From contig JACPMX010000004.1 in assembly GCA_016185755.1 (NCBI GenBank), positions 62,001 through 126,000 on the forward strand: 64,000 nucleotides of DNA. Reading direction: 5' to 3'. Below, piece after piece: positions 1-64,000 of the stretch. Within the stretch, counting starts at the first letter, position 1, and every line of letters starts with the position of its first letter. The DNA is from Candidatus Woesearchaeota archaeon (lineage in GTDB: Archaea; Nanobdellota; Nanobdellia; Woesearchaeales; GW2011-AR4). Under the pieces are notes generated by a model, which worked only from the letters and a program-made list of their open reading frames with translations, did no database searches and was not told where the DNA came from. A program made the translations under genes and the position numbers.

Positions 1-25
1 GACAAAAAAGGAAAATGCAAGAGAC

Positions 26-3000
26 TTGGAGTCCATAAAGGTTGGAGTAGCATCTTTATTAGCAGAATTTAGGGAAGAGTTAAAGCAATATGTAGTCCTT
101 GGCAATAATGCAGTTGCACGCAATAAAATTTTAGGGGAATTGAAGTTTGAAGAAAATAAAGCAAAAGCATTGGAGGAAAATATTCTCGAGGTAAAAAAAG
201 GAAAGCTGAGAGTCTTGATTGTTCCATGCAATTGGGGTTTTGGCCCGGTTAGTAAAGCAATCTCTATTGTGAAATCATTGAAATCCATGGAGAGCGTCTT
301 GTATGAGGTTGCAATCATGGCAACAGATGATATTTGCAAAGCTGCAAAAAGAGGCTTTCCAAGAATCAAAAAATATGCTGTAGCTGAGAACCAGTCTTAT
401 GACAGGATGAGGTCTACAGATTCATATGTTACATTCCAGTCAAGAGTTTCAAGTTTTATAGCCTATTTCTACAAAATAGTTGCTGAGTTTAAGCCTAATT
501 TGGTGATTGACAGCCTCGGCTATCTTGGAGCGCCGCTTGCAAAAAGCCTTGGAATTCCTGTTATAAAGCTTGACCATCTGTTTCCGGAATTGACAAAAAA
601 TGAAAATGCCCAGAAAATTGGAGAAAGCCTTTTGCAAGCTTACAGCAGCAAAGATCCGGGGCTTAGGCAGCTTCTTGTGCGGAATGCCAATATAAATGCT
701 TTTCAGTGGCTGGGAGATGTGATTAGTGACTATTTGATTGTTCCGGCGTTTTATGAAATCAGCATTACCCCATCCATTATTAGGTACAGAGGAAACAAGA
801 ATATATTTTTTGTTAGTCCTTGCATGGATGCCCAAACTAGGCTATTTATGGAAGATACTTTTGAGGTAAAAGCTCACATGAGCCGAATTATATCACGCTT
901 TAGCAGAAGATTAGGAAAAGAAAATTCATTTACAAAGATTATCCTGGTAAATACTGGAGGAGTGTTTACTGATGATTATAAGGAAGGCTGGAATATTTTT
1001 ATAAAGCAAATAACTACCCTGACTAGAGCTGTTGTTCAACTGAATAGGCAATACAAAAGGGAGAAAAAACAAGAATTTATTGGTATTGTCTTAGTCGGCT
1101 CATTAAGCGCTTCTCAAAAGTTTTCAGCAAACATAGCAAGTAATTGGAATAAGGAGATGGTTGACTGTATGGTTCTAGCAGGCAATTTAAGATTCTATAA
1201 CACTATTAGAATGTATCTATCAGCCGATATTGTTATAACTAATGCCGGGCAGACAAGCATTTCCGAATTGATAACATTAAACAGGCCATTTTTGCTATTG
1301 CCGCCTTATCAAACAGAGATGATCAGAAATTTTGAATTTATAGTGAAAAACGGTCTGGGCTTGTCACTCTCTTCATATATTGCTAAAGATGGAAGCCCAA
1401 TGCCCAGCCTATTAACCACTCTTGCCGATTTGATGAATGCAGGCTCACAAACAAGTGCTGGAATAAGAAAGAAGCAACAAAAAGTAGTTAAAAATTTAAA
1501 ATATATGGAGGATGCATTATCTTTAATTTTAAGTGAAATTTCGGGAAGAAGTGTTGTACCATCAAAGCCTGTAATTAAAAAGGATATAGAGGGGTATGCA
1601 GAGAAGGTAAAAACAAAACAAGAATTGATATCTATAGTAATACCATGCTATAACTCAAGTGAGTATCTAGCTGCCTTAATAGAAAGCATATTAAACCAAA
1701 CTTACAAAAATTTTGAAGTAATTATTGTTGACGATGGCTCTACCGAATCACAAGCAACAGAAAATTTCAAGACTCTTAAAGAAAAATATCCTTGGATTTC
1801 TATAGTTAGAAATAAACAGCACAAAAATGCAAACTATGCAAGAAATACCGGTTTTGCAGCCTCGAAAGGTAAATTCTTGTTTTTTTGTGATTCTGACACG
1901 TTACTTTACAAAACATGTTTTGAAGATTTAAAAAAAGCATTAGACGAAAATCATAATTGTTCTTTTGCATATTGTAATTTTGATAGAGAACCTGCAGATC
2001 AAGGATTAGAGTCACATAGGACAATTCCTCATAAGGCTCAACCATTCGACATAAATACTTTAAGGGAGAGAAATTACATTAGCACAATTTCGTTGATTAG
2101 AAGAGAAGTATTTCCTAGCTTTGACCCATTTATTTATCGTCATCAGGATTGGGACATATTTTTGACTATAACCAAAGCCGGCCATCTAGGAATATGGGTT
2201 AATAAAAGTCTATTTAAATCAGTTGAGAGAAAAGGGAGCATTTCGGGGAGGGGGGCTGCAGACAGGATAAATTCTCAACACATAATATTATCGAAACATG
2301 GAATATTCTCTCTTCGTGCAAATGCAAGATACGCTATAATACTTCCAACTTATAATCAGGAAGATAAAACTGTAAGATGTTTAAATTCAATTAAAATAAA
2401 CACTCCTGTCAATTACCATTTATATTGGGTTGATGATGACTCTAATTCTGCCTCACAAGCAAAAGTAATAGATGCCCTTGCTAGTTTGAAAATCCCTCAC
2501 ACAAAAATCTACAAAAAGGGCAAAAACAAAGGATTTATCGGAAGTGTAAATTTAGCTTTAAACTACATAAAGAAAGATGGAAGATTCACACATTTCGTGA
2601 TTTTAAATAATGATATAATATTAACCAGAGGATGGCTTGACAAATTATTATTTCCAATGCTCAATGACAAGCTAATCATGGCAACTGGACCTGTAACTTC
2701 CAAATCGGCTTGGCAAACTCCAAAAGGAATTGAAATTGTATGTAAGGTTTCATTGCCATCTTATGCTCTTTCTGACAGAGAAGAAGATATAGAAGCCTAT
2801 AATATGGATTTAGCTAGGAATGTTAAGATAAGGTTCAGCTATATTACAGTTGTGTCATTCTTTTGCACCCTTTTTAATGCAAAGATACTTAATATAATTG
2901 GAGGATTAGACTTTCGTTATGGCATGGGATATGCTGATGATGATGATTATTGTTTGCGAATATTAAAAGCTGGTTTTAGGATTGCTGTTTGCCTAGATAC

Positions 3001-3133
3001 ATTTGTTTATCATGATCATGGAACATCATTTAGTGCAATAGGGAAAAGGAATGAACTAATAGCGCAGAACCATAAATTATTCGAAGAAAAATGGGGGTAT
3101 AAGCCACAAGCTGCGAGGTCTATAAGATATTAG
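26..3133 (+). CDS. Multidomain glycosyltransferase: N-terminal MurG/UGT-like domain plus two GT2 (GT-A) domains; 5' end probably outside the window
   Basis: RVLIVPCNWGFGPVSKA...ITNAGQTSISELI (GT-B like); ISIVIPCYNSSEYLAALIESILNQTYKNFEVIIVDDGS and YAIILPTYNQEDKTVRCLNSI (GT2). Frame is open to the window edge, so the TTG start is uncertain. Confidence 0.8.
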   Translation: MESIKVGVASLLAEFREELKQYVVLGNNAVARNKILGELKFEENKAKALEENILEVKKGKLRVLIVPCNWGFGPVSKAISIVKSLKSMESVLYEVAIMATDDICKAAKRGFPRIKKYAVAENQSYDRMRSTDSYVTFQSRVSSFIAYFYKIVAEFKPNLVIDSLGYLGAPLAKSLGIPVIKLDHLFPELTKNENAQKIGESLLQAYSSKDPGLRQLLVRNANINAFQWLGDVISDYLIVPAFYEISITPSIIRYRGNKNIFFVSPCMDAQTRLFMEDTFEVKAHMSRIISRFSRRLGKENSFTKIILVNTGGVFTDDYKEGWNIFIKQITTLTRAVVQLNRQYKREKKQEFIGIVLVGSLSASQKFSANIASNWNKEMVDCMVLAGNLRFYNTIRMYLSADIVITNAGQTSISELITLNRPFLLLPPYQTEMIRNFEFIVKNGLGLSLSSYIAKDGSPMPSLLTTLADLMNAGSQTSAGIRKKQQKVVKNLKYMEDALSLILSEISGRSVVPSKPVIKKDIEGYAEKVKTKQELISIVIPCYNSSEYLAALIESILNQTYKNFEVIIVDDGSTESQATENFKTLKEKYPWISIVRNKQHKNANYARNTGFAASKGKFLFFCDSDTLLYKTCFEDLKKALDENHNCSFAYCNFDREPADQGLESHRTIPHKAQPFDINTLRERNYISTISLIRREVFPSFDPFIYRHQDWDIFLTITKAGHLGIWVNKSLFKSVERKGSISGRGAADRINSQHIILSKHGIFSLRANARYAIILPTYNQEDKTVRCLNSIKINTPVNYHLYWVDDDSNSASQAKVIDALASLKIPHTKIYKKGKNKGFIGSVNLALNYIKKDGRFTHFVILNNDIILTRGWLDKLLFPMLNDKLIMATGPVTSKSAWQTPKGIEIVCKVSLPSYALSDREEDIEAYNMDLARNVKIRFSYITVVSFFCTLFNAKILNIIGGLDFRYGMGYADDDDYCLRILKAGFRIAVCLDTFVYHDHGTSFSAIGKRNELIAQNHKLFEEKWGYKPQAARSIRY

Positions 3134-3138
3134 CGAAA

Positions 3139-6100
3139 ATGACTATGCTGTTCAACAATAAGTTAATTGAAATATTAAGAGAAGTTATTAATAGCTTAAC
3201 GACTAGAAGAGAGCCTGTGCCATCTATTTTAATAGATATGTATGATTATTGCAACAAACAAGTCAAGGCAAACGACTACAAAGTAAAGAAATTTCAGAAA
3301 CTTTTCGAGCAATGTAGGGCTAAGCTTATGGAAATGGCCAAAGGAGGCTACCTTTACTTTAGGCTTCCAGATGATGAAAAAAAGTTCTTTGAAAGAATAA
3401 CTAATTATGCAGTAGTTATAATTAATTCCAAAAAGTTAAGTGAAGACTATAACAGCGTTGTAGCGGGCAAAATTAGCCCAGAAAAGTTTTCCAAAAATTA
3501 TAAAATTAATTATGTAGGTACATCAAACATAGACCAGAGACAAAGGGATTTAAAAGCACCAATATCTTTTGAAACCCGAGGAGATGGCCTGTACATGGCA
3601 ATTTCTTTGAGAGGTAACGTTTATGCATTTGTACCGAGATTCAGCCTGCAATTCGATGATTTTCATTATGGTACTTATGGAATGTCCAATGTTTTCTACA
3701 CTATTGATTTTAAGAGAGGGTTTGTATTTAATCAAGTACTTATGGTGTATGTTGCTCTAGCTGAATTTATAAAAAAAGAATGGAGATTATTAGAGTCTGG
3801 TAGGATAAAGCTTAAAGATGGAGTAGAGAAATTAACAGCTCTTAAATCAGAATTAGATTTACAGATCCTCCAAGAAATTATAAAAAAATGCAGTGTTCCA
3901 GGAGCCCTTTTTGGAAAACACGTCAATCTAACCGATGAAGAAATTCGACAGGTGGGGCTTGCTGCTTCTGCTTCCGAGCAGATTGTCAAAAATCATATCG
4001 ATAAAGAGAAAGATTGGGAAAAATTCCAGCAGTTGAGAAAACAATGTGCCGATAAAGGTTGGTTGATATCATTTACATTCCCTCCAGTCTGGCTTGTGGA
4101 TGGCGGTGAAACAGATGTTGAATTAAAAAAAATAGACAAGGTTTACAAGATAGTTGTCCCGTCAAGAGTTTTTAAATTGTATGTCTTACAATACCATGTT
4201 AAAAATTGTAAGGAATTTTCTACCAAACCAAGGGAGTTCTATTACGCTAAGATGGCCCGTTGGATTGGTGAAAGTTTAAGTATTGTTTTAGACATTTTAA
4301 TTAGGTCTGGCGTTTTAAAAGCAAAAGATACAAAGCCAGCAATTCAAATTTCAATAGACGAAAGCAAACTTAAATATGCCAAAGAAAAGTTCAGTAGGAT
4401 TTGGGGCGTGTTTACAAACCCTTATCTTTTACAACTTATTGGCTCGCTTAGCCCTCAGCAAAAGACAATTATAGATGATTTAGCTAAAATCATCCTTGAT
4501 GATGCCGTTCTTTTGCACATCATCTATGCAAAACCAAATGCCTCGCAAGAAGAATTCGGTGTTGATCATCTAAGTTATGGGGTAAGAAATGCTATAAGGC
4601 TCCCTTCTGGAGTTGCTCTCCATGACTATCTTTTTAATTTAGGGAAAGATTTGGCAGGCAAGCTGCCTTTAGGATTAAAAGCTTTGATGATACACAGATT
4701 TGGCTCCGATTACAATACTGTACACATACTTCCATTTCCAGAAGGACAGTCATTTTCAAGCCGATTTGTTATTATTAAATGCGAGTTTATTACTCCAGGG
4801 GGTACTGCAATTTACGATAGGAATAGGACTCACGGCAATGGATTCTGCCTGATTGTTAAATCTAACAGCAGATTGATAAAGTTTTTGACAGGCTCGCAAC
4901 ATGCAAGTTTATTTACTTTTGCTTTAAGGAACGCTGCAATAATTATGGATACTCATGCGGCTGTGTTTCTTGATTCATCGATAGAGGGATATAAATCATC
5001 ACGTTTTGCTGTTTTAAGCATGCATTCCATGCCAAGAGTGATTAACATACAATTTCCTAATAATAAACAATTCAAAAAAGAGTTCAGCAATGATAAAGAG
5101 TTTGTTCAATATGCGTTGGCGAATGAATTGGGCAGGAGTGAGACCGAGGTTGAGCCACGAGATGTAGAGAGAATCCGCATATTCCCAGAATGGAATGAGT
5201 CGCGTATGGAAAGAAGAGTCTATGATTTCAAAAGAGTTGAAAGAATTTTATCAGAAGCCAATGAGCTTATTAACGATGCTAGAATTTTAGCTTATGGGGG
5301 CATTGCATACGTTGAACGCTGGAGAATTGGCAATTGGCCAAATATACCTTTAGGCGCATTTCAGGATTTTTATGGGCTAGAGTCTGACAATATAAGTTTT
5401 GGAGTAGGCGAGCTAAAGGGAAAAAGATTCATAATTTTGCGACAAAACCAAAATATTAAGGATCGAGGAGGGGTTCCATATACACTATTATTCGATCCAG
5501 GTGAAGCAGTATGGAAAAAGGCAAACCACAACGCAGCCCTTATAATCAGAAATATACTAAATGATCAAGAATTAAGGCATTTATTTTTAGAAAGGCCCGA
5601 AGAGCTTCATAGGGAGAAGCTAGTAGCTATAATCTCTAAATTGTTGCAATCAGATTGGAGGGTTAATCCTACCAATGATTCACGATTTTTGCAGTTATGG
5701 AAAACTGCAGCAAGCTCCAGTTCAATATTAATAATAGGGCATCAAGATATGAATAGGCTGACTCCTGAAAGCTTAGCAAGTCTTTTAGCCCCACTTCAAT
5801 CACAATTGGATTTTTTTAATATGACGTGGCTTATAGGTGGTGGGCAAGCTAATGGAAGAGCTTTTGGTTGTCATATTGTTTGGGGTCCGAATAGGGAACC
5901 GGCTGGAAAGATACTTCCAAAAAAGCTCAATGACACTTATCTCTCCGATTCTCAACACCGATTCCTTGTAAGAGGCACTTATTATCATGGCAAACCGGTT
6001 AATGGGACAACAAAAGATTTCAGAGATTTTCTAATGGATGGTGAGCATATGGATGATTATATCAAAAGGTTTGGCCATTGGGTTTTGGGTTTTTGGAACT

Positions 6101-6930
6101 TTTCACCAAAGGTAATGCTTTATAATCCTGAAGGTAAAGATTACATTTATGGTTTTAATGCTCACTGGGGAACTATTGATGCGACTGGAAGAAGAGGCGG
6201 TGAAACACTAACGTTAAAAACATCGAAGGAGATGAATATTTATGAATATCTACTCACCTTAAAGAGTCTGATGATTGGGGTAGGAGAAATTTATAACCCA
6301 AACCCTAGGGAGCCTTTATACAATGTTAAATTACAGGAACCGCTAAAGCTTTATACGATAGAACCCTATGATAAAAGATTTTTGGATTCTGGAGGCTCAG
6401 AAAGAACTAGTGCCTATATAATTCATGTCGAGCCTGGGAAATATGTAAATTCTGCTCCGGAGACTATACAAAAAGTCCAGGAGGAAATATTTAAAAACGC
6501 TAATCCGAATGAAATAATTGCTACTTTAATTTATGGAGAGAATGCTTTTGTTGGACCAGATGGATTAGCAGCGATTTCTGGAATGACAAATATGCTGCCT
6601 CATATTAGATGGATTGGCATTATAAATCATCCAAATAAAGGTTATATTGATTTTGAGGGAATATTAACTTTTACAACAAAAATTCAACAACCAGGTGTTT
6701 TTTATGCTGGTCAAAGATTATTGCGCGCAAGAAGCAGAAATTGTGATGAATTCGTCAAAAAAGTTCTTGGAAAATTTGGCAGCAGGGATGCGAAGTTACA
6801 TATCCTTTTTGATACGGTTCACGATTTAGAAAGAAGAAGAACTATAGTAAGTCTTTATTGCGACGGACAAATTGACAAAATAAGAGCTGAATATTCAGAC
6901 GCATTGAATTGGATAAGAGGTTTTGAGTAG
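3139..6930 (+). CDS. Large uncharacterized protein (1263 aa)
   Basis: Long ORF immediately downstream of the glycosyltransferase fusion; no family recognised. Confidence 0.8.
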   Translation: MTMLFNNKLIEILREVINSLTTRREPVPSILIDMYDYCNKQVKANDYKVKKFQKLFEQCRAKLMEMAKGGYLYFRLPDDEKKFFERITNYAVVIINSKKLSEDYNSVVAGKISPEKFSKNYKINYVGTSNIDQRQRDLKAPISFETRGDGLYMAISLRGNVYAFVPRFSLQFDDFHYGTYGMSNVFYTIDFKRGFVFNQVLMVYVALAEFIKKEWRLLESGRIKLKDGVEKLTALKSELDLQILQEIIKKCSVPGALFGKHVNLTDEEIRQVGLAASASEQIVKNHIDKEKDWEKFQQLRKQCADKGWLISFTFPPVWLVDGGETDVELKKIDKVYKIVVPSRVFKLYVLQYHVKNCKEFSTKPREFYYAKMARWIGESLSIVLDILIRSGVLKAKDTKPAIQISIDESKLKYAKEKFSRIWGVFTNPYLLQLIGSLSPQQKTIIDDLAKIILDDAVLLHIIYAKPNASQEEFGVDHLSYGVRNAIRLPSGVALHDYLFNLGKDLAGKLPLGLKALMIHRFGSDYNTVHILPFPEGQSFSSRFVIIKCEFITPGGTAIYDRNRTHGNGFCLIVKSNSRLIKFLTGSQHASLFTFALRNAAIIMDTHAAVFLDSSIEGYKSSRFAVLSMHSMPRVINIQFPNNKQFKKEFSNDKEFVQYALANELGRSETEVEPRDVERIRIFPEWNESRMERRVYDFKRVERILSEANELINDARILAYGGIAYVERWRIGNWPNIPLGAFQDFYGLESDNISFGVGELKGKRFIILRQNQNIKDRGGVPYTLLFDPGEAVWKKANHNAALIIRNILNDQELRHLFLERPEELHREKLVAIISKLLQSDWRVNPTNDSRFLQLWKTAASSSSILIIGHQDMNRLTPESLASLLAPLQSQLDFFNMTWLIGGGQANGRAFGCHIVWGPNREPAGKILPKKLNDTYLSDSQHRFLVRGTYYHGKPVNGTTKDFRDFLMDGEHMDDYIKRFGHWVLGFWNFSPKVMLYNPEGKDYIYGFNAHWGTIDATGRRGGETLTLKTSKEMNIYEYLLTLKSLMIGVGEIYNPNPREPLYNVKLQEPLKLYTIEPYDKRFLDSGGSERTSAYIIHVEPGKYVNSAPETIQKVQEEIFKNANPNEIIATLIYGENAFVGPDGLAAISGMTNMLPHIRWIGIINHPNKGYIDFEGILTFTTKIQQPGVFYAGQRLLRARSRNCDEFVKKVLGKFGSRDAKLHILFDTVHDLERRRTIVSLYCDGQIDKIRAEYSDALNWIRGFE

Positions 6931-6960
6931 AATAATTTTTGGAGGAAGTTGCTATTATTT

Positions 6961-7518
6961 TCATTTCTTCCCCATCGCATCCTTAACTTGCTGCGGCATT
7001 TGCATATCGAACAGTCTGAAAGAAGTTGCCATCCTGCCGTTTCTTACGTCCACAAGCCTTCTGTCAATGCCGTTTGAAAGGATTCCATCATTATTTGCAT
7101 CAATTCCCAATTCAACGACAAAATAGGGGCCTGAAATGTTTGTCACGCGCATTGCATTTGCATACTTTTCAGCCTCTTCCCTTGATTTCGGATTTTCATA
7201 TTGCTTGAGAACTTCTCCAAGCACATACTTAAAGAGAAAATCATCCTTTGCCCTTGTTATTGTAACCGATGCTCCTGCGGTCAGTGTGTCTTCAATCCTT
7301 TCAACTCTCCTTTTTACAGCTGCGGTCTCATCCAAACCTTTTATAATCATGTCATTCATCCAGATTGTGGTATGGTTGGCTCTCTGCTCAAGCGCTGAAA
7401 CTGCTTGCTGGGTCCTATAACTCTGCTGTTGCACTTCATTCACGCTTCCTCTTGTTGCGCATCCATAGGCGGCTGCAGCCACATAGACAGCAGCCAACGC
7501 AGCAGCAAGCCTATTCAT
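6961..7518 (-). CDS. Putative lipoprotein/secreted protein
   Basis: MNRLAAALAAVYVAAAAYGC signal/lipobox-like N terminus; start moved to an internal Met. Confidence 0.55.
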   Translation of the reverse strand: MNRLAAALAAVYVAAAAYGCATRGSVNEVQQQSYRTQQAVSALEQRANHTTIWMNDMIIKGLDETAAVKRRVERIEDTLTAGASVTITRAKDDFLFKYVLGEVLKQYENPKSREEAEKYANAMRVTNISGPYFVVELGIDANNDGILSNGIDRRLVDVRNGRMATSFRLFDMQMPQQVKDAMGKK

Positions 7519-7519
7519 C

Positions 7520-8551
7520 TTAAGGCACCTCTTTTGCATCAGCATCATTCCAGGGGATTCCTATTTCCGTAATGCGCGGCATTGCTGATTCAAAAGCATG
7601 AGAAACTTCAGCTGAAATTTTTGATGTATCAATTGTTATTTTCCGGCCATTATAACGGACATCAACACGCTTTACTGGATTTGCCCCGAGAAATTCACGC
7701 TCTATCTCCGTTATTTTTATTGAAAGCCTGTCCGCCTCAGAATTCTTGATGGACACGCCATTGGAAAGCACAGCGTCCAATCGCATATTCCTGTAACCTT
7801 CGGAAATTGTAGGCTTCAGGACAAGGTAAATATCCCCATTGGCATGCCTTTCATATAAAATATCTCCTTCCCTTATTGAAATTTTTTGTCCAATGTCAAC
7901 CGGAAGCGCGCTTGGAAAGCCCCCTTGTTCGAATTTGGCTATTGTAGTCTCAATGCTTGCCAAGCGTCTTTGAAGTGCCTCGGCCTTGGCCCTATCTGCA
8001 GTTTGTATTTGCTCGACTCCCGTTAGCCTTTCAGAATTTGCATCAGTATCGCGCCCGTTAGCCTCAACCCTTTTATCCAAGCCCATGTATCTCTCGTCCT
8101 GAGCCTTACGGGCTGCTGAATTTTGTTCAGCTTCACTTTCTACCTTGCCCAGTCTTCCGTAAATTTCAGTTACTTTCCCCTCAAGCTCCTTGTATTTTTC
8201 AAGCCCGGGCCCAGTGCACGCTGCTGCAGCAAGCAACGCCATGCCAGCAACTGCTGTTCCATACCTAAAAAATTTATATTGAAAAATTCCAGGCATTCTA
8301 ATTCCCAAAAATGTACTTTTTGCTTCCTGTCCTTGCCTCGCGTATTGGACAGCCCTTCTGGCCAATTTTTCATCTATTTTTCTGCCAAAAAGTTCAGCTG
8401 AATTATTTACAACTCTTCCAATAGACCCAAATCTGACATATTCCTTGTGTATTGAAAAAATTATCCTGCTGGCATCTTCTTGAGAAACCCCTAAGGCATT
8501 GGAAAAATACCTGAGCATCGCTGACCTGTATTGCTGGGATTGCATGTACAT
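7520..8551 (-). CDS. Membrane-anchored coiled-coil protein with internal hydrophobic/lipobox-like segment
   Basis: GTAVAGMALLAAAAC followed by a coiled-coil stretch (LEGKVTEIYGRLGKVESEAEQ...). Confidence 0.55.
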   Translation of the reverse strand: MYMQSQQYRSAMLRYFSNALGVSQEDASRIIFSIHKEYVRFGSIGRVVNNSAELFGRKIDEKLARRAVQYARQGQEAKSTFLGIRMPGIFQYKFFRYGTAVAGMALLAAAACTGPGLEKYKELEGKVTEIYGRLGKVESEAEQNSAARKAQDERYMGLDKRVEANGRDTDANSERLTGVEQIQTADRAKAEALQRRLASIETTIAKFEQGGFPSALPVDIGQKISIREGDILYERHANGDIYLVLKPTISEGYRNMRLDAVLSNGVSIKNSEADRLSIKITEIEREFLGANPVKRVDVRYNGRKITIDTSKISAEVSHAFESAMPRITEIGIPWNDADAKEVP

Positions 8552-8736
8552 GGCAAAGGTAGTATGAACAAAAATTCATAAAAATATAGAATCAATTACG
8601 CATATGATATGCTTATTTTAATGGCTTCAAAAACAGACTTGATGATTTTTTCATTTCTTTCTTTCGCTAAAAAATAGAAATCTTTATATATTACTTTCTA
8701 TATATCACTAAAATTAAGATAATTATGTGATGTAAA

Positions 8737-9363
8737 ATGGACTTAATAAACTTAGCCAAAAGACTTGAAGGGCTGCAGACAGTAGACAGCATAGCAAAAA
8801 ATCTTGATGTAAATAGAAGGACAGCTATAAACTATATATGGCTGCTCAGGAAAAGGGGATTTGTTGAAACAATATACGGAAAAAGAAAGATAAGGATGTA
8901 TAGAATTTCGCCTTTAAAAAAGAACAAGTTTGGCTATCCCGGGCTTTACGATTTCCTAAACCAGCACTCCAAAATAAAGATTTATCCGCCGTACGAAGAA
9001 AGAATTTATGACCATAAGCCATCTGCAGAGGAAATGATTGTAAAGGCCGTTAAAACAGGGGATTTAAGAACCATACTTTCTTCACTAGCCTTATTTAATA
9101 AAATTAAGAATTGGCGAATACTAAGCGAAATCGCAAGAAAGGAGCTAGTTGGCAGAAAAATAGGTGCATTATACGATGCAGCAAGAACAATAATAAGGGT
9201 TAAAAGAATGGATAAAAAAACAAGAAAAGCGCTGCTGAACAGCAAAATAGAAGGCAAATTCATAGTTAAATATGCAAGAACAAGGGATTTAAAAGAAATA
9301 GAAAAAAAATGGAAAGTTTATTTGCCATTTAATAAGGCAGATTTGGAGGCTTACAATGATTAA
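8737..9363 (+). CDS. HTH regulator/AbiEi-like antitoxin candidate
   Basis: N-terminal wHTH (QTVDSIAKNLDVNRRTAINYIWLLRKRGFV); overlaps the downstream nucleotidyltransferase-like gene. Confidence 0.6.
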   Translation: MDLINLAKRLEGLQTVDSIAKNLDVNRRTAINYIWLLRKRGFVETIYGKRKIRMYRISPLKKNKFGYPGLYDFLNQHSKIKIYPPYEERIYDHKPSAEEMIVKAVKTGDLRTILSSLALFNKIKNWRILSEIARKELVGRKIGALYDAARTIIRVKRMDKKTRKALLNSKIEGKFIVKYARTRDLKEIEKKWKVYLPFNKADLEAYND

Positions 9364-10051
9364 TTTAGAAGAGCAGATTAGCCTTTTCAAGATAATAGGC
9401 AGCCAGCTAAAAAGCAGGGTAGAATGCATCGCAATAGGCGGCTCTGCAATGATGTTTTACGGGGCGAAAGCAGCAACCAAGGATGTGGATTTGGTTTTCC
9501 TTAAAAAAGAAGACTTGGATGCTGCCAAAAATATACTCTACAACTCGGGGTTTGATGAAAGGAAGAATATAAAGGGCATATTCAGGGAAGATGAAGCAGC
9601 AGGCAAGCCTGTAATGATGGATGGAAAAGACACAAGATTTGATCTTTTCTTAAATGAGGTTATAGGATTTAAGGTTCATGAAAAAACAATTGAAAGGCTT
9701 AGGGAAGTTCACGAATTCGGCAATTTTATGGTAAAAACAGCAAGCCCTGAAGACGTACTGATGATGAAAGGCTGCACAGAAAGAGAAAGGGATAGGGACG
9801 ATGCTGCAGAATTGATAAGGAAATTTAATATTAATTGGAGTGTTATTTTGGATGAAGTCTCAAAACAAGCCAAAATTGGCATTGCCGCTTTTCCTATACT
9901 GCTTTATGATTTTTTGACAGAGCTGAGGGATGACTTTAAAGTCGACATACCGAAAAATATAACAAAGCAATTGCTTGCCATTGCGGAAAAAAGAATAGAA
10001 GAACTTAAGAAGAAAGGTGAATTAATAAAAGTCACAAAATACAAAAAATAA
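9356..10051 (+). CDS. Nucleotidyltransferase-like protein (DUF6036/AbiEii-like)
   Basis: CIAIGGSAMMFYGAKAATKDVDLVF: GGSAxxxYG...T.DVDL motif. Confidence 0.65.
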   Translation: MINLEEQISLFKIIGSQLKSRVECIAIGGSAMMFYGAKAATKDVDLVFLKKEDLDAAKNILYNSGFDERKNIKGIFREDEAAGKPVMMDGKDTRFDLFLNEVIGFKVHEKTIERLREVHEFGNFMVKTASPEDVLMMKGCTERERDRDDAAELIRKFNINWSVILDEVSKQAKIGIAAFPILLYDFLTELRDDFKVDIPKNITKQLLAIAEKRIEELKKKGELIKVTKYKK

Positions 10052-10085
10052 AACCTTTATATACTCTTCTGTTTTATTTTTCTAA

Positions 10086-10910
10086 ATGAAGGCAAAACCA
10101 GTCTTAAAAAAGATTGCCATCAGGGAAGCTTTGTTCGTCAGGAGCTTCAAATTAGCAAAATCAAACCCTTCCAAAACAGGTTTGATGATCCTGTTTGACA
10201 TCCTGTTCATTGCTTCCTTCTTCGGGCTGCAGGCACTGAGCCAGTATTTTGCCCAAAGCCTTGTTCTTCCAACTACACTCTATTCAGCGACTTTCTTCCT
10301 TGTTTCATTTTCCCTGGCTTATTATCTCTTGATTCTTCTTGCTTACTCATTTTTCAAGTACTGTGTTCTTGATTCCATAAAATCACTATTCGAAAAGCAG
10401 GAATTCAGCCTAAGGAGATTTGGCCAGTTTTATTCATTAAATATAATTATTGCAGGGATATTCTTCGCGATACTGCTCGTATTCAACCTGATTCTGGCAA
10501 ACATCAAAAGCAGCTACGCGCCTTTCGTGTTCATTTTCATGGCCATACCCTACATTTTGCTGCTTTACATAGTATCAAACATAGCGCATTCATTGTTTTA
10601 TGAGGGCGCATCAATAAAAAGCAGCATTAAGGAAAGCTTCAAAACGACATTCACAAAGATGAAAGCCTACAGGGAAACTATCCTAATGATGATTTTGGCT
10701 TCCTTGGCTCTTTGGCTCTTGTTTTTCGGGAGCGGCTATCTGATAAGCTTGCTGGGATCAAAAAACTATAATTTGTACCTTGCAGCATACGCTTATTTCA
10801 GGCAGGCTTCCATAGTCATTTTTGACATTATGCTTTATTTCATAATATTGATAAACAGGGTTTCATTCTATGCTATATCTAGGGAGTTGCAGAGCGAAAG
10901 GTTTAAATAG
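10086..10910 (+). CDS. Polytopic membrane protein
   Basis: Several hydrophobic segments. Confidence 0.6.
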   Translation: MKAKPVLKKIAIREALFVRSFKLAKSNPSKTGLMILFDILFIASFFGLQALSQYFAQSLVLPTTLYSATFFLVSFSLAYYLLILLAYSFFKYCVLDSIKSLFEKQEFSLRRFGQFYSLNIIIAGIFFAILLVFNLILANIKSSYAPFVFIFMAIPYILLLYIVSNIAHSLFYEGASIKSSIKESFKTTFTKMKAYRETILMMILASLALWLLFFGSGYLISLLGSKNYNLYLAAYAYFRQASIVIFDIMLYFIILINRVSFYAISRELQSERFK

Positions 10911-10943
10911 ATTATAATTAGGTATAATTACCTATAATTAGAG

Positions 10944-11150
10944 TTGATAGTTTTGAAATTAATAATAACATTACATGCAAGGCAGCAGATGTTTGACAGG
11001 GGCATTGATGAAGAGCAGATAAAAACTGCTATAAAAAGAGGCTCTAAAATAAAGCAGACAGATGGGTTTAAATCTGTATACTCCTATATTGGTGTCTGCT
11101 ATAAAATAAGAGGGGATAAATACATAATAAAGACAGCAACTATAGAATAA
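10944..11150 (+). CDS. DUF4258-like small protein (putative toxin)
   Basis: LIITLHARQQMFDRGIDEEQIKTAIKRGSKIKQTDG.KSVYSYIGVCYKI. Confidence 0.65.
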   Translation: MIVLKLIITLHARQQMFDRGIDEEQIKTAIKRGSKIKQTDGFKSVYSYIGVCYKIRGDKYIIKTATIE

Positions 11151-11160
11151 AGGTGAAAAA

Positions 11161-11493
11161 ATGAAAGAAAAATGTTACATATGCGAAAATGGAAGTTTAA
11201 CAAAAAAGAAGGTAGACTACATGCTATACGGCGTGAATATGGGCAAATTCAGTGCAGAGGTATGCAATAAATGTGGAGAAGTGTTTTTTGACGAAAATAC
11301 ATCAAAAAAGATGACAGAGATTGCCAAAAAGAAAGGCTTGTGGGGCTTGCAGGCAAAAACAAAGATAGGGCAGGCTGGCACAACTCTTGATATAAGGCTG
11401 CCTAAGAAGATTATAGACTTTCTGGATTTAAAAAAAGGAAAGGAAGTTGAAATTTATCCTGAAGGGAAAAACAAGCTTGTAATTTCAATCTGA
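11161..11493 (+). CDS. YgiT-type zinc-finger / AbrB-like antitoxin
   Basis: CYICENG...VCNKCGEVFFD zinc finger; C-terminal TTLDIRLPKKIIDFLDLKKGKEVEIYPEG. Confidence 0.7.
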   Translation: MKEKCYICENGSLTKKKVDYMLYGVNMGKFSAEVCNKCGEVFFDENTSKKMTEIAKKKGLWGLQAKTKIGQAGTTLDIRLPKKIIDFLDLKKGKEVEIYPEGKNKLVISI

Positions 11494-11500
11494 TAATAAT

Positions 11501-12289
11501 ATGTTCTTCCACAACATAAATCCCGTCCTGCTTGAGCTTGGCCCTTTCCAGATTAGGTACTACGGCCTGTTTTACGCGCTTGGATTTGTCATTGCATATT
11601 TTTTAATCTATCATCTTGCTAAGAAAAAGCAGCTGAGCCTGACAAAAGACGATGTTTCAGGATTCTTGATTTATGAAGTGATTGGAGTTGTCATTGGAGC
11701 CAGGCTGGTTTATATTCTGTTCTATAACTTTGCTTTTTACATCCAAGATCCTCTTGAAATAGTCGCCCTATGGCACGGTGGTTTAAGTTTCCATGGTGGC
11801 TTTATAGGCGCTATTTTGGCTATGTACCTTTTCTCCAGGAAAAAGAAAATTGAATTCTATGACTTGGCTGACATTGCCGTTTTGCCGGTTGCCCTTGGCT
11901 TGGCCCTTGGAAGGATTGGCAACTTCATCAACGCAGAGCTTTATGGAAGGGTAACAAATGCGCCATGGTGCATAGACTATTCAAAAAGCCAGTTTGCCCA
12001 GGTTCCATCGGGCTGCAGGCATCCGTCACAGGTTTATGCTTCTATAAAGAATTTGATTATATTTGCAGCCCTTTGGTCAATAAAAGGCAAAAAATTGCCC
12101 AAAGGCTTCATGTTCTGGAGCTTTGTCGCACTGTACGGCTTGTTCAGGACGATAATTGAATTCTTCAGGGCGCCGGACGAGCAGATTGGATTTATCTTCA
12201 ATTACTTCACAATGGGGCAGTTGCTGAGCTTTCCGCTGTTTTTGATTGGAGCTTATATGCTGTTTGAATTGAACAAAAAAGTTGCTTAA
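11501..12289 (+). CDS. lgt: Prolipoprotein diacylglyceryl transferase
   Basis: HGGLSFHGGFIGA, GRIGNFINAELYGR, RHPSQVYAS, RTIIEFFRAPDEQIG: Lgt signature motifs. Confidence 0.9.
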   Translation: MFFHNINPVLLELGPFQIRYYGLFYALGFVIAYFLIYHLAKKKQLSLTKDDVSGFLIYEVIGVVIGARLVYILFYNFAFYIQDPLEIVALWHGGLSFHGGFIGAILAMYLFSRKKKIEFYDLADIAVLPVALGLALGRIGNFINAELYGRVTNAPWCIDYSKSQFAQVPSGCRHPSQVYASIKNLIIFAALWSIKGKKLPKGFMFWSFVALYGLFRTIIEFFRAPDEQIGFIFNYFTMGQLLSFPLFLIGAYMLFELNKKVA

Positions 12290-12303
12290 AAAGTTTATTT
12301 TTC

Positions 12304-13620
12304 TCAGGAAGTGCTCTTCTTTCCAAGGTTAAAGGCAAAATAAGCGGCAATGCCTGCCGTAAAAAGCAAGATTCCGTAAATAAAAGTCCTGAAATCAAAA
12401 AAATAGAACATCCCCAGATTGAGCAATATGCCCAAAAGCGCCAAAACGGGAAAATTGCCTATGTTCAGGGGTGATTTGAATGTTCTTTTTGCAAGCGGCT
12501 CCCTGTACCTTAGGATAATCAATGACAGATTAATGAAAATATAAACTGCGAATATGCTCAGGTCAACAAGATGCGCAAGCTTATTTATGTTGCCGATAAG
12601 CAGGCTTAAGCCTGCCAGAGCGCCTATCGTGATTACAGAGATAAAAGGAGTTCCTCTTTTGCCTATTGCAGAAAATATTGGGGGCAGAAGATTGTTTGAC
12701 GACAGCCCATACAAAAGCCGGGATGCAACTATGAGGAGTATAAGGACCGTATTCGAGGTTGCAAAGAGCGCAATCAAGGATAGTGCAAAAGAGCTGTTTG
12801 GCACCACTCTTTCAGCTACTTCGGCCAACGGCGCATTTGATTTTGACAGCTGTTCCGGTCCAAGCACCCCGACAGCAGATATCGAAACTAGTATGTAAAT
12901 CAGCGAGGATATTGCCAGTGAAATCAGCAATGCTTTGGGTATTATCTTTTGGGCATTTTTTGCCTCTTCAGATATATTGACAAGATTTTCAAAGCCTATA
13001 AAGGCAAAATAAACTATTGTAGTTGCAGCAAAAATTCCGCCTATCCCGGCAGGGCTCTCAAACAGGCTTGTTGAAGGGGATATGCTGTTGCTTTTCATGA
13101 AATAGGCGCCGAGTGCAATTATCGCAACTAAACCAAAGGCCTCTATCATTGTCGAGATGTCATTGTATCTTGCAGACTCTTTTATGCCTATATAGTTCAC
13201 CAAGGACATCAAAGCTATAAGGAACAACGCTGTCAAAAGCAGGCTTCCTCCAAACATAAAGGAAAAATATCCTGCAAAGCCCAAGGCTACTGTTCCAGCG
13301 GCGATAATTACTGCAAAAAGCATTATCCATTGCACTGCAAACGGAAGCCATTTGCTGCGGAAGGCGTGGCTTGTATAAACAAATTCAGCAGCTTCTTTCG
13401 GATACATAGAAGAAAGCTCCGCGTAGCTGAACCCTGTGAAAGCCGCTATTATTGCCCCGATCAGAAAAGAGATCCATAGCGCGTTTCCTGCAACTCCGGC
13501 ACCCAAGCCGACAAGCGCGTATATGCCTGCGCCCAATATTATCCCTACTCCGTAAAGCACGGCCTCGAATAACCCTATCTCTTTTTTTAGCTTGAATTTT
13601 ACCATGAAGGCAAAAAGCAA
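12304..13620 (-). CDS. APC-family amino acid permease
   Basis: GVGIILGAGIYALVGLGAGVAGNALWISFLIGAIIAAFTGFSYAELSSMYP. Confidence 0.85.
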   Translation of the reverse strand: MLFAFMVKFKLKKEIGLFEAVLYGVGIILGAGIYALVGLGAGVAGNALWISFLIGAIIAAFTGFSYAELSSMYPKEAAEFVYTSHAFRSKWLPFAVQWIMLFAVIIAAGTVALGFAGYFSFMFGGSLLLTALFLIALMSLVNYIGIKESARYNDISTMIEAFGLVAIIALGAYFMKSNSISPSTSLFESPAGIGGIFAATTIVYFAFIGFENLVNISEEAKNAQKIIPKALLISLAISSLIYILVSISAVGVLGPEQLSKSNAPLAEVAERVVPNSSFALSLIALFATSNTVLILLIVASRLLYGLSSNNLLPPIFSAIGKRGTPFISVITIGALAGLSLLIGNINKLAHLVDLSIFAVYIFINLSLIILRYREPLAKRTFKSPLNIGNFPVLALLGILLNLGMFYFFDFRTFIYGILLFTAGIAAYFAFNLGKKSTS

Positions 13621-13621
13621 A

Positions 13622-14035
13622 TTATTTCGGCTTGTACATCTTGGCGCAGTGGGAGCAGCAGAATTTCATAATTTTGCCTTTTATTTTCTCCGTATGGCCT
13701 CCGGAATAAATCTTGCACCCGCAGGGGCATGCCGATATTTTCGGCGCGATTGCAATATTGATAAGGTCCCCGAATTTGATGAACATGCCTTTTGTGAAAT
13801 TTTTCCCTTCCTTGGTCATGAGATACACTTTCTTGTCCCTTTTCCCGATTTTATTGAATTTTATCAGCTTGTTTTTTATCAGGGTATTTAAAAACGGGTA
13901 TACATTGCTGGCGCTTATCTTCCTTTCCAATTTTTCCTCCAGCTCCTTCATAAGGTCATAGCCGTGCTTGGGCTCTGCTGAAAGAAGGCACAAGGTGTAG
14001 AACTTGACCATATTGTTTATTTTTACATCTGCCAT
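13622..14035 (-). CDS. PadR-like regulator with C-terminal TRASH-like Cys domain
   Basis: wHTH (LSAEPKHGYDLMKELEEKLERKISASNVYPFLNTLIKNKLI) plus CPCGCKI...FCCSHCAKMYK. Confidence 0.7.
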   Translation of the reverse strand: MADVKINNMVKFYTLCLLSAEPKHGYDLMKELEEKLERKISASNVYPFLNTLIKNKLIKFNKIGKRDKKVYLMTKEGKNFTKGMFIKFGDLINIAIAPKISACPCGCKIYSGGHTEKIKGKIMKFCCSHCAKMYKPK

Positions 14036-14140
14036 GAAATGGGCAAAGGCAAAGCTGGTATAAATAATTTTCCATTTTTAGATATGTCGGAATCCGATAT
14101 AATAGAAACATTTAAATATTTGCTCAATAATATATCCGGA

Positions 14141-14746
14141 ATGGATATGTCAAAACACAAATTTCCCTGCCGCTGGCATAAGGCCCTTGTTTTTTTAGCA
14201 TTATTTATTCTCGGCATTTCTATTGTTCTTGCTGATGCGGGGGATTTTGCAGAGGCGAAAAAGCTGATTGGCGCAAAGGCGGCTTGCAGCAGCCTGAATG
14301 AAAAGCAACTCGAAGGCATCGGAGACTACCTGATGGAGCAGACGCACCCGGGAGAAGCGCATGAAGCCATGGACAAAATGATGGGCGGCGAAGGCTCTGA
14401 AAGCCTGAGATTGATGCATATTGCGATTGCCAAGCGCATTTATTGTAATGATGTAAATTCTTCAATAGGTTATGGATTTGCTGGAATGATGGGCGGTTAT
14501 GGAATGATGCGGGGATTGAAAGATAATTATTCTGATGATTGGGGCATGATGGGTTTTGGAAAAAATAATTATGGAGGCATGAGAAACATGATGGGATACA
14601 ATTTTGGCTACGGGATGATGGGCTCAGGATATGGATACTGGGGATTATTAAACTTCTTGTCCTTTGTGCTTGTAATAGGCCTTGTAATCCTTGTTTATCT
14701 GTGGATAATAAAGCTATGGAAGCAGGTAAGCAAAAAGGAAAAATAA
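14141..14746 (+). CDS. Secreted/membrane Met-rich protein, putative metal binding
   Basis: Signal segment, then MMGGYGMM/NMMGYNFGYGMM clusters and a C-terminal TM. ATG 14141 lies about 26 nt after the TATA box; the listed ORF start at 14039 is probably too early. Confidence 0.65.
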   Translation: MDMSKHKFPCRWHKALVFLALFILGISIVLADAGDFAEAKKLIGAKAACSSLNEKQLEGIGDYLMEQTHPGEAHEAMDKMMGGEGSESLRLMHIAIAKRIYCNDVNSSIGYGFAGMMGGYGMMRGLKDNYSDDWGMMGFGKNNYGGMRNMMGYNFGYGMMGSGYGYWGLLNFLSFVLVIGLVILVYLWIIKLWKQVSKKEK

Positions 14747-14761
14747 GCATAATAGGAAAAA

Positions 14762-15520
14762 ATGAAAAGGCTTGATGGAAAAGTAGCGATAATCACAGGC
14801 TCCAACAGGGGTATTGGAAAAGGCATCGCAATAGCGCTTGCAGGGGAAGGATGCAAAGTTGTTGTTAACAGCTACAAGGAAGACGACGATGCAAAAAATG
14901 CAGTTGAAGAGATAAAGGGCCTTGGGAGCGATGCAGTCTTCATAAAAGCCAATGTGACAAGAGAGATTGACGTAAAGGAGCTTGTTGAAAAAGCCGTAAA
15001 AAGATTTGGAAAGCTCGACGTATTGGTCAACAATGCAGGGATTCTTGTGGCTGGAACTGCCGACAAGCTGTCTGAGAAGGACTGGGACAGGCAGATGGAC
15101 GTCAATCTTAAGGGTGTTTTTATGTGCACAAAATATGCAGTGCGGCAGATGCTAAAGCAAGGGAAAGGCGGCAGGATAATCAATATTTCATCCATTGCAG
15201 GCCTGGTTGGATTTCCGGGCATAAGCGCGTATTGCGCTTCTAAAGGAGGGGTGACAGAATTTACAAGAGAGGTTGCCCTTGACTATGCAAAATATGGCAT
15301 TACAGTCAATGCACTCAATCCTGGTGTAATTGTCACTGACATGACAAAGGCAATGCTTGCTGACGGTTCAACAAAAAAAGCGCTGCTTGAAAGCACTCCT
15401 GTCGGAAGGTTTGGCCAGCCTGAAGACATTGGAAATGCTGCTGTTTTCCTTGCCTTGGATGAGTCAGGCTTCATAACAGGCCATAATCTGGTTGTTGACG
15501 GAGGATGGACGGCAAGATAA
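14762..15520 (+). CDS. SDR-family oxidoreductase (FabG-like)
   Basis: GSNRGIGKGIA, NNAG, YCASKGG. Confidence 0.9.
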   Translation: MKRLDGKVAIITGSNRGIGKGIAIALAGEGCKVVVNSYKEDDDAKNAVEEIKGLGSDAVFIKANVTREIDVKELVEKAVKRFGKLDVLVNNAGILVAGTADKLSEKDWDRQMDVNLKGVFMCTKYAVRQMLKQGKGGRIINISSIAGLVGFPGISAYCASKGGVTEFTREVALDYAKYGITVNALNPGVIVTDMTKAMLADGSTKKALLESTPVGRFGQPEDIGNAAVFLALDESGFITGHNLVVDGGWTAR

Positions 15521-15537
15521 AAACAGGGGGTGGAACA

Positions 15538-15663
15538 ATGAAAAGAAGGTGCGAAATATGCGGACATGCATTTTTCACAGCAAAATGGGAAGAGCCAAGC
15601 GTATGCGCGAGCTGCGAAGAGGATTTGAAGGCTGAATTGGGCTACTCTTATTTGGAAGATTAA
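15538..15663 (+). CDS. 41-aa zinc-ribbon microprotein (not in ORF track)
   Basis: MKRRCEICGHAFFTAKWEEPSVCASCEEDLKAELGYSYLED; two CxxC. Confidence 0.65.
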   Translation: MKRRCEICGHAFFTAKWEEPSVCASCEEDLKAELGYSYLED

Positions 15664-15664
15664 A

Positions 15665-16045
15665 ATGTACCAACTAAAAAGAGAAACAGGAATGAGTTAC
15701 CCGGAGGCAGTTGCAAAGGCAAAAGAAGAACTGCATAAAGAAGGATTTGGCGTGCTTACAGAGATTGACGTAAAATCAACTTTGAAGAAAAAACTGGACG
15801 TTGATTTTGACGATTACATGATTTTAGGCGCATGCAATCCGCCTTTTGCTTACCAAGCATTGCAGGCAGAGCAGGATTTGGGTTTGATGCTGCCATGCAA
15901 TCTGGTTGTCTACAGCAAAAAAGGAAAGACATTTGTAGCTGCGATAAAGCCGACCGTGCAGATGGAAAAGGTTGGGAATCCAAAACTTAAAGATATTGCA
16001 GCCCAAGTTGAAGATAAGCTAAAAAAAGTCATTGAGGCAATTTAA
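15665..16045 (+). CDS. DUF302 family protein
   Basis: MSYPEAVAKAKEELHKEGFGVLTEIDVKSTLKKKLDVDFDDYMILGACNPPFAYQAL. Confidence 0.85.
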   Translation: MYQLKRETGMSYPEAVAKAKEELHKEGFGVLTEIDVKSTLKKKLDVDFDDYMILGACNPPFAYQALQAEQDLGLMLPCNLVVYSKKGKTFVAAIKPTVQMEKVGNPKLKDIAAQVEDKLKKVIEAI

Positions 16046-16059
16046 TGGAGGTGATGCAA

Positions 16060-16092
16060 ATGGGAAAAGGGAAAGGCAAGGAATGCTGCTGA
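16060..16092 (+). CDS. Possible 10-aa micropeptide MGKGKGKECC
   Basis: GGAGGTG SD-like box (16047-16053) six nt before ATG 16060; ends TGC TGC TGA. Confidence 0.35.
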   Translation: MGKGKGKECC

Positions 16093-16156
16093 AATAAATG
16101 GAAAATGCCAAAATTTTTATTTTTTACTATATTTTAAATTTGTATATGCAAAAAAA

Positions 16157-16621
16157 ATGAACTCAAAAAAATTGATTTTTGTAGGTTTGGTAACTCTATT
16201 ATTTGTTATAAGCGCATGCAACAAATCAAATGGAAGCTCTGCCAACGGAAACGGCGTCAAGGTTACGATATTCCACGATCCTTCCTGCGGCTGCTGCGGA
16301 TTATACAGCGATTACATGAAGAGGAATAATTTTGATGTCGAGGTCAGGCAAATTTCGAACCTTGCGCCAATAAAGGAGCAGTATGATGTTCCAAATAAAA
16401 TGCTCAGCTGCCACACTTCTGTGGTTGGCGATTATTTTGTAGAAGGCCATGTCCCTGTCGAGGCAATAGAAAAGCTGTTGTCTGAAAAGCCGGATATAAG
16501 GGGAATTTCACTGCCCGGAATGCCGTCAGCTTCTCCAGGAATGCCAGGAAGAAAGGCAGGCCCTTTCATAATCTACTCCATAGCTAAGGACGGCTCTACG
16601 GCAGAATTCATGAGGATATGA
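16157..16621 (+). CDS. DUF411 metal-related lipoprotein
   Basis: N terminus ...LFVISACNKSN lipobox; HDPSCGCCGLYSDYMKRNNFDVEV...SCHTSVVGDYFVEGHVP. Confidence 0.85.
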   Translation: MNSKKLIFVGLVTLLFVISACNKSNGSSANGNGVKVTIFHDPSCGCCGLYSDYMKRNNFDVEVRQISNLAPIKEQYDVPNKMLSCHTSVVGDYFVEGHVPVEAIEKLLSEKPDIRGISLPGMPSASPGMPGRKAGPFIIYSIAKDGSTAEFMRI

Positions 16622-17166
16622 TGAAAGCCAGATTTTTTTTGATATCATTGCTTGCCTTTTCTATTTTCGCAATCCCCGTCTTGGCGCATTGCCCTTTATG
16701 CACTGCGGGGGCAGCCTTTGTTGCCGGGGGGGCTGTCGTGTTTGGAGTGCACAGGATGGTTATCGGAGTTTTCATAGGAGCCTTTGCCGTTTCAATGGGA
16801 ATATGGTTCGCGAGGGTCATAAACAGGAAATTCGTGCCGCTCCAAAAAACAGCCATTGTTTTGGCCTCCTATTTTCTGACAGTATTGCCAATGTGGCCCT
16901 TTTTAAAAGATGCTCATCCCCTGCTGATGAATTTGGCCGGAGATTATGGAAGCCTGCTTAACAGGACATACATGGTCGATTATTTCATAGCTGGAAGCAT
17001 AATCGGATCTTTCATAGTGGTTACAGCTCCTTTCCTGAGCGAAAAAATAACATCTGTGAGAAAAGGCAGGCATATCCCCTATCAGGGCATGGCACTTACT
17101 TTTCTTTTGCTGATAATAACCGGAATCATGCTGCAGCTGATGCTGCATTATAATGTCATAAAATGA
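16618..17166 (+). CDS. Membrane protein with HCPLCTAGA motif
   Basis: Signal, then AHCPLCTAGAAFVAGGAVVFG, and further TMs. Confidence 0.7.
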   Translation: MMKARFFLISLLAFSIFAIPVLAHCPLCTAGAAFVAGGAVVFGVHRMVIGVFIGAFAVSMGIWFARVINRKFVPLQKTAIVLASYFLTVLPMWPFLKDAHPLLMNLAGDYGSLLNRTYMVDYFIAGSIIGSFIVVTAPFLSEKITSVRKGRHIPYQGMALTFLLLIITGIMLQLMLHYNVIK

Positions 17167-17654
17167 ATCAGGAAGTAAGTGCATGGATGGAGAAAATAAA
17201 AGGCATTAAGACTGAAGCAGATTTGTCCAAAGATGAGGATTTGGCTATAGGAATAATGAATTTAATAAGCCTTGAGGAGCATCTTTTTTTCACGGCCCAA
17301 AAGACCAACAACCAGAAATACCTGGAAATGCTTAACTCAATAAGGGGCTTGAGGGCAAAGCTTATGAAGAAAATAGTGAAAAATCCCAAAGGGGAGGAGT
17401 GGTGCATAAGCAAGCATCTCCTTGCCGCAAGCATGCGGCTTGTTGAAGTCGGGACAAAAGAGTACAATACAGACAAAAATGAGGCAAATTCCTATTTCAA
17501 TGCCGCATTCGAGCTTTTTTCCCTGTTTTTTGCAATCAACCTGCAGATTGTCGGAATTGAGGAGATAAAAAGCTCAGATAAGCATGGCAGCGGCTTCAGC
17601 TCAAAATTTTCGGAAATAATTAAAAAGATTGTGAACTGCTGCAGGGAATGGTGA
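17163..17654 (+). CDS. Uncharacterized helical protein in metal island
   Basis: ORF with start/stop overlaps to its neighbours. Confidence 0.6.
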   Translation: MNQEVSAWMEKIKGIKTEADLSKDEDLAIGIMNLISLEEHLFFTAQKTNNQKYLEMLNSIRGLRAKLMKKIVKNPKGEEWCISKHLLAASMRLVEVGTKEYNTDKNEANSYFNAAFELFSLFFAINLQIVGIEEIKSSDKHGSGFSSKFSEIIKKIVNCCREW

Positions 17655-18073
17655 TTGAAATCAAGAGCCAGAAAGAAAAACTGATAGGGGCGACAGGAAC
17701 TTTATCCGGATTCTCAAGCATACTGGGATCATGGCAGATATGCCACAACATATGCCTCGGGATAGTCTTTGCTTTAAGCCTTATCGGCATAACCATAACT
17801 GGAATGCCATTGCTTTTCCTCACAAAAATAGCAATTCCATTATGGACAATAGCTGTTTTGCTTTTAATTGCAACAATTATTCTTTACCATACCAAGAAAT
17901 GCATTTCAAAAAATCTTATTATTCTTAACTCGGGATTGATAATAGCAGGCATTCCATTCCAAAACTTGCAGCAGTATTCAGTATTTTTCTGGACGATTGG
18001 AGGCTTAACAGCCCTTACAGCAATAGTTTTATTTGTCAAAGACAAAATAAAGGTGAGAAATGAAAAAAATTGA
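17648..18073 (+). CDS. Small membrane protein
   Basis: Hydrophobic segments; overlaps neighbours. Confidence 0.6.
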   Translation: MVIEIKSQKEKLIGATGTLSGFSSILGSWQICHNICLGIVFALSLIGITITGMPLLFLTKIAIPLWTIAVLLLIATIILYHTKKCISKNLIILNSGLIIAGIPFQNLQQYSVFFWTIGGLTALTAIVLFVKDKIKVRNEKN

Positions 18074-18506
18074 CTTAATTATTTATGCCATCTTGGCAGC
18101 AGTGATTGGAGTTGGAATTTATACTATTTACGGCTTTATGACTGATAAGCCTGCAAACAGCGAAATTCAGGAGGCTGGTTCATTAAGTATGATATCAACT
18201 GGAAGCACAGATTCAGGCGATGTTGCAGTCGATTTGACTCCAATTAAAATAGATGATAAAAATCTTGTTTTGAGCATTGCGTTAAACACGCATTCAGTTG
18301 AATTAAGCCAGTTTGACCTAAAAAAAATCACCGCATTGAGGTATAACGGAAAAACTGCATATCCTGTTGAAGCGCCAAAAATCGAATCCCACCATTCTTC
18401 CGGCAATATGGTGTTCAATGTAGATGGAAATTTAAAGGATTTCACAGTTACAATCAAGGGCATTCCAAAAATTGAGGAAAGGGTCTACAAATGGAGTGGG
18501 AGGTGA
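18060..18506 (+). CDS. Membrane-anchored extracytoplasmic protein
   Basis: N-terminal TM (LIIYAILAAVIGVGIYTIYGF) and beta-rich domain. Confidence 0.55.
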   Translation: MKKIDLIIYAILAAVIGVGIYTIYGFMTDKPANSEIQEAGSLSMISTGSTDSGDVAVDLTPIKIDDKNLVLSIALNTHSVELSQFDLKKITALRYNGKTAYPVEAPKIESHHSSGNMVFNVDGNLKDFTVTIKGIPKIEERVYKWSGR

Positions 18507-18712
18507 GAAAAATGAAGCAGAATTTGGGAAAAACTGACAGGGTTTTGAGGTTTGCATTGGCTTTTTGGTGGCTCGGGCCATGGGCTCCAAAATACAGCAT
18601 TGAATGGGTTAACTGGGCAATATTCATTGTCGGCTGGATTGCACTGGCTGAAAGTTTTTTCGGGTATTGCTGGCTGCACAATCTGCTCGGGATAGACAAC
18701 AAAAGCCAATAA
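18491..18712 (+). CDS. DUF2892-like (YgaP inner-membrane domain) protein
   Basis: NLGKTDRVLRFALAFWWLG...VGWIALAESFFGYCWLHNLLGI. Confidence 0.75.
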   Translation: MEWEVRKMKQNLGKTDRVLRFALAFWWLGPWAPKYSIEWVNWAIFIVGWIALAESFFGYCWLHNLLGIDNKSQ

Positions 18713-18720
18713 GGCTCCAA

Positions 18721-18882
18721 ATGGCCAAGGAGATTAAAAAATCAGGCAAAAAATATTTTGAATGTGAAGAGTGCAGTTTTATTTATAAAGACAGAAAAAT
18801 TGCCAAAAAATGCGAGGATTATTGCAGAAAGCACCATGCCTGCAGCATAGATATAACAAAGCATGCGATAAAAATCAATTAA
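18721..18882 (+). CDS. 53-aa Cys/His-rich microprotein
   Basis: MAKEIKKSGKKYFECEECSFIYKDRKIAKKCEDYCRKHHACSIDITKHAIKIN. Confidence 0.7.
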   Translation: MAKEIKKSGKKYFECEECSFIYKDRKIAKKCEDYCRKHHACSIDITKHAIKIN

Positions 18883-18900
18883 GCATCAAATAAACAAAAA

Positions 18901-19026
18901 ATGGCAACAGACCCAATATGCGGGATGGAAGTGGATGAAAAAACTGCAGGATACAGCCTATTGAAGAAAGGAAAAAGACATTATTTTTGCAGCGAAAATT
19001 GCTACAAGGAATTCAAATCCAGATAA
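18901..19026 (+). CDS. Stand-alone YHS-domain microprotein (41 aa; not in ORF track)
   Basis: MATDPICGMEVDEKTAGYSLLKKGKRHYFCSENCYKEFKSR. Confidence 0.75.
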   Translation: MATDPICGMEVDEKTAGYSLLKKGKRHYFCSENCYKEFKSR

Positions 19027-19027
19027 T

Positions 19028-21133
19028 ATGGCAAAGGATGTAATCTGCGGGATGTATGTTGATGAGGCTAAAGCAAAGTTCAGGACAGTGCAGGATGGGG
19101 CGACATATTATTTCTGCAGCGGCAGCTGCCTAGAAGCCTTTTTGAAGCCGGAAAAGGAAAAAAGAAACTTGAGATATTTGACAATTTTCGGGCTTGGCAT
19201 TGGACTGTTGACTGCCTTCTTTGAATATTTCTATAAAATCTCATGGCTTGGAATACACAACCACATTTGGCTTTTCCTTCTTGCAACCCCTGTGCAGTTC
19301 ATTGTGGGCTGGAGATTCTACAAGGGAACCTGGGATGCAATCAAGGCAAGACAGGCGAACATGGACAGCTTGATAGCGCTCGGGACAAGCGCTGCATGGG
19401 TTTACAGCACAATAGTTGCATTTCAGGGCGTTTTATGGCCAGTCATATTTCCTGCAACAGGTGCCATGACCGAGGTTTACTTTACAGAATCTGGCTTGAT
19501 CATTGGCTTCATCATGCTTGGCAAATATTTGGAGCACATAGTCAAAGGAAAGGCCTCCAAGTCCATAAGAAAGCTGATGGACTTGCAGCCAAGGCTCGCT
19601 ACTGTAGTAAGGAAAGGAGAGGAAATCCAGGTTCCTGTTGAGCAGGTAAAAGTTGGCGATGTGATAATTGTGAAGCCGGGAGAAAAGATAGCTGTCGATG
19701 GCATTGTGATTGAAGGCCATTCCTCAATTGACCAGTCGATGATTACCGGTGAATCAATCCCAGTTGGAAAAAAGGCAGGAGATGATGTGATAGGCGCAAC
19801 AATCAACAAGGGAAGTTTGTTGAAAATAAAAGCCACAAAGGTTGGGGAGGCAACTACATTGGCCCAGATTGTCAAGATGGTGCAGGAATCAATTGCAAGC
19901 AGGGCCCCTATGCAAAGATTAGCAGATGTCGTTTCATCTTATTTTGTGCCTGTTGTAATCGCAATAGCGGTTTTGTCTTTTTTATTCTGGTACTTTGTAA
20001 TGGATTTGCATTTTCCAATGGCGATGACAATGCTTATCTCAGTTTTGATAATTGCATGCCCTTGCGCCTTGGGCATAGCGACTCCGTCCGCAATAATGAT
20101 AGGAGCTGGCAAAGGCGCCCAAAATGGAATACTGGTCAAGAGCGGGGAATTTCTGGAAAAAACACATAAAATAACTTCCATTATCTTTGACAAGACTGGA
20201 ACTTTGACAAAAGGCGAGCCTTCTGTCACAGATATTGTTGTGATTGATTCAGAGTATATAGACAATAATGTTATAAAATTGGCAGCTGTTGCTGAAAAAG
20301 GCTCCGAGCATCCATTAGGGCAGGCTGTATTGAAGAAAGCAGACGATATGAAAATAAAAGCGGCCAACGGGGAATCATACAAAACATTTGCAGGAAAAGG
20401 GATTAAATGCAGTTATAAAAACAAATCCATTCTTGTTGGAAACAGATTACTTTTGAAAGACAATAAAATAGAAACAAGAGGTATAGAGGAAAAAATACAA
20501 AGGCTTGAAAATGAAGGCAAGACAGTTGTTATAGTGGCATATGGCAAAGACATGATAGGAATTATAGCAATAGCAGACACATTGAAGGAGTTTTCAAGAG
20601 AAGCTGTCAAGGAATTAAAAAGAATGGGCAAAGAGGTCTGGATGATTACAGGCGACAATGAAAGGACTGCAAAAGCCATCGCATCCCAATTAGGTATAGG
20701 AAATATTATGGCAGAGGTCTTGCCTCAGGATAAGGCAAAAAAGGTAAAGGAGCTGCAGCATAAAGGAAAGATAGTTGCAGCCGTGGGAGATGGCATCAAT
20801 GATGCCCCAATGCTTGCGCAGGCTGATGTCGGCATATCAGTCGGGGCAGGGACTGACATTGCAAAAGAGACAGGGGGCATTGTATTAATAAAAAATGATT
20901 TGAGGGATGTTGTGACTGCAATTGACTTGAGCAAAAAAACAGTGAACAAGATGAAGCAGAATTTATTTTGGGCTTTTTTCTACAATGTCGCTTTGATTCC
21001 GGTTGCAGCCGGCGCGCTTTATCCTTTCGGGATTTTGTTCAATCCTATTTTTGCGGCAATAGCGATGGCTTCAAGCTCCATAACTGTTGTCGGGAATGCC
21101 ATGCTGCTGAATTTTTACAAGGCCAGAATCTAG
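19028..21133 (+). CDS. copA: Heavy-metal (Cu-type CPC) P-type ATPase with N-terminal YHS domain
   Basis: DVICGMYVDEAKAK...YFCSGSC; TGESIPV; CPCALGIATPSA; DKTGTLTKG; GDGINDAPML. Confidence 0.92.
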   Translation: MAKDVICGMYVDEAKAKFRTVQDGATYYFCSGSCLEAFLKPEKEKRNLRYLTIFGLGIGLLTAFFEYFYKISWLGIHNHIWLFLLATPVQFIVGWRFYKGTWDAIKARQANMDSLIALGTSAAWVYSTIVAFQGVLWPVIFPATGAMTEVYFTESGLIIGFIMLGKYLEHIVKGKASKSIRKLMDLQPRLATVVRKGEEIQVPVEQVKVGDVIIVKPGEKIAVDGIVIEGHSSIDQSMITGESIPVGKKAGDDVIGATINKGSLLKIKATKVGEATTLAQIVKMVQESIASRAPMQRLADVVSSYFVPVVIAIAVLSFLFWYFVMDLHFPMAMTMLISVLIIACPCALGIATPSAIMIGAGKGAQNGILVKSGEFLEKTHKITSIIFDKTGTLTKGEPSVTDIVVIDSEYIDNNVIKLAAVAEKGSEHPLGQAVLKKADDMKIKAANGESYKTFAGKGIKCSYKNKSILVGNRLLLKDNKIETRGIEEKIQRLENEGKTVVIVAYGKDMIGIIAIADTLKEFSREAVKELKRMGKEVWMITGDNERTAKAIASQLGIGNIMAEVLPQDKAKKVKELQHKGKIVAAVGDGINDAPMLAQADVGISVGAGTDIAKETGGIVLIKNDLRDVVTAIDLSKKTVNKMKQNLFWAFFYNVALIPVAAGALYPFGILFNPIFAAIAMASSSITVVGNAMLLNFYKARI

Positions 21134-21184
21134 GCATATCCTGCTTTCAGTAAGTTTAAAAAGCCTGTTTTCTACTAATTCAAT

Positions 21185-21787
21185 ATGGCAAAAGACCCTA
21201 TATGCGGAATGGATGTGAACGAATCAGCAGCAAGGAAAAAAGGCTTGTTCCTAAAAAATGACAATGCTGAATACTTTTTCTGCAGCCCGGGCTGCAAGGA
21301 AAAATTTGAAAAAAAGCTTAAAGAAGGCAAATTTTCTGCAGTACAAAAGTCAATACCCATTATTTTAGTTGCCATGATTTCAATTTTTGCCGTGTTGTCT
21401 TTTATCTACGGTTTCATGCCAAAATTCATGGGCATTTTTTTCTTAATAGTTTCTCTCCTAAAAATGCCAGACTGGAAAGGCTTTGTGAATTCCTTTTCAA
21501 TGTATGATGTTATAGCCAAAAATTTCAGGTTATATGCATGGGCATACCCTGCAATAGAGTTTATTTTGGGAATTTTGTTCTTTTTCAATATAAATGTATT
21601 TTTGGCGGCTGCTGCAACCTTGATTATCATGTCTATTGGAACAGTTGGAGTGACGCAAAATCTTCTGTCAAAAAATCCGGTGAAATGTGCCTGTCTCGGG
21701 ACTTTGATCAACATCCCATTGACAAAATTTACATTGTTTGAGGATATTCTGATGGCTGTGATGGCATTGATGGTTTTGATATTTTAA
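21185..21787 (+). CDS. YHS domain fused to MauE/DoxX-like membrane domain
   Basis: MAKDPICGMDVNESAA...YFFCSPGCKEKF, then TMs and KCACLG. Confidence 0.75.
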   Translation: MAKDPICGMDVNESAARKKGLFLKNDNAEYFFCSPGCKEKFEKKLKEGKFSAVQKSIPIILVAMISIFAVLSFIYGFMPKFMGIFFLIVSLLKMPDWKGFVNSFSMYDVIAKNFRLYAWAYPAIEFILGILFFFNINVFLAAAATLIIMSIGTVGVTQNLLSKNPVKCACLGTLINIPLTKFTLFEDILMAVMALMVLIF

Positions 21788-22944
21788 GAATAAAAGCTGC
21801 TCAATCTCTTGATAGCGCCCAGCTTATCCTTATCCCCCAATTTGGCATCTCTTATTGCATTCTTCATTATGTCAATCGTCTCATCATAGTGCTTCCTGTC
21901 AATCTCATAAGGAATTTTGTCTTTTCCTCCGACTGCAAACGAGAATTTGACAGGGTCTTTCCAGCTTATCTCTGTCCCGTAAATAAGCTCCGATGCCAGT
22001 GCCAAGCTCCTTATCGTCTTTGCGCCGATGCCTTTTATTGCGACAAGCTCCTCGTAATTTGAGGGCTGCAATTCATGTGCTTTTTTGAGGGTTTCAATAT
22101 TTCTCTTGTCCATGTCTATTATCGCGTGCTTTGGAGTCATTGTCATGATTTTTGTTTTTTGATTGCTAAAATTGTTTAATGTTTTTTGTATTGAAGTTTT
22201 CTTGTTTAGTTTTACATTGAAATGCTTTGCCAAGTGATTTATGTCGTCATTGACCAAATCAACTGATATTTTTTTTATTTCATTGTTGTTTCGTGATGTC
22301 AAGTCCAATGTATTATTATTCAGATTATCACAGCATATGGCACTATGGGGCTCTTCTACAAAATTAGCAATGTTGTCGCTAATCCAATGGTATCTTCTTG
22401 CGTATCTGTTAAAAGAATTCATGCCCTGCTGCACCACAACCCAGTTTCCCCTGTCATCAAAAACAAAAGAATGGTGATATAATTGATAGCCGTCCTGCAC
22501 AAGGGAATTGTCAATCTTTGCGCTAATTTTTGAGGAATATTTCAGCCTGTCAATTTTTGATGAAGAAAAATTGAAATCTGTGTTCTCTATCTCATCAAGG
22601 GCTTTCCTTGAAACTTTGCCCTTGCCGCCTGCCACTTTGATGCCAAGATTCTGCTTGTTGACGGCCTCTTTTAAGGCGCCTAAAGTCGTAGTGGTGAGCC
22701 CCGAACTATGCCAGTCAAAACCAATTACGCATCCAAATGACTGCAGCCAGTAAGGATCAGCAAGCCTTCTCAGGAATTCTTCATTGCCATACTCATAAAC
22801 CAATGTCTCGCTTATAGCTCCAGCCAGCTTCTTCATCCTTGGAAAGAGCCATCTAGGGCAGCTTCCCCCATGCAAAGGCAAGTTGGCTATTCCGGTCTTG
22901 AGCATGATATTGGCATGCTTTGCATGTTTATATATTTCACACAC
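21784..22944 (-). CDS. DUF763 family protein
   Basis: MLKTGIANLPLHGGSCPRWLFPRMKKLAGAI...FGCVIGFDWHSSGLTTTTLGALKEA. Confidence 0.85.
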   Translation of the reverse strand: MCEIYKHAKHANIMLKTGIANLPLHGGSCPRWLFPRMKKLAGAISETLVYEYGNEEFLRRLADPYWLQSFGCVIGFDWHSSGLTTTTLGALKEAVNKQNLGIKVAGGKGKVSRKALDEIENTDFNFSSSKIDRLKYSSKISAKIDNSLVQDGYQLYHHSFVFDDRGNWVVVQQGMNSFNRYARRYHWISDNIANFVEEPHSAICCDNLNNNTLDLTSRNNNEIKKISVDLVNDDINHLAKHFNVKLNKKTSIQKTLNNFSNQKTKIMTMTPKHAIIDMDKRNIETLKKAHELQPSNYEELVAIKGIGAKTIRSLALASELIYGTEISWKDPVKFSFAVGGKDKIPYEIDRKHYDETIDIMKNAIRDAKLGDKDKLGAIKRLSSFYS

Positions 22945-23008
22945 GAATGTCCAGTGTCCAGTGGTATTTTTCCTTAAAGTTTTTAAATAGATTAAGATTA
23001 AAAACCCT

Positions 23009-23932
23009 ATGACATTCGTTGTCGCATCCTTTTACAAGTATGTGGGGATAGAAGACCCCCTAAAGCTCAGGAACGAGCAGCTTGAATTATGCCAGTCATT
23101 AAACTTAAAGGGCAGGATTCTGATAGGGAATGAGGGCATTAACGGCTCTGTCTGCGGCAAAAAGCATGCTGTCGGGGAATATAAGGCAAAAATGGCTGAA
23201 GGCTCCTTATTTTCAGGCATGGAGTTCAAGGAGCAGGGAGCGCAAAAGCAGGCCTTCAGCAGGCTCTATATTTCAGTAAGGAAAGAGATAGTGCATTTTG
23301 GGGCGAAAGTTGATTTGAGGAATACCGCTCAATTTCTGGAGCCAAAGCAGCTAAAGGAGTGGCTTGACAATAATGAAGACCTTGTTTTGGTTGACATGAG
23401 GAATGATTACGAGTCAAAAATAGGAAAATTCCGGAATGCCGTTACATTGAGCATTGGGAATTTCAGGGATTTGCCAAGTGCAGTTGATGGTATAAAAAGC
23501 CTGAAGGATAAAAAAATAGTGGCATACTGCACAGGCGGCATAAGGTGCGAGAAAGCCTCTGCTTTTTTAAAGGAAAGCGGCTTCAGCAATGTTTACCAGC
23601 TAAAAGGCGGAATCCTGAAATTTGGAGAGCAATTCCCGGACACTTACTGGGAAGGAAGGTGCTTTGTGTTTGACGAGAGGATTGCAATCGGCCTTAACAA
23701 AAGCAAAAATGACCCTATTGCTGTATGCGGATTATGCAGTAAAAAAGCTGAAAACTACATAAACTGCCACAATCTGGACTGCGACAAATTATTTTCATGC
23801 TGTGATGACTGCCTTTTCAAATACAATGCAAGCTGCTCGGATGATTGCAGCACAGCCCCAAAAAGAAGAAAGAGGAATATAGTGGTGGATCAGTCATCAT
23901 CCAGCAAGCTTTTGTCCCTTGTCACGACATAA
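23009..23932 (+). CDS. trhO: Rhodanese-domain tRNA uridine hydroxylase (TrhO/YceA, UPF0176)
   Basis: Ferredoxin-like N-terminus, VVDMRNDYESKIGKFRNA, CTGGIRCEKASAFL, C-terminal Cys cluster. Confidence 0.85.
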   Translation: MTFVVASFYKYVGIEDPLKLRNEQLELCQSLNLKGRILIGNEGINGSVCGKKHAVGEYKAKMAEGSLFSGMEFKEQGAQKQAFSRLYISVRKEIVHFGAKVDLRNTAQFLEPKQLKEWLDNNEDLVLVDMRNDYESKIGKFRNAVTLSIGNFRDLPSAVDGIKSLKDKKIVAYCTGGIRCEKASAFLKESGFSNVYQLKGGILKFGEQFPDTYWEGRCFVFDERIAIGLNKSKNDPIAVCGLCSKKAENYINCHNLDCDKLFSCCDDCLFKYNASCSDDCSTAPKRRKRNIVVDQSSSSKLLSLVTT

Positions 23933-24327
23933 GCCATCCATCTGCTGGTTTTGTGCCCTATCTTGGCGAATTTGCGCATTTCCTCCCTTACTGTCGGATT
24001 GAACAGCGGGTCTTTTCTGTTGTTTTTTTGGATTGCTTTTATCCAATCGCTGGTTGATTTGTGTTTTTTGATGATGTCCCGGCACATTTTTGCATTCTCG
24101 ATTATGGCTTTAATTTTTGGCTTATTTTTTATCATTCCTTCTTTCCTGGTTAGATTCTCCAAACTCTCATTTGCCACTTTATCAATGTCAAAATTGTGGA
24201 ATGCCTTCCTTATCCTGGGCCATCTTGAATGCACCAATTCCCACCTGAAGCCGGAAATGAAGATTATCTCTGCCATCACCTCGAGAAATTCTGCATCATT
24301 CTTCGGCTTGGGATGTATATGGGTCAT
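23890..24327 (-). CDS. DNA-3-methyladenine glycosylase I-like protein
   Basis: EVMAEIIFISGFRWELVHSRWPRIRKAFHNFDIDKVA: Tag-like motif, short. Confidence 0.55.
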   Translation of the reverse strand: MTHIHPKPKNDAEFLEVMAEIIFISGFRWELVHSRWPRIRKAFHNFDIDKVANESLENLTRKEGMIKNKPKIKAIIENAKMCRDIIKKHKSTSDWIKAIQKNNRKDPLFNPTVREEMRKFAKIGHKTSRWMAYVVTRDKSLLDDD

Positions 24328-25199
24328 GTTGTTTGAAATCCTTGCCCCTTTTTAATTTTATTCCTGAAAACAACAGCATGATGAGGATATGCAAATTCAA
24401 CATTTTTTGATCTCATCACCATGTTCCACACTTCTTTTGTGACATTGCTTGAAAATTCCTGTATCCTCTGCGCAGGCGACAAATACCTTACATGGATGGA
24501 AATCCCGCTGTCCTTGAAGAATGTCCTGGCATAAGGCTCCTGCTTTATTAAATGTGAATATTCCTTCATGTGCTTCTTTGCGGCGTTCAGCGCAATTTCA
24601 ACTGCTTTATCGACGTTGCTCTGGTGGGTTACTATAAAAGAAACCTGGTCAAGTATATACTCGTCCTGCAATGTATAATTTATTATATTATGCTCGAAAA
24701 GGTTTGAATTAGGCACCATTATGATTCTTCTTGAGTTTTCCTCGCCTTCAACTATTCCTCCAACTTCCTCAATGTAGACATGCGTAAGCGTTATGTCCTT
24801 CACATCACCCTTCACGCTTCCTATAATGATTCTGTCACCTATCTGAAAAGGCCTTCTTATCACCACCATAATCCATGCTGCTACGCCCGTGATCGGCTTC
24901 TGCAGCGCCCATCCCAAAGCAGCTGAAAGCAGGCCAACCACAAGCCCGAGCCCTGTCCATGAGCCGGAATATGTAAAAAGCGCGAAAATAACTAAAAGTA
25001 CCCAAATGAAATAAGTAAGAATATCCGAGAATATGCCGATATTTGATACCTGCTTTTTTGTTTTGGCTCTATTCAACAGCTTTCTTTTAACAGTCTTTAT
25101 CACAAGCCCTGAAACAATCATAAGGGTTATAACTACAAAGATTGTCCTTAAAACAGGGATTATAATTGTGCTGTCATTGAAAATGTCCAGTATAGCCAT
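24324..25199 (-). CDS. Small-conductance mechanosensitive channel (MscS family)
   Basis: GLVVGLLSAALGWALQKPITGVAAWIMVVIRRPFQIGDRIIIGSVKGDVKDI. Confidence 0.9.
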   Translation of the reverse strand: MAILDIFNDSTIIIPVLRTIFVVITLMIVSGLVIKTVKRKLLNRAKTKKQVSNIGIFSDILTYFIWVLLVIFALFTYSGSWTGLGLVVGLLSAALGWALQKPITGVAAWIMVVIRRPFQIGDRIIIGSVKGDVKDITLTHVYIEEVGGIVEGEENSRRIIMVPNSNLFEHNIINYTLQDEYILDQVSFIVTHQSNVDKAVEIALNAAKKHMKEYSHLIKQEPYARTFFKDSGISIHVRYLSPAQRIQEFSSNVTKEVWNMVMRSKNVEFAYPHHAVVFRNKIKKGQGFQTT

Positions 25200-25301
25200 T
25201 GCTATTTAACCGGATTTTAGATACTTAAACGTATGCTTATATTATGGATATTCCAAAAGCCATCATCATTTAGACTGGTGGAATCCCAATGTTAAAAAGA
25301 A

Positions 25302-27830
25302 CTATCCAAAAAGCCCGAACCATCCTTTGGCTTTCTTTTCCTTTGTTTCTGCCAGAGCGGATATGTCTTCCTGCTGCTTCTTTAGGTTTTCAACCTGCTC
25401 CCTTAATATTGATTTTGCCACGTCGCTTGGCACTTCGTCAATCAGCTTTGCCAATGCTTCTATGGATTTGCTGAGCTTCTCCCTGCTTTCATCCAATTGC
25501 CTTATTTCTTCCTGCTCTGCAGCCTTTGCCAGCCCTAAAAACAGCTTAACCTTGTAACCAACTCCCTTTTGCCCCTCTTTCTGCTCGATCTCTTCCAATT
25601 TGTCAGAAACATCAAGCACTTCGCTTGCCTTGTCCTCGATTATGTAAAGGTACTCGCTTGGAACATCGGAATCCCTTAAAGAAGCAAGCTTGCCTGCCGC
25701 TTCCTCTGCTTTGGCCCCTGAAACAAGTTTTGATTTCACTTCCCTTGCCCTTTCAGAGCTTGCAGCAGAGCTTAGCTTCGCATTAACTACAAAAGGCAAA
25801 AGCTTTATGTCGCCAAAGTTGTTTGGGTTTATCATCCCTTTGTAGACAGTCGTGTCCTGCAGCTTTAGGTCTTCCTTCAAATCGTCCACAAAAAGCCCCA
25901 GCTTTTCAATGTCATCTTCGGCTGCAGTGTTCAAAACAGCCAATACAATTTCTGCCTTCTCAGAAGCTCTTACATCTTCATCTTCCCTTACTATGTCCTT
26001 GAACTTGCATTTTTTCTTTGCCTCGCCAATGATGAACTTCCTAAGGTTTTCATCTGTCAGGGTTTCTTTGCATTTCTCTGCAATGCCCTTCATATGCTCG
26101 CATCTTTTTGCGCTTTCTGCTGAGCACCTTTCCTTTTCCTTGTCCATTCTTGAGCATCTGTCCTCGGACGATTTTATCTCTGAACTCGTCAAAAGTTCGC
26201 AGTTCTGGTCTATTTTTGCCCCATATTCCTCGAAGTTTCTTCTCGACTGCTCCCTGCACCTTTCAATCATGGCGTTCTTGTCGCATGACTCCTGCATTGA
26301 TGCGCACGACTTTTCCTGCTGTCTCCAGGAATCCCCGCATTGCCTTAGCCTGTCATCATAAGCACCTGCAGCAACATTTCCCGTTATTTTAATCACGCTG
26401 CCTGTAGTTGCTGCATTAACGCATTCATAGCCTGCAACACACCCTCTTTCATCATTTTTTGCTGTCAGGCTTTGTCCCTGTGCGCAGGCTGGCTTTTCCA
26501 CAGCCGGGCATGCTGTCTGGGTTTTGGTGCATTGGTAGCTTGTCGTGCAGCCTGCATTGTCATAATAAGCCTGTATCTGCTCGTCAGCATTGCAGCTTGG
26601 CTTCGGCACTTCATTGCAAGGAATTCTTTCGCAATAATAATAAACGCATCCCCTGTCATCTGATTTCTTTTGAAGGCTCTGGCCCGATGCGCATGTTGGA
26701 GCATCTTGCGGCGGGCATGCGCTTGCAATGTTTTGCTCACAATGATAAGAAACACATCCTTTTTCATCAGCCTTCTTCTGCAATGTGTAGCCTTCTCCGC
26801 ACACTGGCTCAACCGATGGCGGGCATTCACTTACAATTGTTGCACAATAATAATTGACACATCCCTTATCGTCTGTTTTCTTTTGTAAAGTGCCTCGGCA
26901 CTCTGGGATTGGCGCAGGTGGGCATACCGGCCTTTCAAATTCCTCTTTTTTCATGCCGCCCATGCATCTGTCGATATATTTTTCCCTGTCGCAAACTTGA
27001 TTTTCCTTGAATCTTCCGCATTCTTCCAGCAGCCTCTCGCCCTCGTATTCAAATCTCTTTTCACATGACTCTTCATTTTGCCTTGCCTGCTGCTCCATAT
27101 TTGATTTGCTTCTGAGCTTGCATGCCTTGATTATGGCTTCTTTGTTTACCGGGCATGAATGGGCCGCTGCCTGCAGCTTTTCAAGCTCTGTTGCGCCTTC
27201 CCTTGAATAAGGAGTTCCGATTTGGGAGCACATTGTTTTTGCTGATTCATGGCATTTGGATTCCTCATCGGCAGCCTGCCTGCACACAGACTGAAGGTCT
27301 CCGACTTTTTCCCTGAATTTGGCTATTACGATGCCTGCAATTTTTTCCGGATCGCTGCAGTACTGCTTTATCTCCCTTGGGTCAATGTCGTCCCCTATAT
27401 GCTGGAAAACCATGCCAAAAACTATCTGCTCCTCTGAGTAGCCTTCATAGGAAGGGCCGATGTAGTATCTTTGCCCAAGCCATTCATTCTCGTAGGAAAG
27501 CGCATCTTTTCTCTGCATCCTTTCTTTCGATTCCATCATCCCCTTTTCAAATTCCATCTCATCAAAGCTGCTTCCAAATTTTGCTTTTGCCATTTTCCGC
27601 ATTTCTTCCTCGCTTGCGCCGCCTTTGATGAAGCGCTCCATCTCTTTGGAGCCCATTTCATTAGGATAGACTACAACATCGCCTTCCCTGTAGTAATCCT
27701 TGCCCTCTCTGGAGGGATCTATGGGCCTGCCTTCATACGGGCTGGAAGAGCCAAGCTGCGCAAAAACAGCATTGCTCAAAATTACAGAAAAAATTATCAG
27801 CAAAGAAAACAATTTTTTTACTTTAATCAC
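25302..27830 (-). CDS. Secreted Cys-rich repeat protein with coiled-coil C-terminus
   Basis: Signal peptide; at least 4-5 tandem C-x-P-x-C...GC-x-Y-x-C modules. Confidence 0.75.
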   Translation of the reverse strand: MIKVKKLFSLLIIFSVILSNAVFAQLGSSSPYEGRPIDPSREGKDYYREGDVVVYPNEMGSKEMERFIKGGASEEEMRKMAKAKFGSSFDEMEFEKGMMESKERMQRKDALSYENEWLGQRYYIGPSYEGYSEEQIVFGMVFQHIGDDIDPREIKQYCSDPEKIAGIVIAKFREKVGDLQSVCRQAADEESKCHESAKTMCSQIGTPYSREGATELEKLQAAAHSCPVNKEAIIKACKLRSKSNMEQQARQNEESCEKRFEYEGERLLEECGRFKENQVCDREKYIDRCMGGMKKEEFERPVCPPAPIPECRGTLQKKTDDKGCVNYYCATIVSECPPSVEPVCGEGYTLQKKADEKGCVSYHCEQNIASACPPQDAPTCASGQSLQKKSDDRGCVYYYCERIPCNEVPKPSCNADEQIQAYYDNAGCTTSYQCTKTQTACPAVEKPACAQGQSLTAKNDERGCVAGYECVNAATTGSVIKITGNVAAGAYDDRLRQCGDSWRQQEKSCASMQESCDKNAMIERCREQSRRNFEEYGAKIDQNCELLTSSEIKSSEDRCSRMDKEKERCSAESAKRCEHMKGIAEKCKETLTDENLRKFIIGEAKKKCKFKDIVREDEDVRASEKAEIVLAVLNTAAEDDIEKLGLFVDDLKEDLKLQDTTVYKGMINPNNFGDIKLLPFVVNAKLSSAASSERAREVKSKLVSGAKAEEAAGKLASLRDSDVPSEYLYIIEDKASEVLDVSDKLEEIEQKEGQKGVGYKVKLFLGLAKAAEQEEIRQLDESREKLSKSIEALAKLIDEVPSDVAKSILREQVENLKKQQEDISALAETKEKKAKGWFGLFG

Positions 27831-27869
27831 CTTTCTTGATTTCTTTAGAAAGCTTGTATTTAAAGTTAA

Positions 27870-28511
27870 CTAAACTTCAAACCCATACTTGCCATACATT
27901 GGAGTAAACAAGAAAGGGCCAAGGAATTCCAGTTCCAAATGCCCGTTTTTGTCCTTTACACCCCTTACCATTTCCTGCTCCTGTTCATTGCCGACTGGTC
28001 CGATAATTATTCCATCGGGCTTGAGCTGCCCTATCAATGGCTTTGGGAATTCCTTGCACGCTGCGGTTATTATTATTTTGTCAAAAGGGGCTTCGATTTT
28101 CATTCCGTTTGAGCCGTCTTCCTCGAAAACTGATACATTTGAAATGCCTGCGCTCCTTAAATTTTTCTTTGCAAAGCTTACGAGCTCGGGCACAACCTCC
28201 GTTGTTATAACCTTGCCTTTTGAACCGACTAGCTTTGCTATTATGGCTGACTGGTAGCCTGAGCCGGTGCCTATCTCAAAAACTTTTTCGCCTTTTTCAA
28301 GCTCAAGCGCATGCGTCATGATCATGACGGTTGTCGGCTGCGAAATTGTCTTTCCTCTCAGCAATGGCAGCGGCGAGTCTTCATAGGCAGCCTGCCTAAG
28401 GCCTTTTGGTATGAAATCTTCTCTTTTGACCTGCCTGAACGCATCCAGCTCCATGTCATTGAAGCCAAATGCCTCTGTCCAGAATTTCAGCAGCTGCATT
28501 TTTTGGTCCAT
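27870..28511 (-). CDS. pcm: Protein-L-isoaspartate O-methyltransferase
   Basis: DSPLPLLRGKTISQPTTVMIMTHALELEKGEKVFEIGTGSGYQSAI. Confidence 0.9.
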   Translation of the reverse strand: MDQKMQLLKFWTEAFGFNDMELDAFRQVKREDFIPKGLRQAAYEDSPLPLLRGKTISQPTTVMIMTHALELEKGEKVFEIGTGSGYQSAIIAKLVGSKGKVITTEVVPELVSFAKKNLRSAGISNVSVFEEDGSNGMKIEAPFDKIIITAACKEFPKPLIGQLKPDGIIIGPVGNEQEQEMVRGVKDKNGHLELEFLGPFLFTPMYGKYGFEV

Positions 28512-28618
28512 GTGTATGCGTATGGCTGTTTACTACTTAAACTTTTTCCCGGTATATGCTCAGGAATAGAAATGTGCTGAACAAAAACATTTTTATACAA
28601 TGCAGTCATGCTAATTTT

Positions 28619-28915
28619 ATGGCTGACAAGGAGCAAATCACCGAGGTCTTGAAGAGGGTATATGACCCTGAGATACAGCTGGACATCATAAGCCTAGGGC
28701 TGGTTTATAACATTGAAATCAACGGGAACAAGGTAAAGATACTCATGACTTTCACAAGCCCGATGTGCCCTTACGGCCCTGCCCTGATGGATGACGTAAG
28801 AAGGAATGTTTCTGCAATAGACAATGTTGGGGAAGTCGAGATAGAGATAACCTTCACCCCAGTCTGGGGCCCTGACAAGATGACAGAAGAGGCAAAGATT
28901 GCGCTGGGAATATGA
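28619..28915 (+). CDS. DUF59/MIP18 (SufT-like) Fe-S assembly protein
   Basis: VYDPEIQLDIISLGLVYNIEI...TSPMCPYGPALMDDV...VWGPDKMTEEAK. Confidence 0.85.
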   Translation: MADKEQITEVLKRVYDPEIQLDIISLGLVYNIEINGNKVKILMTFTSPMCPYGPALMDDVRRNVSAIDNVGEVEIEITFTPVWGPDKMTEEAKIALGI

Positions 28916-29166
28916 TTGAAGATATTGTTGGTTACCTTGGCGGAATTTCTATTGCAATAAGCTTCATACCTCAGGTTGTTAAGTCTTACAAAACAAAAAG
29001 AGTGTCGGACTTGTCGTTGGGGATGATTATTGCCCAGATAATCGGAACCATTTTGTGGCTCGTTTACGGGTTTTTAGTCGGTGGAAAGCCGATAATCTTC
29101 ATGAACAGCTTCTTTATTTTTGTTATATTGTACCTTCTTTATCTTAAAGTTAAATATGAGAAGTAA
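28912..29166 (+). CDS. SemiSWEET/PQ-loop small transporter-like protein
   Basis: YLGGISIAISFIPQVVKSYKTKRVSDLSLGMI. Confidence 0.8.
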   Translation: MIEDIVGYLGGISIAISFIPQVVKSYKTKRVSDLSLGMIIAQIIGTILWLVYGFLVGGKPIIFMNSFFIFVILYLLYLKVKYEK

Positions 29167-29245
29167 ATGGGCCCAAGGAGAAATAAACCAGCTGTTCCGT
29201 CAGTTGAGTGCGGAATCAAGTGCAATCTACGATTGCACGGATAAA

Positions 29246-29317
29246 TGGGCCCAAGGAGAATTGAACTCCTGCCTTAACCCTGTGAAGGTTATGTCCTAGC
29301 CACTAGACCATGGGCCC
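29246..29317 (-). tRNA. tRNA-Val(CAC)
   Basis: GGGCCCA/TGGGCCC acceptor, TAACC-TTCACAG-GGTTA anticodon arm, AGGAG-TTCAATT-CTCCT T-arm; no encoded CCA. Confidence 0.9.
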
Positions 29318-29353
29318 TCAAGAATAGTTTATTTGATTAATTTATAAAATTTT

Positions 29354-29412
29354 CAATCCGCTTTGCAAATCTTGTGCTCGGAGGCATTAAACCTCCTTGC
29401 CCATATATTTTA
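29354..29412. repeat. Two-hairpin repeat element, copy A
   Basis: + strand GC-TTT-GC ... CTC-GGAGG-CATTAAA-CCTCC-TTGCCCATATATTT. Confidence 0.6.
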
Positions 29413-29540
29413 TCAACGGGTTACCTCAATCACAGTACAGAAAGAGGTCGTTCTAAGTTTTTTGAAATTTTTTATTTTTTAATGCGTTTTTTTATTTTAA
29501 TTTTTGTTAATGGCAAATTTGATATGAATATAAATAAAAT

Positions 29541-30188
29541 TTATTCATCAGTCTTCACATTTCTTTTCGCAATCTTGTCCCTTATCTCGTTGGCATACTT
29601 GTGCGCTAAATGCAAAGGCTCCGGCAGCTTGTGCGGAAACCTTATGCATTCCTTGGCTATTTCAACGCTTGTCTTCAGGCTTATTTTATGCCCGGGGCTC
29701 ACGTAAATCGGCTTTGAATGCTGCCTGGAAACAAGCATTTCCGCCCTTGCTTCCTTGTCGATGTAAACTACGCCCCCTTTGGATTCTCCTGCAAGGAGCT
29801 GTTTCGCAGTTCCTATTGAAGCCTGCTCGAGCAGAACCCCCATGTGCGACGCCAGCCCAAGCCTTCTTGGGTGCGAAATCCCATGCCCGTCAAAAATCAT
29901 GATGTCAGGCCTGTTTTCCAGCTTTGCATAAGCTTCCGCTATCGCAGGGCCTTCCCTGTACGCAAGAAATCCTTTCAGGTAAGGCACTTTGGCCCTTGAA
30001 ACTGAATAAACTTTTTCCTTCAAAGACATCGTCTTGTAGTCGCACACGGCAATCGCGGCTATTATTTCTTCGCCATTGTAGGAGCAGTCAGCACCTCCAA
30101 TAAGCTCCAGCTTTTCAAAAGAGTCGCTTGTGACTACTTTTTTAGCCAGCTTCAGTTGCTCCTCTTTTAGCCTATTGAAGTCTATCAT
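29541..30188 (-). CDS. nfi: Endonuclease V
   Basis: GGADCSY, PYLKGFLAYREGPA, DGHGISHPRRLGLASHMGV. Confidence 0.92.
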   Translation of the reverse strand: MIDFNRLKEEQLKLAKKVVTSDSFEKLELIGGADCSYNGEEIIAAIAVCDYKTMSLKEKVYSVSRAKVPYLKGFLAYREGPAIAEAYAKLENRPDIMIFDGHGISHPRRLGLASHMGVLLEQASIGTAKQLLAGESKGGVVYIDKEARAEMLVSRQHSKPIYVSPGHKISLKTSVEIAKECIRFPHKLPEPLHLAHKYANEIRDKIAKRNVKTDE

Positions 30189-30230
30189 AAAAGAAAAAGG
30201 TGTAAAAGCCTTATTTAAAATTTTTTGCTG

Positions 30231-30494
30231 TCATTTCTTTATAACCCCAAAAATATACAGGATAATAACGCCGGATATCACCAGCAGAATCAGGATTGGA
30301 ATGCTTATCAGCTCCTTCCTTATGTTTTCAGCCTCTTGATGTATCTTGTGCTCGAAAGCTGTTATCTCGTGCAGCGCATTAAGGGCTTCATGGTGCTTCA
30401 GGCCCCTTTTCAGAAGGTAATTCTCAATATGCTCGAGGGAAAGCCCTCTTTCAAAAGCTTCCTTTCCCCATTTTATAAGATGTTCATGCGGCAT
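30231..30494 (-). CDS. Small C-terminally anchored membrane protein
   Basis: Ends ISIPILILLVISGVIILYIFGVIKK; SD-like GAGGTGA upstream. Confidence 0.6.
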   Translation of the reverse strand: MPHEHLIKWGKEAFERGLSLEHIENYLLKRGLKHHEALNALHEITAFEHKIHQEAENIRKELISIPILILLVISGVIILYIFGVIKK

Positions 30495-30501
30495 GATTAG
30501 G

Positions 30502-30598
30502 AACCCTTTATCACCTCTTTTGTTTTAAAGGGTTTGGCCCCCCTTGTTCGGTTTATACGTGGGGGTGGTTTGAGAAGAAATCGCTTCCAGGGGGCCAA
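30502..30598 (-). promoter_or_regulatory. Structured 5' leader candidate
   Basis: TTGGCCCCC/GGGGGCCAA 9-bp stem (30534-30542/30590-30598) and AACCCTTTA/TAAAGGGTT 9-bp stem (30502-30510/30526-30534) with the SD complement in the loop. Confidence 0.45.
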
Positions 30599-30640
30599 TG
30601 AAGAGACTAAGTTTTTTAAATTATTTGATTTTCACCTTCT

Positions 30641-30715
30641 TTTTAATCTGTGCTTCGCACAAATTTTACTGCTCGGTGGCATCCGACCACCTCGCCTATG
30701 CATTTAACGATTATT
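30641..30715. repeat. Two-hairpin repeat element, copy B
   Basis: + strand GTGC-TTC-GCAC ... CTC-GGTGG-CATCCGA-CCACC-TCGCCTATGCATTT. Confidence 0.6.
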
Positions 30716-30719
30716 GATT

Positions 30720-31130
30720 TTATCTTACCAATGATTTTGCCGGTTTTCTCATCTCTCTTATCCAAAGCAGCCCTATATGCTGCAAATCCTTGTTTAGCTT
30801 GTCGCTTATCCTGTAAGTTTTCTTGTAAAGGTCGTAATCCACAAGCCCCATGCTTTTCATCGGGGTCAAAATCCTGTCGTAAAACTGCCTTTTGTTGTAT
30901 GAGACCTTGACTTTCTTACCCTTGTACGGAGGTTCATCTATCAAGTCCGTTATCAGGCTGCCTTCATGAAGCTTAGTTGCAAACAAAGACATCTCTGTCT
31001 TGCCAATCTCGCCGCCGTTGTCCTTCATCATCTCCATGAGCAGCTTGGCAACAATTATCTGCTGCTTTGTCGCAAATATTACCTCATAAATGTCTTCAGG
31101 TAGGTTAAACCTGTCAAACAGTATAACCAT
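30720..31130 (-). CDS. Winged-HTH-like protein
   Basis: KQQIIVAKLLMEMMKDNGGEIGKTEMSLFATKLHEGSLITDL...ILTPMKSMGLVDYD. Confidence 0.55.
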   Translation of the reverse strand: MVILFDRFNLPEDIYEVIFATKQQIIVAKLLMEMMKDNGGEIGKTEMSLFATKLHEGSLITDLIDEPPYKGKKVKVSYNKRQFYDRILTPMKSMGLVDYDLYKKTYRISDKLNKDLQHIGLLWIREMRKPAKSLVR

Positions 31131-31277
31131 TTCAAAAGAGAAGTTGAACAGGTATATAAATGTTTCGATTTTAGATACTAGTATAGGAAAAGGTATATTG
31201 AAATTTGAGTCTATTTACTAGCCATAAAACAATTGGCTTGGGTTAATTTTTTAAATAAAGATGCGTGCCTATGAGCC

Positions 31278-31643
31278 ATGACATTGTACCATGCAACTCC
31301 TGCAGATAACTTAGATAGTGTATTAACAGATGGAATCTTGCCGAGCTACGATACTGAATTGAGTGCTCCGATTATTTGGGCGGCTGACTCTCCATTGGTC
31401 GCGCTCGCTAAAGCATACGAGATGGAAGTAATAAGAACAAACCAGGCCATAAGATCAGGATTTTACCGTGAATTGCCACCTAAATTTGCAATATTCTATA
31501 TTGATTCTTCCATAATACATGGCCATTCATGGCGTGAAAATTGCTATCTGGTATTTGAAACTGTACCGCCAACCGCAATAAGGCATGTACAAGAAGAAAC
31601 ATTAGAGACAGCCGCTTTATTATACCCATTTTTTTCTGATTAA
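31278..31643 (+). CDS. ADP-ribosyltransferase-fold-like small protein
   Basis: LYHATPADNLDSVLTDGILPS resembles the H-T...GL N-terminus of DarT/KptA-type ART folds. Confidence 0.45.
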   Translation: MTLYHATPADNLDSVLTDGILPSYDTELSAPIIWAADSPLVALAKAYEMEVIRTNQAIRSGFYRELPPKFAIFYIDSSIIHGHSWRENCYLVFETVPPTAIRHVQEETLETAALLYPFFSD

Positions 31644-31672
31644 CTGCTTCCAAAAAACCCCTTCAAAACCAT

Positions 31673-32032
31673 TTATTTCACAAACTCGACATTCTCAAAA
31701 TTTTCAAATCCTTCGTCACCTGTCAGAAATATTAAATTTTTATCCTTTGCCAAAACATAGCCAACACAATCTATGAATGAGAATTTTTTATTTTTGTTGT
31801 TAAATCTGAATTTCATTGCTGCCTTTATAATTTCAGCATCTACCAGCATAGCACTCTGTTTTAGTTTTTCATGCCAAGTTTCAGCTGCCTCAGCATTTTT
31901 CTTGAGCAATGAATAGTACAACTCCCCCACATTCAGGATAGAAGTTACTATTTCTTCTTCCTTATACTTCTCGTAGTTTTTATTATCTTCAATAATTTCT
32001 ATTATGGAATAAGTGTCGAAAAAATATTTCAT
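31673..32032 (-). CDS. vapC: VapC-like PIN-domain toxin
   Basis: MKYFFDTYSIIEI...EEEIVTSILNVGELYYSLL...FSFIDCVGYVLAKDKNLIFLTGDEGF. Confidence 0.85.
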   Translation of the reverse strand: MKYFFDTYSIIEIIEDNKNYEKYKEEEIVTSILNVGELYYSLLKKNAEAAETWHEKLKQSAMLVDAEIIKAAMKFRFNNKNKKFSFIDCVGYVLAKDKNLIFLTGDEGFENFENVEFVK

Positions 32033-32034
32033 TT

Positions 32035-32265
32035 TCAGAAAAATTTGCTGTCCAATTCCTCATCAACTTCTTTTAGAAGTTCTTTTGTGTTTAATTTCAA
32101 TTTAAGCTTGCCAAATATATCTTTCACCTTTAATGTTTTGACTGGAGTGATAACTACCTTGACTTTCTGGTCAACATGCAAGCCTTCCTTTTTAATGTCT
32201 TCTTTGGGTATAATAACCCCTATAGAATTTCCCCAGACTTTAAGTCTCGTTTCGTGCTCTATCAT
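32035..32265 (-). CDS. vapB: AbrB-family antitoxin (VapB-like)
   Basis: RLKVWGNSIGVIIPKEDIKKEGLHVDQKVKVVI. Confidence 0.85.
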   Translation of the reverse strand: MIEHETRLKVWGNSIGVIIPKEDIKKEGLHVDQKVKVVITPVKTLKVKDIFGKLKLKLNTKELLKEVDEELDSKFF

Positions 32266-32308
32266 TGTATATCTCTAGTTATACGGTATAACTAATATAA
32301 ATAACTTC

Positions 32309-34177
32309 CTATTTTTTATCAAAAAATTCCCTTAGGGTCTCTTCATAATCAAGGCTGACCTCCATATCCCAGTCTTCCGGAAAGCATTCGTAATAATTTC
32401 TCCATGCATATCTCTCATCCAGGAATATGATTGCTCCTTTGTCAGTTTCTGACCTGATGCAGCGGCCAGCATTCTGCAGGCATTTTGTAATGGCCGGCAG
32501 CACATACCCATATTCAAACCCTTTCCCGAACTTGTCGTCATAGTACTCTATCAGCAGCCTTGCTTCCACATCAGGCTTGTTCAACGGCAATCCTACAATT
32601 ATGACAGCCTGCAAAACACCCGGCATGTCTATTCCCTCCCCAAAAGAGCCTGTTGAAGTGCCAAGAAGCACCGCTCCTTTATGGGCTTTAAATGCTGTAA
32701 GCAGGTTTTCCTTTTCTGTCTTTGCCATTGCTGCTTTCTCTGCAAAAACCGGCTTTTTGGCTTCCTTGCCAAGGAATTCAGAAATATTTTGCATCAGGTC
32801 ATAGCTTGGGAAAAAAATTGCTGTATTGCCATCAACAAGGTTGACTATGTCTCCGCATACTTTTGCTATCTCTGCATATTGCCTGTGGCTTCTTTCTGCA
32901 AATTTTGTGGTTGTCTTGGGTATTACCAAGTTCAGCCTGTTTTTCTTGGGAAACGGGCTCTTGTATTCTTTCTCGACAACATCATTAAAGCCAAGAATGT
33001 CCCTGTACATTTCAGTTGGTGTCAAAGTCCCTGACATCAGGACAGTAGAATGGCTTTTCCCGATCACTTCCCTTGCAGCTATTGAAGGGTCCAGGCACCT
33101 GTAAGCCAGGCTTATTTTCAGTTTCTTGTCAGTTTCTTTGGCAAGGATCCTTCCAAATCCTATGTCAGGCCCAAGCCAGGCCTCTAAAAATTTTGCAATG
33201 CCGAGCACGAAGCTCTTTTTCTGCTTGTCCCTTATATCCTCTCCAATGAACGAAAGCTCTGCAAGCACATCGTCATAATTCTTGCTCCTGCTTATTGCAT
33301 CAACAAAGTCATTCCTGCTCACGGTCCCTTCAGCATCTATATCCTTGCCAATCTCAAAAAGGGCATTCTCCACAATATCGAGATTTTCAACAGTTTCATC
33401 ATAGCCCAGTCTTCCAGCTTCCTTCTTCGCGTTTTCAACAGCAAAGCTCGAGGTTTTCTGGGTTAGCAACTCCCTTATCCTTGTCGGAAGATTATGGGCC
33501 TCGTCAACTATCAATATTGCCTTGTCAAGCTCTTTTTTTATCTTGAGAAGAAAGCTGTCCCTTATCCCGCTGTTGAAGATGTAGTAATAGTCAGCTATGA
33601 TGACTTTTGCATTTCCTGCTGTCAAAGTTGCCAGCTCGTAAGGGCACATTGATTTCTTTTTTGCCTGCTCCGTGTACTCATGCACATGGCATGGACCTAT
33701 TATCCTCAATTCCTCAATTGCCTGCATAGCGCCTATAGTAGGCTGCGAAGTGGGCTTTCTTGTGTTTATGTAGAATTCGCACTTGCTTTCCTCCCTTAGC
33801 GACTTGCAGTACTCATGGAAAGAGCCGTTTGCCATTGCCTGCACTTCATTTTGGAGGCACATCCATTTCTTGCCTATTATATCAGCGCACTCAATTTCAA
33901 CCCCAAGCTTCTGCTTTATCTGCCTCAAAGTATCCACCACAATCCTGTGCTGGGTCTGCCTTGATGTGAGGAAGAAAATTGTCAAATTGTTTTTCATTGC
34001 CAATGGAAGTGCAGGTGCCAAAACAGAAATTGTCTTGCCTATCCCGGTTGGCGCATGCATTATTATGTGCTTTTTTCCTGAAATCGCATTGTAGACATCA
34101 GAAATCATATTGCCCTGCACATCCCTTATCTTGGAATATGGAAAATATATTTCCTTCTGGAGTTCCTCATCAAGCAT
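32309..34177 (-). CDS. XPD/Rad3/DinG-like superfamily 2 helicase
   Basis: HAPTGIGKTISVLAPAL, VDEAHNLP, GTLTPTEMYRDILG, QNAGRCIRSETDKG; start placed at the MLDEELQ Met because the upstream 35 codons are repeat copy C. Confidence 0.85.
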   Translation of the reverse strand: MLDEELQKEIYFPYSKIRDVQGNMISDVYNAISGKKHIIMHAPTGIGKTISVLAPALPLAMKNNLTIFFLTSRQTQHRIVVDTLRQIKQKLGVEIECADIIGKKWMCLQNEVQAMANGSFHEYCKSLREESKCEFYINTRKPTSQPTIGAMQAIEELRIIGPCHVHEYTEQAKKKSMCPYELATLTAGNAKVIIADYYYIFNSGIRDSFLLKIKKELDKAILIVDEAHNLPTRIRELLTQKTSSFAVENAKKEAGRLGYDETVENLDIVENALFEIGKDIDAEGTVSRNDFVDAISRSKNYDDVLAELSFIGEDIRDKQKKSFVLGIAKFLEAWLGPDIGFGRILAKETDKKLKISLAYRCLDPSIAAREVIGKSHSTVLMSGTLTPTEMYRDILGFNDVVEKEYKSPFPKKNRLNLVIPKTTTKFAERSHRQYAEIAKVCGDIVNLVDGNTAIFFPSYDLMQNISEFLGKEAKKPVFAEKAAMAKTEKENLLTAFKAHKGAVLLGTSTGSFGEGIDMPGVLQAVIIVGLPLNKPDVEARLLIEYYDDKFGKGFEYGYVLPAITKCLQNAGRCIRSETDKGAIIFLDERYAWRNYYECFPEDWDMEVSLDYEETLREFFDKK

Positions 34178-34220
34178 GAATATGGGTGTAAGTTTCTCTT
34201 TAAATGGTTTATTAAACGGA

Positions 34221-34285
34221 TTTTTAATCCGCCTTCGGCAAAAGTTACTCTCGCATGGCATTAAACCATGCTCGCCATACATTTA
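34221..34285. repeat. Two-hairpin repeat element, copy C
   Basis: + strand GCC-TTC-GGC ... CTC-GCATGG-CATTAAA-CCATGC-TCGCCATACATTT. Confidence 0.6.
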
Positions 34286-34370
34286 CCACTCCAAAAAGCT
34301 CAACAAAAAAGAAAGATTTAAATAAAGAAAGTTAAAGGGTTTAACGATAATCAAAAAGGTGAAATGAAAG

Positions 34371-35387
34371 ATGGGTATATTAGGATTTACCGGTGAAAGA
34401 TTAAAGCATGCAATAAGCTATACGCCAACTTTCATAAAACTTTCTCAGTTTAAGAATGCAAGGGCATACACTTGGGAGTACAAAGCAGAACATTCTTTAG
34501 AAGCAGAAGAAGAGCATATAATAAAGCACCTTGTGACAATTGGTTTACTAGACCAAACTAGGTACGCAAGACAGGAACGAATAGCAGAGCAGGATGCAAT
34601 AAAGGAAGGGATGGACCAACTATTCTTCTACCATCATGTTCTTAAGACAACTCATCATTTTGCAGATGCGCTAGAAAAATTCATTGTTGAGGCTAATAAA
34701 AGAGATCCAAATGACAATTTCAGGAAAAGAGTAGATGAAATGTCCAGAAGAATACTTAAAAAGATTTTTCAGGACGTAAAAATTGCAGAATCAGAGGAAG
34801 ACAGCGACATGAGGTTTGCCATGAGTGAATTGAATGAAGCGCTTTCTAAAGGATCAGGACGCATAACAGATAACATCAGAACAGCATTCAAGAAAAAAGG
34901 AGTGCACTCAAGGATAGAGTCATTGCTCATGAAGCGTGCAATGAGAAAAGGAGTAAGAATTGAGCATGCAAACTGGAGAATGCTAGAAAAGCACTCCAAT
35001 GAAATGGAAGGAATAACTAAGGAGATTGGACCTGGTGCAAAACCAGAGACATTTACAAGGGCTTTGAATAGATTTGAAAGAATTTTAGCTGAAAGCGAAC
35101 AGGAGTTGGTGCAGATTTTCGTAACATCCCATCAAGTTATAAGAAGAGTCTTGATATTGATGGCCATAATCCTATCAAAGGAAGAATTGTTTCAAGGAGA
35201 GACAGCTGAGTGGATAGCAAAGCATTACACTCCGGAAGTTCAAACGCAGAAAGTAAGGGTTAAGATTAAAAAGCTTGCGGATACTCTTGCAGAGAAGCTT
35301 CGCTTAATCGAAAATGGCCTGAATACGCACCTTAAAGAGCTAAATTCATTAGAGCGCCAATTCAGAAGGGAAGAAGCAGAAGCATAA
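34371..35387 (+). CDS. Uncharacterized helical/coiled-coil protein
   Basis: Long ORF with SD AAGGTGA upstream. Confidence 0.7.
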   Translation: MGILGFTGERLKHAISYTPTFIKLSQFKNARAYTWEYKAEHSLEAEEEHIIKHLVTIGLLDQTRYARQERIAEQDAIKEGMDQLFFYHHVLKTTHHFADALEKFIVEANKRDPNDNFRKRVDEMSRRILKKIFQDVKIAESEEDSDMRFAMSELNEALSKGSGRITDNIRTAFKKKGVHSRIESLLMKRAMRKGVRIEHANWRMLEKHSNEMEGITKEIGPGAKPETFTRALNRFERILAESEQELVQIFVTSHQVIRRVLILMAIILSKEELFQGETAEWIAKHYTPEVQTQKVRVKIKKLADTLAEKLRLIENGLNTHLKELNSLERQFRREEAEA

Positions 35388-35415
35388 ATCTAATCAAATA
35401 AAGAGGTTTCTTAAA

Positions 35416-35790
35416 ATGATGCAGATGCGCGACTGGATTTCCGGCCTAGTCGGAGCGGTAATTTTTCTTCTGGGGTTGCTGCCGATGCTGGGCAAGTTCA
35501 CTTTCCTCAACGAGTGGCCTGTTCCAATTTTGATATGGATTGTTGCAGGGGCCGGATTGTACCTTGCAATGAACTCAATAATAGAAATCACAAACAGCAA
35601 CATAATAGGCTGGTGGTCTTTTGGCGTGGCAATCACTGTCCTGGTAATCGGATTATTCCCGTTGTTTCATTCTTTCGGCATAGGCCCTGCATGGTTCCAG
35701 TTCAACTGGCTCAACAGGGCAGCTTACAATATAATTTTCATAATAGAAGGGGTATTTCTTATGATAGCTACCTTTGCTATGGAATTGTAA
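35416..35790 (+). CDS. Small polytopic membrane protein
   Basis: Hydrophobic segments. Confidence 0.65.
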   Translation: MMQMRDWISGLVGAVIFLLGLLPMLGKFTFLNEWPVPILIWIVAGAGLYLAMNSIIEITNSNIIGWWSFGVAITVLVIGLFPLFHSFGIGPAWFQFNWLNRAAYNIIFIIEGVFLMIATFAMEL

Positions 35791-35800
35791 AAAAGAAAAT

Positions 35801-35938
35801 TTATTTTGCGCAGAACGGGTTTGCTATTGTGGTATAATTGACCCACAGGTATGCCAATATCAGTCCCAGCACGACACCGAAAACAAACAGCATCACGGGG
35901 TGGGTTACTATTCCTTTTTTGCTTTTGAAAATTTTCAT
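35801..35938 (-). CDS. 45-aa membrane microprotein (not in ORF track)
   Basis: MKIFKSKKGIVTHPVMLFVFGVVLGLILAYLWVNYTTIANPFCAK; SD GGTGAT upstream. Confidence 0.7.
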   Translation of the reverse strand: MKIFKSKKGIVTHPVMLFVFGVVLGLILAYLWVNYTTIANPFCAK

Positions 35939-35955
35939 GTTATCACCTTTTTAGC

Positions 35956-36090
35956 CTATTTGCAAAACGGATTTGGGAATGACAGGTAGTTTATCCATAC
36001 GTAGGCTGCGACCAGCCCGAGCAGGAACGTCAGGAACATCATCATTGCCGGATGCTGTATGAATCCCTGTTTTTTATCAAAAATTTTCAT
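35956..36090 (-). CDS. 44-aa membrane microprotein, paralogue of previous (not in ORF track)
   Basis: MKIFDKKQGFIQHPAMMMFLTFLLGLVAAYVWINYLSFPNPFCK. Confidence 0.7.
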   Translation of the reverse strand: MKIFDKKQGFIQHPAMMMFLTFLLGLVAAYVWINYLSFPNPFCK

Positions 36091-36195
36091 TTAGTAATTT
36101 CTGAAAAAGCCTGTATTTAAACATTTCGATTTTTATCTGGAAATTTTTGGTTTTCAACAACTTTTATAAATAATAGCTGTTGTTCTACTAAGTAT

Positions 36196-36310
36196 GCGCC
36201 AGTAGCTCAGCTTGGATAGAGCGACAGCCTTCTATCTGCTGAGGGCCGAGAGCTGAGAAGTATTTGTATCTTCGTTCACTAGGTCGGGGGTTCGAATCCT
36301 CCCTGGCGCG
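36196..36310 (+). tRNA. tRNA-Arg(TCT), intron-containing (two putative introns)
   Basis: GCGCCAG...CTGGCGC acceptor, GCTC/GAGC D-stem, ACAGC-CTTCTA 5' anticodon half, GGGGG-TTCGAAT-CCTCC T-arm; 40 extra nt, and splicing 36256-36279 restores GCTGT-AGGTC. Confidence 0.75.
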
Positions 36311-37130
36311 TTTTTTTATATAATATAAATGGATTTAGCTTTCCAGCTAGGATTTGTTTCCTTTGCTCTAGTGAGGTATTAGGTGGACAAAATCCGTGCT
36401 TTTTCCATATTAAATATTTTGAACTAAGTCGAGGGTTATTAATTCCTATAATAGAAATCCATTTTTCAATGTTATCTTTGCCTGATAAATACAAAGAATG
36501 TGTTTCATAACAAATATTAAATCTTTTATCAAAGTTTTTTTCATTTAATATGAGATTAGCATTAAACCCGAATTCCGCCAGTATAGTATTCAACTGGCAA
36601 ATGATGCTTTTACTTTTTAAAGAGCATTTTATAACTGGATAATTATGAATGTATTTTTTATTTTTAAATGATAAGCTGAAATCAGTTCCTGCAAGACCAC
36701 GGATAAAGGCAGATTTTATAGATTCATTAGATTCTATTATTAATTGAGGAATTTGAATTTTTGAAGCCTTGTTTCCAATTGGTATCAAAAAATTTGAATT
36801 CATAAAAGTTACAATAGATTTCGAGCATTTAACTGCATTAAAATAATTTAATTTCTTATTTTTTCTGATTGATAGTTTAGCATTAAACAATTTTTTAAAA
36901 AGCGGGTTTATAACTTTATTAAAATAGTCCATATCCTCTGTAAAATTACAAGTTATAGTTAATGAATAGAAATTTGAATCATTTCTAACTTGGTGAGCAA
37001 GATGCCCATCGCCAATTACTATGCCTGTAAATTCTGCTAGGTTTTCGTTTAAATATTTAGGCAAAGAGATTTTTGAATATTTATCTTTAATACTTGGCAA
37101 TATATCCAAATTTAGCTGTTCCATTTTCAA
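36279..37130 (-). CDS. LAGLIDADG-like homing endonuclease-type protein
   Basis: LAEFTGIVIGDGHLAHQ and KSAFIRGLAGTDFSLSF motifs; C-terminal GGFEPPT tail is read-through into the tRNA. Confidence 0.75.
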   Translation of the reverse strand: MKMEQLNLDILPSIKDKYSKISLPKYLNENLAEFTGIVIGDGHLAHQVRNDSNFYSLTITCNFTEDMDYFNKVINPLFKKLFNAKLSIRKNKKLNYFNAVKCSKSIVTFMNSNFLIPIGNKASKIQIPQLIIESNESIKSAFIRGLAGTDFSLSFKNKKYIHNYPVIKCSLKSKSIICQLNTILAEFGFNANLILNEKNFDKRFNICYETHSLYLSGKDNIEKWISIIGINNPRLSSKYLIWKKHGFCPPNTSLEQRKQILAGKLNPFILYKKTRQGGFEPPT

Positions 37131-37158
37131 CCAACCTACAAAGTTTTTGTTTTTTTAC

Positions 37159-37266
37159 AAGACTTTGGAGTCTTTAAGAAAAGGAGAACCTTGAGCGAAA
37201 CTGCGTAAAAGGATTTTGCTGATAAGCAAAAGACTTAATTTGGGAGTTTTGCGTGTTCTCTTTTTC
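37159..37266 (-). ncRNA. Candidate structured RNA
   Basis: Nested stems 37178-37189/37255-37266, 37195-37202/37245-37252, 37214-37220/37225-37231 plus hairpin 37159-37174; minus-strand TATA TATTTAAA at 37288-37295. Confidence 0.45.
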
Positions 37267-37350
37267 AATTTCTAGAAGAAGAATGGGTTTAAATAGTTTA
37301 GGCAAGGATGTCCAGTGCTTTTTTGTCCAGTGGTTAGTAGAATAAAGTTA

Positions 37351-37503
37351 CTACAAAGGCATTTCGTCCCAGGAGCCTGTCCACATTGTGCAGTGCTTCT
37401 TGCCTTCCCAGTAATAGAAGCAGTTCTTTCCGAATCTTTCCCACCTGACGCACCCGGCGCAGCACGCAGGAACATTGCTTTTCTTTTCGTGCTTTTCTTC
37501 CAT
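37351..37503 (-). CDS. 50-aa Cys-rich microprotein (not in ORF track)
   Basis: MEEKHEKKSNVPACCAGCVRWERFGKNCFYYWEGKKHCTMWTGSWDEMPL. Confidence 0.65.
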   Translation of the reverse strand: MEEKHEKKSNVPACCAGCVRWERFGKNCFYYWEGKKHCTMWTGSWDEMPL

Positions 37504-37504
37504 C

Positions 37505-38593
37505 TTAGTCAAGGAATTCCTTTTTCTTTATCTTTTCCGGCAAGTACTTCTCGGATATAAATGTTATGCCTTTCGAGCTTAAAGCCTGTATTTCCAGCTT
37601 TGCGCCGAAATCCTTCATCATCTTGAACTGCCTCTGCCATTCCTTGTTCTTCTTGAACCAGTCATAATCCGATATCTGCTTGAGCCTTGTAAGGTCAACA
37701 TCCTTGAACTTGATGAAATGCTTCTTAAGCTCATAGTTGTTTGCATCATCAGCTGTTATCCCCAAAAACCTTGCATCCTGCAAAGTCATTGTTCCTGACA
37801 TATGCGCCAGGTTTATCGAGCCGAATTTAAGGACAGAATAAATGTAAAAACCCCAGGGGTCGAAATCAGCAAGCACGTATATGGGCAGCTTATGCTCGTC
37901 ATTCAGCCTTTGCAGCAGCCTTCTTATACCTCTTGTGGTCTGTCCCTGCGAGGTCACAATCAGGCAATTCTGCTTCTCCCAAAATTTGTCTTCATGCAGC
38001 CTTTCCCATACAGCCTGCTTTTCCATGTAAATGACATATTTTGCCTTGACGCTCTTGAATTCTATGTCCTCGACATTGGACGGAATGCTCCATCCACCTG
38101 AGCCGAGCTTTGCCCAGTTTATTGAGTCTCCGGAATCCTCTATAACGACATTACCGGCCACACTGCCCATCTTGTTCGCGTTTATGTTGAGCTGCTCCCT
38201 TGAAAGGTCCGTTATCAGCTCCAGGTCTTCCAAAGCCTTGTCGCTCTCGACCTGGTCATCGACAATGTTGGTGTTTGAATTGTGTATTGTCCTTTTCGCC
38301 ATGTAAAAGACGTCTCTCAGGCTTGCGTGCTTTCCTACATCGAGAAGGTTCTTGCTGATTTTTGCGACTTCAAGGGTCTGCAGGAATTTCTTTGCGTGGC
38401 CTACATTGAAGAATGTCCGCTGCTGCTGCTTTTCCCCAAGGCCGAGTGTTTTTGTCTTTGTATCGTATACTACATTGGACAAGGTTCGTGAGGAAAACTC
38501 GATAGTGGGATTTTTTCCCTTTTCAATGTCCGTTACGAGCTTGTTTCCAAGCTCTTCCAGCTCCTTGGCAGGCTTTTTATCCTGGTTTTTCAT
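37505..38593 (-). CDS. top6A: DNA topoisomerase VI subunit A
   Basis: SLRDVFYMAKRTI catalytic region; LADFDPWGFYIYSVLKFGS Toprim. Confidence 0.93.
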   Translation of the reverse strand: MKNQDKKPAKELEELGNKLVTDIEKGKNPTIEFSSRTLSNVVYDTKTKTLGLGEKQQQRTFFNVGHAKKFLQTLEVAKISKNLLDVGKHASLRDVFYMAKRTIHNSNTNIVDDQVESDKALEDLELITDLSREQLNINANKMGSVAGNVVIEDSGDSINWAKLGSGGWSIPSNVEDIEFKSVKAKYVIYMEKQAVWERLHEDKFWEKQNCLIVTSQGQTTRGIRRLLQRLNDEHKLPIYVLADFDPWGFYIYSVLKFGSINLAHMSGTMTLQDARFLGITADDANNYELKKHFIKFKDVDLTRLKQISDYDWFKKNKEWQRQFKMMKDFGAKLEIQALSSKGITFISEKYLPEKIKKKEFLD

Positions 38594-38652
38594 TTTATTT
38601 TACTTTTTGAATTGACATTTAATTCGTATTTGAATTTTATGGATATTCCTTT

Positions 38653-40314
38653 TTATTGATCTTCTTCAGTTTTTTCAGGCTGCTCTTGTTTTGTGAATTC
38701 CATCCTGCACAGCTTGTCGTCAGGATCGCTTTCATCAGTTATTTCTTTCCTTATCTCGGGCTTCACAAGCATTTTCTGCAGTCCCTGCATTATCTTTTCC
38801 TTCTTTTCCTTTGTCAAAACAGAAAGCGAATCGGCAATTTCCGGAATGTACCTCTCGAACATATTTGCCCTTTCAATCTGCTCTGAAATCCTGTATTTTT
38901 TCCTAACATAAGTTCCAAGCAGCCTGCCGCATTCCTGCAGTGCCAGCTTTAGTTCTTTTATTATCTCGGGATAATGCGCAATGGCTTCCTTGCTCTCGCT
39001 TGTAAACGGGACCCAGACAGATGCCATGTGCACAACAATGACAACAGGCCCTACCGGAATTGAATCACCAGATTGCTGCAGCCCATAAGGCTTCCAGCTG
39101 GTCTCCATCAGCGAGCTTGTCATTGCGCATGCGCCTTCCTGGTAAAGCAAAGGAACCCTGTTTGCAAACCTCAGGATATTTGCCCGCTCCTCTTTGGGGA
39201 TTTCCCCGCCGTATGCAATTCCTGCCTCGATTATGAAAGGGTTCCCCCGGTAAACTGATGGCGCTCTCGACGTTGCGCAGTAAAATTCTGCCCTTATTTC
39301 TTTCCTTAATCCCTTTTCGAGCAGCTCTTCCCCAATCGGGCTCAGGCAGTCTGTAGGGGGTGCAATAATCTTTGTTTTTTGTATCCCCTGCAATAATTTT
39401 TCCGCCATGTCTCTGCTGACTTGGACTGGCTTTGTATTTGGAAGGATGGCAGCATGCTCGCAGATTTCCTTTGCAGTCCCTGGCCCGACCCTTGAGAATT
39501 CTGATGTGAGGAAGCTTTGTAATGTCCTTGATTCTGTCCACCTGAGCTTGTCCATCAGCATCCCAAGCTCTATGCCATAGGGATGCGGCTTGATTTCCTT
39601 TGCCTCATCCGGCAGCTTGTCAGTTGCCCTTGCATAGATGACCTGCTCTGATTTCGGGTTTGTGTAGATAATTGTGACATGGGGGTTGATGACTGCAGTC
39701 TGCTTCAGGTATTCGTCAACTGACTGCTTTCCCTTTAGGTATTCCGCCTCTAAATCAATCTCAACTTTTGTGCCGTGCTCCTTTGCCCACTCAACAGTTT
39801 CTTCCTTCACAATCGTTGGCTTGTTGTTTTGAGTGTCTATGTTCAATTCGTAATAAAATGAAGGCTCTTTTTTGGAAACTCTTGATGTTATTTTGACAGG
39901 CCTTCCGGTTGTCAATTGCCCGTAAAGGACAGCTGCGCTGATTCCTATTCCCTGCTGCCCTCGTGCCTGCTTCAAAGTGTGGAACTTGCTTCCGTAAAGC
40001 AATTTTGCAAAAATGTTGGGGATTTGCTTTTTGACAATTCCCGGCCCGTTGTCCTCGATTACAACCCTGTACTTGAATTCAGACATCTCTATTATCTCTA
40101 TACTTATTTCCGGCAGTACCCTTGCTTCCTCGCATGCATCAAGCGAATTGTCAACAGCTTCCTTCACAGCCATCAACAATGCCTTTCTCTTGTTGTCAAA
40201 GCCGAGCAGGTGCCGGTTTTTCGTGAAGAACTCAGCCACTGAGATTTCTTTCTGCCTTTTGGCAAGCTCGTATGCTATCGGGGTTTCCTTCAATTCTGAT
40301 TCCTGTTTTGCCAT
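38653..40314 (-). CDS. top6B: DNA topoisomerase VI subunit B
   Basis: [44 protein letters not shown]. Confidence 0.95.
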
Positions 40315-40404
40315 TTTTTCTTATTTTTTTATTGTTGGTATTTAATCTTAACTGTTTGCGAAATTTTGAAGAATAAATTTATTTAAAAAGTTAATTGTTT
40401 GTTG

Positions 40405-40950
40405 CTACAATTCCAATATCGCCTTTCTCTTAATGTCCCTTCTTCTTTTTTCAAGCCATTTGTAGACATTTGCATGGGTCGAGCCCCTTAAAAGCGATTC
40501 GACTGCCTGCCTTGCGTTTGCAGCAGCCTCCGGCAGCCCGATTATACCTATTGTCTTGCCGAAAACAGATATGCTGCATTCTGTAAGCTCCTCAATAAGC
40601 TTTCTTGATTTGCCTTCTTTCCCTATCACCCTTCCCTTCAGCCTCAGCATGGTATCCTTTGACTTGCCGGCAAATTCATTCAGGTCAACAACTTCAAATA
40701 TATAATCAGCCTTGAGCAGGAGCTTTGCAATATCCGGATTAAAGCCTCTGCCGATTGCCTTCACTATTTCCCTTGCAGTGTAAAGCCCAAGAGCATCTTC
40801 CCCTGAAACAAAAACATCCCCCTCTTTTGAATCAATGTTCAGCTTGGTTTTTGTGGATTCCTCTATGTCTTTCTTAACGCTGCCCTCCTTTCCGATTATG
40901 ACAGCCACCCTGTTTCTTGGCACCTTTAATTCATACGAGTACTCTACCAT
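40405..40950 (-). CDS. KH-domain RNA-binding protein (archaeal Pno1/Dim2-like)
   Basis: VAVIIGKEGSVKKDIEESTKTKLNID; GRVIGKEGKSRKLIEELTECSISV. Confidence 0.9.
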   Translation of the reverse strand: MVEYSYELKVPRNRVAVIIGKEGSVKKDIEESTKTKLNIDSKEGDVFVSGEDALGLYTAREIVKAIGRGFNPDIAKLLLKADYIFEVVDLNEFAGKSKDTMLRLKGRVIGKEGKSRKLIEELTECSISVFGKTIGIIGLPEAAANARQAVESLLRGSTHANVYKWLEKRRRDIKRKAILEL

Positions 40951-40981
40951 TTGCCTTTGAAATGCAAAATTGTTTTTAAGG

Positions 40982-41695
40982 TTATTGATTGGTTATCTGT
41001 TTTCTTATCTTTGCCTCGTCAGCCCTTGCACCTATTTTCCTGAAAAAATTTGAGATATTCCTTATGTCTCTTTCAAGATATTCATTTGCCCTTGAGCTTT
41101 CAAGCGTTGTGCACTGTGAAAAATCAATAAAGACCGGCTTTTCGTTAAAGTTCAGAATGTTGAAGGCTGACAAGTCAGCGTGCACAAAGCCTGCTTTGTA
41201 AAGCCTTTTGATATTGATTATTATATTGTCCAAAAATTCCCGGGGGTTTTTTGGGATTTTGTCTTTCAGCTTTGGCGCTATGGCATCATCCCCGATGAAT
41301 TCCAGCACGAGCACATTGTTTGAAAATGTCAAAGGCGTCGGGACGCTTACATTGGCTTCCCTTGCCTTGAGCAGGTTCCTGTATTCCCGCTGCACCCAGG
41401 AAAAAATGATGTTTCTTTTTCCTTTCTTGAGGTTGATAAATCTTGGGTCATCCTTTATGTAGTCAAGCATCCTGTTGAAGTCGGATGTTTCCAGCCTGTA
41501 TATCTTGACCATGACCTTTGATCCGTCTTTCCTTAATGCGGAAAATACATTGCTTTCCTTGCCTATGGATATAGGGCTTTCCAGGCCTTCAAAATGCCCC
41601 TGGCTTATGAGCTTGTACACTGTCCTCTGCGTGAACTGGTCGAAAACATCCCCCCAGGTCTTGAAATCCTCCCTCGGCTTTGATTTTTTGGCCAT
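40982..41695 (-). CDS. rio1: RIO1-type serine protein kinase
   Basis: ISIGKESNVFSALRKDGSKVMVKIYR; GFVHADLSAFNILNFNEKPVFIDFSQ. Confidence 0.93.
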   Translation of the reverse strand: MAKKSKPREDFKTWGDVFDQFTQRTVYKLISQGHFEGLESPISIGKESNVFSALRKDGSKVMVKIYRLETSDFNRMLDYIKDDPRFINLKKGKRNIIFSWVQREYRNLLKAREANVSVPTPLTFSNNVLVLEFIGDDAIAPKLKDKIPKNPREFLDNIIINIKRLYKAGFVHADLSAFNILNFNEKPVFIDFSQCTTLESSRANEYLERDIRNISNFFRKIGARADEAKIRKQITNQ

Positions 41696-41803
41696 TTTTA
41701 TATGGAAATGAGCCTTTTATTTTAAGCCTATTTAAAGGATAATATACTACTCTACAATAGTTAAAGACCGAAAGATTTAAATACTAGTTCCATTATATAG
41801 TAG

Positions 41804-41900
41804 TAACATTTAAGTTGGGGGTTTCATACTTATAGCTTTTGAAATCGTTATCACCTCTTTTTCCCTGGCAGGGCTTCGCAAGAGGCTTTGCCGGGGTTTT
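41804..41900 (+). ncRNA. Candidate small transcript ending in terminator-like hairpin
   Basis: TATA TTTAAATA 41776-41783; stem CCCTGGCA/TGCCGGGG (41863-41870/41889-41896) followed by TTTT. Confidence 0.3.
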
Positions 41901-41946
41901 ATATTCTAAACAAACATTTATATACCCCCTTATCATACTAGATAAA

Positions 41947-42021
41947 AGCCCGTCACGAGAGTACCAAATGGAGCTCACGATGAAAATCAAGCAATGAGCT
42001 TTGGGGTTAGTGTCACGGGCT
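41947..42021 (+). ncRNA. Candidate structured RNA (~75 nt)
   Basis: AGCCCGT/ACGGGCT closing stem, AGCTCA/TGAGCT inner stem, GAT-GAAA-ATC tetraloop hairpin; TATA TTTATATA 41917-41924. Confidence 0.5.
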
Positions 42022-42139
42022 GCAATTATTATCAAAAAAGCATTAGGACAAGCTTATCATTATTATCACTCATTAATTTAAGTTTGATAGACATTCAGTA
42101 GATAATTTTAGTAACTTGTTCTAAAAGCTAAAATCAGGG

Positions 42140-42276
42140 GAAGCTATTATGTTCACCAGTTCAGCTTATTCAATGACGAACTTTGTCGACTAGATAGCTT
42201 CTTCTATAAATTCGTGGAATTGAACAAAGTGAAGTTCCACTTGATTAATGTGTCAACTGACTTTTCAGTTGGGAGG
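42140..42276 (+). promoter_or_regulatory. Multi-hairpin leader of dnaG
   Basis: GAAGCTAT/ATAGCTTC (42140-42147/42194-42201), GTGGAA/TTCCAC (42214-42219/42235-42240), CAACTGA-CTTT-TCAGTTG (42254-42271) abutting the SD GGAGG. Confidence 0.45.
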
Positions 42277-42286
42277 ATTGATTAAA

Positions 42287-43528
42287 ATGGGTAAAATAAG
42301 CCCGGTAGCGGCAAAGTATATTGTTCATGCGAATATAGATATCGAAGGGGTAGTTGACAGGCCTGATGTTATAGGGGCTATTTTCGGCCAGACAGAAGGG
42401 CTGCTTGGCTCGGACCTTGAGCTAAGGGAGCTTCAAAAGTCAGGCAGGATAGGGAGGATAGAGGTCAACACAGAAACAAGGACAGGAAAGACAAAAGGAA
42501 CTATCATCATACCATCTTCTTTGGACAAGGCTGAAACATCAATTGTAGGCGCAGCCTTGGAAATCATACAGAGGATAGGGCCATGCAATGCAAAAATCGA
42601 GGTCTTCAACATAGAAGACGTCAGGATAAGCAAGAGAAGCATGGTTGTTGAAAGGGCAAAGGAGCTTCTCAAGAGAATGATGGAAAACACAATGCCTGAT
42701 TCACAGGAGCTTGCCGACGAAGTTACAGCCTCTGTAAGGGTAATGGAGATTGTTGAATACGGAAAAGACAGGCTTCCAGCAGGGCCTTCAATTGACGAAA
42801 GCGACGAAGTCATAGTAGTTGAAGGAAGGGCAGATGTCCTTAACTTGCTTAAGCATGGCTTCAAGAACGCAATTGCGCTTAACGGAACATCTGTACCCGA
42901 AACCATAGTTGATCTTTGCGGAAAGAAGGTTGTGACTGCCTTTGTCGATGGGGACAGGGGTGGAAATCTCATAATCAAGGAGCTTACATCAGTTGCTGAC
43001 GTTGATTTTGTGACAAAAGCGCCTGATGGCAAGGAAGTCGAGGAAATAACGAAGAAGGAAATCCACAAGGCATTGAGAAGCAGGATTTCAGGGGAGCAGG
43101 CAAAGCTTGAGCTGTCCAGGGAGCCTGAAAGGACATCCATGGAGCTTGTAAAGAGGCATCCCCACCAGCAGCAGTTCCACAGGCCGATGCAGCAGAGGCC
43201 GTACCCTCCGGCTCCGATGAGAAGGCCTCCTCAAATATCAGGCGAGGAGAAAAGCGCGTTCAAGTCAATGATAGAGGAGCTTATAGGCACAAAGGGCGCT
43301 GAAATACTGGACAGCAAGCTTTCGGTCCTTGGGAAAGTGCCGGTAAGCGAGATACACACTGCGCTTAAAAGCATCCACAATGCCCATGCCGTTGTATTTG
43401 ACGGCAGCATAGAAAGGGACATTGTGAAGGCTGCAGAGGAATCCAATGTCAAGTTCCTGGTCGGCATGGACTCAAAAGTCAGGCCGAACGAGACAAGGGT
43501 CAATTTGCTGACTGTGAATGAATTATAA
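42287..43528 (+). CDS. dnaG: Archaeal DnaG-like primase
   Basis: MGKISPVAAKYIVHANIDIEGVVDRPDVIGAIFGQTEGLLG; Toprim VVEGRADVLNLLKHGFKNAIALNG. Confidence 0.95.
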   Translation: MGKISPVAAKYIVHANIDIEGVVDRPDVIGAIFGQTEGLLGSDLELRELQKSGRIGRIEVNTETRTGKTKGTIIIPSSLDKAETSIVGAALEIIQRIGPCNAKIEVFNIEDVRISKRSMVVERAKELLKRMMENTMPDSQELADEVTASVRVMEIVEYGKDRLPAGPSIDESDEVIVVEGRADVLNLLKHGFKNAIALNGTSVPETIVDLCGKKVVTAFVDGDRGGNLIIKELTSVADVDFVTKAPDGKEVEEITKKEIHKALRSRISGEQAKLELSREPERTSMELVKRHPHQQQFHRPMQQRPYPPAPMRRPPQISGEEKSAFKSMIEELIGTKGAEILDSKLSVLGKVPVSEIHTALKSIHNAHAVVFDGSIERDIVKAAEESNVKFLVGMDSKVRPNETRVNLLTVNEL

Positions 43529-43642
43529 TTTTATTTTTTATTTATTTAATATCGAAAAACTGGTCACCTCTAGCGCGCTGCATTTAGAGATCATTAAGGA
43601 TTTTTTAAATTAAGTTTAAATTGAATGTTAAAATCATTAATT

Positions 43643-44698
43643 CTAAACCAAGCTCTTTGACAAACCAGTATCGCATTCAGGCATTTTATTCATTTTGCAG
43701 AAATTGCTCTTGATTGTTTCGGCAGTGTGCACTCCGCTGAACTTTACCCTGTTGTTGACTAGAAATGCGGGAAAATTCTTGATTCCAAGCTCTATTGTAA
43801 GGGTATCTGTTGATGCATGTTTTTCGAAGTTGATTTCAAAGGCATCTAAAAATTCCCTGAGGTTTTTCTCTGCTTTGGCGCTTGCGTTGTCATTGGGTAT
43901 CGCAAAAAAGTCCAGCCTGTTCGGAATAAGCTCCCTTTTAAAGTAAAAATTCGGGGCTGCAACATCCTCGCTAAGAACGTAGCTTTCATTTTTCTTTGTG
44001 AATATGCGCTTCAGCTTGGCATAGTTTTCACTCTTGGTTATGTTTTCATCCAGCACGTACATCGGAAGCGCATTTGCATCAAATTTCTGCGCCATTCCCC
44101 TGCCTTCAGCAGTATTGTAATCGGCTTCTTTTGCATTCAGAGGGCCAAGCCATCCCTCCAGTATCCTAAGTATCCTGCCTGTGTCGCAGTTGAAGCAGCT
44201 GCCCCTGTCATTCAGCACAACAACATTTATTTTTTGAGCTTCAGGAGCCGGGATTGTTTTATTTTGGGCTTTTGGCCCATTATTTATAAGCGAATACGCG
44301 AAGAATGCGGCAAGCATCAAAACAACAAAAACAACGGCATATTTGAAGAATTTGCCGTCTTTTTCTATGGTTTCTGTTTTCGGTTTTTCGTAAGACTGCT
44401 CTTGCTTTTGCTCTTGGGCCGGGTTAGCATGCTTTTCTTCATCCTGGATTGCCTTTAATTTTATCTTTTCCTCTGTTTTTGGCTCAATTGCCTCGTCTTT
44501 GGCTTCCGGCTTCTCTTCAGCCGTTTCTTTTTTCTCCTGGACTGATTTCTTCTCCGATTTTTCGATTTCCCTGAGTTTTTTCTCTATCCTGCCGCTTCCT
44601 TTTTCAAATTCTTCCCTGCTTATGACTTCCGCGTCAAAGCTTTCCTTCAGGAACTTCAGCTCCTGCTCTAGCCTCTCTTTTTGGTTTTTATCGTCCAT
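43643..44698 (-). CDS. Membrane-anchored thioredoxin-fold protein
   Basis: Coiled N-terminus, TM, VVLNDRGSCFNCDTGRIL (CxxC). Confidence 0.65.
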   Translation of the reverse strand: MDDKNQKERLEQELKFLKESFDAEVISREEFEKGSGRIEKKLREIEKSEKKSVQEKKETAEEKPEAKDEAIEPKTEEKIKLKAIQDEEKHANPAQEQKQEQSYEKPKTETIEKDGKFFKYAVVFVVLMLAAFFAYSLINNGPKAQNKTIPAPEAQKINVVVLNDRGSCFNCDTGRILRILEGWLGPLNAKEADYNTAEGRGMAQKFDANALPMYVLDENITKSENYAKLKRIFTKKNESYVLSEDVAAPNFYFKRELIPNRLDFFAIPNDNASAKAEKNLREFLDAFEINFEKHASTDTLTIELGIKNFPAFLVNNRVKFSGVHTAETIKSNFCKMNKMPECDTGLSKSLV

Positions 44699-44816
44699 AG
44701 AACCCTGGCGATGGCAGGAACATAGTTATAAATAAATCTTTCTAATAAGCTCCTTGTTTTTTGTTACTATCTAGTTTCACTAAAAGCATTTATAATTTCA
44801 TGCCAAAAGTGATGAT

Positions 44817-46133
44817 ATGTATGACATTCTGATAGGCAGGAGCGAGGCTGACAAGGAAAAACATGGAATTACGGGCTCGATATTACTTGGGAAGCATTAT
44901 GTAAAGATGGGCCAGACTGTTTCTCTTTCAAACAATGTGTATCTTGATGTCTCCAAAAGCCATGTTATGTTTATAGTTGGCAAGCGCGGCAGCGGCAAAA
45001 GCTACACGATGGGGGTAATTGCAGAGGGAATTTATGACTTGCCGGAATCGGTAAAAAGCAACCTTGCGGTCGTAATGCTCGACACAATGGGGATATACTG
45101 GACCATGAAATACCCGAACAACAAGGAAAAGGAATTGATTGATTCATGGGGGCTTGAGAGCAGGGGAATAAATGTGCAGATTTTCACTCCAAAAGGCTTC
45201 TACAATGAATACAAGGAAAAAGGAATTCCAACTGACTTTCCTTTCTCAATCAAGACGAGCGAAATCAATGCAGAAGAATGGTGCATGATTTTCAATGTGG
45301 CAATAACAGAGCCGATAGGTATTTTGATTGAAAGGACCATAAACAACCTGAAGGAAGAAAATGCTGACTATGACATAAAAGACATTGTAAAGTCCCTTGA
45401 ATCCGATGAGCGCTCTGAAAAAGGCATTAAGGACGCTGTTGAAAACCGGTTCTTGGTCGCTGAAAAATGGGGATTGTTCAGCAGCGAGGGCACTTTGATT
45501 GAGGACCTCGTCATACCGGGCCAGATAACTGTTCTGGATGTAAGCGCCTATACGACAACAGCAGGGGCTGAAAACCTGAGAAGCCTGGTCATAGGGCTTG
45601 TTGCGCAGAAGCTGTTCGTCCAGAGAATGGTTTCAAGAAGGGCTGAAGAGGAAGCGGCAATAACAGAGGAAATTCATTTTTTCGAGGAAGAGGGGGAAGG
45701 AAAAAAAGAGCCTATTGTGTGGCTCATAATTGACGAGGCGCATGAGTTTTTGCCGAGCAAGGGAAAGACTCCTGCAACTTTGCCACTGATGACAGTCCTA
45801 AGGGAAGGAAGGCAGCCGGGAATTTCACTTGTATTGGCTTCGCAGCAGCCCGGCAAGATCCACTCAGATGTCATAACCCAGTCCGATATTGTAATAGCGC
45901 ACAGGATAACTGCAAATATTGATGTCCAGGCCCTAGGAGGCCTGATGCAGAGCTACATGAGAGAAGGCCTTGACAAGCAGCTTAATTTATTGCCTTCAGA
46001 AGAGGGCGCAGCGATTGTCTTTGACGATGTGAACGAGAAATTGTATCCAATAAGGGTAAGGCCAAGATACACATGGCATGGTGGAAGTGCGCCAAGCGCA
46101 TTGCCTAAGGAAAAGAAAGTGTTTGAGTTTTGA
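44817..46133 (+). CDS. HerA-like ATPase
   Basis: FIVGKRGSGKSYTMGVIAEG; LIIDEAHEFLPSKGKT. Confidence 0.85.
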   Translation: MYDILIGRSEADKEKHGITGSILLGKHYVKMGQTVSLSNNVYLDVSKSHVMFIVGKRGSGKSYTMGVIAEGIYDLPESVKSNLAVVMLDTMGIYWTMKYPNNKEKELIDSWGLESRGINVQIFTPKGFYNEYKEKGIPTDFPFSIKTSEINAEEWCMIFNVAITEPIGILIERTINNLKEENADYDIKDIVKSLESDERSEKGIKDAVENRFLVAEKWGLFSSEGTLIEDLVIPGQITVLDVSAYTTTAGAENLRSLVIGLVAQKLFVQRMVSRRAEEEAAITEEIHFFEEEGEGKKEPIVWLIIDEAHEFLPSKGKTPATLPLMTVLREGRQPGISLVLASQQPGKIHSDVITQSDIVIAHRITANIDVQALGGLMQSYMREGLDKQLNLLPSEEGAAIVFDDVNEKLYPIRVRPRYTWHGGSAPSALPKEKKVFEF

Positions 46134-46156
46134 TTAAATTTTAATTATCCATTTAA

Positions 46157-46678
46157 ATGATTTATAAAATATCTAAAGATAACAAATATAGGTATGTTAT
46201 AGGAGAAGAAAGCCAGAATCCTCTTTTTGTATTAGGAATAAATCCAAGTACTGCAACTGATGTTGATTTTGATACAACAATTAAGAAAGTTAAAAAATTT
46301 TCCCTGTTCAATAAATTTAATGGTTGGATAGTATTAAATATTTATCCTCAAAGAGCGAAAAAGCCCGATAAACTTGATGATTCTTTAAACGAAACACAAC
46401 ATATTGAAAACATAAAAGAAATAACAGAAATAATAAGCAGATATAAACACCCTACAATTTGGGCTGCTTGGGGTAATACAATTCTCAAACGTTATTATTT
46501 AAAAAAATGCCTAGTTGAAATCAAAAACTCAATAAGTATGTCAAAACCGAACTGGATATCCCTAGGAGATAAAACACAAAAGAATCATCCAAGACATCCT
46601 TCAAGGCTACCATATAAATCAAAAAAAGAAGAATTTGATATAGACAATTATATTAAAAATACTTTAAAAATCATGTAA
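46157..46678 (+). CDS. DUF1643 family protein
   Basis: LFVLGINPSTATDVDFDTTIKKVKKFS...GWIVLNIYPQRAKKP. Confidence 0.85.
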   Translation: MIYKISKDNKYRYVIGEESQNPLFVLGINPSTATDVDFDTTIKKVKKFSLFNKFNGWIVLNIYPQRAKKPDKLDDSLNETQHIENIKEITEIISRYKHPTIWAAWGNTILKRYYLKKCLVEIKNSISMSKPNWISLGDKTQKNHPRHPSRLPYKSKKEEFDIDNYIKNTLKIM

Positions 46679-46798
46679 GTCTATAGCTTCTTAAACCACT
46701 CCCCCCTTGTTCAATTATTATATTATTGATATAAAACACTTTCAAAAACCGCAACCTTTATATATCAATTGCTATCATATACTATACAGGTGATTATT

Positions 46799-47113
46799 AT
46801 GGAAACTGAGCAATTCAATATAAGGATGCCAAAGGAGTTGGTGCAGGACTTGGATATAATCTCAAAGCTGCTGAAAGTGAACAAGTCAGAATGGGTAAAG
46901 ACAAAGCTGGCCGAAGAAGTGCACGAGGAGAAAAACAAGCTTTTGATGGAATTGAGCACTTTGTACGCCAAAGGGATGATTAGCAAGGAAAAAATAGAAA
47001 AATTGGTTGGAAAAGACATTGCTGATGAAATGGAGTCTATCAAAGTTATTGCTGAAAAAAGCGTCAAACATGGCTTAGAATATGGCAAAAAGCTCAGAAA
47101 ACTACATTCTTGA
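46799..47113 (+). CDS. RHH-like antitoxin candidate
   Basis: QFNIRMPKELVQDLDIISKLLKVNKSEWVKTKL; overlaps the PIN ORF. Confidence 0.7.
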   Translation: METEQFNIRMPKELVQDLDIISKLLKVNKSEWVKTKLAEEVHEEKNKLLMELSTLYAKGMISKEKIEKLVGKDIADEMESIKVIAEKSVKHGLEYGKKLRKLHS

Positions 47114-47582
47114 TACTTCTGCACTAATCAGCTTGGAAAGTATCAATATTTTAGAAAGAGTATTATCGTTATTTTCAATTATAACAACAAACTCTGCGAT
47201 TAAAGAACTGGAAGAATTTGCAAAGCATGATGATAAATATGGCAGAATTGCAAAAAATATTCTCAAGCACAAAAGTGAATTTACAATAGAATCCTGTGAA
47301 ATAAAAGAATCAATAAAATACGTAGAATCAACTGATAATGAGCTTTATAATCTGTCATTAAAAAAGCAGCTGCCATTAGTCACAGATGAAACAAAATTGG
47401 TCCATCATACCAGACATAAAATTGAAGTGTATTTTAGCCCTGTTTTTCTTATTCTTTTGTTAAAATCTGGACATTTATCAAAGGAAAAGGCATTAGAACT
47501 TTTGGAAGAATTAAGAAATATTAGAAACTGGAGAAACAATATCATTTATTTAATAACTAAAAACCAACTAGAAAAGCTTTAA
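47082..47582 (+). CDS. PIN-domain toxin candidate
   Basis: NYILDTSALISLESINIL...LVTDETKLVHHTRHKIEVYF. Confidence 0.7.
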   Translation: MAKSSENYILDTSALISLESINILERVLSLFSIITTNSAIKELEEFAKHDDKYGRIAKNILKHKSEFTIESCEIKESIKYVESTDNELYNLSLKKQLPLVTDETKLVHHTRHKIEVYFSPVFLILLLKSGHLSKEKALELLEELRNIRNWRNNIIYLITKNQLEKL

Positions 47583-47959
47583 CCCGATTTCTTCAAAATA
47601 TCTTCTGAATTGGCAATTTCCAATCCAAACCTTTTTTTAAGCTCTTCTTTCCTTTTCAGCATTCTTTCATTTTCTGTAACAAAAAAGTCAATTTTCGCAT
47701 TCATTACTGCATTAATATATTGCATAAAGCTATCGCTTCCAAATTCGTCATAAAACATATCCTTATATTTTTTATTATACTCGTTCTCTGTAAAAAGATT
47801 TTCTTCAAAAGCTTGCTTTAATATGTTCTCTTTTTGTAAATGTACCTTATAATTAATTCTTTCCAAAATTTTCATTCCAATAGGCTTAGGCAGATTTAAC
47901 AATTTTTTTATGAGTTTTGGCTCTATCACTACAAAGTTTTTATGTTCGTCTTTTTTCAT
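47579..47959 (-). CDS. Small PIN-like protein
   Basis: IDFFVTENERMLKRKEELKKRFGLEI. Confidence 0.45.
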   Translation of the reverse strand: MKKDEHKNFVVIEPKLIKKLLNLPKPIGMKILERINYKVHLQKENILKQAFEENLFTENEYNKKYKDMFYDEFGSDSFMQYINAVMNAKIDFFVTENERMLKRKEELKKRFGLEIANSEDILKKSG

Positions 47960-47964
47960 GATTC

Positions 47965-48369
47965 CTAAAGCCTCTTAAAAAACTCCATCTTGTTCAATTG
48001 CAAAACTATCAAGATCAAAATAACTGCAATTGCCGTCATTAAATAATATCCAAGCCCGATTGCAATTCCGACCCCGGCCACTGCCCATATCGAAGCTGCT
48101 GTCGTCAGTCCGTGAACCTCGCTCTTTGACCTGAATATTGTTCCAGCTCCCAAAAATCCTATGCCGGTTGCAATGCCTGCTATTATCCTCGCAGCCTCGC
48201 CTGGAAGCGTTTCCAATGTCACCAAGACAAACAATGCAGAGCCCAGGCAGACAAGCATATGGGTCCTCACGCCTGCAGGCTTGTGCACAACTTCCCTTTC
48301 AATGCCGATAAATCCGCCTGCAATTACTGAAAGAACAAGCCTGAGCAATATCTCTGTAGACTCGATCAT
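47965..48369 (-). CDS. MgtC/SapB family membrane protein
   Basis: RLVLSVIAGGFIGIEREVVHKPAGVRTHMLVCLGSALFVLVT. Confidence 0.9.
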   Translation of the reverse strand: MIESTEILLRLVLSVIAGGFIGIEREVVHKPAGVRTHMLVCLGSALFVLVTLETLPGEAARIIAGIATGIGFLGAGTIFRSKSEVHGLTTAASIWAVAGVGIAIGLGYYLMTAIAVILILIVLQLNKMEFFKRL

Positions 48370-48593
48370 TTTATGATTTTTTTCCTGTCCATTCTCAGCG
48401 GCCAGTCAGATGGCGCATAAGTCATTGATATCAGGGAAGCCACAAACATCAATGTGAAGAACAAAACAAGGGTGAATCCCCATGTCCTTGAATTCGGAAG
48501 GACATAAAAAGCAGAAATCAGGAATCCCACAATGCTGGTTATCATATACCCTCCCGACAGGGGGGCAACATTCAGTTCCTTCATTAAAATCAC
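48366..48593 (-). CDS. Small membrane protein
   Basis: Hydrophobic; overlaps mgtC-like start. Confidence 0.6.
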   Translation of the reverse strand: MILMKELNVAPLSGGYMITSIVGFLISAFYVLPNSRTWGFTLVLFFTLMFVASLISMTYAPSDWPLRMDRKKIIK

Positions 48594-48636
48594 CTTTTTT
48601 GAATATCCTTGGCTTGGGCTTATTTAAACTTAACGA

Positions 48637-49764
48637 TTATCCCCTCATCATGAACTTCTCGACCATGCCTTTTGCTTTTTCCCTTCTGCTTTGATGCTCT
48701 TTAAGGAATTTGTTTATTACTTGGATTGTTATCTGCTTTAATTCGCCTGTAAGCATTTTCCCGGATTTGTAATCGTCATAAATCTTCTTCAATTGGGCGG
48801 AATCCTCCAAAAAGTAAGTCAAATATTGGTATGAAACGTCAATGTCCGGATTGCCGCCGTGCTTCCTGTGCTCTTCTGTAGTTTCTCTCCCGCCGGAAAA
48901 TGCATACTTGTTTATCTTGTTCCTGACCTGTTCCGGTGTTTCTGTTGTAAAGATTGTGGTGCTCTCAACAGAAGATGACATTTTTCCTTCCTGGTGCATT
49001 CCCTGCAGTCCCGGCAAAAACCTTGCGAGTATTGTTGCAGTCTTTGGGTAGCCTAATTTCGGGGCAACATCATTTGTAAGGAAAAAATGAGGCTGCTGGT
49101 CTATGGCGCATGGAATGAGGCAGTAAGTTGTCTTTCCTTCCAGTATTGTAGGCAGGAATGCAGGCACTGACTGCATCGAGGTGTAAAAAATCTCCCCCAA
49201 GTTGTTGGAATCAGTAAATCCAAATATCGATTTAGCTGTTGAAAAAGTTACTTTTTTTGCAATCCTGCATGCATGCTTGTACATCACTCCGGCATATTCT
49301 GTGTCCAGGAATATCCTTGTCTTTTTTGGGTCAAAGCCCACTGCAATTATGTCAAGTATGTTCTCATGCGCCCATTTCTTCGTGTCTTCAAGCGTCAGGT
49401 TCTCATTGAAGAGGAACTTTTCCTCGTCAGGAATCTGGAACAATAAATTGACATCAAATTTGTCCTGTAGCCATTTGCAGAAAATCCACGGCACAAGATG
49501 CCCAAGATGAACAGGGCCTGACGGCGCCCTTCCTGTGTAAAGGTAAAACTTGTTTTTCTTCTCAGCCTGGTCAAGAACCGTGTCAAAATAGGTATGGGCA
49601 AAAAATATTTTCCTTTTTAGGAAGTAATGAAGCTCGCCTGTGTGCTTTTCCATCCTTTCCAGTATCTTCTCATCCAGGGGCTTGACTCCAAACTCTTTTA
49701 TCAGCCTGTCATAGTCTATCTCGCCGCTGACTTCCCAAGGTGTCACCTTGTATTTTTTTGCCAT
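48637..49764 (-). CDS. trpS: Tryptophanyl-tRNA synthetase (archaeal/eukaryotic type)
   Basis: YTGRAPSGPVHLGHLVPW; KMSSS; CRIAKKVTFSTAKSIFGFTDSNN. Confidence 0.92.
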   Translation of the reverse strand: MAKKYKVTPWEVSGEIDYDRLIKEFGVKPLDEKILERMEKHTGELHYFLKRKIFFAHTYFDTVLDQAEKKNKFYLYTGRAPSGPVHLGHLVPWIFCKWLQDKFDVNLLFQIPDEEKFLFNENLTLEDTKKWAHENILDIIAVGFDPKKTRIFLDTEYAGVMYKHACRIAKKVTFSTAKSIFGFTDSNNLGEIFYTSMQSVPAFLPTILEGKTTYCLIPCAIDQQPHFFLTNDVAPKLGYPKTATILARFLPGLQGMHQEGKMSSSVESTTIFTTETPEQVRNKINKYAFSGGRETTEEHRKHGGNPDIDVSYQYLTYFLEDSAQLKKIYDDYKSGKMLTGELKQITIQVINKFLKEHQSRREKAKGMVEKFMMRG

Positions 49765-49801
49765 TTTTGATGAATTTTTTTATTGTTATATAAATATTCT
49801 G

Positions 49802-50659
49802 TCAAAATAATGTGATAAGAACGCCACCGGCAATCATTATCAAAGTCCCAGCCAGTGATTTCCTGATGTATTTTTCATTGAAGAAGAAATATCCGATCAA
49901 AACGCTGAATATCAGGCCCGTTCTCTTCAAGGAGATGACATAAGGGACAATGGCATAAAGCATTGCGAATGATGCTGTCAGGTTCATCAGGCCCGACATT
50001 AGTCCAAGGAAAAGCAGCAGCTTGAAATTCGACTTCAAATCCTTAATTTTGTTTTCCGCATTTACCAGCAAAAATGGGACCATGACCGCAGAAACAATAA
50101 TATAAACCAAGGTAGTGAAATAAACGGGGCTTGACATCAAAATGCCCTTCTTGAAAAGTATTGATGTTATGCTCCATATGAATGCAACTATGAGGATGTA
50201 AAGTGAGCCTTTGACCTTGAAAATCGACAGGAACGGCTCCAAAAATCCTTTCCCTGATTTAAGGTTGATTGTGTATGCGCCGACAACGATAAGCATTATG
50301 CCTATGAACCCGGTGAATGAAGGGATCTCTTTCAAAGTGAAATAAGAGATTACAAGCAGGAATAAGGGCGTAAAGCTGAGCATTGGCAATGATACTGACA
50401 GCTTGCTTATGTTAAGCGCCTTCAAAAACAAAAACGTCGAGCCAAGGTACAGCAAGGCATTTGCAATTGCAACCATATAAACACCGGAATCAATGCGGTC
50501 GGGATAGCTGAAAAACAAAATTAAAGCCAGGAATGGCAGCGCAAATGCAAACTGCACCCAAACCACTATGGTGTTATTGACGCTGCTCAATTTTTTCATT
50601 AGAGCAAACATCACAGCATCCCATAACCCGGACAAAACAGAAAGAATGGCCCACAGCAT
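49802..50659 (-). CDS. EamA/DMT-family transporter
   Basis: Ten-TM-like EamA pattern. Confidence 0.8.
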   Translation of the reverse strand: MLWAILSVLSGLWDAVMFALMKKLSSVNNTIVVWVQFAFALPFLALILFFSYPDRIDSGVYMVAIANALLYLGSTFLFLKALNISKLSVSLPMLSFTPLFLLVISYFTLKEIPSFTGFIGIMLIVVGAYTINLKSGKGFLEPFLSIFKVKGSLYILIVAFIWSITSILFKKGILMSSPVYFTTLVYIIVSAVMVPFLLVNAENKIKDLKSNFKLLLFLGLMSGLMNLTASFAMLYAIVPYVISLKRTGLIFSVLIGYFFFNEKYIRKSLAGTLIMIAGGVLITLF

Positions 50660-50660
50660 T

Positions 50661-51302
50661 TTATTTCAGGGCATTTAAAATTTCTTTTATTGCGGCAGGC
50701 CTGTCCTTCTTGCCGAATACAGAAGTGCCTGCGACAAATACATTCGCGCCTGCTTCAAAAGAAATTCTTGCAGTGTAGGGATTTATGCCGCCGTCAACCT
50801 CTATGTCCAGCCCGGGCCTCATCATCCTTAGCTCCCTTGCCTTTGGCATCGTCGGCTCGATGAATTTCTGGCCTGCCCATCCAGGCTCAACTGTCATTAT
50901 CAGGACCATGTCAACCATCTTCAGGTATTTTTTAATTTTATCAAGCGCTGTTCCGGGCTTTATGGATATTGCAGACCTTACCCCGTTTCTCTTGATAAAC
51001 TCAAGCTGCTTTGCGGGGTTCTTGCATGCCTCTTCATGCACTGTTATTGAGTAAGCCCCTGCATCAATAAACCCCCTGATGTACGAATCGCTCGGCTCAT
51101 GCACCATGAGGTGGACATCAAGCGGCACTTTTGTCCTGATTGTTTTCACAAAATCAGAGTCAACTGTAGTGGGGGGGACAAAAATGCCGTCCATTATGTC
51201 TACATGTATCAGGTCAGCGTGCTTCTCGACTTCTTTTATCTCGTCATTTATTTTTGACAGGTCAGCAGAAAGTATAGAGGGGGCAATTTTTATTCTTGGC
51301 AT
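50661..51302 (-). CDS. rpe: Ribulose-phosphate 3-epimerase
   Basis: KIAPSILSADLSKINDEIKEVEKHADLIHVDIMDGIFVPP; VEPGWAGQKFI; EVDGGI. Confidence 0.93.
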   Translation of the reverse strand: MPRIKIAPSILSADLSKINDEIKEVEKHADLIHVDIMDGIFVPPTTVDSDFVKTIRTKVPLDVHLMVHEPSDSYIRGFIDAGAYSITVHEEACKNPAKQLEFIKRNGVRSAISIKPGTALDKIKKYLKMVDMVLIMTVEPGWAGQKFIEPTMPKARELRMMRPGLDIEVDGGINPYTARISFEAGANVFVAGTSVFGKKDRPAAIKEILNALK

Positions 51303-51319
51303 TTTTATCGGATGTTTTG

Positions 51320-51790
51320 TTAGTTTTTATTAAAGTTTTTATTGGAAATCAGGTTACTGACTAAATTTAAAGCTATTTCCCTTTTCTTTGGGAAAGCGGC
51401 CATGCTAATCTTCAAGTGGAAGCAATTGCCCGAGTCTGTCAAGAGTAATTTTCTCCCATTTAGCCATTCGTCCTTGCCGAACCTAAGAAAGAAATCAAGA
51501 TTTGCGTCCAGCCTTGATTCAGCCTGCTCCAGAATCATGTTTTTTTGGCTTTCGTCCAGTTTTTTAAACAGATTTTCAAGAAACTTGCTGATGAGGCTGT
51601 TTTTTTCGATAGTGGCTTCGAATATTGTTATATTTTTTTCATTGAATCCGGCTGCGGTTCTTTTCTTCAGCTCTACCTTGTTTTCCTCAAGATTAAAGGG
51701 GAAAAAATCCAGAAAAGCATTTAATATTGGCTCGCTGTCTTCATGCTCGTAAGAAAAAACAGTAAGCCTGGCCAAGTGGGCATATTTCAT
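51320..51790 (-). CDS. RNA-binding domain protein (COG1325-like)
   Basis: Order and motif of the archaeal RNA-binding protein near pfdB/UPF0147. Confidence 0.6.
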   Translation of the reverse strand: MKYAHLARLTVFSYEHEDSEPILNAFLDFFPFNLEENKVELKKRTAAGFNEKNITIFEATIEKNSLISKFLENLFKKLDESQKNMILEQAESRLDANLDFFLRFGKDEWLNGRKLLLTDSGNCFHLKISMAAFPKKREIALNLVSNLISNKNFNKN

Positions 51791-51792
51791 AA

Positions 51793-52053
51793 TTATAATT
51801 TCTCAAGCGCGCTCATTACATTCCATATCTGGGTTCTTGTGTAAGACTGCAGGTTCACGTCATTTGCTACCTCGTCAAGCTCGTTCAGCGTCTTGTTGAC
51901 TTTTATGGAAATTTCAGTATCCTCCTTCAGCTTGGTGACAATTGCCTCGATTTTTGTCCTGACATTCCTTGGAACAGTTGCATCCTCCTGTATCTCGCTG
52001 AGGCTTTTTATCACCGTGTCCATTTCGCTTACTTGCTCCGCCATTTTATTCAT
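51793..52053 (-). CDS. UPF0147 family protein
   Basis: LSEIQEDATVPRNVRTKIEAIVTKL...SYTRTQIWNVMSALE. Confidence 0.85.
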   Translation of the reverse strand: MNKMAEQVSEMDTVIKSLSEIQEDATVPRNVRTKIEAIVTKLKEDTEISIKVNKTLNELDEVANDVNLQSYTRTQIWNVMSALEKL

Positions 52054-52055
52054 GT

Positions 52056-52391
52056 TCAGTCTTCCTTTTTTATTTTCTTAAGAATTTCAGCCTGGAGCTT
52101 GGACGCCTTTTCCCTGACTTGCGTTTCCTGCTTCTCCATTGTCTTTATCCTGAGCTCGAGCATCTCCTTTTTTGACTGAAGGTCATTTTTCAGCTCATTT
52201 TTGTCGGATTCCACCATTATGTTGCCGATTATCTTGTACGCCTTGTCAGTATTCTCGAGCTCTGCCAGCGCAGACTCGACTTCGACGAGCTGCACCTGGA
52301 ACTGCTGCTTCTGCCCCAGAAAGCTCTGCAGGCTCTGCTCGAACATCTGCAGCTGCCCTATCTTCTGCTCGGTCTCCTTTGAAACATCCAT
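52056..52391 (-). CDS. pfdB: Prefoldin subunit beta
   Basis: QLQMFEQSLQSFLGQKQQFQVQLVEVESALAELEN...AYKIIGNIMVE. Confidence 0.88.
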   Translation of the reverse strand: MDVSKETEQKIGQLQMFEQSLQSFLGQKQQFQVQLVEVESALAELENTDKAYKIIGNIMVESDKNELKNDLQSKKEMLELRIKTMEKQETQVREKASKLQAEILKKIKKED

Positions 52392-52399
52392 TTTGCACC

Positions 52400-52537
52400 T
52401 TACCTGGACTTGACTTTTGTGTTGACGCTTCTCGGCTTGAAAAGTATCTTGCTGCCGCAGTACGGGCACCTTATCCTTTTCCTCAGGTAGTCCATTGCAA
52501 CTTTCTTGTTGCAGTCAAAACATTTGTATTCTGCCAT
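52400..52537 (-). CDS. rpo12: DNA-directed RNA polymerase subunit Rpo12/P (not in ORF track)
   Basis: MAEYKCFDCNKKVAMDYLRKRIRCPYCGSKILFKPRSVNTKVKSR. Confidence 0.9.
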   Translation of the reverse strand: MAEYKCFDCNKKVAMDYLRKRIRCPYCGSKILFKPRSVNTKVKSR

Positions 52538-52588
52538 ATTAAAAATCACCCTGGTTTTTGATATCACGGAAATCCTTGATTTCCGATA

Positions 52589-52900
52589 TTATGCTTCCTC
52601 TGAGACTTCTTCGGTCTCTTCAATTTCCTCGCTCTCTACGACAGGTTCCTCTTCTGCAATTGCCGCTTCCTTCTCAATTATTTTCCTTGAAACGGAATAT
52701 GCCTTGCCTGTGAATTTTGCATTGCATTTCCTGCATTTCCATATGCCTGCAGCCGCCCGCTTAACGGCAATCTTGTTGCAGTACGGGCACTTGTGCAGCT
52801 TTCTCTGCTCTGCCTCTATCTTTGAGAATTTCAATTTTGGCTTTCTGCCGTATCTTGCCCCGAATCTTTTGACAGAGCCTAGTTTTTCTTCGGTTTTCAT
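52589..52900 (-). CDS. rpl37ae: Ribosomal protein eL43 (L37Ae)
   Basis: RFGARYGRKPKLKFSKIEAEQRKLHKCPYCNKIAVKRAAAGIWKCRKCNAKFTGKAY. Confidence 0.92.
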   Translation of the reverse strand: MKTEEKLGSVKRFGARYGRKPKLKFSKIEAEQRKLHKCPYCNKIAVKRAAAGIWKCRKCNAKFTGKAYSVSRKIIEKEAAIAEEEPVVESEEIEETEEVSEEA

Positions 52901-52931
52901 TTTGCTAAAAAATTCAAAAGTTCTTTCCAAA

Positions 52932-53030
52932 TGGGGCTGCCCGGAGTTTCATAGGCATTGTTGCCAAATTTGAACCGGGGTCTTCTGGTCCCAAACCAGA
53001 AAGGATGTGTCCAAGCTACCCTACAGCCCC
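52932..53030 (-). tRNA. tRNA-Pro(TGG) with 23-nt T-loop intron (52946-52968)
   Basis: GGGGCTG/CAGCCCC acceptor; TCTGG-TTTGGGA-CCAGA anticodon arm; CCCGG-TTCAAA[intron]T-CCGGG. Confidence 0.88.
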
Positions 53031-53089
53031 ATATTCGGGCTATTTAGCCCTAGGTTATGGATTAAACCGCCATTTTTAAATCTATCGTT

Positions 53090-53977
53090 ATGGCATTGAA
53101 ACTATTTTCGGTAAGGTATATAAATAAAGTAAACATCAGACGATTCATGATAATCTCCCATAACCCGGCAAAAGGGCTTTTGGAGGCTGCTAAAAAAGGC
53201 ACGGAACATGCTGAAGTTTCTCTTGATTTGAACATTTCAAAAGCAAGGGTAGGTATTGAAAACAATTCCTTCATTTTTCCGGATGGCCAGAGGCTTGAAG
53301 AATCGCAGCTAAAAAAGCCCATAAAAGATGATGCAAGCTGTTTCCTGATTAAGGATAATGCATTGGTGAAAATCCAGCTGTTTTCCGAAGAGACGAACAA
53401 ATTCTACAAATTAGTTCCTGCAAAAGATGCCCCGACTATTGAAATTTCGGGCATAAGGATGCACGTCACAAAAGAAATGTCTCCGATGGAGGATACTAAA
53501 AAAAAGATTGAGGCAATATCCCCCATAAAAGGCTTCGTTTTAGATACATGCATGGGCCTTGGCTACACAGCCATTATGGCATCCAAAAGTGCGTTCGTTA
53601 TTACCTGCGAAAAGGACGGAAACGTATTGGAAATCGCAAGGCTCAATCCATGGTCAAAAGAGCTGTTCAATAGCAAAAAAATCAGCATATTGAAGGCCAG
53701 CATTTTTGACGAAATAAAAATATTAAAAAACAGTATGTTCGATGCAGTAATTCATGACCCCCCAAGATTGAGCTTGGCTTCTGAGCTGTATTCCCTTGGG
53801 TTCTACAGGCAGCTTTTCAGGGTGATGAAGCCAAATGGCAGATTGTATCACTACACCGGTTCGCCTGGCAGCAGGTTCAGGAATGTAAATCTGGCAGGGA
53901 ATGTGGCACAAAGGCTGAAAACAGCTGGATTCAGGGACATTAGGAATGACCATTACGGCTTGACGGCTTCGAAATGA
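53090..53977 (+). CDS. SAM-dependent methyltransferase (COG2521-like)
   Basis: FVLDTCMGLGYTAIMASKSAFVITCEKDGNVLEIARLNPWS; DAVIHDPPRLSLASELYS. Confidence 0.8.
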   Translation: MALKLFSVRYINKVNIRRFMIISHNPAKGLLEAAKKGTEHAEVSLDLNISKARVGIENNSFIFPDGQRLEESQLKKPIKDDASCFLIKDNALVKIQLFSEETNKFYKLVPAKDAPTIEISGIRMHVTKEMSPMEDTKKKIEAISPIKGFVLDTCMGLGYTAIMASKSAFVITCEKDGNVLEIARLNPWSKELFNSKKISILKASIFDEIKILKNSMFDAVIHDPPRLSLASELYSLGFYRQLFRVMKPNGRLYHYTGSPGSRFRNVNLAGNVAQRLKTAGFRDIRNDHYGLTASK

Positions 53978-54012
53978 CAATTTTTAAATATAATTTATGA
54001 AATTGGAATTGC

Positions 54013-54600
54013 ATGGCTGATTATTTCACCATTATCAAAAATTTCATTCTCGACAAGCAGTTCCTTAACTTGTTTATGTCAACTGCCGTGCTGTTTCTAG
54101 CGAGCCTGCTTTCATGGTATGTCTATTACAAGCAGCTTGCAAGGCGCGACTTGTTTGAGATACCAAAGCTCGATCTCAAGCTTAAGTTTGCAAGCTTTAT
54201 CGACAGGACCGTGTATTTCCTCAAGTACCTATTTATTTTTCCCCTTTATTCCTTTGTCTGGTTTCTTGTATTCTCGTTCCTGCTTCTTCTTCTCTCAAAA
54301 GCAAGGCCCATAGAGGACATACTGTTTCTCGGCATAATAGTGGTGTCTGCAACCAGGACAGCAGCTTATGTAAGCGAAAAATTGGCAGAAGACATGGCAA
54401 AACTGCTGCCATTGACATTGATAGCCATCTTCCTCATAAATCCAGAGTCTGTAACGCTAAACACAATCAGGTCTTCATTCAGCACCTTGCTCCCCCAGTT
54501 CCCGCGTGTTGCGAAATATTTGCTTTTTACCATAGCGCTCGAGTGGATTCTTAGGCTTTGCCATTGGGCGTTTGCATCTATAAAGCCTAAAAACCAATAG
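54013..54600 (+). CDS. Membrane protein
   Basis: Multiple hydrophobic segments. Confidence 0.65.
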   Translation: MADYFTIIKNFILDKQFLNLFMSTAVLFLASLLSWYVYYKQLARRDLFEIPKLDLKLKFASFIDRTVYFLKYLFIFPLYSFVWFLVFSFLLLLLSKARPIEDILFLGIIVVSATRTAAYVSEKLAEDMAKLLPLTLIAIFLINPESVTLNTIRSSFSTLLPQFPRVAKYLLFTIALEWILRLCHWAFASIKPKNQ

Positions 54601-54635
54601 CTTAATTTATAAATAATGCATATTTCTATACAGCC

Positions 54636-55736
54636 ATGGCAATCACAGAAGCGCAGAGATTTCATCTGAAGAAATTTCTCAAGGAGCTTGAAAATTTCAG
54701 GGGCAGGCATACAGAATTGGTTAGTGTTTATATCCCGCAGGATTATGACCTGAACAAGGTGATTAACCACCTTGCGCAGGAGCAGGGGACAGCGTCAAAC
54801 ATAAAGTCCGCTTCCACAAGGAAAAATGTGACTGACGCCCTTGAAAGGATGATCCAGCATCTAAAGCTGTTCAAGAGGACTCCTCCAAACGGGCTTGCAG
54901 CTTTCTCCGGAAATGTGGCGGAAAGGGAAGGCCAGCAGGATTTCAAGGTTTGGAGCATTGAGCCGCCTGTGCCTTTGAAAACAAGGATCTACAGGTGCGA
55001 CAAGGAATTTGTGCTCGACATACTGAGGGATATGCTCGAGGCAAAAGAGGTGTATGGCCTTGTGGTCATGGACAGAAGGGATGCAAATATCGCATTGCTC
55101 AAGGGAAAGACAATAATCCCCCTTGTCAAGACGCATTCAGAGGTTCCTGGAAAATTTAAAGCAGGGGGGCAAAGCGCTAACCGGTTCAGGAGCCTGGTTG
55201 AAGGCGCTGCAAAGGACCATTACAAGAAAGTGGCTGAATATATGAAAGAGACCTTCCTCACAATGGAAGGCCTTAAAGGCATCATTGTAGGGGGCCCGGG
55301 CCCTACAAAATATGACCTTGTTGAGGGCGATTTCATAACAAACGAGGTCAAGAAGAAAATAATCGCTATAAAGGACCTGAGCTACACAGGCGATTTTGGG
55401 CTGGAAGAGCTGCTTGAAAAGAGCCTGGATGTGCTTGCGCAGGAAGAGGTGTCTGAAGAGAAAAAAATTGTAGGAAGATTTCTTGAGATGCTTGCGACAA
55501 AGCAGAACATGGTTGCTTACGGCGAGGCTGATGTCATGAAGAAATTAAAGATGGGGGTTGTTGACATTCTTTTGCTTTCAGAAGACCTGGGTGATGAGAA
55601 AATAGAGGAATTTGACAATGCAGCGCAGCCGGTCGGCACAAGCGTCAGGATAATCTCAACCCAGACAAGGGAAGGGGCCCAATTAAGGGACTTGGGGAAA
55701 GCGGCTGCCATTTTAAGATATGAAGTGCATGTTTAA
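54636..55736 (+). CDS. prf1: Peptide chain release factor aRF1
   Basis: NIKS and GGQ (FKAGGQSANRF) motifs. Confidence 0.97.
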   Translation: MAITEAQRFHLKKFLKELENFRGRHTELVSVYIPQDYDLNKVINHLAQEQGTASNIKSASTRKNVTDALERMIQHLKLFKRTPPNGLAAFSGNVAEREGQQDFKVWSIEPPVPLKTRIYRCDKEFVLDILRDMLEAKEVYGLVVMDRRDANIALLKGKTIIPLVKTHSEVPGKFKAGGQSANRFRSLVEGAAKDHYKKVAEYMKETFLTMEGLKGIIVGGPGPTKYDLVEGDFITNEVKKKIIAIKDLSYTGDFGLEELLEKSLDVLAQEEVSEEKKIVGRFLEMLATKQNMVAYGEADVMKKLKMGVVDILLLSEDLGDEKIEEFDNAAQPVGTSVRIISTQTREGAQLRDLGKAAAILRYEVHV

Positions 55737-55780
55737 TTATTAATAAAAATATTTAAAGAAGCTGTTATCTGAAAATTCTC

Positions 55781-56452
55781 ATGTCAGAGCTAGTAAAAGA
55801 GGCATTCCAGCAATTGTACCCGGAAAAAGAGCTGAGGTACTCTGTTTCCCTCAAATATTCTAGGAAGTTCAAGCCGTACAATGCCAATGTCAAAAGGTAC
55901 GGGAACAATCTGATGTTCAGTTTCAGCAGGGACTGGAAAAAGATAAGCAAAGAAATCCAGGTTGGGCTTATACAGGAATTATTGGTAAAAATCCTGAAGG
56001 GAAATAATAAAAAAACAATGAGCATGGAATTGTACAATCTTTTCATGAAAAACGTCCATCTGGCTGTCCCAAAGACGAAAACCGATGAAGTTCTTGGGGA
56101 ATCATTTAATCGCGTCAATGATGCTTATTTCAGCGGCATGCTTGACAAGCCGAACCTGCAATGGGGTACGAACTCGACAAGCAAGCTTGGCTGCTATGAA
56201 TATGGAAGCGATACAATAACAATAAGCTTGATTTTCAAAAATGAAAAGCCTGAATTGCTGGATTATGTGATGTATCACGAAATGCTGCACAAGAAGTTCA
56301 AGTTCAGCAGCAGCAACGGAAGGACAATACACCACAGCGCTGAATTCAGGAAGATGGAGTCAAAATTTGAAAACCGCGATTTGGCTGAAAAAGAAATAAC
56401 GAGGCTTGCAAGGAGGCACAGGTTTGGGCTTAAAGCAATTTTGAAGTTTTGA
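55781..56452 (+). CDS. SprT-like zinc metalloprotease-domain protein
   Basis: [33 protein letters not shown]. Confidence 0.8.
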
Positions 56453-56499
56453 TTGAGAAAGTTTTAAATAGGCAATGCCAAATTTCTAAGCTGATAAAA

Positions 56500-56709
56500 A
56501 TGAGCGACAAGTTTCTTCCTCTGGCTGCAATGGAGAAGATACTGAAGCAAGGGGGGGCAGAGAGGGTTTCAGACAAGGCAAAGGTTGCGCTGAAAAATGC
56601 AATCGAGGAGATAGCCAATGAAATAGCCGTCAAGTCCATAAAGCTTGCTGTCCATGCAGGCAGGAAAACAGTGAAATCGGAGGACATAAAGCTCGCAGTC
56701 AAGGAATAG
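56500..56709 (+). CDS. Archaeal histone
   Basis: [64 protein letters not shown]. Confidence 0.93.
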
Positions 56710-56809
56710 TTTCTTTTTAATTATAATAATATAACCGGCAATTTCAAGCATAATCTTTATAAATTACCGGGTTATCCGCTTTAATCTTAATCTAAAGGTG
56801 ACTTAAAAA

Positions 56810-57211
56810 ATGGCAGACACGAAAATGATTGCAGCCAACAATGTCCAGAAGGGCAACTTTATAATCATGGACGGGGCTGCATGCAGGGTTGTCGATGTCG
56901 AGATATCAAAGCCCGGCAAGCACGGCCATTCAAAAGTCAGGGTGTCTGCAGTTGGTTTGACGGACGACAAGAAAAGGATATCTGTGATGCCCGGGCACGA
57001 CAACATAGAAGTGCCGATAATAGAGAAAAGGACAGCCCAGATATTATCCGTACATGGCGATGTTGCAAATGTCATGGACTCTGAAACATACGAGACATTT
57101 GACCTGAAAATCCCGGAAGAGTTCAAGGGCCAGATTGCTGAGGGCTCGTCCGTGCTTTATTGGACAATTCTTGATGAGAAAGTCATAAAACAGGTCAAGG
57201 GGAGTGAGTAA
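56810..57211 (+). CDS. eif5A: Translation initiation factor aIF5A
   Basis: EISKPGKHGHSKVRVSAVGL hypusination loop. Confidence 0.95.
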   Translation: MADTKMIAANNVQKGNFIIMDGAACRVVDVEISKPGKHGHSKVRVSAVGLTDDKKRISVMPGHDNIEVPIIEKRTAQILSVHGDVANVMDSETYETFDLKIPEEFKGQIAEGSSVLYWTILDEKVIKQVKGSE

Positions 57212-57373
57212 ATGGTAAAATTTCCGGAAGCTGATGTAAGGAAATTCAGGAATGTATTTGTGTGCAGGAAATGCAAGGCCAAGGTAAAGGCCCCAAACAT
57301 GAAGATAATACAGGGCAAGATAAGCTGCAGGGGATGCGGAGGCAAGGCTTTCAAGGCTGTGAGGAAGAAGTAA
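57212..57373 (+). CDS. rpl40e: Ribosomal protein eL40 (not in ORF track)
   Basis: MVKFPEADVRKFRNVFVCRKCKAKVKAPNMKIIQGKISCRGCGGKAFKAVRKK. Confidence 0.88.
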   Translation: MVKFPEADVRKFRNVFVCRKCKAKVKAPNMKIIQGKISCRGCGGKAFKAVRKK

Positions 57374-58558
57374 ATGGATTTCCAGACAATTGCCGCTGTT
57401 GCCTTTATTGCCGCTCTGACTATATTTCTTTTGTTAAAGAGAAAAAATCTCGATACAAAGCAGATAATCCCTTATTTTCTTTATTTTTCCATGTACAGGA
57501 CCAGGCTTGGCCTAAAGTTTATGGATGCCATGGCTAAAAGATACAGGAAGCTCGTGGTTTACATAGGTTATTTCGGAGTCTTTATAGGATTCATGGGGAT
57601 GGCTGTGATAAGCTACGCCTTGGTGAGCAATATATTCATGCTGTTCACAAAGCCCGAATCGACCCCGGGAGTGGGATTAGTGCTTCCGTTCAAGGCAAAA
57701 GGGGTTTTCTTTGTGCCGTTCTTTTACTGGATAATTGCTATTTTTGTTATCGCTGTCGTGCATGAATTCTCGCATGGGCTGATTGCAAGAGCGCATAACC
57801 TAAAAGTTAAGTCAAGCGGCTTTGCCTTTCTCGGGCTGGTAATCCCGATCATACCTGCTGCCTTTGTCGAGCCGGATGAAAAGGAGCTGAAGAAAAGGCC
57901 GCACAAGCAGCAGTTGAGCGTGTTTGCAGCAGGGCCGTTTTCCAACATTGCCGCTGCTTTTTTGTTTGTTGCGATAGCATCATTTGTGCTTGCTCCGCTG
58001 GCCAGCGCGGTTATCGAGCCAAACGGAGTCAAGGTAACTGACTATGTAAAGGGAAAAGACTCTTTCCCGGCTGAAAATGCCGGCATTAAGATAGGGGAGA
58101 TAATAAATAAGGTTGATGGCCAGGAAACTCCCTACGTTGATAACTTGTCATCTGCATTAAGAAGCAAGAAGCCAGACGACCTCGTTTCAGTTAAAACAGA
58201 CAGGTCATCCTACCAGTTAAGGCTTGCAAAAAATCCTGAAAATGAAAGCATGGCCTATCTTGGGGCCTATCTCGAGCAGAGCACGAAGATAAAAGATAAT
58301 ATCAGGGAAGCTTATGGAGGATTTTTGCCAAATTCATTGATATGGCTGTATGGGCTATTTGTGATTCTGGTCATCCTGAATTTCGGCATTGGGCTCTTCA
58401 ATCTTGTCCCTATAGGGCCTTTAGATGGCGGCAGGATGCTTCAGTTGGCCCTCCACAAGTTCTTTGACAGGGAAAAAGGGGACAGGTACTGGCATTACAT
58501 AGGAATATTTTTCCTTGCCCTGATTTTCATAAACATAGCGGCCGGGTTTGTGAGATAG
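57374..58558 (+). CDS. Site-2 protease (M50) with PDZ domain
   Basis: VVHEFSHGLIARAH; GPLDGGRM. Confidence 0.92.
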   Translation: MDFQTIAAVAFIAALTIFLLLKRKNLDTKQIIPYFLYFSMYRTRLGLKFMDAMAKRYRKLVVYIGYFGVFIGFMGMAVISYALVSNIFMLFTKPESTPGVGLVLPFKAKGVFFVPFFYWIIAIFVIAVVHEFSHGLIARAHNLKVKSSGFAFLGLVIPIIPAAFVEPDEKELKKRPHKQQLSVFAAGPFSNIAAAFLFVAIASFVLAPLASAVIEPNGVKVTDYVKGKDSFPAENAGIKIGEIINKVDGQETPYVDNLSSALRSKKPDDLVSVKTDRSSYQLRLAKNPENESMAYLGAYLEQSTKIKDNIREAYGGFLPNSLIWLYGLFVILVILNFGIGLFNLVPIGPLDGGRMLQLALHKFFDREKGDRYWHYIGIFFLALIFINIAAGFVR

Positions 58559-58568
58559 AGATTTTAAA

Positions 58569-59135
58569 TTATAATTTTTCTAATTTAAAGCCTGCTTCCA
58601 TCGCCCTGTCGTATAAATCAGGTTTTACATTACTAAAACGGGCATTGCCGAGTGAAATACTTTTAATTGGCTTATTAGGCGAATCCTCCATCTCTGTCAT
58701 CATTCGGTCATATACTCTAATAATATCAACTATTCGGGACAAGGTTAATTTTTGCTGAAGATCGATATGTCTTCTTGTCATATCATGATTCCCAAATCTT
58801 ATCCCAGTCAACTGTCCGAATGCATTTCCTTGAGCTGCAGCCTCAACAATCTGCAGAATGTATGCATATTCATCGCTGTCAATAGGGTCGATACCATAAA
58901 ATTCAATAGTTGTTCTGGGAGTGCTATGGACTTGATAGCGGTGAGCTTCTGTAGCTATGCCAACAACTACTGAATCAAGACATCCGCTAAGTTTAGAAAC
59001 AAGTTCTGCATTTTTTCCATCCTTTAATAAGTCAGTATCTAATACATCAGCAGCTACGCTTTCATAAGTCTCTGGTGTTCTAGAAACTAATGCACTTAAC
59101 CCTGCGCGTAATTTTACACTCCAGCTTCCACTCAT
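58569..59135 (-). CDS. Uncharacterized protein
   Basis: ORF only. Confidence 0.6.
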   Translation of the reverse strand: MSGSWSVKLRAGLSALVSRTPETYESVAADVLDTDLLKDGKNAELVSKLSGCLDSVVVGIATEAHRYQVHSTPRTTIEFYGIDPIDSDEYAYILQIVEAAAQGNAFGQLTGIRFGNHDMTRRHIDLQQKLTLSRIVDIIRVYDRMMTEMEDSPNKPIKSISLGNARFSNVKPDLYDRAMEAGFKLEKL

Positions 59136-59205
59136 TTCAATTTTTGGAAAAAATCTTGAATATTTAAACTTTTCTCAATTCACCACTCAAAAATCAAAAC
59201 AAGAA

Positions 59206-59526
59206 TTATTGCTTCTGTTTGCTCTCCACAAATTCCCTTACCCTGTCATTGCTTGTCGGCTTTGCATTCGGCCCAAGCGCATAGTAGATTTTCTCTGCCT
59301 CGCCGCCCCAGGAATACTCGCCTTTCTCCTTCTCTATTTTGTTGACCTCAAATTCTCCAAGCTCTGTACCTTTTTTCAAATGATAATAAATGCTTCTCAA
59401 AGTTACTTTTGGGAATATGGCAGTGTAAATCTTGTAGATCTCATACCCATAGGCTTTCTTGACAAAATGGAGTATCTCTACCACATTCTGCCTTATCTCC
59501 GATTTTATCGGTCTTCCTTTCCTCAT
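59206..59526 (-). CDS. wHTH regulator-like protein
   Basis: RQNVVEILHFVKKAYGYEIYKIYTAIFPKVTLRSIYYHLKKGTELGEF. Confidence 0.7.
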   Translation of the reverse strand: MRKGRPIKSEIRQNVVEILHFVKKAYGYEIYKIYTAIFPKVTLRSIYYHLKKGTELGEFEVNKIEKEKGEYSWGGEAEKIYYALGPNAKPTSNDRVREFVESKQKQ

Positions 59527-59630
59527 AAGTCTTATTTGGTTTACTTATTTAAATAGTTAATGCTTCAATATAGAAAATAAGTATGCATAATATGGATAGA
59601 TATTTATATTAGAATTAATTTATAGGGGGC

Positions 59631-60230
59631 ATGATAGACTTAAGGAGGGTAGCCATCATTTTTGTCATTGCTGTTCTGTACGCTATTTTTGTCAACGCAT
59701 TTATAGGCGCTTTTTATACTGCCCCAAAGTATGAGGATTTTTGCAAGAGCAGGTTTTACCCTGAAAAGCCTTATGCAGCTCCTGTAGAAAGGAAAGACTG
59801 CCCGAAATACAAGGAGCCTGCCCAGGATGAGCTGGACAAGTGCGCAGCTGACAAAGGATATCCTGAATACAGGTATGATGCATTTGGATGCCCTGTGGAA
59901 TACAAGGGCTGCAATTTCTGCCAAAAGGATTTCGACAGCGCAAACCAAAAGTACAATTTCATGTACTTCATATTTTCGTCAATACTTGCCGTAATAGCGA
60001 TAGGAATTGGCCTGATGCTTCCAACAAGCAGGAGCCTGAACGAGTGGATTGCAACCGGCTTCATGCTTGGCGGCTTGGTTACATTATTCTTCGGCACTTT
60101 CCGCTATTATGAATACCTTGGGAGGTATGTCAAGCCGGTAGTTATTTTTGCAGAGCTGGTTATTGTGATATTCCTTTCTTACAGGAAGCTTCACGATGCC
60201 AGGGAAGCAAAGGGCAAAAAGAGAAGATAA
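59631..60230 (+). CDS. Membrane protein with extracytoplasmic Cys loop
   Basis: TMs flanking CKSRFYPEKPYAAPVERKDCPKY...GCPVEYKGCNFC. Confidence 0.65.
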   Translation: MIDLRRVAIIFVIAVLYAIFVNAFIGAFYTAPKYEDFCKSRFYPEKPYAAPVERKDCPKYKEPAQDELDKCAADKGYPEYRYDAFGCPVEYKGCNFCQKDFDSANQKYNFMYFIFSSILAVIAIGIGLMLPTSRSLNEWIATGFMLGGLVTLFFGTFRYYEYLGRYVKPVVIFAELVIVIFLSYRKLHDAREAKGKKRR

Positions 60231-60262
60231 GTTTATTAGAGTTTCCTCATTCTTTTCTGTCC

Positions 60263-61375
60263 ATGGAAAGCTTGTTTTTATTGTCAGGGGACTATCCTGA
60301 CATGGCAAAGGGGGAAATTTTTAGCCTGTTTGGTTTAAAGAAAGCCAAATCGGCCGGCAGATTGTTAATTGCTGATTTGGATGCTGCACTGCTGAAAAAT
60401 CAGCTTAAAAGGCTTGCATTGTCCAAAAGCGTTTTCAGGCTTTTGTTTGAATGTGATGTTTCCGATATTGGAAAATCAATGAAAGGGTTTGAGTGGAATT
60501 CCATCTATAAGGATAATTTTTGCATTAGGGTTCATTATTTAGACGACATTGATAATAATCCATTAAAAAGTACGAATAAAAAAATTCAAAAAAGCAAAAA
60601 ATCGGGAGGCAGTCCGCTTGCAAGTATTTCAGAAAAGAATCTTGCAAAATATGTCTGGAGTTCTGTGAATAAGCCAAGGGTAGAGCTGGAAAACCCAAAA
60701 ACAAGTATTGAGTTGTTCATAGCAAAAAATAAGGCCTATTGCGGTCTGATGATTCATGAAAATCGTGAGGATTTCGGGCCAAGAAAGGCGCATTTGAGGC
60801 CGTTCTCGCATCCAAGCTCTTTGCATCCAAAGTTGTCAAGGGCGCTTGTCAACTTGACAGGAATACGGGAAAATGAATCTTTGCTTGACCCTTTCTGCGG
60901 CACAGGGGGCTTTTTGATTGAGGCAGGGCTGATGGGAATAAAAGTTCTTGGGTATGACATAAGCAAAAGCATGGCCAATGGCTGCAAGGAGAATTTAAAA
61001 TATTTCAAGATTAAAAATTATAAAATTGCCGTGAAAAACGCGTTAAGCATTGATGGGAAATTCGATTATGTTGTCACTGACCTGCCTTACGGATTGAACT
61101 CAAATGTTTATCTGGGATATAATCAAAAAACACTTAAAAATAAATCAAACAAAATCAGCCTGAAAACAGGCAAAAATCAGATAAAAAATATAGGGCAGTT
61201 TTATCTAAAATTTCTCAAAAAGCTGAGAAAACTCCTTGGAAAAAAGGCAGTCATAATATTCCCCAGCTATGTGAATTATAGAAACCTGCTAAAGCAGTCA
61301 AAATTCAAGATAGAAAAGGAATTCTCGATTTACGTGCACAGGAGCCTGAGCAGGAAGATTGTGAGGATTAGATGA
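60263..61375 (+). CDS. tRNA (guanine-N2) methyltransferase (TrmG10/Trm11-like)
   Basis: THUMP-like N-terminus; LDPFCGTGGFLIEAGLMGIKVLGYDIS; VVTDLPYG. Confidence 0.88.
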   Translation: MESLFLLSGDYPDMAKGEIFSLFGLKKAKSAGRLLIADLDAALLKNQLKRLALSKSVFRLLFECDVSDIGKSMKGFEWNSIYKDNFCIRVHYLDDIDNNPLKSTNKKIQKSKKSGGSPLASISEKNLAKYVWSSVNKPRVELENPKTSIELFIAKNKAYCGLMIHENREDFGPRKAHLRPFSHPSSLHPKLSRALVNLTGIRENESLLDPFCGTGGFLIEAGLMGIKVLGYDISKSMANGCKENLKYFKIKNYKIAVKNALSIDGKFDYVVTDLPYGLNSNVYLGYNQKTLKNKSNKISLKTGKNQIKNIGQFYLKFLKKLRKLLGKKAVIIFPSYVNYRNLLKQSKFKIEKEFSIYVHRSLSRKIVRIR

Positions 61376-61377
61376 TA

Positions 61378-62373
61378 TCAAATAGGTCTAAATGTTACGT
61401 TTCTTCCAGGCATTGCATCAACTTCAGCAGCAAAATCTTTGAAATATTGTGCATTTGTCAATGGTCGATATCCTTCTTGACCTGGCTTTCTGTGGTTATA
61501 GCTTTGGTCCAAATCGCTAGCCATAACCCTCTTAAGCATTGACTTTGTCCATCTCCTATTTGTGATGACTACTGGTCTTTCTTTATGATGTTCTTCAAAA
61601 TTCTTCTCATAATCTTTTCCAACAATTTCGTCATCTAAAGTTGAAACTCCCAAATCAACAGGAGTATAGCCGCCACCATAATGTTGACCTAAACTATGAA
61701 GGACTCTCTTGTGTCTGGAATCTATTGTTATTAAACCAATATTTATTTTACCTTTAGAATTGCTATATTTCTTCCCCGACCCCATAATACGCTCTATTAA
61801 CATCTGCAAGACTGGCTCGTATTTTTTTGCAGTCGTATATTTGCCTCCACCTTTGGCTCTTGCATAATATATTGAAGTATACTGGTATTGTCCTGGTTTT
61901 AACTCATCAGTGCTTGGAGTTCTTGGCACGTCAGCAACATCGTGAGCTACAACCGCCACAACTTCTTTGGTTGATCTATCAACAACAGTGTCTATTGTAT
62001 AATTTTTATTTTTAGGATTTTTTAATTCTGAAGCAAATTCATCTCGTGAAAGTACGTCACTTTCTTTGTAGCTTTCAGCAATAAATTCCTGTACTTTTGT
62101 AAGAACTCTCCCAAAAAATTGAGGATTCGCTTGATAGTTTTTTCTGTTAATTGTTATTAATTCCAAACCGCCCATAGGACTCTCTTCAGATGCAGAGGTG
62201 GCATCGTACCCATCATACAATTTGCTCGTTGGTTTCTCATAAGCCATAGAACTTAGTCGTATATCTTGAGCAACCCTCTCTCTAAACCTTAGTTTTGGCA
62301 TAACTACTTTCGGTCTTAATTTTAAGCCTAAATTTAACGAATCTCCGCTCATAGCTATCCTTTTTTTACTCAT
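61378..62373 (-). CDS. Uncharacterized protein
   Basis: ORF only; no family recognised. Confidence 0.65.
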   Translation of the reverse strand: MSKKRIAMSGDSLNLGLKLRPKVVMPKLRFRERVAQDIRLSSMAYEKPTSKLYDGYDATSASEESPMGGLELITINRKNYQANPQFFGRVLTKVQEFIAESYKESDVLSRDEFASELKNPKNKNYTIDTVVDRSTKEVVAVVAHDVADVPRTPSTDELKPGQYQYTSIYYARAKGGGKYTTAKKYEPVLQMLIERIMGSGKKYSNSKGKINIGLITIDSRHKRVLHSLGQHYGGGYTPVDLGVSTLDDEIVGKDYEKNFEEHHKERPVVITNRRWTKSMLKRVMASDLDQSYNHRKPGQEGYRPLTNAQYFKDFAAEVDAMPGRNVTFRPI

Positions 62374-62569
62374 TTTAACTTTTCCACCCCTTAGACCATA
62401 CCCATGTCATAACTATTATATAAATCTTTCTATTTTACTCACTAGATAGTAATAACATTTTAGAGGAAATTTTTAGAATAAACTGTAATTAATCTACGAT
62501 AATTTACAATATAGAATATAATTAAACTAAGTTCATTTTTATTTATTTTCAATAAGGAAGATAATTAAA

Positions 62570-62965
62570 CTAGTCCAAAAACGGATACAAAATAAGCCAA
62601 ATGACATTGCCTATAACAAGAAACATGCCGGCATAGAAGATAAGCGCTTCATTCTTCAGATAAGGCACAAAATTAGCTGTTACGTAAGGTATGTTCCAGC
62701 CGCTGAAATAAGACACAAAGGCTGCTGCAATTCCCAAGTCCACTATGCTGTGCGCCAAGGAAAATACAATAAACCCAAAATGGGTAGTCAGGTCTTTTGC
62801 CTCATTTACTATGTCAAGAAGAAGAAAAATTATATAGGCAATGAACGCCAGAACATACACGATATTGCTTAATTTCAAAGAAAAAAATCTTCCGGTTAAT
62901 CCAATAAGCAGCAGGCCGCATATTATGCCTATAATTGTGTCTTCTGCCGCAAATGTGAATTTCAT
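62570..62965 (-). CDS. Membrane protein
   Basis: Four hydrophobic segments. Confidence 0.6.
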   Translation of the reverse strand: MKFTFAAEDTIIGIICGLLLIGLTGRFFSLKLSNIVYVLAFIAYIIFLLLDIVNEAKDLTTHFGFIVFSLAHSIVDLGIAAAFVSYFSGWNIPYVTANFVPYLKNEALIFYAGMFLVIGNVIWLILYPFLD

Positions 62966-63009
62966 GTATTAGGTTTTCAGTTACTTCATATATAAGATTT
63001 TTGCTTTGG

Positions 63010-63912
63010 CTAACAGTGTTGGTTCACTCTTAATATTTTAGCAACTCCTTTATCCAGGATTCTTTGCCTTCCTTTATGCACTCCAAAACCAATTTCTCTG
63101 GCAAACTTATCAAGTTGCTTTGCTCCTATATAAATGCTCCAATGATCTTCCCTATCCAATCTTAAAACCGGTTTGCAATCAAATCCAAGCATCGTTAACA
63201 GCTGATGTAAGTACTTAATTTCTTTTTCATTTCTCATTTCAATTCTTACATATCTGCTTTTATTAAAGTAAGCTGTGCCTTCGCCAATCATCATGCCTCG
63301 AATGTAAGAGGCTGCTAGTTTTGCATTTTTAGAGCAAAGTCCTTTGATTGTATCCTCTAATGCTAGAACTAAATCAATAATAACTGCATTATCCAAGCAA
63401 AGTTTATATTTGATAACCTTATTATACGATTCTTCTCTAAATCTTACATCAGGATAGAGTATACTCAATTTAGCACTTTCAAAATCAATATAATTCCCTT
63501 TTGGATTTACAAGGTTCACATAAAAATCAATACAAGGAAAGTAAGTATTAATCCATTTAACCATGTGATTTATAACCGAAGGTTCGGAATTTGTAAATCT
63601 AAATTTTCTAGGCCTAGTTTTTCCATTTGAGCCATTATCGCCTTCGGCAAAATACAAAGCATAGCCTTCAACAAAGAATTCATCAATAGGGAATTCTCTA
63701 GGGATAACTAAATAAGATTTATCATGAGAACCCCAGTGATAGAAACCGAGAATATTAGAATACAATTCTTCTTTTGAAATATTTAAAATCTCTATTATCT
63801 TCAAAATTCTGTAAAAAGGATGATAGATATTCTCCGCAAATTCTGAATAAAAAGTTCGATAATTCATACCCAATACATCAGTGCTGAATTTCTTTATTCC
63901 ATATTTATTCAC
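63010..63912 (-). CDS. Free-standing LAGLIDADG-like protein
   Basis: FFVEGYALYFAEGDNG and AASYIRGMMIGEGTAYFNK. Confidence 0.65.
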   Translation of the reverse strand: MNKYGIKKFSTDVLGMNYRTFYSEFAENIYHPFYRILKIIEILNISKEELYSNILGFYHWGSHDKSYLVIPREFPIDEFFVEGYALYFAEGDNGSNGKTRPRKFRFTNSEPSVINHMVKWINTYFPCIDFYVNLVNPKGNYIDFESAKLSILYPDVRFREESYNKVIKYKLCLDNAVIIDLVLALEDTIKGLCSKNAKLAASYIRGMMIGEGTAYFNKSRYVRIEMRNEKEIKYLHQLLTMLGFDCKPVLRLDREDHWSIYIGAKQLDKFAREIGFGVHKGRQRILDKGVAKILRVNQHC

Positions 63913-64000
63913 TATTTCATTCTTTAACTTAGAAAAGAAACCGTCAGTAATTCTTACGTGTATTCTACTAAATTGAGTTAAATAATCAAATGTAACAATT

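Follow-up and report, generated by a model that had tools for sequence, protein, structure and literature searches.

The three hairpin elements of the window (the whole 64,000-nucleotide stretch of DNA analyzed), here called copies A, B, and C, are members of a large family, not catalogued before, of short, noncoding hairpin repeats that lie between the genes of one group of Woesearchaeota (DPANN). We consider it fairly probable that the family consists of lineage-specific interspersed repeats, REP/BIME-like in organization and characterized more by their structure than by their sequence, that spread within genomes and probably act on mRNA. A sequence-only reading of the window had described a three-copy "unrecognised dispersed RNA or miniature mobile element in this lineage," laid out as two hairpins on the plus strand. 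The positions, hairpins, and flanks of the three copies hold up on rereading the sequence, and the elements are indeed dispersed, structured, covarying, lineage-specific, and mosaic; the strand, however, was wrong. RNA folding z-scores of the three copies are -3.1, -4.0, and -1.6 on the minus strand versus -1.4, -2.0, and -1.7 on the plus strand, and reading them on minus, which we call sense throughout, adds U.G closures, tandem G.A pairs, and a GNA triloop to their hairpins.

A loose pattern taken from the loop of hairpin 1 recovers seven true copies in the host genome (four beyond those of the window) and none in a reversed control. A covariance model built from seven host-genome copies, the three window copies among them (R1), finds 39 matches in the host genome at E ≤ 1, and a refined model of 93 sequences (R2) finds 58, about 50 of them at E < 0.01; what had been taken for a three-copy element thus amounts to some 50 arms in the genome as a whole. 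Within the window, R1 yields no match better than E = 0.09 besides copies A to C. Extending the covariance-model search to relatives, as the sequence-only reading had proposed, gave R1 matches in 31 of 59 genomes searched: all 19 congeners (with 2 to 64 copies each), several further genera in the family, and hardly any genome outside it. Across 288 genomes of the order, R2 is positive in 16, of which 15 belong to the host's family. Scanning 84,980 species for an exact pattern gave 24 contigs with Woesearchaeota or Nanoarchaeota in their titles, plus one Shewanella match that is without a match to the covariance model and is attributable to chance. Matches of ~77 nt are not tRNA mis-hits, ARAGORN finding no tRNA at those places. 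At the curated threshold, an Rfam scan of the window reports tRNAs only and no family at copies A to C, a scan at the elements of five loci gives nothing near threshold, and the literature that we found, partial in its coverage, does not describe the repeat family.

Table 1. Repeat copies and neighboring features in the window. The R1 scores of the three copies are for sequences that are also in the R1 training set.
Feature	Positions	Strand	Basis
Copy A, arm P1-P2, short-loop class	29344..29404	-	R1 match, 66.1 bits, E = 3e-17
Copy A, P1	29376-29402	-	sequence reading
Copy A, P2	about 29355-29370	-	sequence reading
Copy A, upstream hairpin P0 (AACG-ACCTC..GAGGT-aacc-CGTT)	29415..29452	-	sequence reading
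Copy B, solo arm P1-P2	30634..30699	-	R1 match, 81.1 bits, E = 8e-22
Copy B, P1	30671-30696	-	
Copy B, P2	about 30645-30663	-	
Copy C, solo arm P1-P2, upstream of XPD/Rad3-like helicase gene	34215..34278	-	R1 match, 70.2 bits, E = 2e-18
Copy C, P1	about 34248-34276	-	
Copy C, P2	about 34226-34243	-	
Conserved block beside copy B	30535-30625	-	
136-aa protein	30720-31130	-	
tRNA with insertion	36196-36310	+	Rfam
ORF overlapping the tRNA	36279-37130	-	weak LAGLIDADG/intein-like similarity

The basic unit of the family, the arm, consists of two hairpins, P1 and then P2, separated by a linker of about 7 to 10 nt, and it occurs solo, behind a further hairpin (P0), or joined head to head with an inverted arm of another subtype. 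P1 begins with GC followed by GA opposite GA, continues into a stem of 4 to 11 bp without fixed sequence (often with a second GC-GA/GA-GC step after it, before the loop), and closes with GA-GC; its loop is CGGAU/UUAAU in a short class and is built around RUGGCARAA in a long class. P2 has the form UUG-[variable stem]-C(GNA)G-[stem']-CRGAUU; of 163 parsed arms, 123 have GAA as this loop, and another 11 have GTA, GCA, or GGA. P0 (consensus A[G/A]CG-ACYYY..RRRGT-RAYC-CG[C/T]T) precedes many arms, including that of copy A, where it forms a third hairpin absent from the earlier two-hairpin description. This module is itself dispersed, with 43 to 45 distinct sequences in the retrieved loci, most of them followed by an arm, and it too has paired variants (34 AGCG/CGCT versus 8 AACG/CGTT; ACTTT/AAAGT versus ACCTY/RAGGT). 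Elsewhere, an arm of a second subtype (GAGTGTAAA for GAGCACTAAA) stands in reverse orientation at the position of P0, giving the head-to-head inverted pairs; in the host genome, R2 locates about 11 neighboring pairs of opposite-strand matches.

Two minor observations concern P0 and its position. The bulge nucleotides of P0 (RAAC/AATC versus RACC) vary together with the third pair of the stem (T-A versus C-G), which would fit a link between both through a triple or an alternative pair, and a further dispersed module, CGTCGCTTCCCARCATCT..AATGGGAACCCAGCTCAGGA, occurs at three loci (L046, L051, and L238) in the position that P0 has in other copies.

The P1 and P2 stems covary beyond both shuffled and shifted controls: both sides are changed in 132 cells (26 ± 9 in shuffles), the covariation score is 0.303 (0.114 ± 0.007 shuffled), and 94% of cells are paired (34 to 47% in slid controls). 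Template switching in palindromes could also give concerted stem change, so covariation alone is no proof of selection, and by itself it does not separate RNA from single-stranded DNA. The compensatory change between copies A and B (GGA/CCT to GGT/CCA) is synonymous, as had been claimed, and the peptide frames of all three window copies are open, but a family of short peptides (GLMPPS), the alternative entertained in the sequence-only reading, is very improbable. Even though 63 of 144 arms have an open MPPS frame (68 of 288 for other frames), the frame is not conserved in the repeat family: just 14 of the 144 anchored arms combine an in-frame ATG with an open frame, every length class modulo 3 occurs among the arms, insertions and deletions in the stems break the frame, and the long-loop class is without the motif.

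Orthologous sites display both presence/absence of the element and exchange of its modules. The site of copy B is filled in four of nine genomes (by a short arm, a long arm, P0 plus a short arm, and an inverted pair) and empty in the other five. At the site of copy C, before the helicase gene, 5 of 13 readable genomes carry a clear arm at one and the same position, following a shared conserved flank, and 2 more carry a divergent arm form; across genomes, these arms have wholly different stems and differ even in loop class, while one genome has the flank without an arm and one has an arm in the opposite orientation. Two related genomes (G010 and G004) share P0 at one site, but only one of them has the arm that follows; in the other, something else stands in its stead. 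When flanking genes were compared blind, 12 cross-locus pairs with a common site emerged (one pair being the same genome twice), with orientation kept in all save at C. At sites B and C and in the pair G004/G010, the flanks are too diverged to show insertion boundaries or target duplications. For 54 of 131 arms, the nearest neighbor is another arm of their own genome, versus 24 ± 5 by label shuffling, and since the closest copies are only about 88 to 92% identical, there was no recent burst; taken together, the comparisons of sites and arms indicate that copies spread slowly within genomes or were homogenized and that some sites are old. Several common sites with kept orientation are more than freely moving repeats predict, and this counts against the interspersed-repeat explanation, as do the lack of a recent burst, of an identified transposase, and of a GTAG/CGTC tag.

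Arms are intergenic and usually lie just 3′ of a stop codon, the distance being mostly 0 to 45 nt for solo arms (copy B begins some 20 nt past the stop codon of the gene for the 136-aa protein) and 90 to 170 nt for those accompanied by P0 or a second arm. Of the genes located up to 450 nt upstream, 59 run in the direction of the arm and 22 do not. Between tandem genes (simple longest-ORF calls), 37 arms are sense and 10 antisense (p = 1e-4), and those with P0 or a partner are sense in 15 cases and antisense in none. The flanking genes are of many kinds, and elements also stand within likely operons, between apparent pyruvate dehydrogenase subunits and between L1 and L10 ribosomal proteins (gene names assigned by eye from sequence). 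A riboswitch or 5′ leader of the helicase is unlikely, because the element is separated from the start codon by a TATA-like box and because other copies precede unrelated genes.

The sense bias and the position in likely operons count for RNA, as do the better folding of the sense strand as RNA and the keeping of site and orientation across species while stems wholly change; adding the tandem G.A motifs and conserved loops, one could see in the family a new class of structured RNA, cis-acting in intercistronic or 3′ regions or working as small RNAs, that spread by duplication and is kept for processing, stability, or termination. We judge this unlikely, given that the flanking genes have no evident common function, that copy number runs from 2 to 64 within one genus, that one arm of each inverted pair is antisense, and that, among roughly 885 variable-stem pairs, G.U (8) is no commoner than A.C (6), unlike in tRNAs from the same loci (9 of 167 pairs are G.U in this small, partly redundant control). 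The scarcity of G.U counts for single-stranded DNA, as do the inverted pairs, the module swapping, and the loops of the C(GNA)G kind, known to form DNA mini-hairpins of extraordinary stability (PMC4686876). Under DNA folding parameters, too, the sense strand tends to come out ahead of its complement, though less clearly than under RNA parameters. Under the preferred explanation of interspersed repeats, slow spread within genomes would be due to machinery that recognizes the folded single strand, and the hairpins, once placed, would sit in intercistronic or 3′ parts of messages and probably act on mRNA processing or stability; such an action on messages would explain the avoidance of antisense placement and the long keeping of some sites.

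The closest known systems are bacterial REPs: lineage-specific hairpins that frequently form head-to-head dimers between unlike subtypes, that are hypothesized to stabilize mRNA or terminate transcription and whose GTAG types go with Y1 transposases, whereas the CGTC types do not (PMC3733652, Table 1). Like GTAG-type REP/BIME systems (with RAYT/TnpAREP), the archaeal family has intergenic hairpins with 5- to 13-bp stems in tens of copies, head-to-head dimers of different subtypes, mosaic combinations, and lineage-specific sequence; unlike them, it has no linked Y1 transposase, has two to three hairpins per unit with tandem G.A, and resides in archaea. With CGTC-type REPs, it has in common the predominance of head-to-head dimers and the lack of a transposase gene association (for those REPs, PMC3733652, Table 1), but its units are larger and its stems of arbitrary sequence. 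No unpaired tag, whether GTAG/GTRG or CGTC/TGTC, was found at the 5′ foot, which is (G)GCGA, with GA opposite GA. TnpAY1 class 3 repeats of Acidobacteria are likewise repeated secondary structures in high copy number whose 5′ foot contains GA (PMC6006769), but that foot is CnGA rather than GCGA/GGCGAG, and no class 3 transposase was seen (Y1 classes not typed). With the organizational features present but the tag and the Y1 link missing, we file the family as REP/BIME-like and not as REP. Integron attC sites, too, are structure-defined hairpins with variable stems, located behind genes and co-oriented with them; the archaeal elements are instead scattered among housekeeping genes, without arrays, and no attC core boxes were seen by eye.

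In a survey of complete genomes, the IS200 type was the only Y1 transposase subclass seen in Archaea (PMC6006769), which left Archaea without a known REP transposase. The genomes with 56 and 64 copies lack Y1 (PF01797; genomes are 62 to 99% complete), and an arm lies within about 0.5 kb of the Y1 gene in only 1 of 17 Y1-containing loci searched; as Y1 presence does not track copy number, a dedicated Y1/RAYT partner is unsupported. These observations also make it improbable that the repeats are MITE-like, nonautonomous derivatives of an IS200/IS605-type or other insertion sequence, now mostly immobile, as their subterminal-hairpin style, their presence/absence at sites, and their within-genome similarity might suggest: no full-length parent element was found, nor did viral contigs contain the exact pattern, which leaves a virus-borne origin unsupported. 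Tentatively, the family may represent a new class of archaeal structured element (tandem-G.A hairpin, GNA-triloop hairpin, and P0), kept in sense orientation between cistrons and subject to wholesale stem replacement; a putative structure-reading protein would both spread the element and act through it on messages, in effect a REP-like system of DPANN archaea without RAYT. The presence of a REP/BIME-like system in reduced-genome, probably symbiotic archaea would imply that mosaics of this kind arise without RAYTs, and its several hundred hairpins with freely varied stems would offer a natural series for finding the protein that reads structure rather than sequence.

Other features of the window deserve mention. 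Beside copy B lies a conserved block in sense orientation, TTGGCCCCC..TTCTTCTCAAACCACCCCCACGTATAA..GGGGGCCAA, which is nearly invariant in seven genomes of the genus and combines a 27-nt conserved loop with an unvaried stem; it is possibly an independent conserved RNA or regulatory site. The adjacent 136-aa protein, for which there is no Pfam or NCBIfam match, is 91 to 96% identical across most of the genus, versus 65 to 81% for the nearby helicase. Farther along, a tRNA with an insertion, found by Rfam and not by ARAGORN, and the ORF that overlaps it on the other strand probably represent a tRNA that carries an intron and a neighboring homing endonuclease gene.
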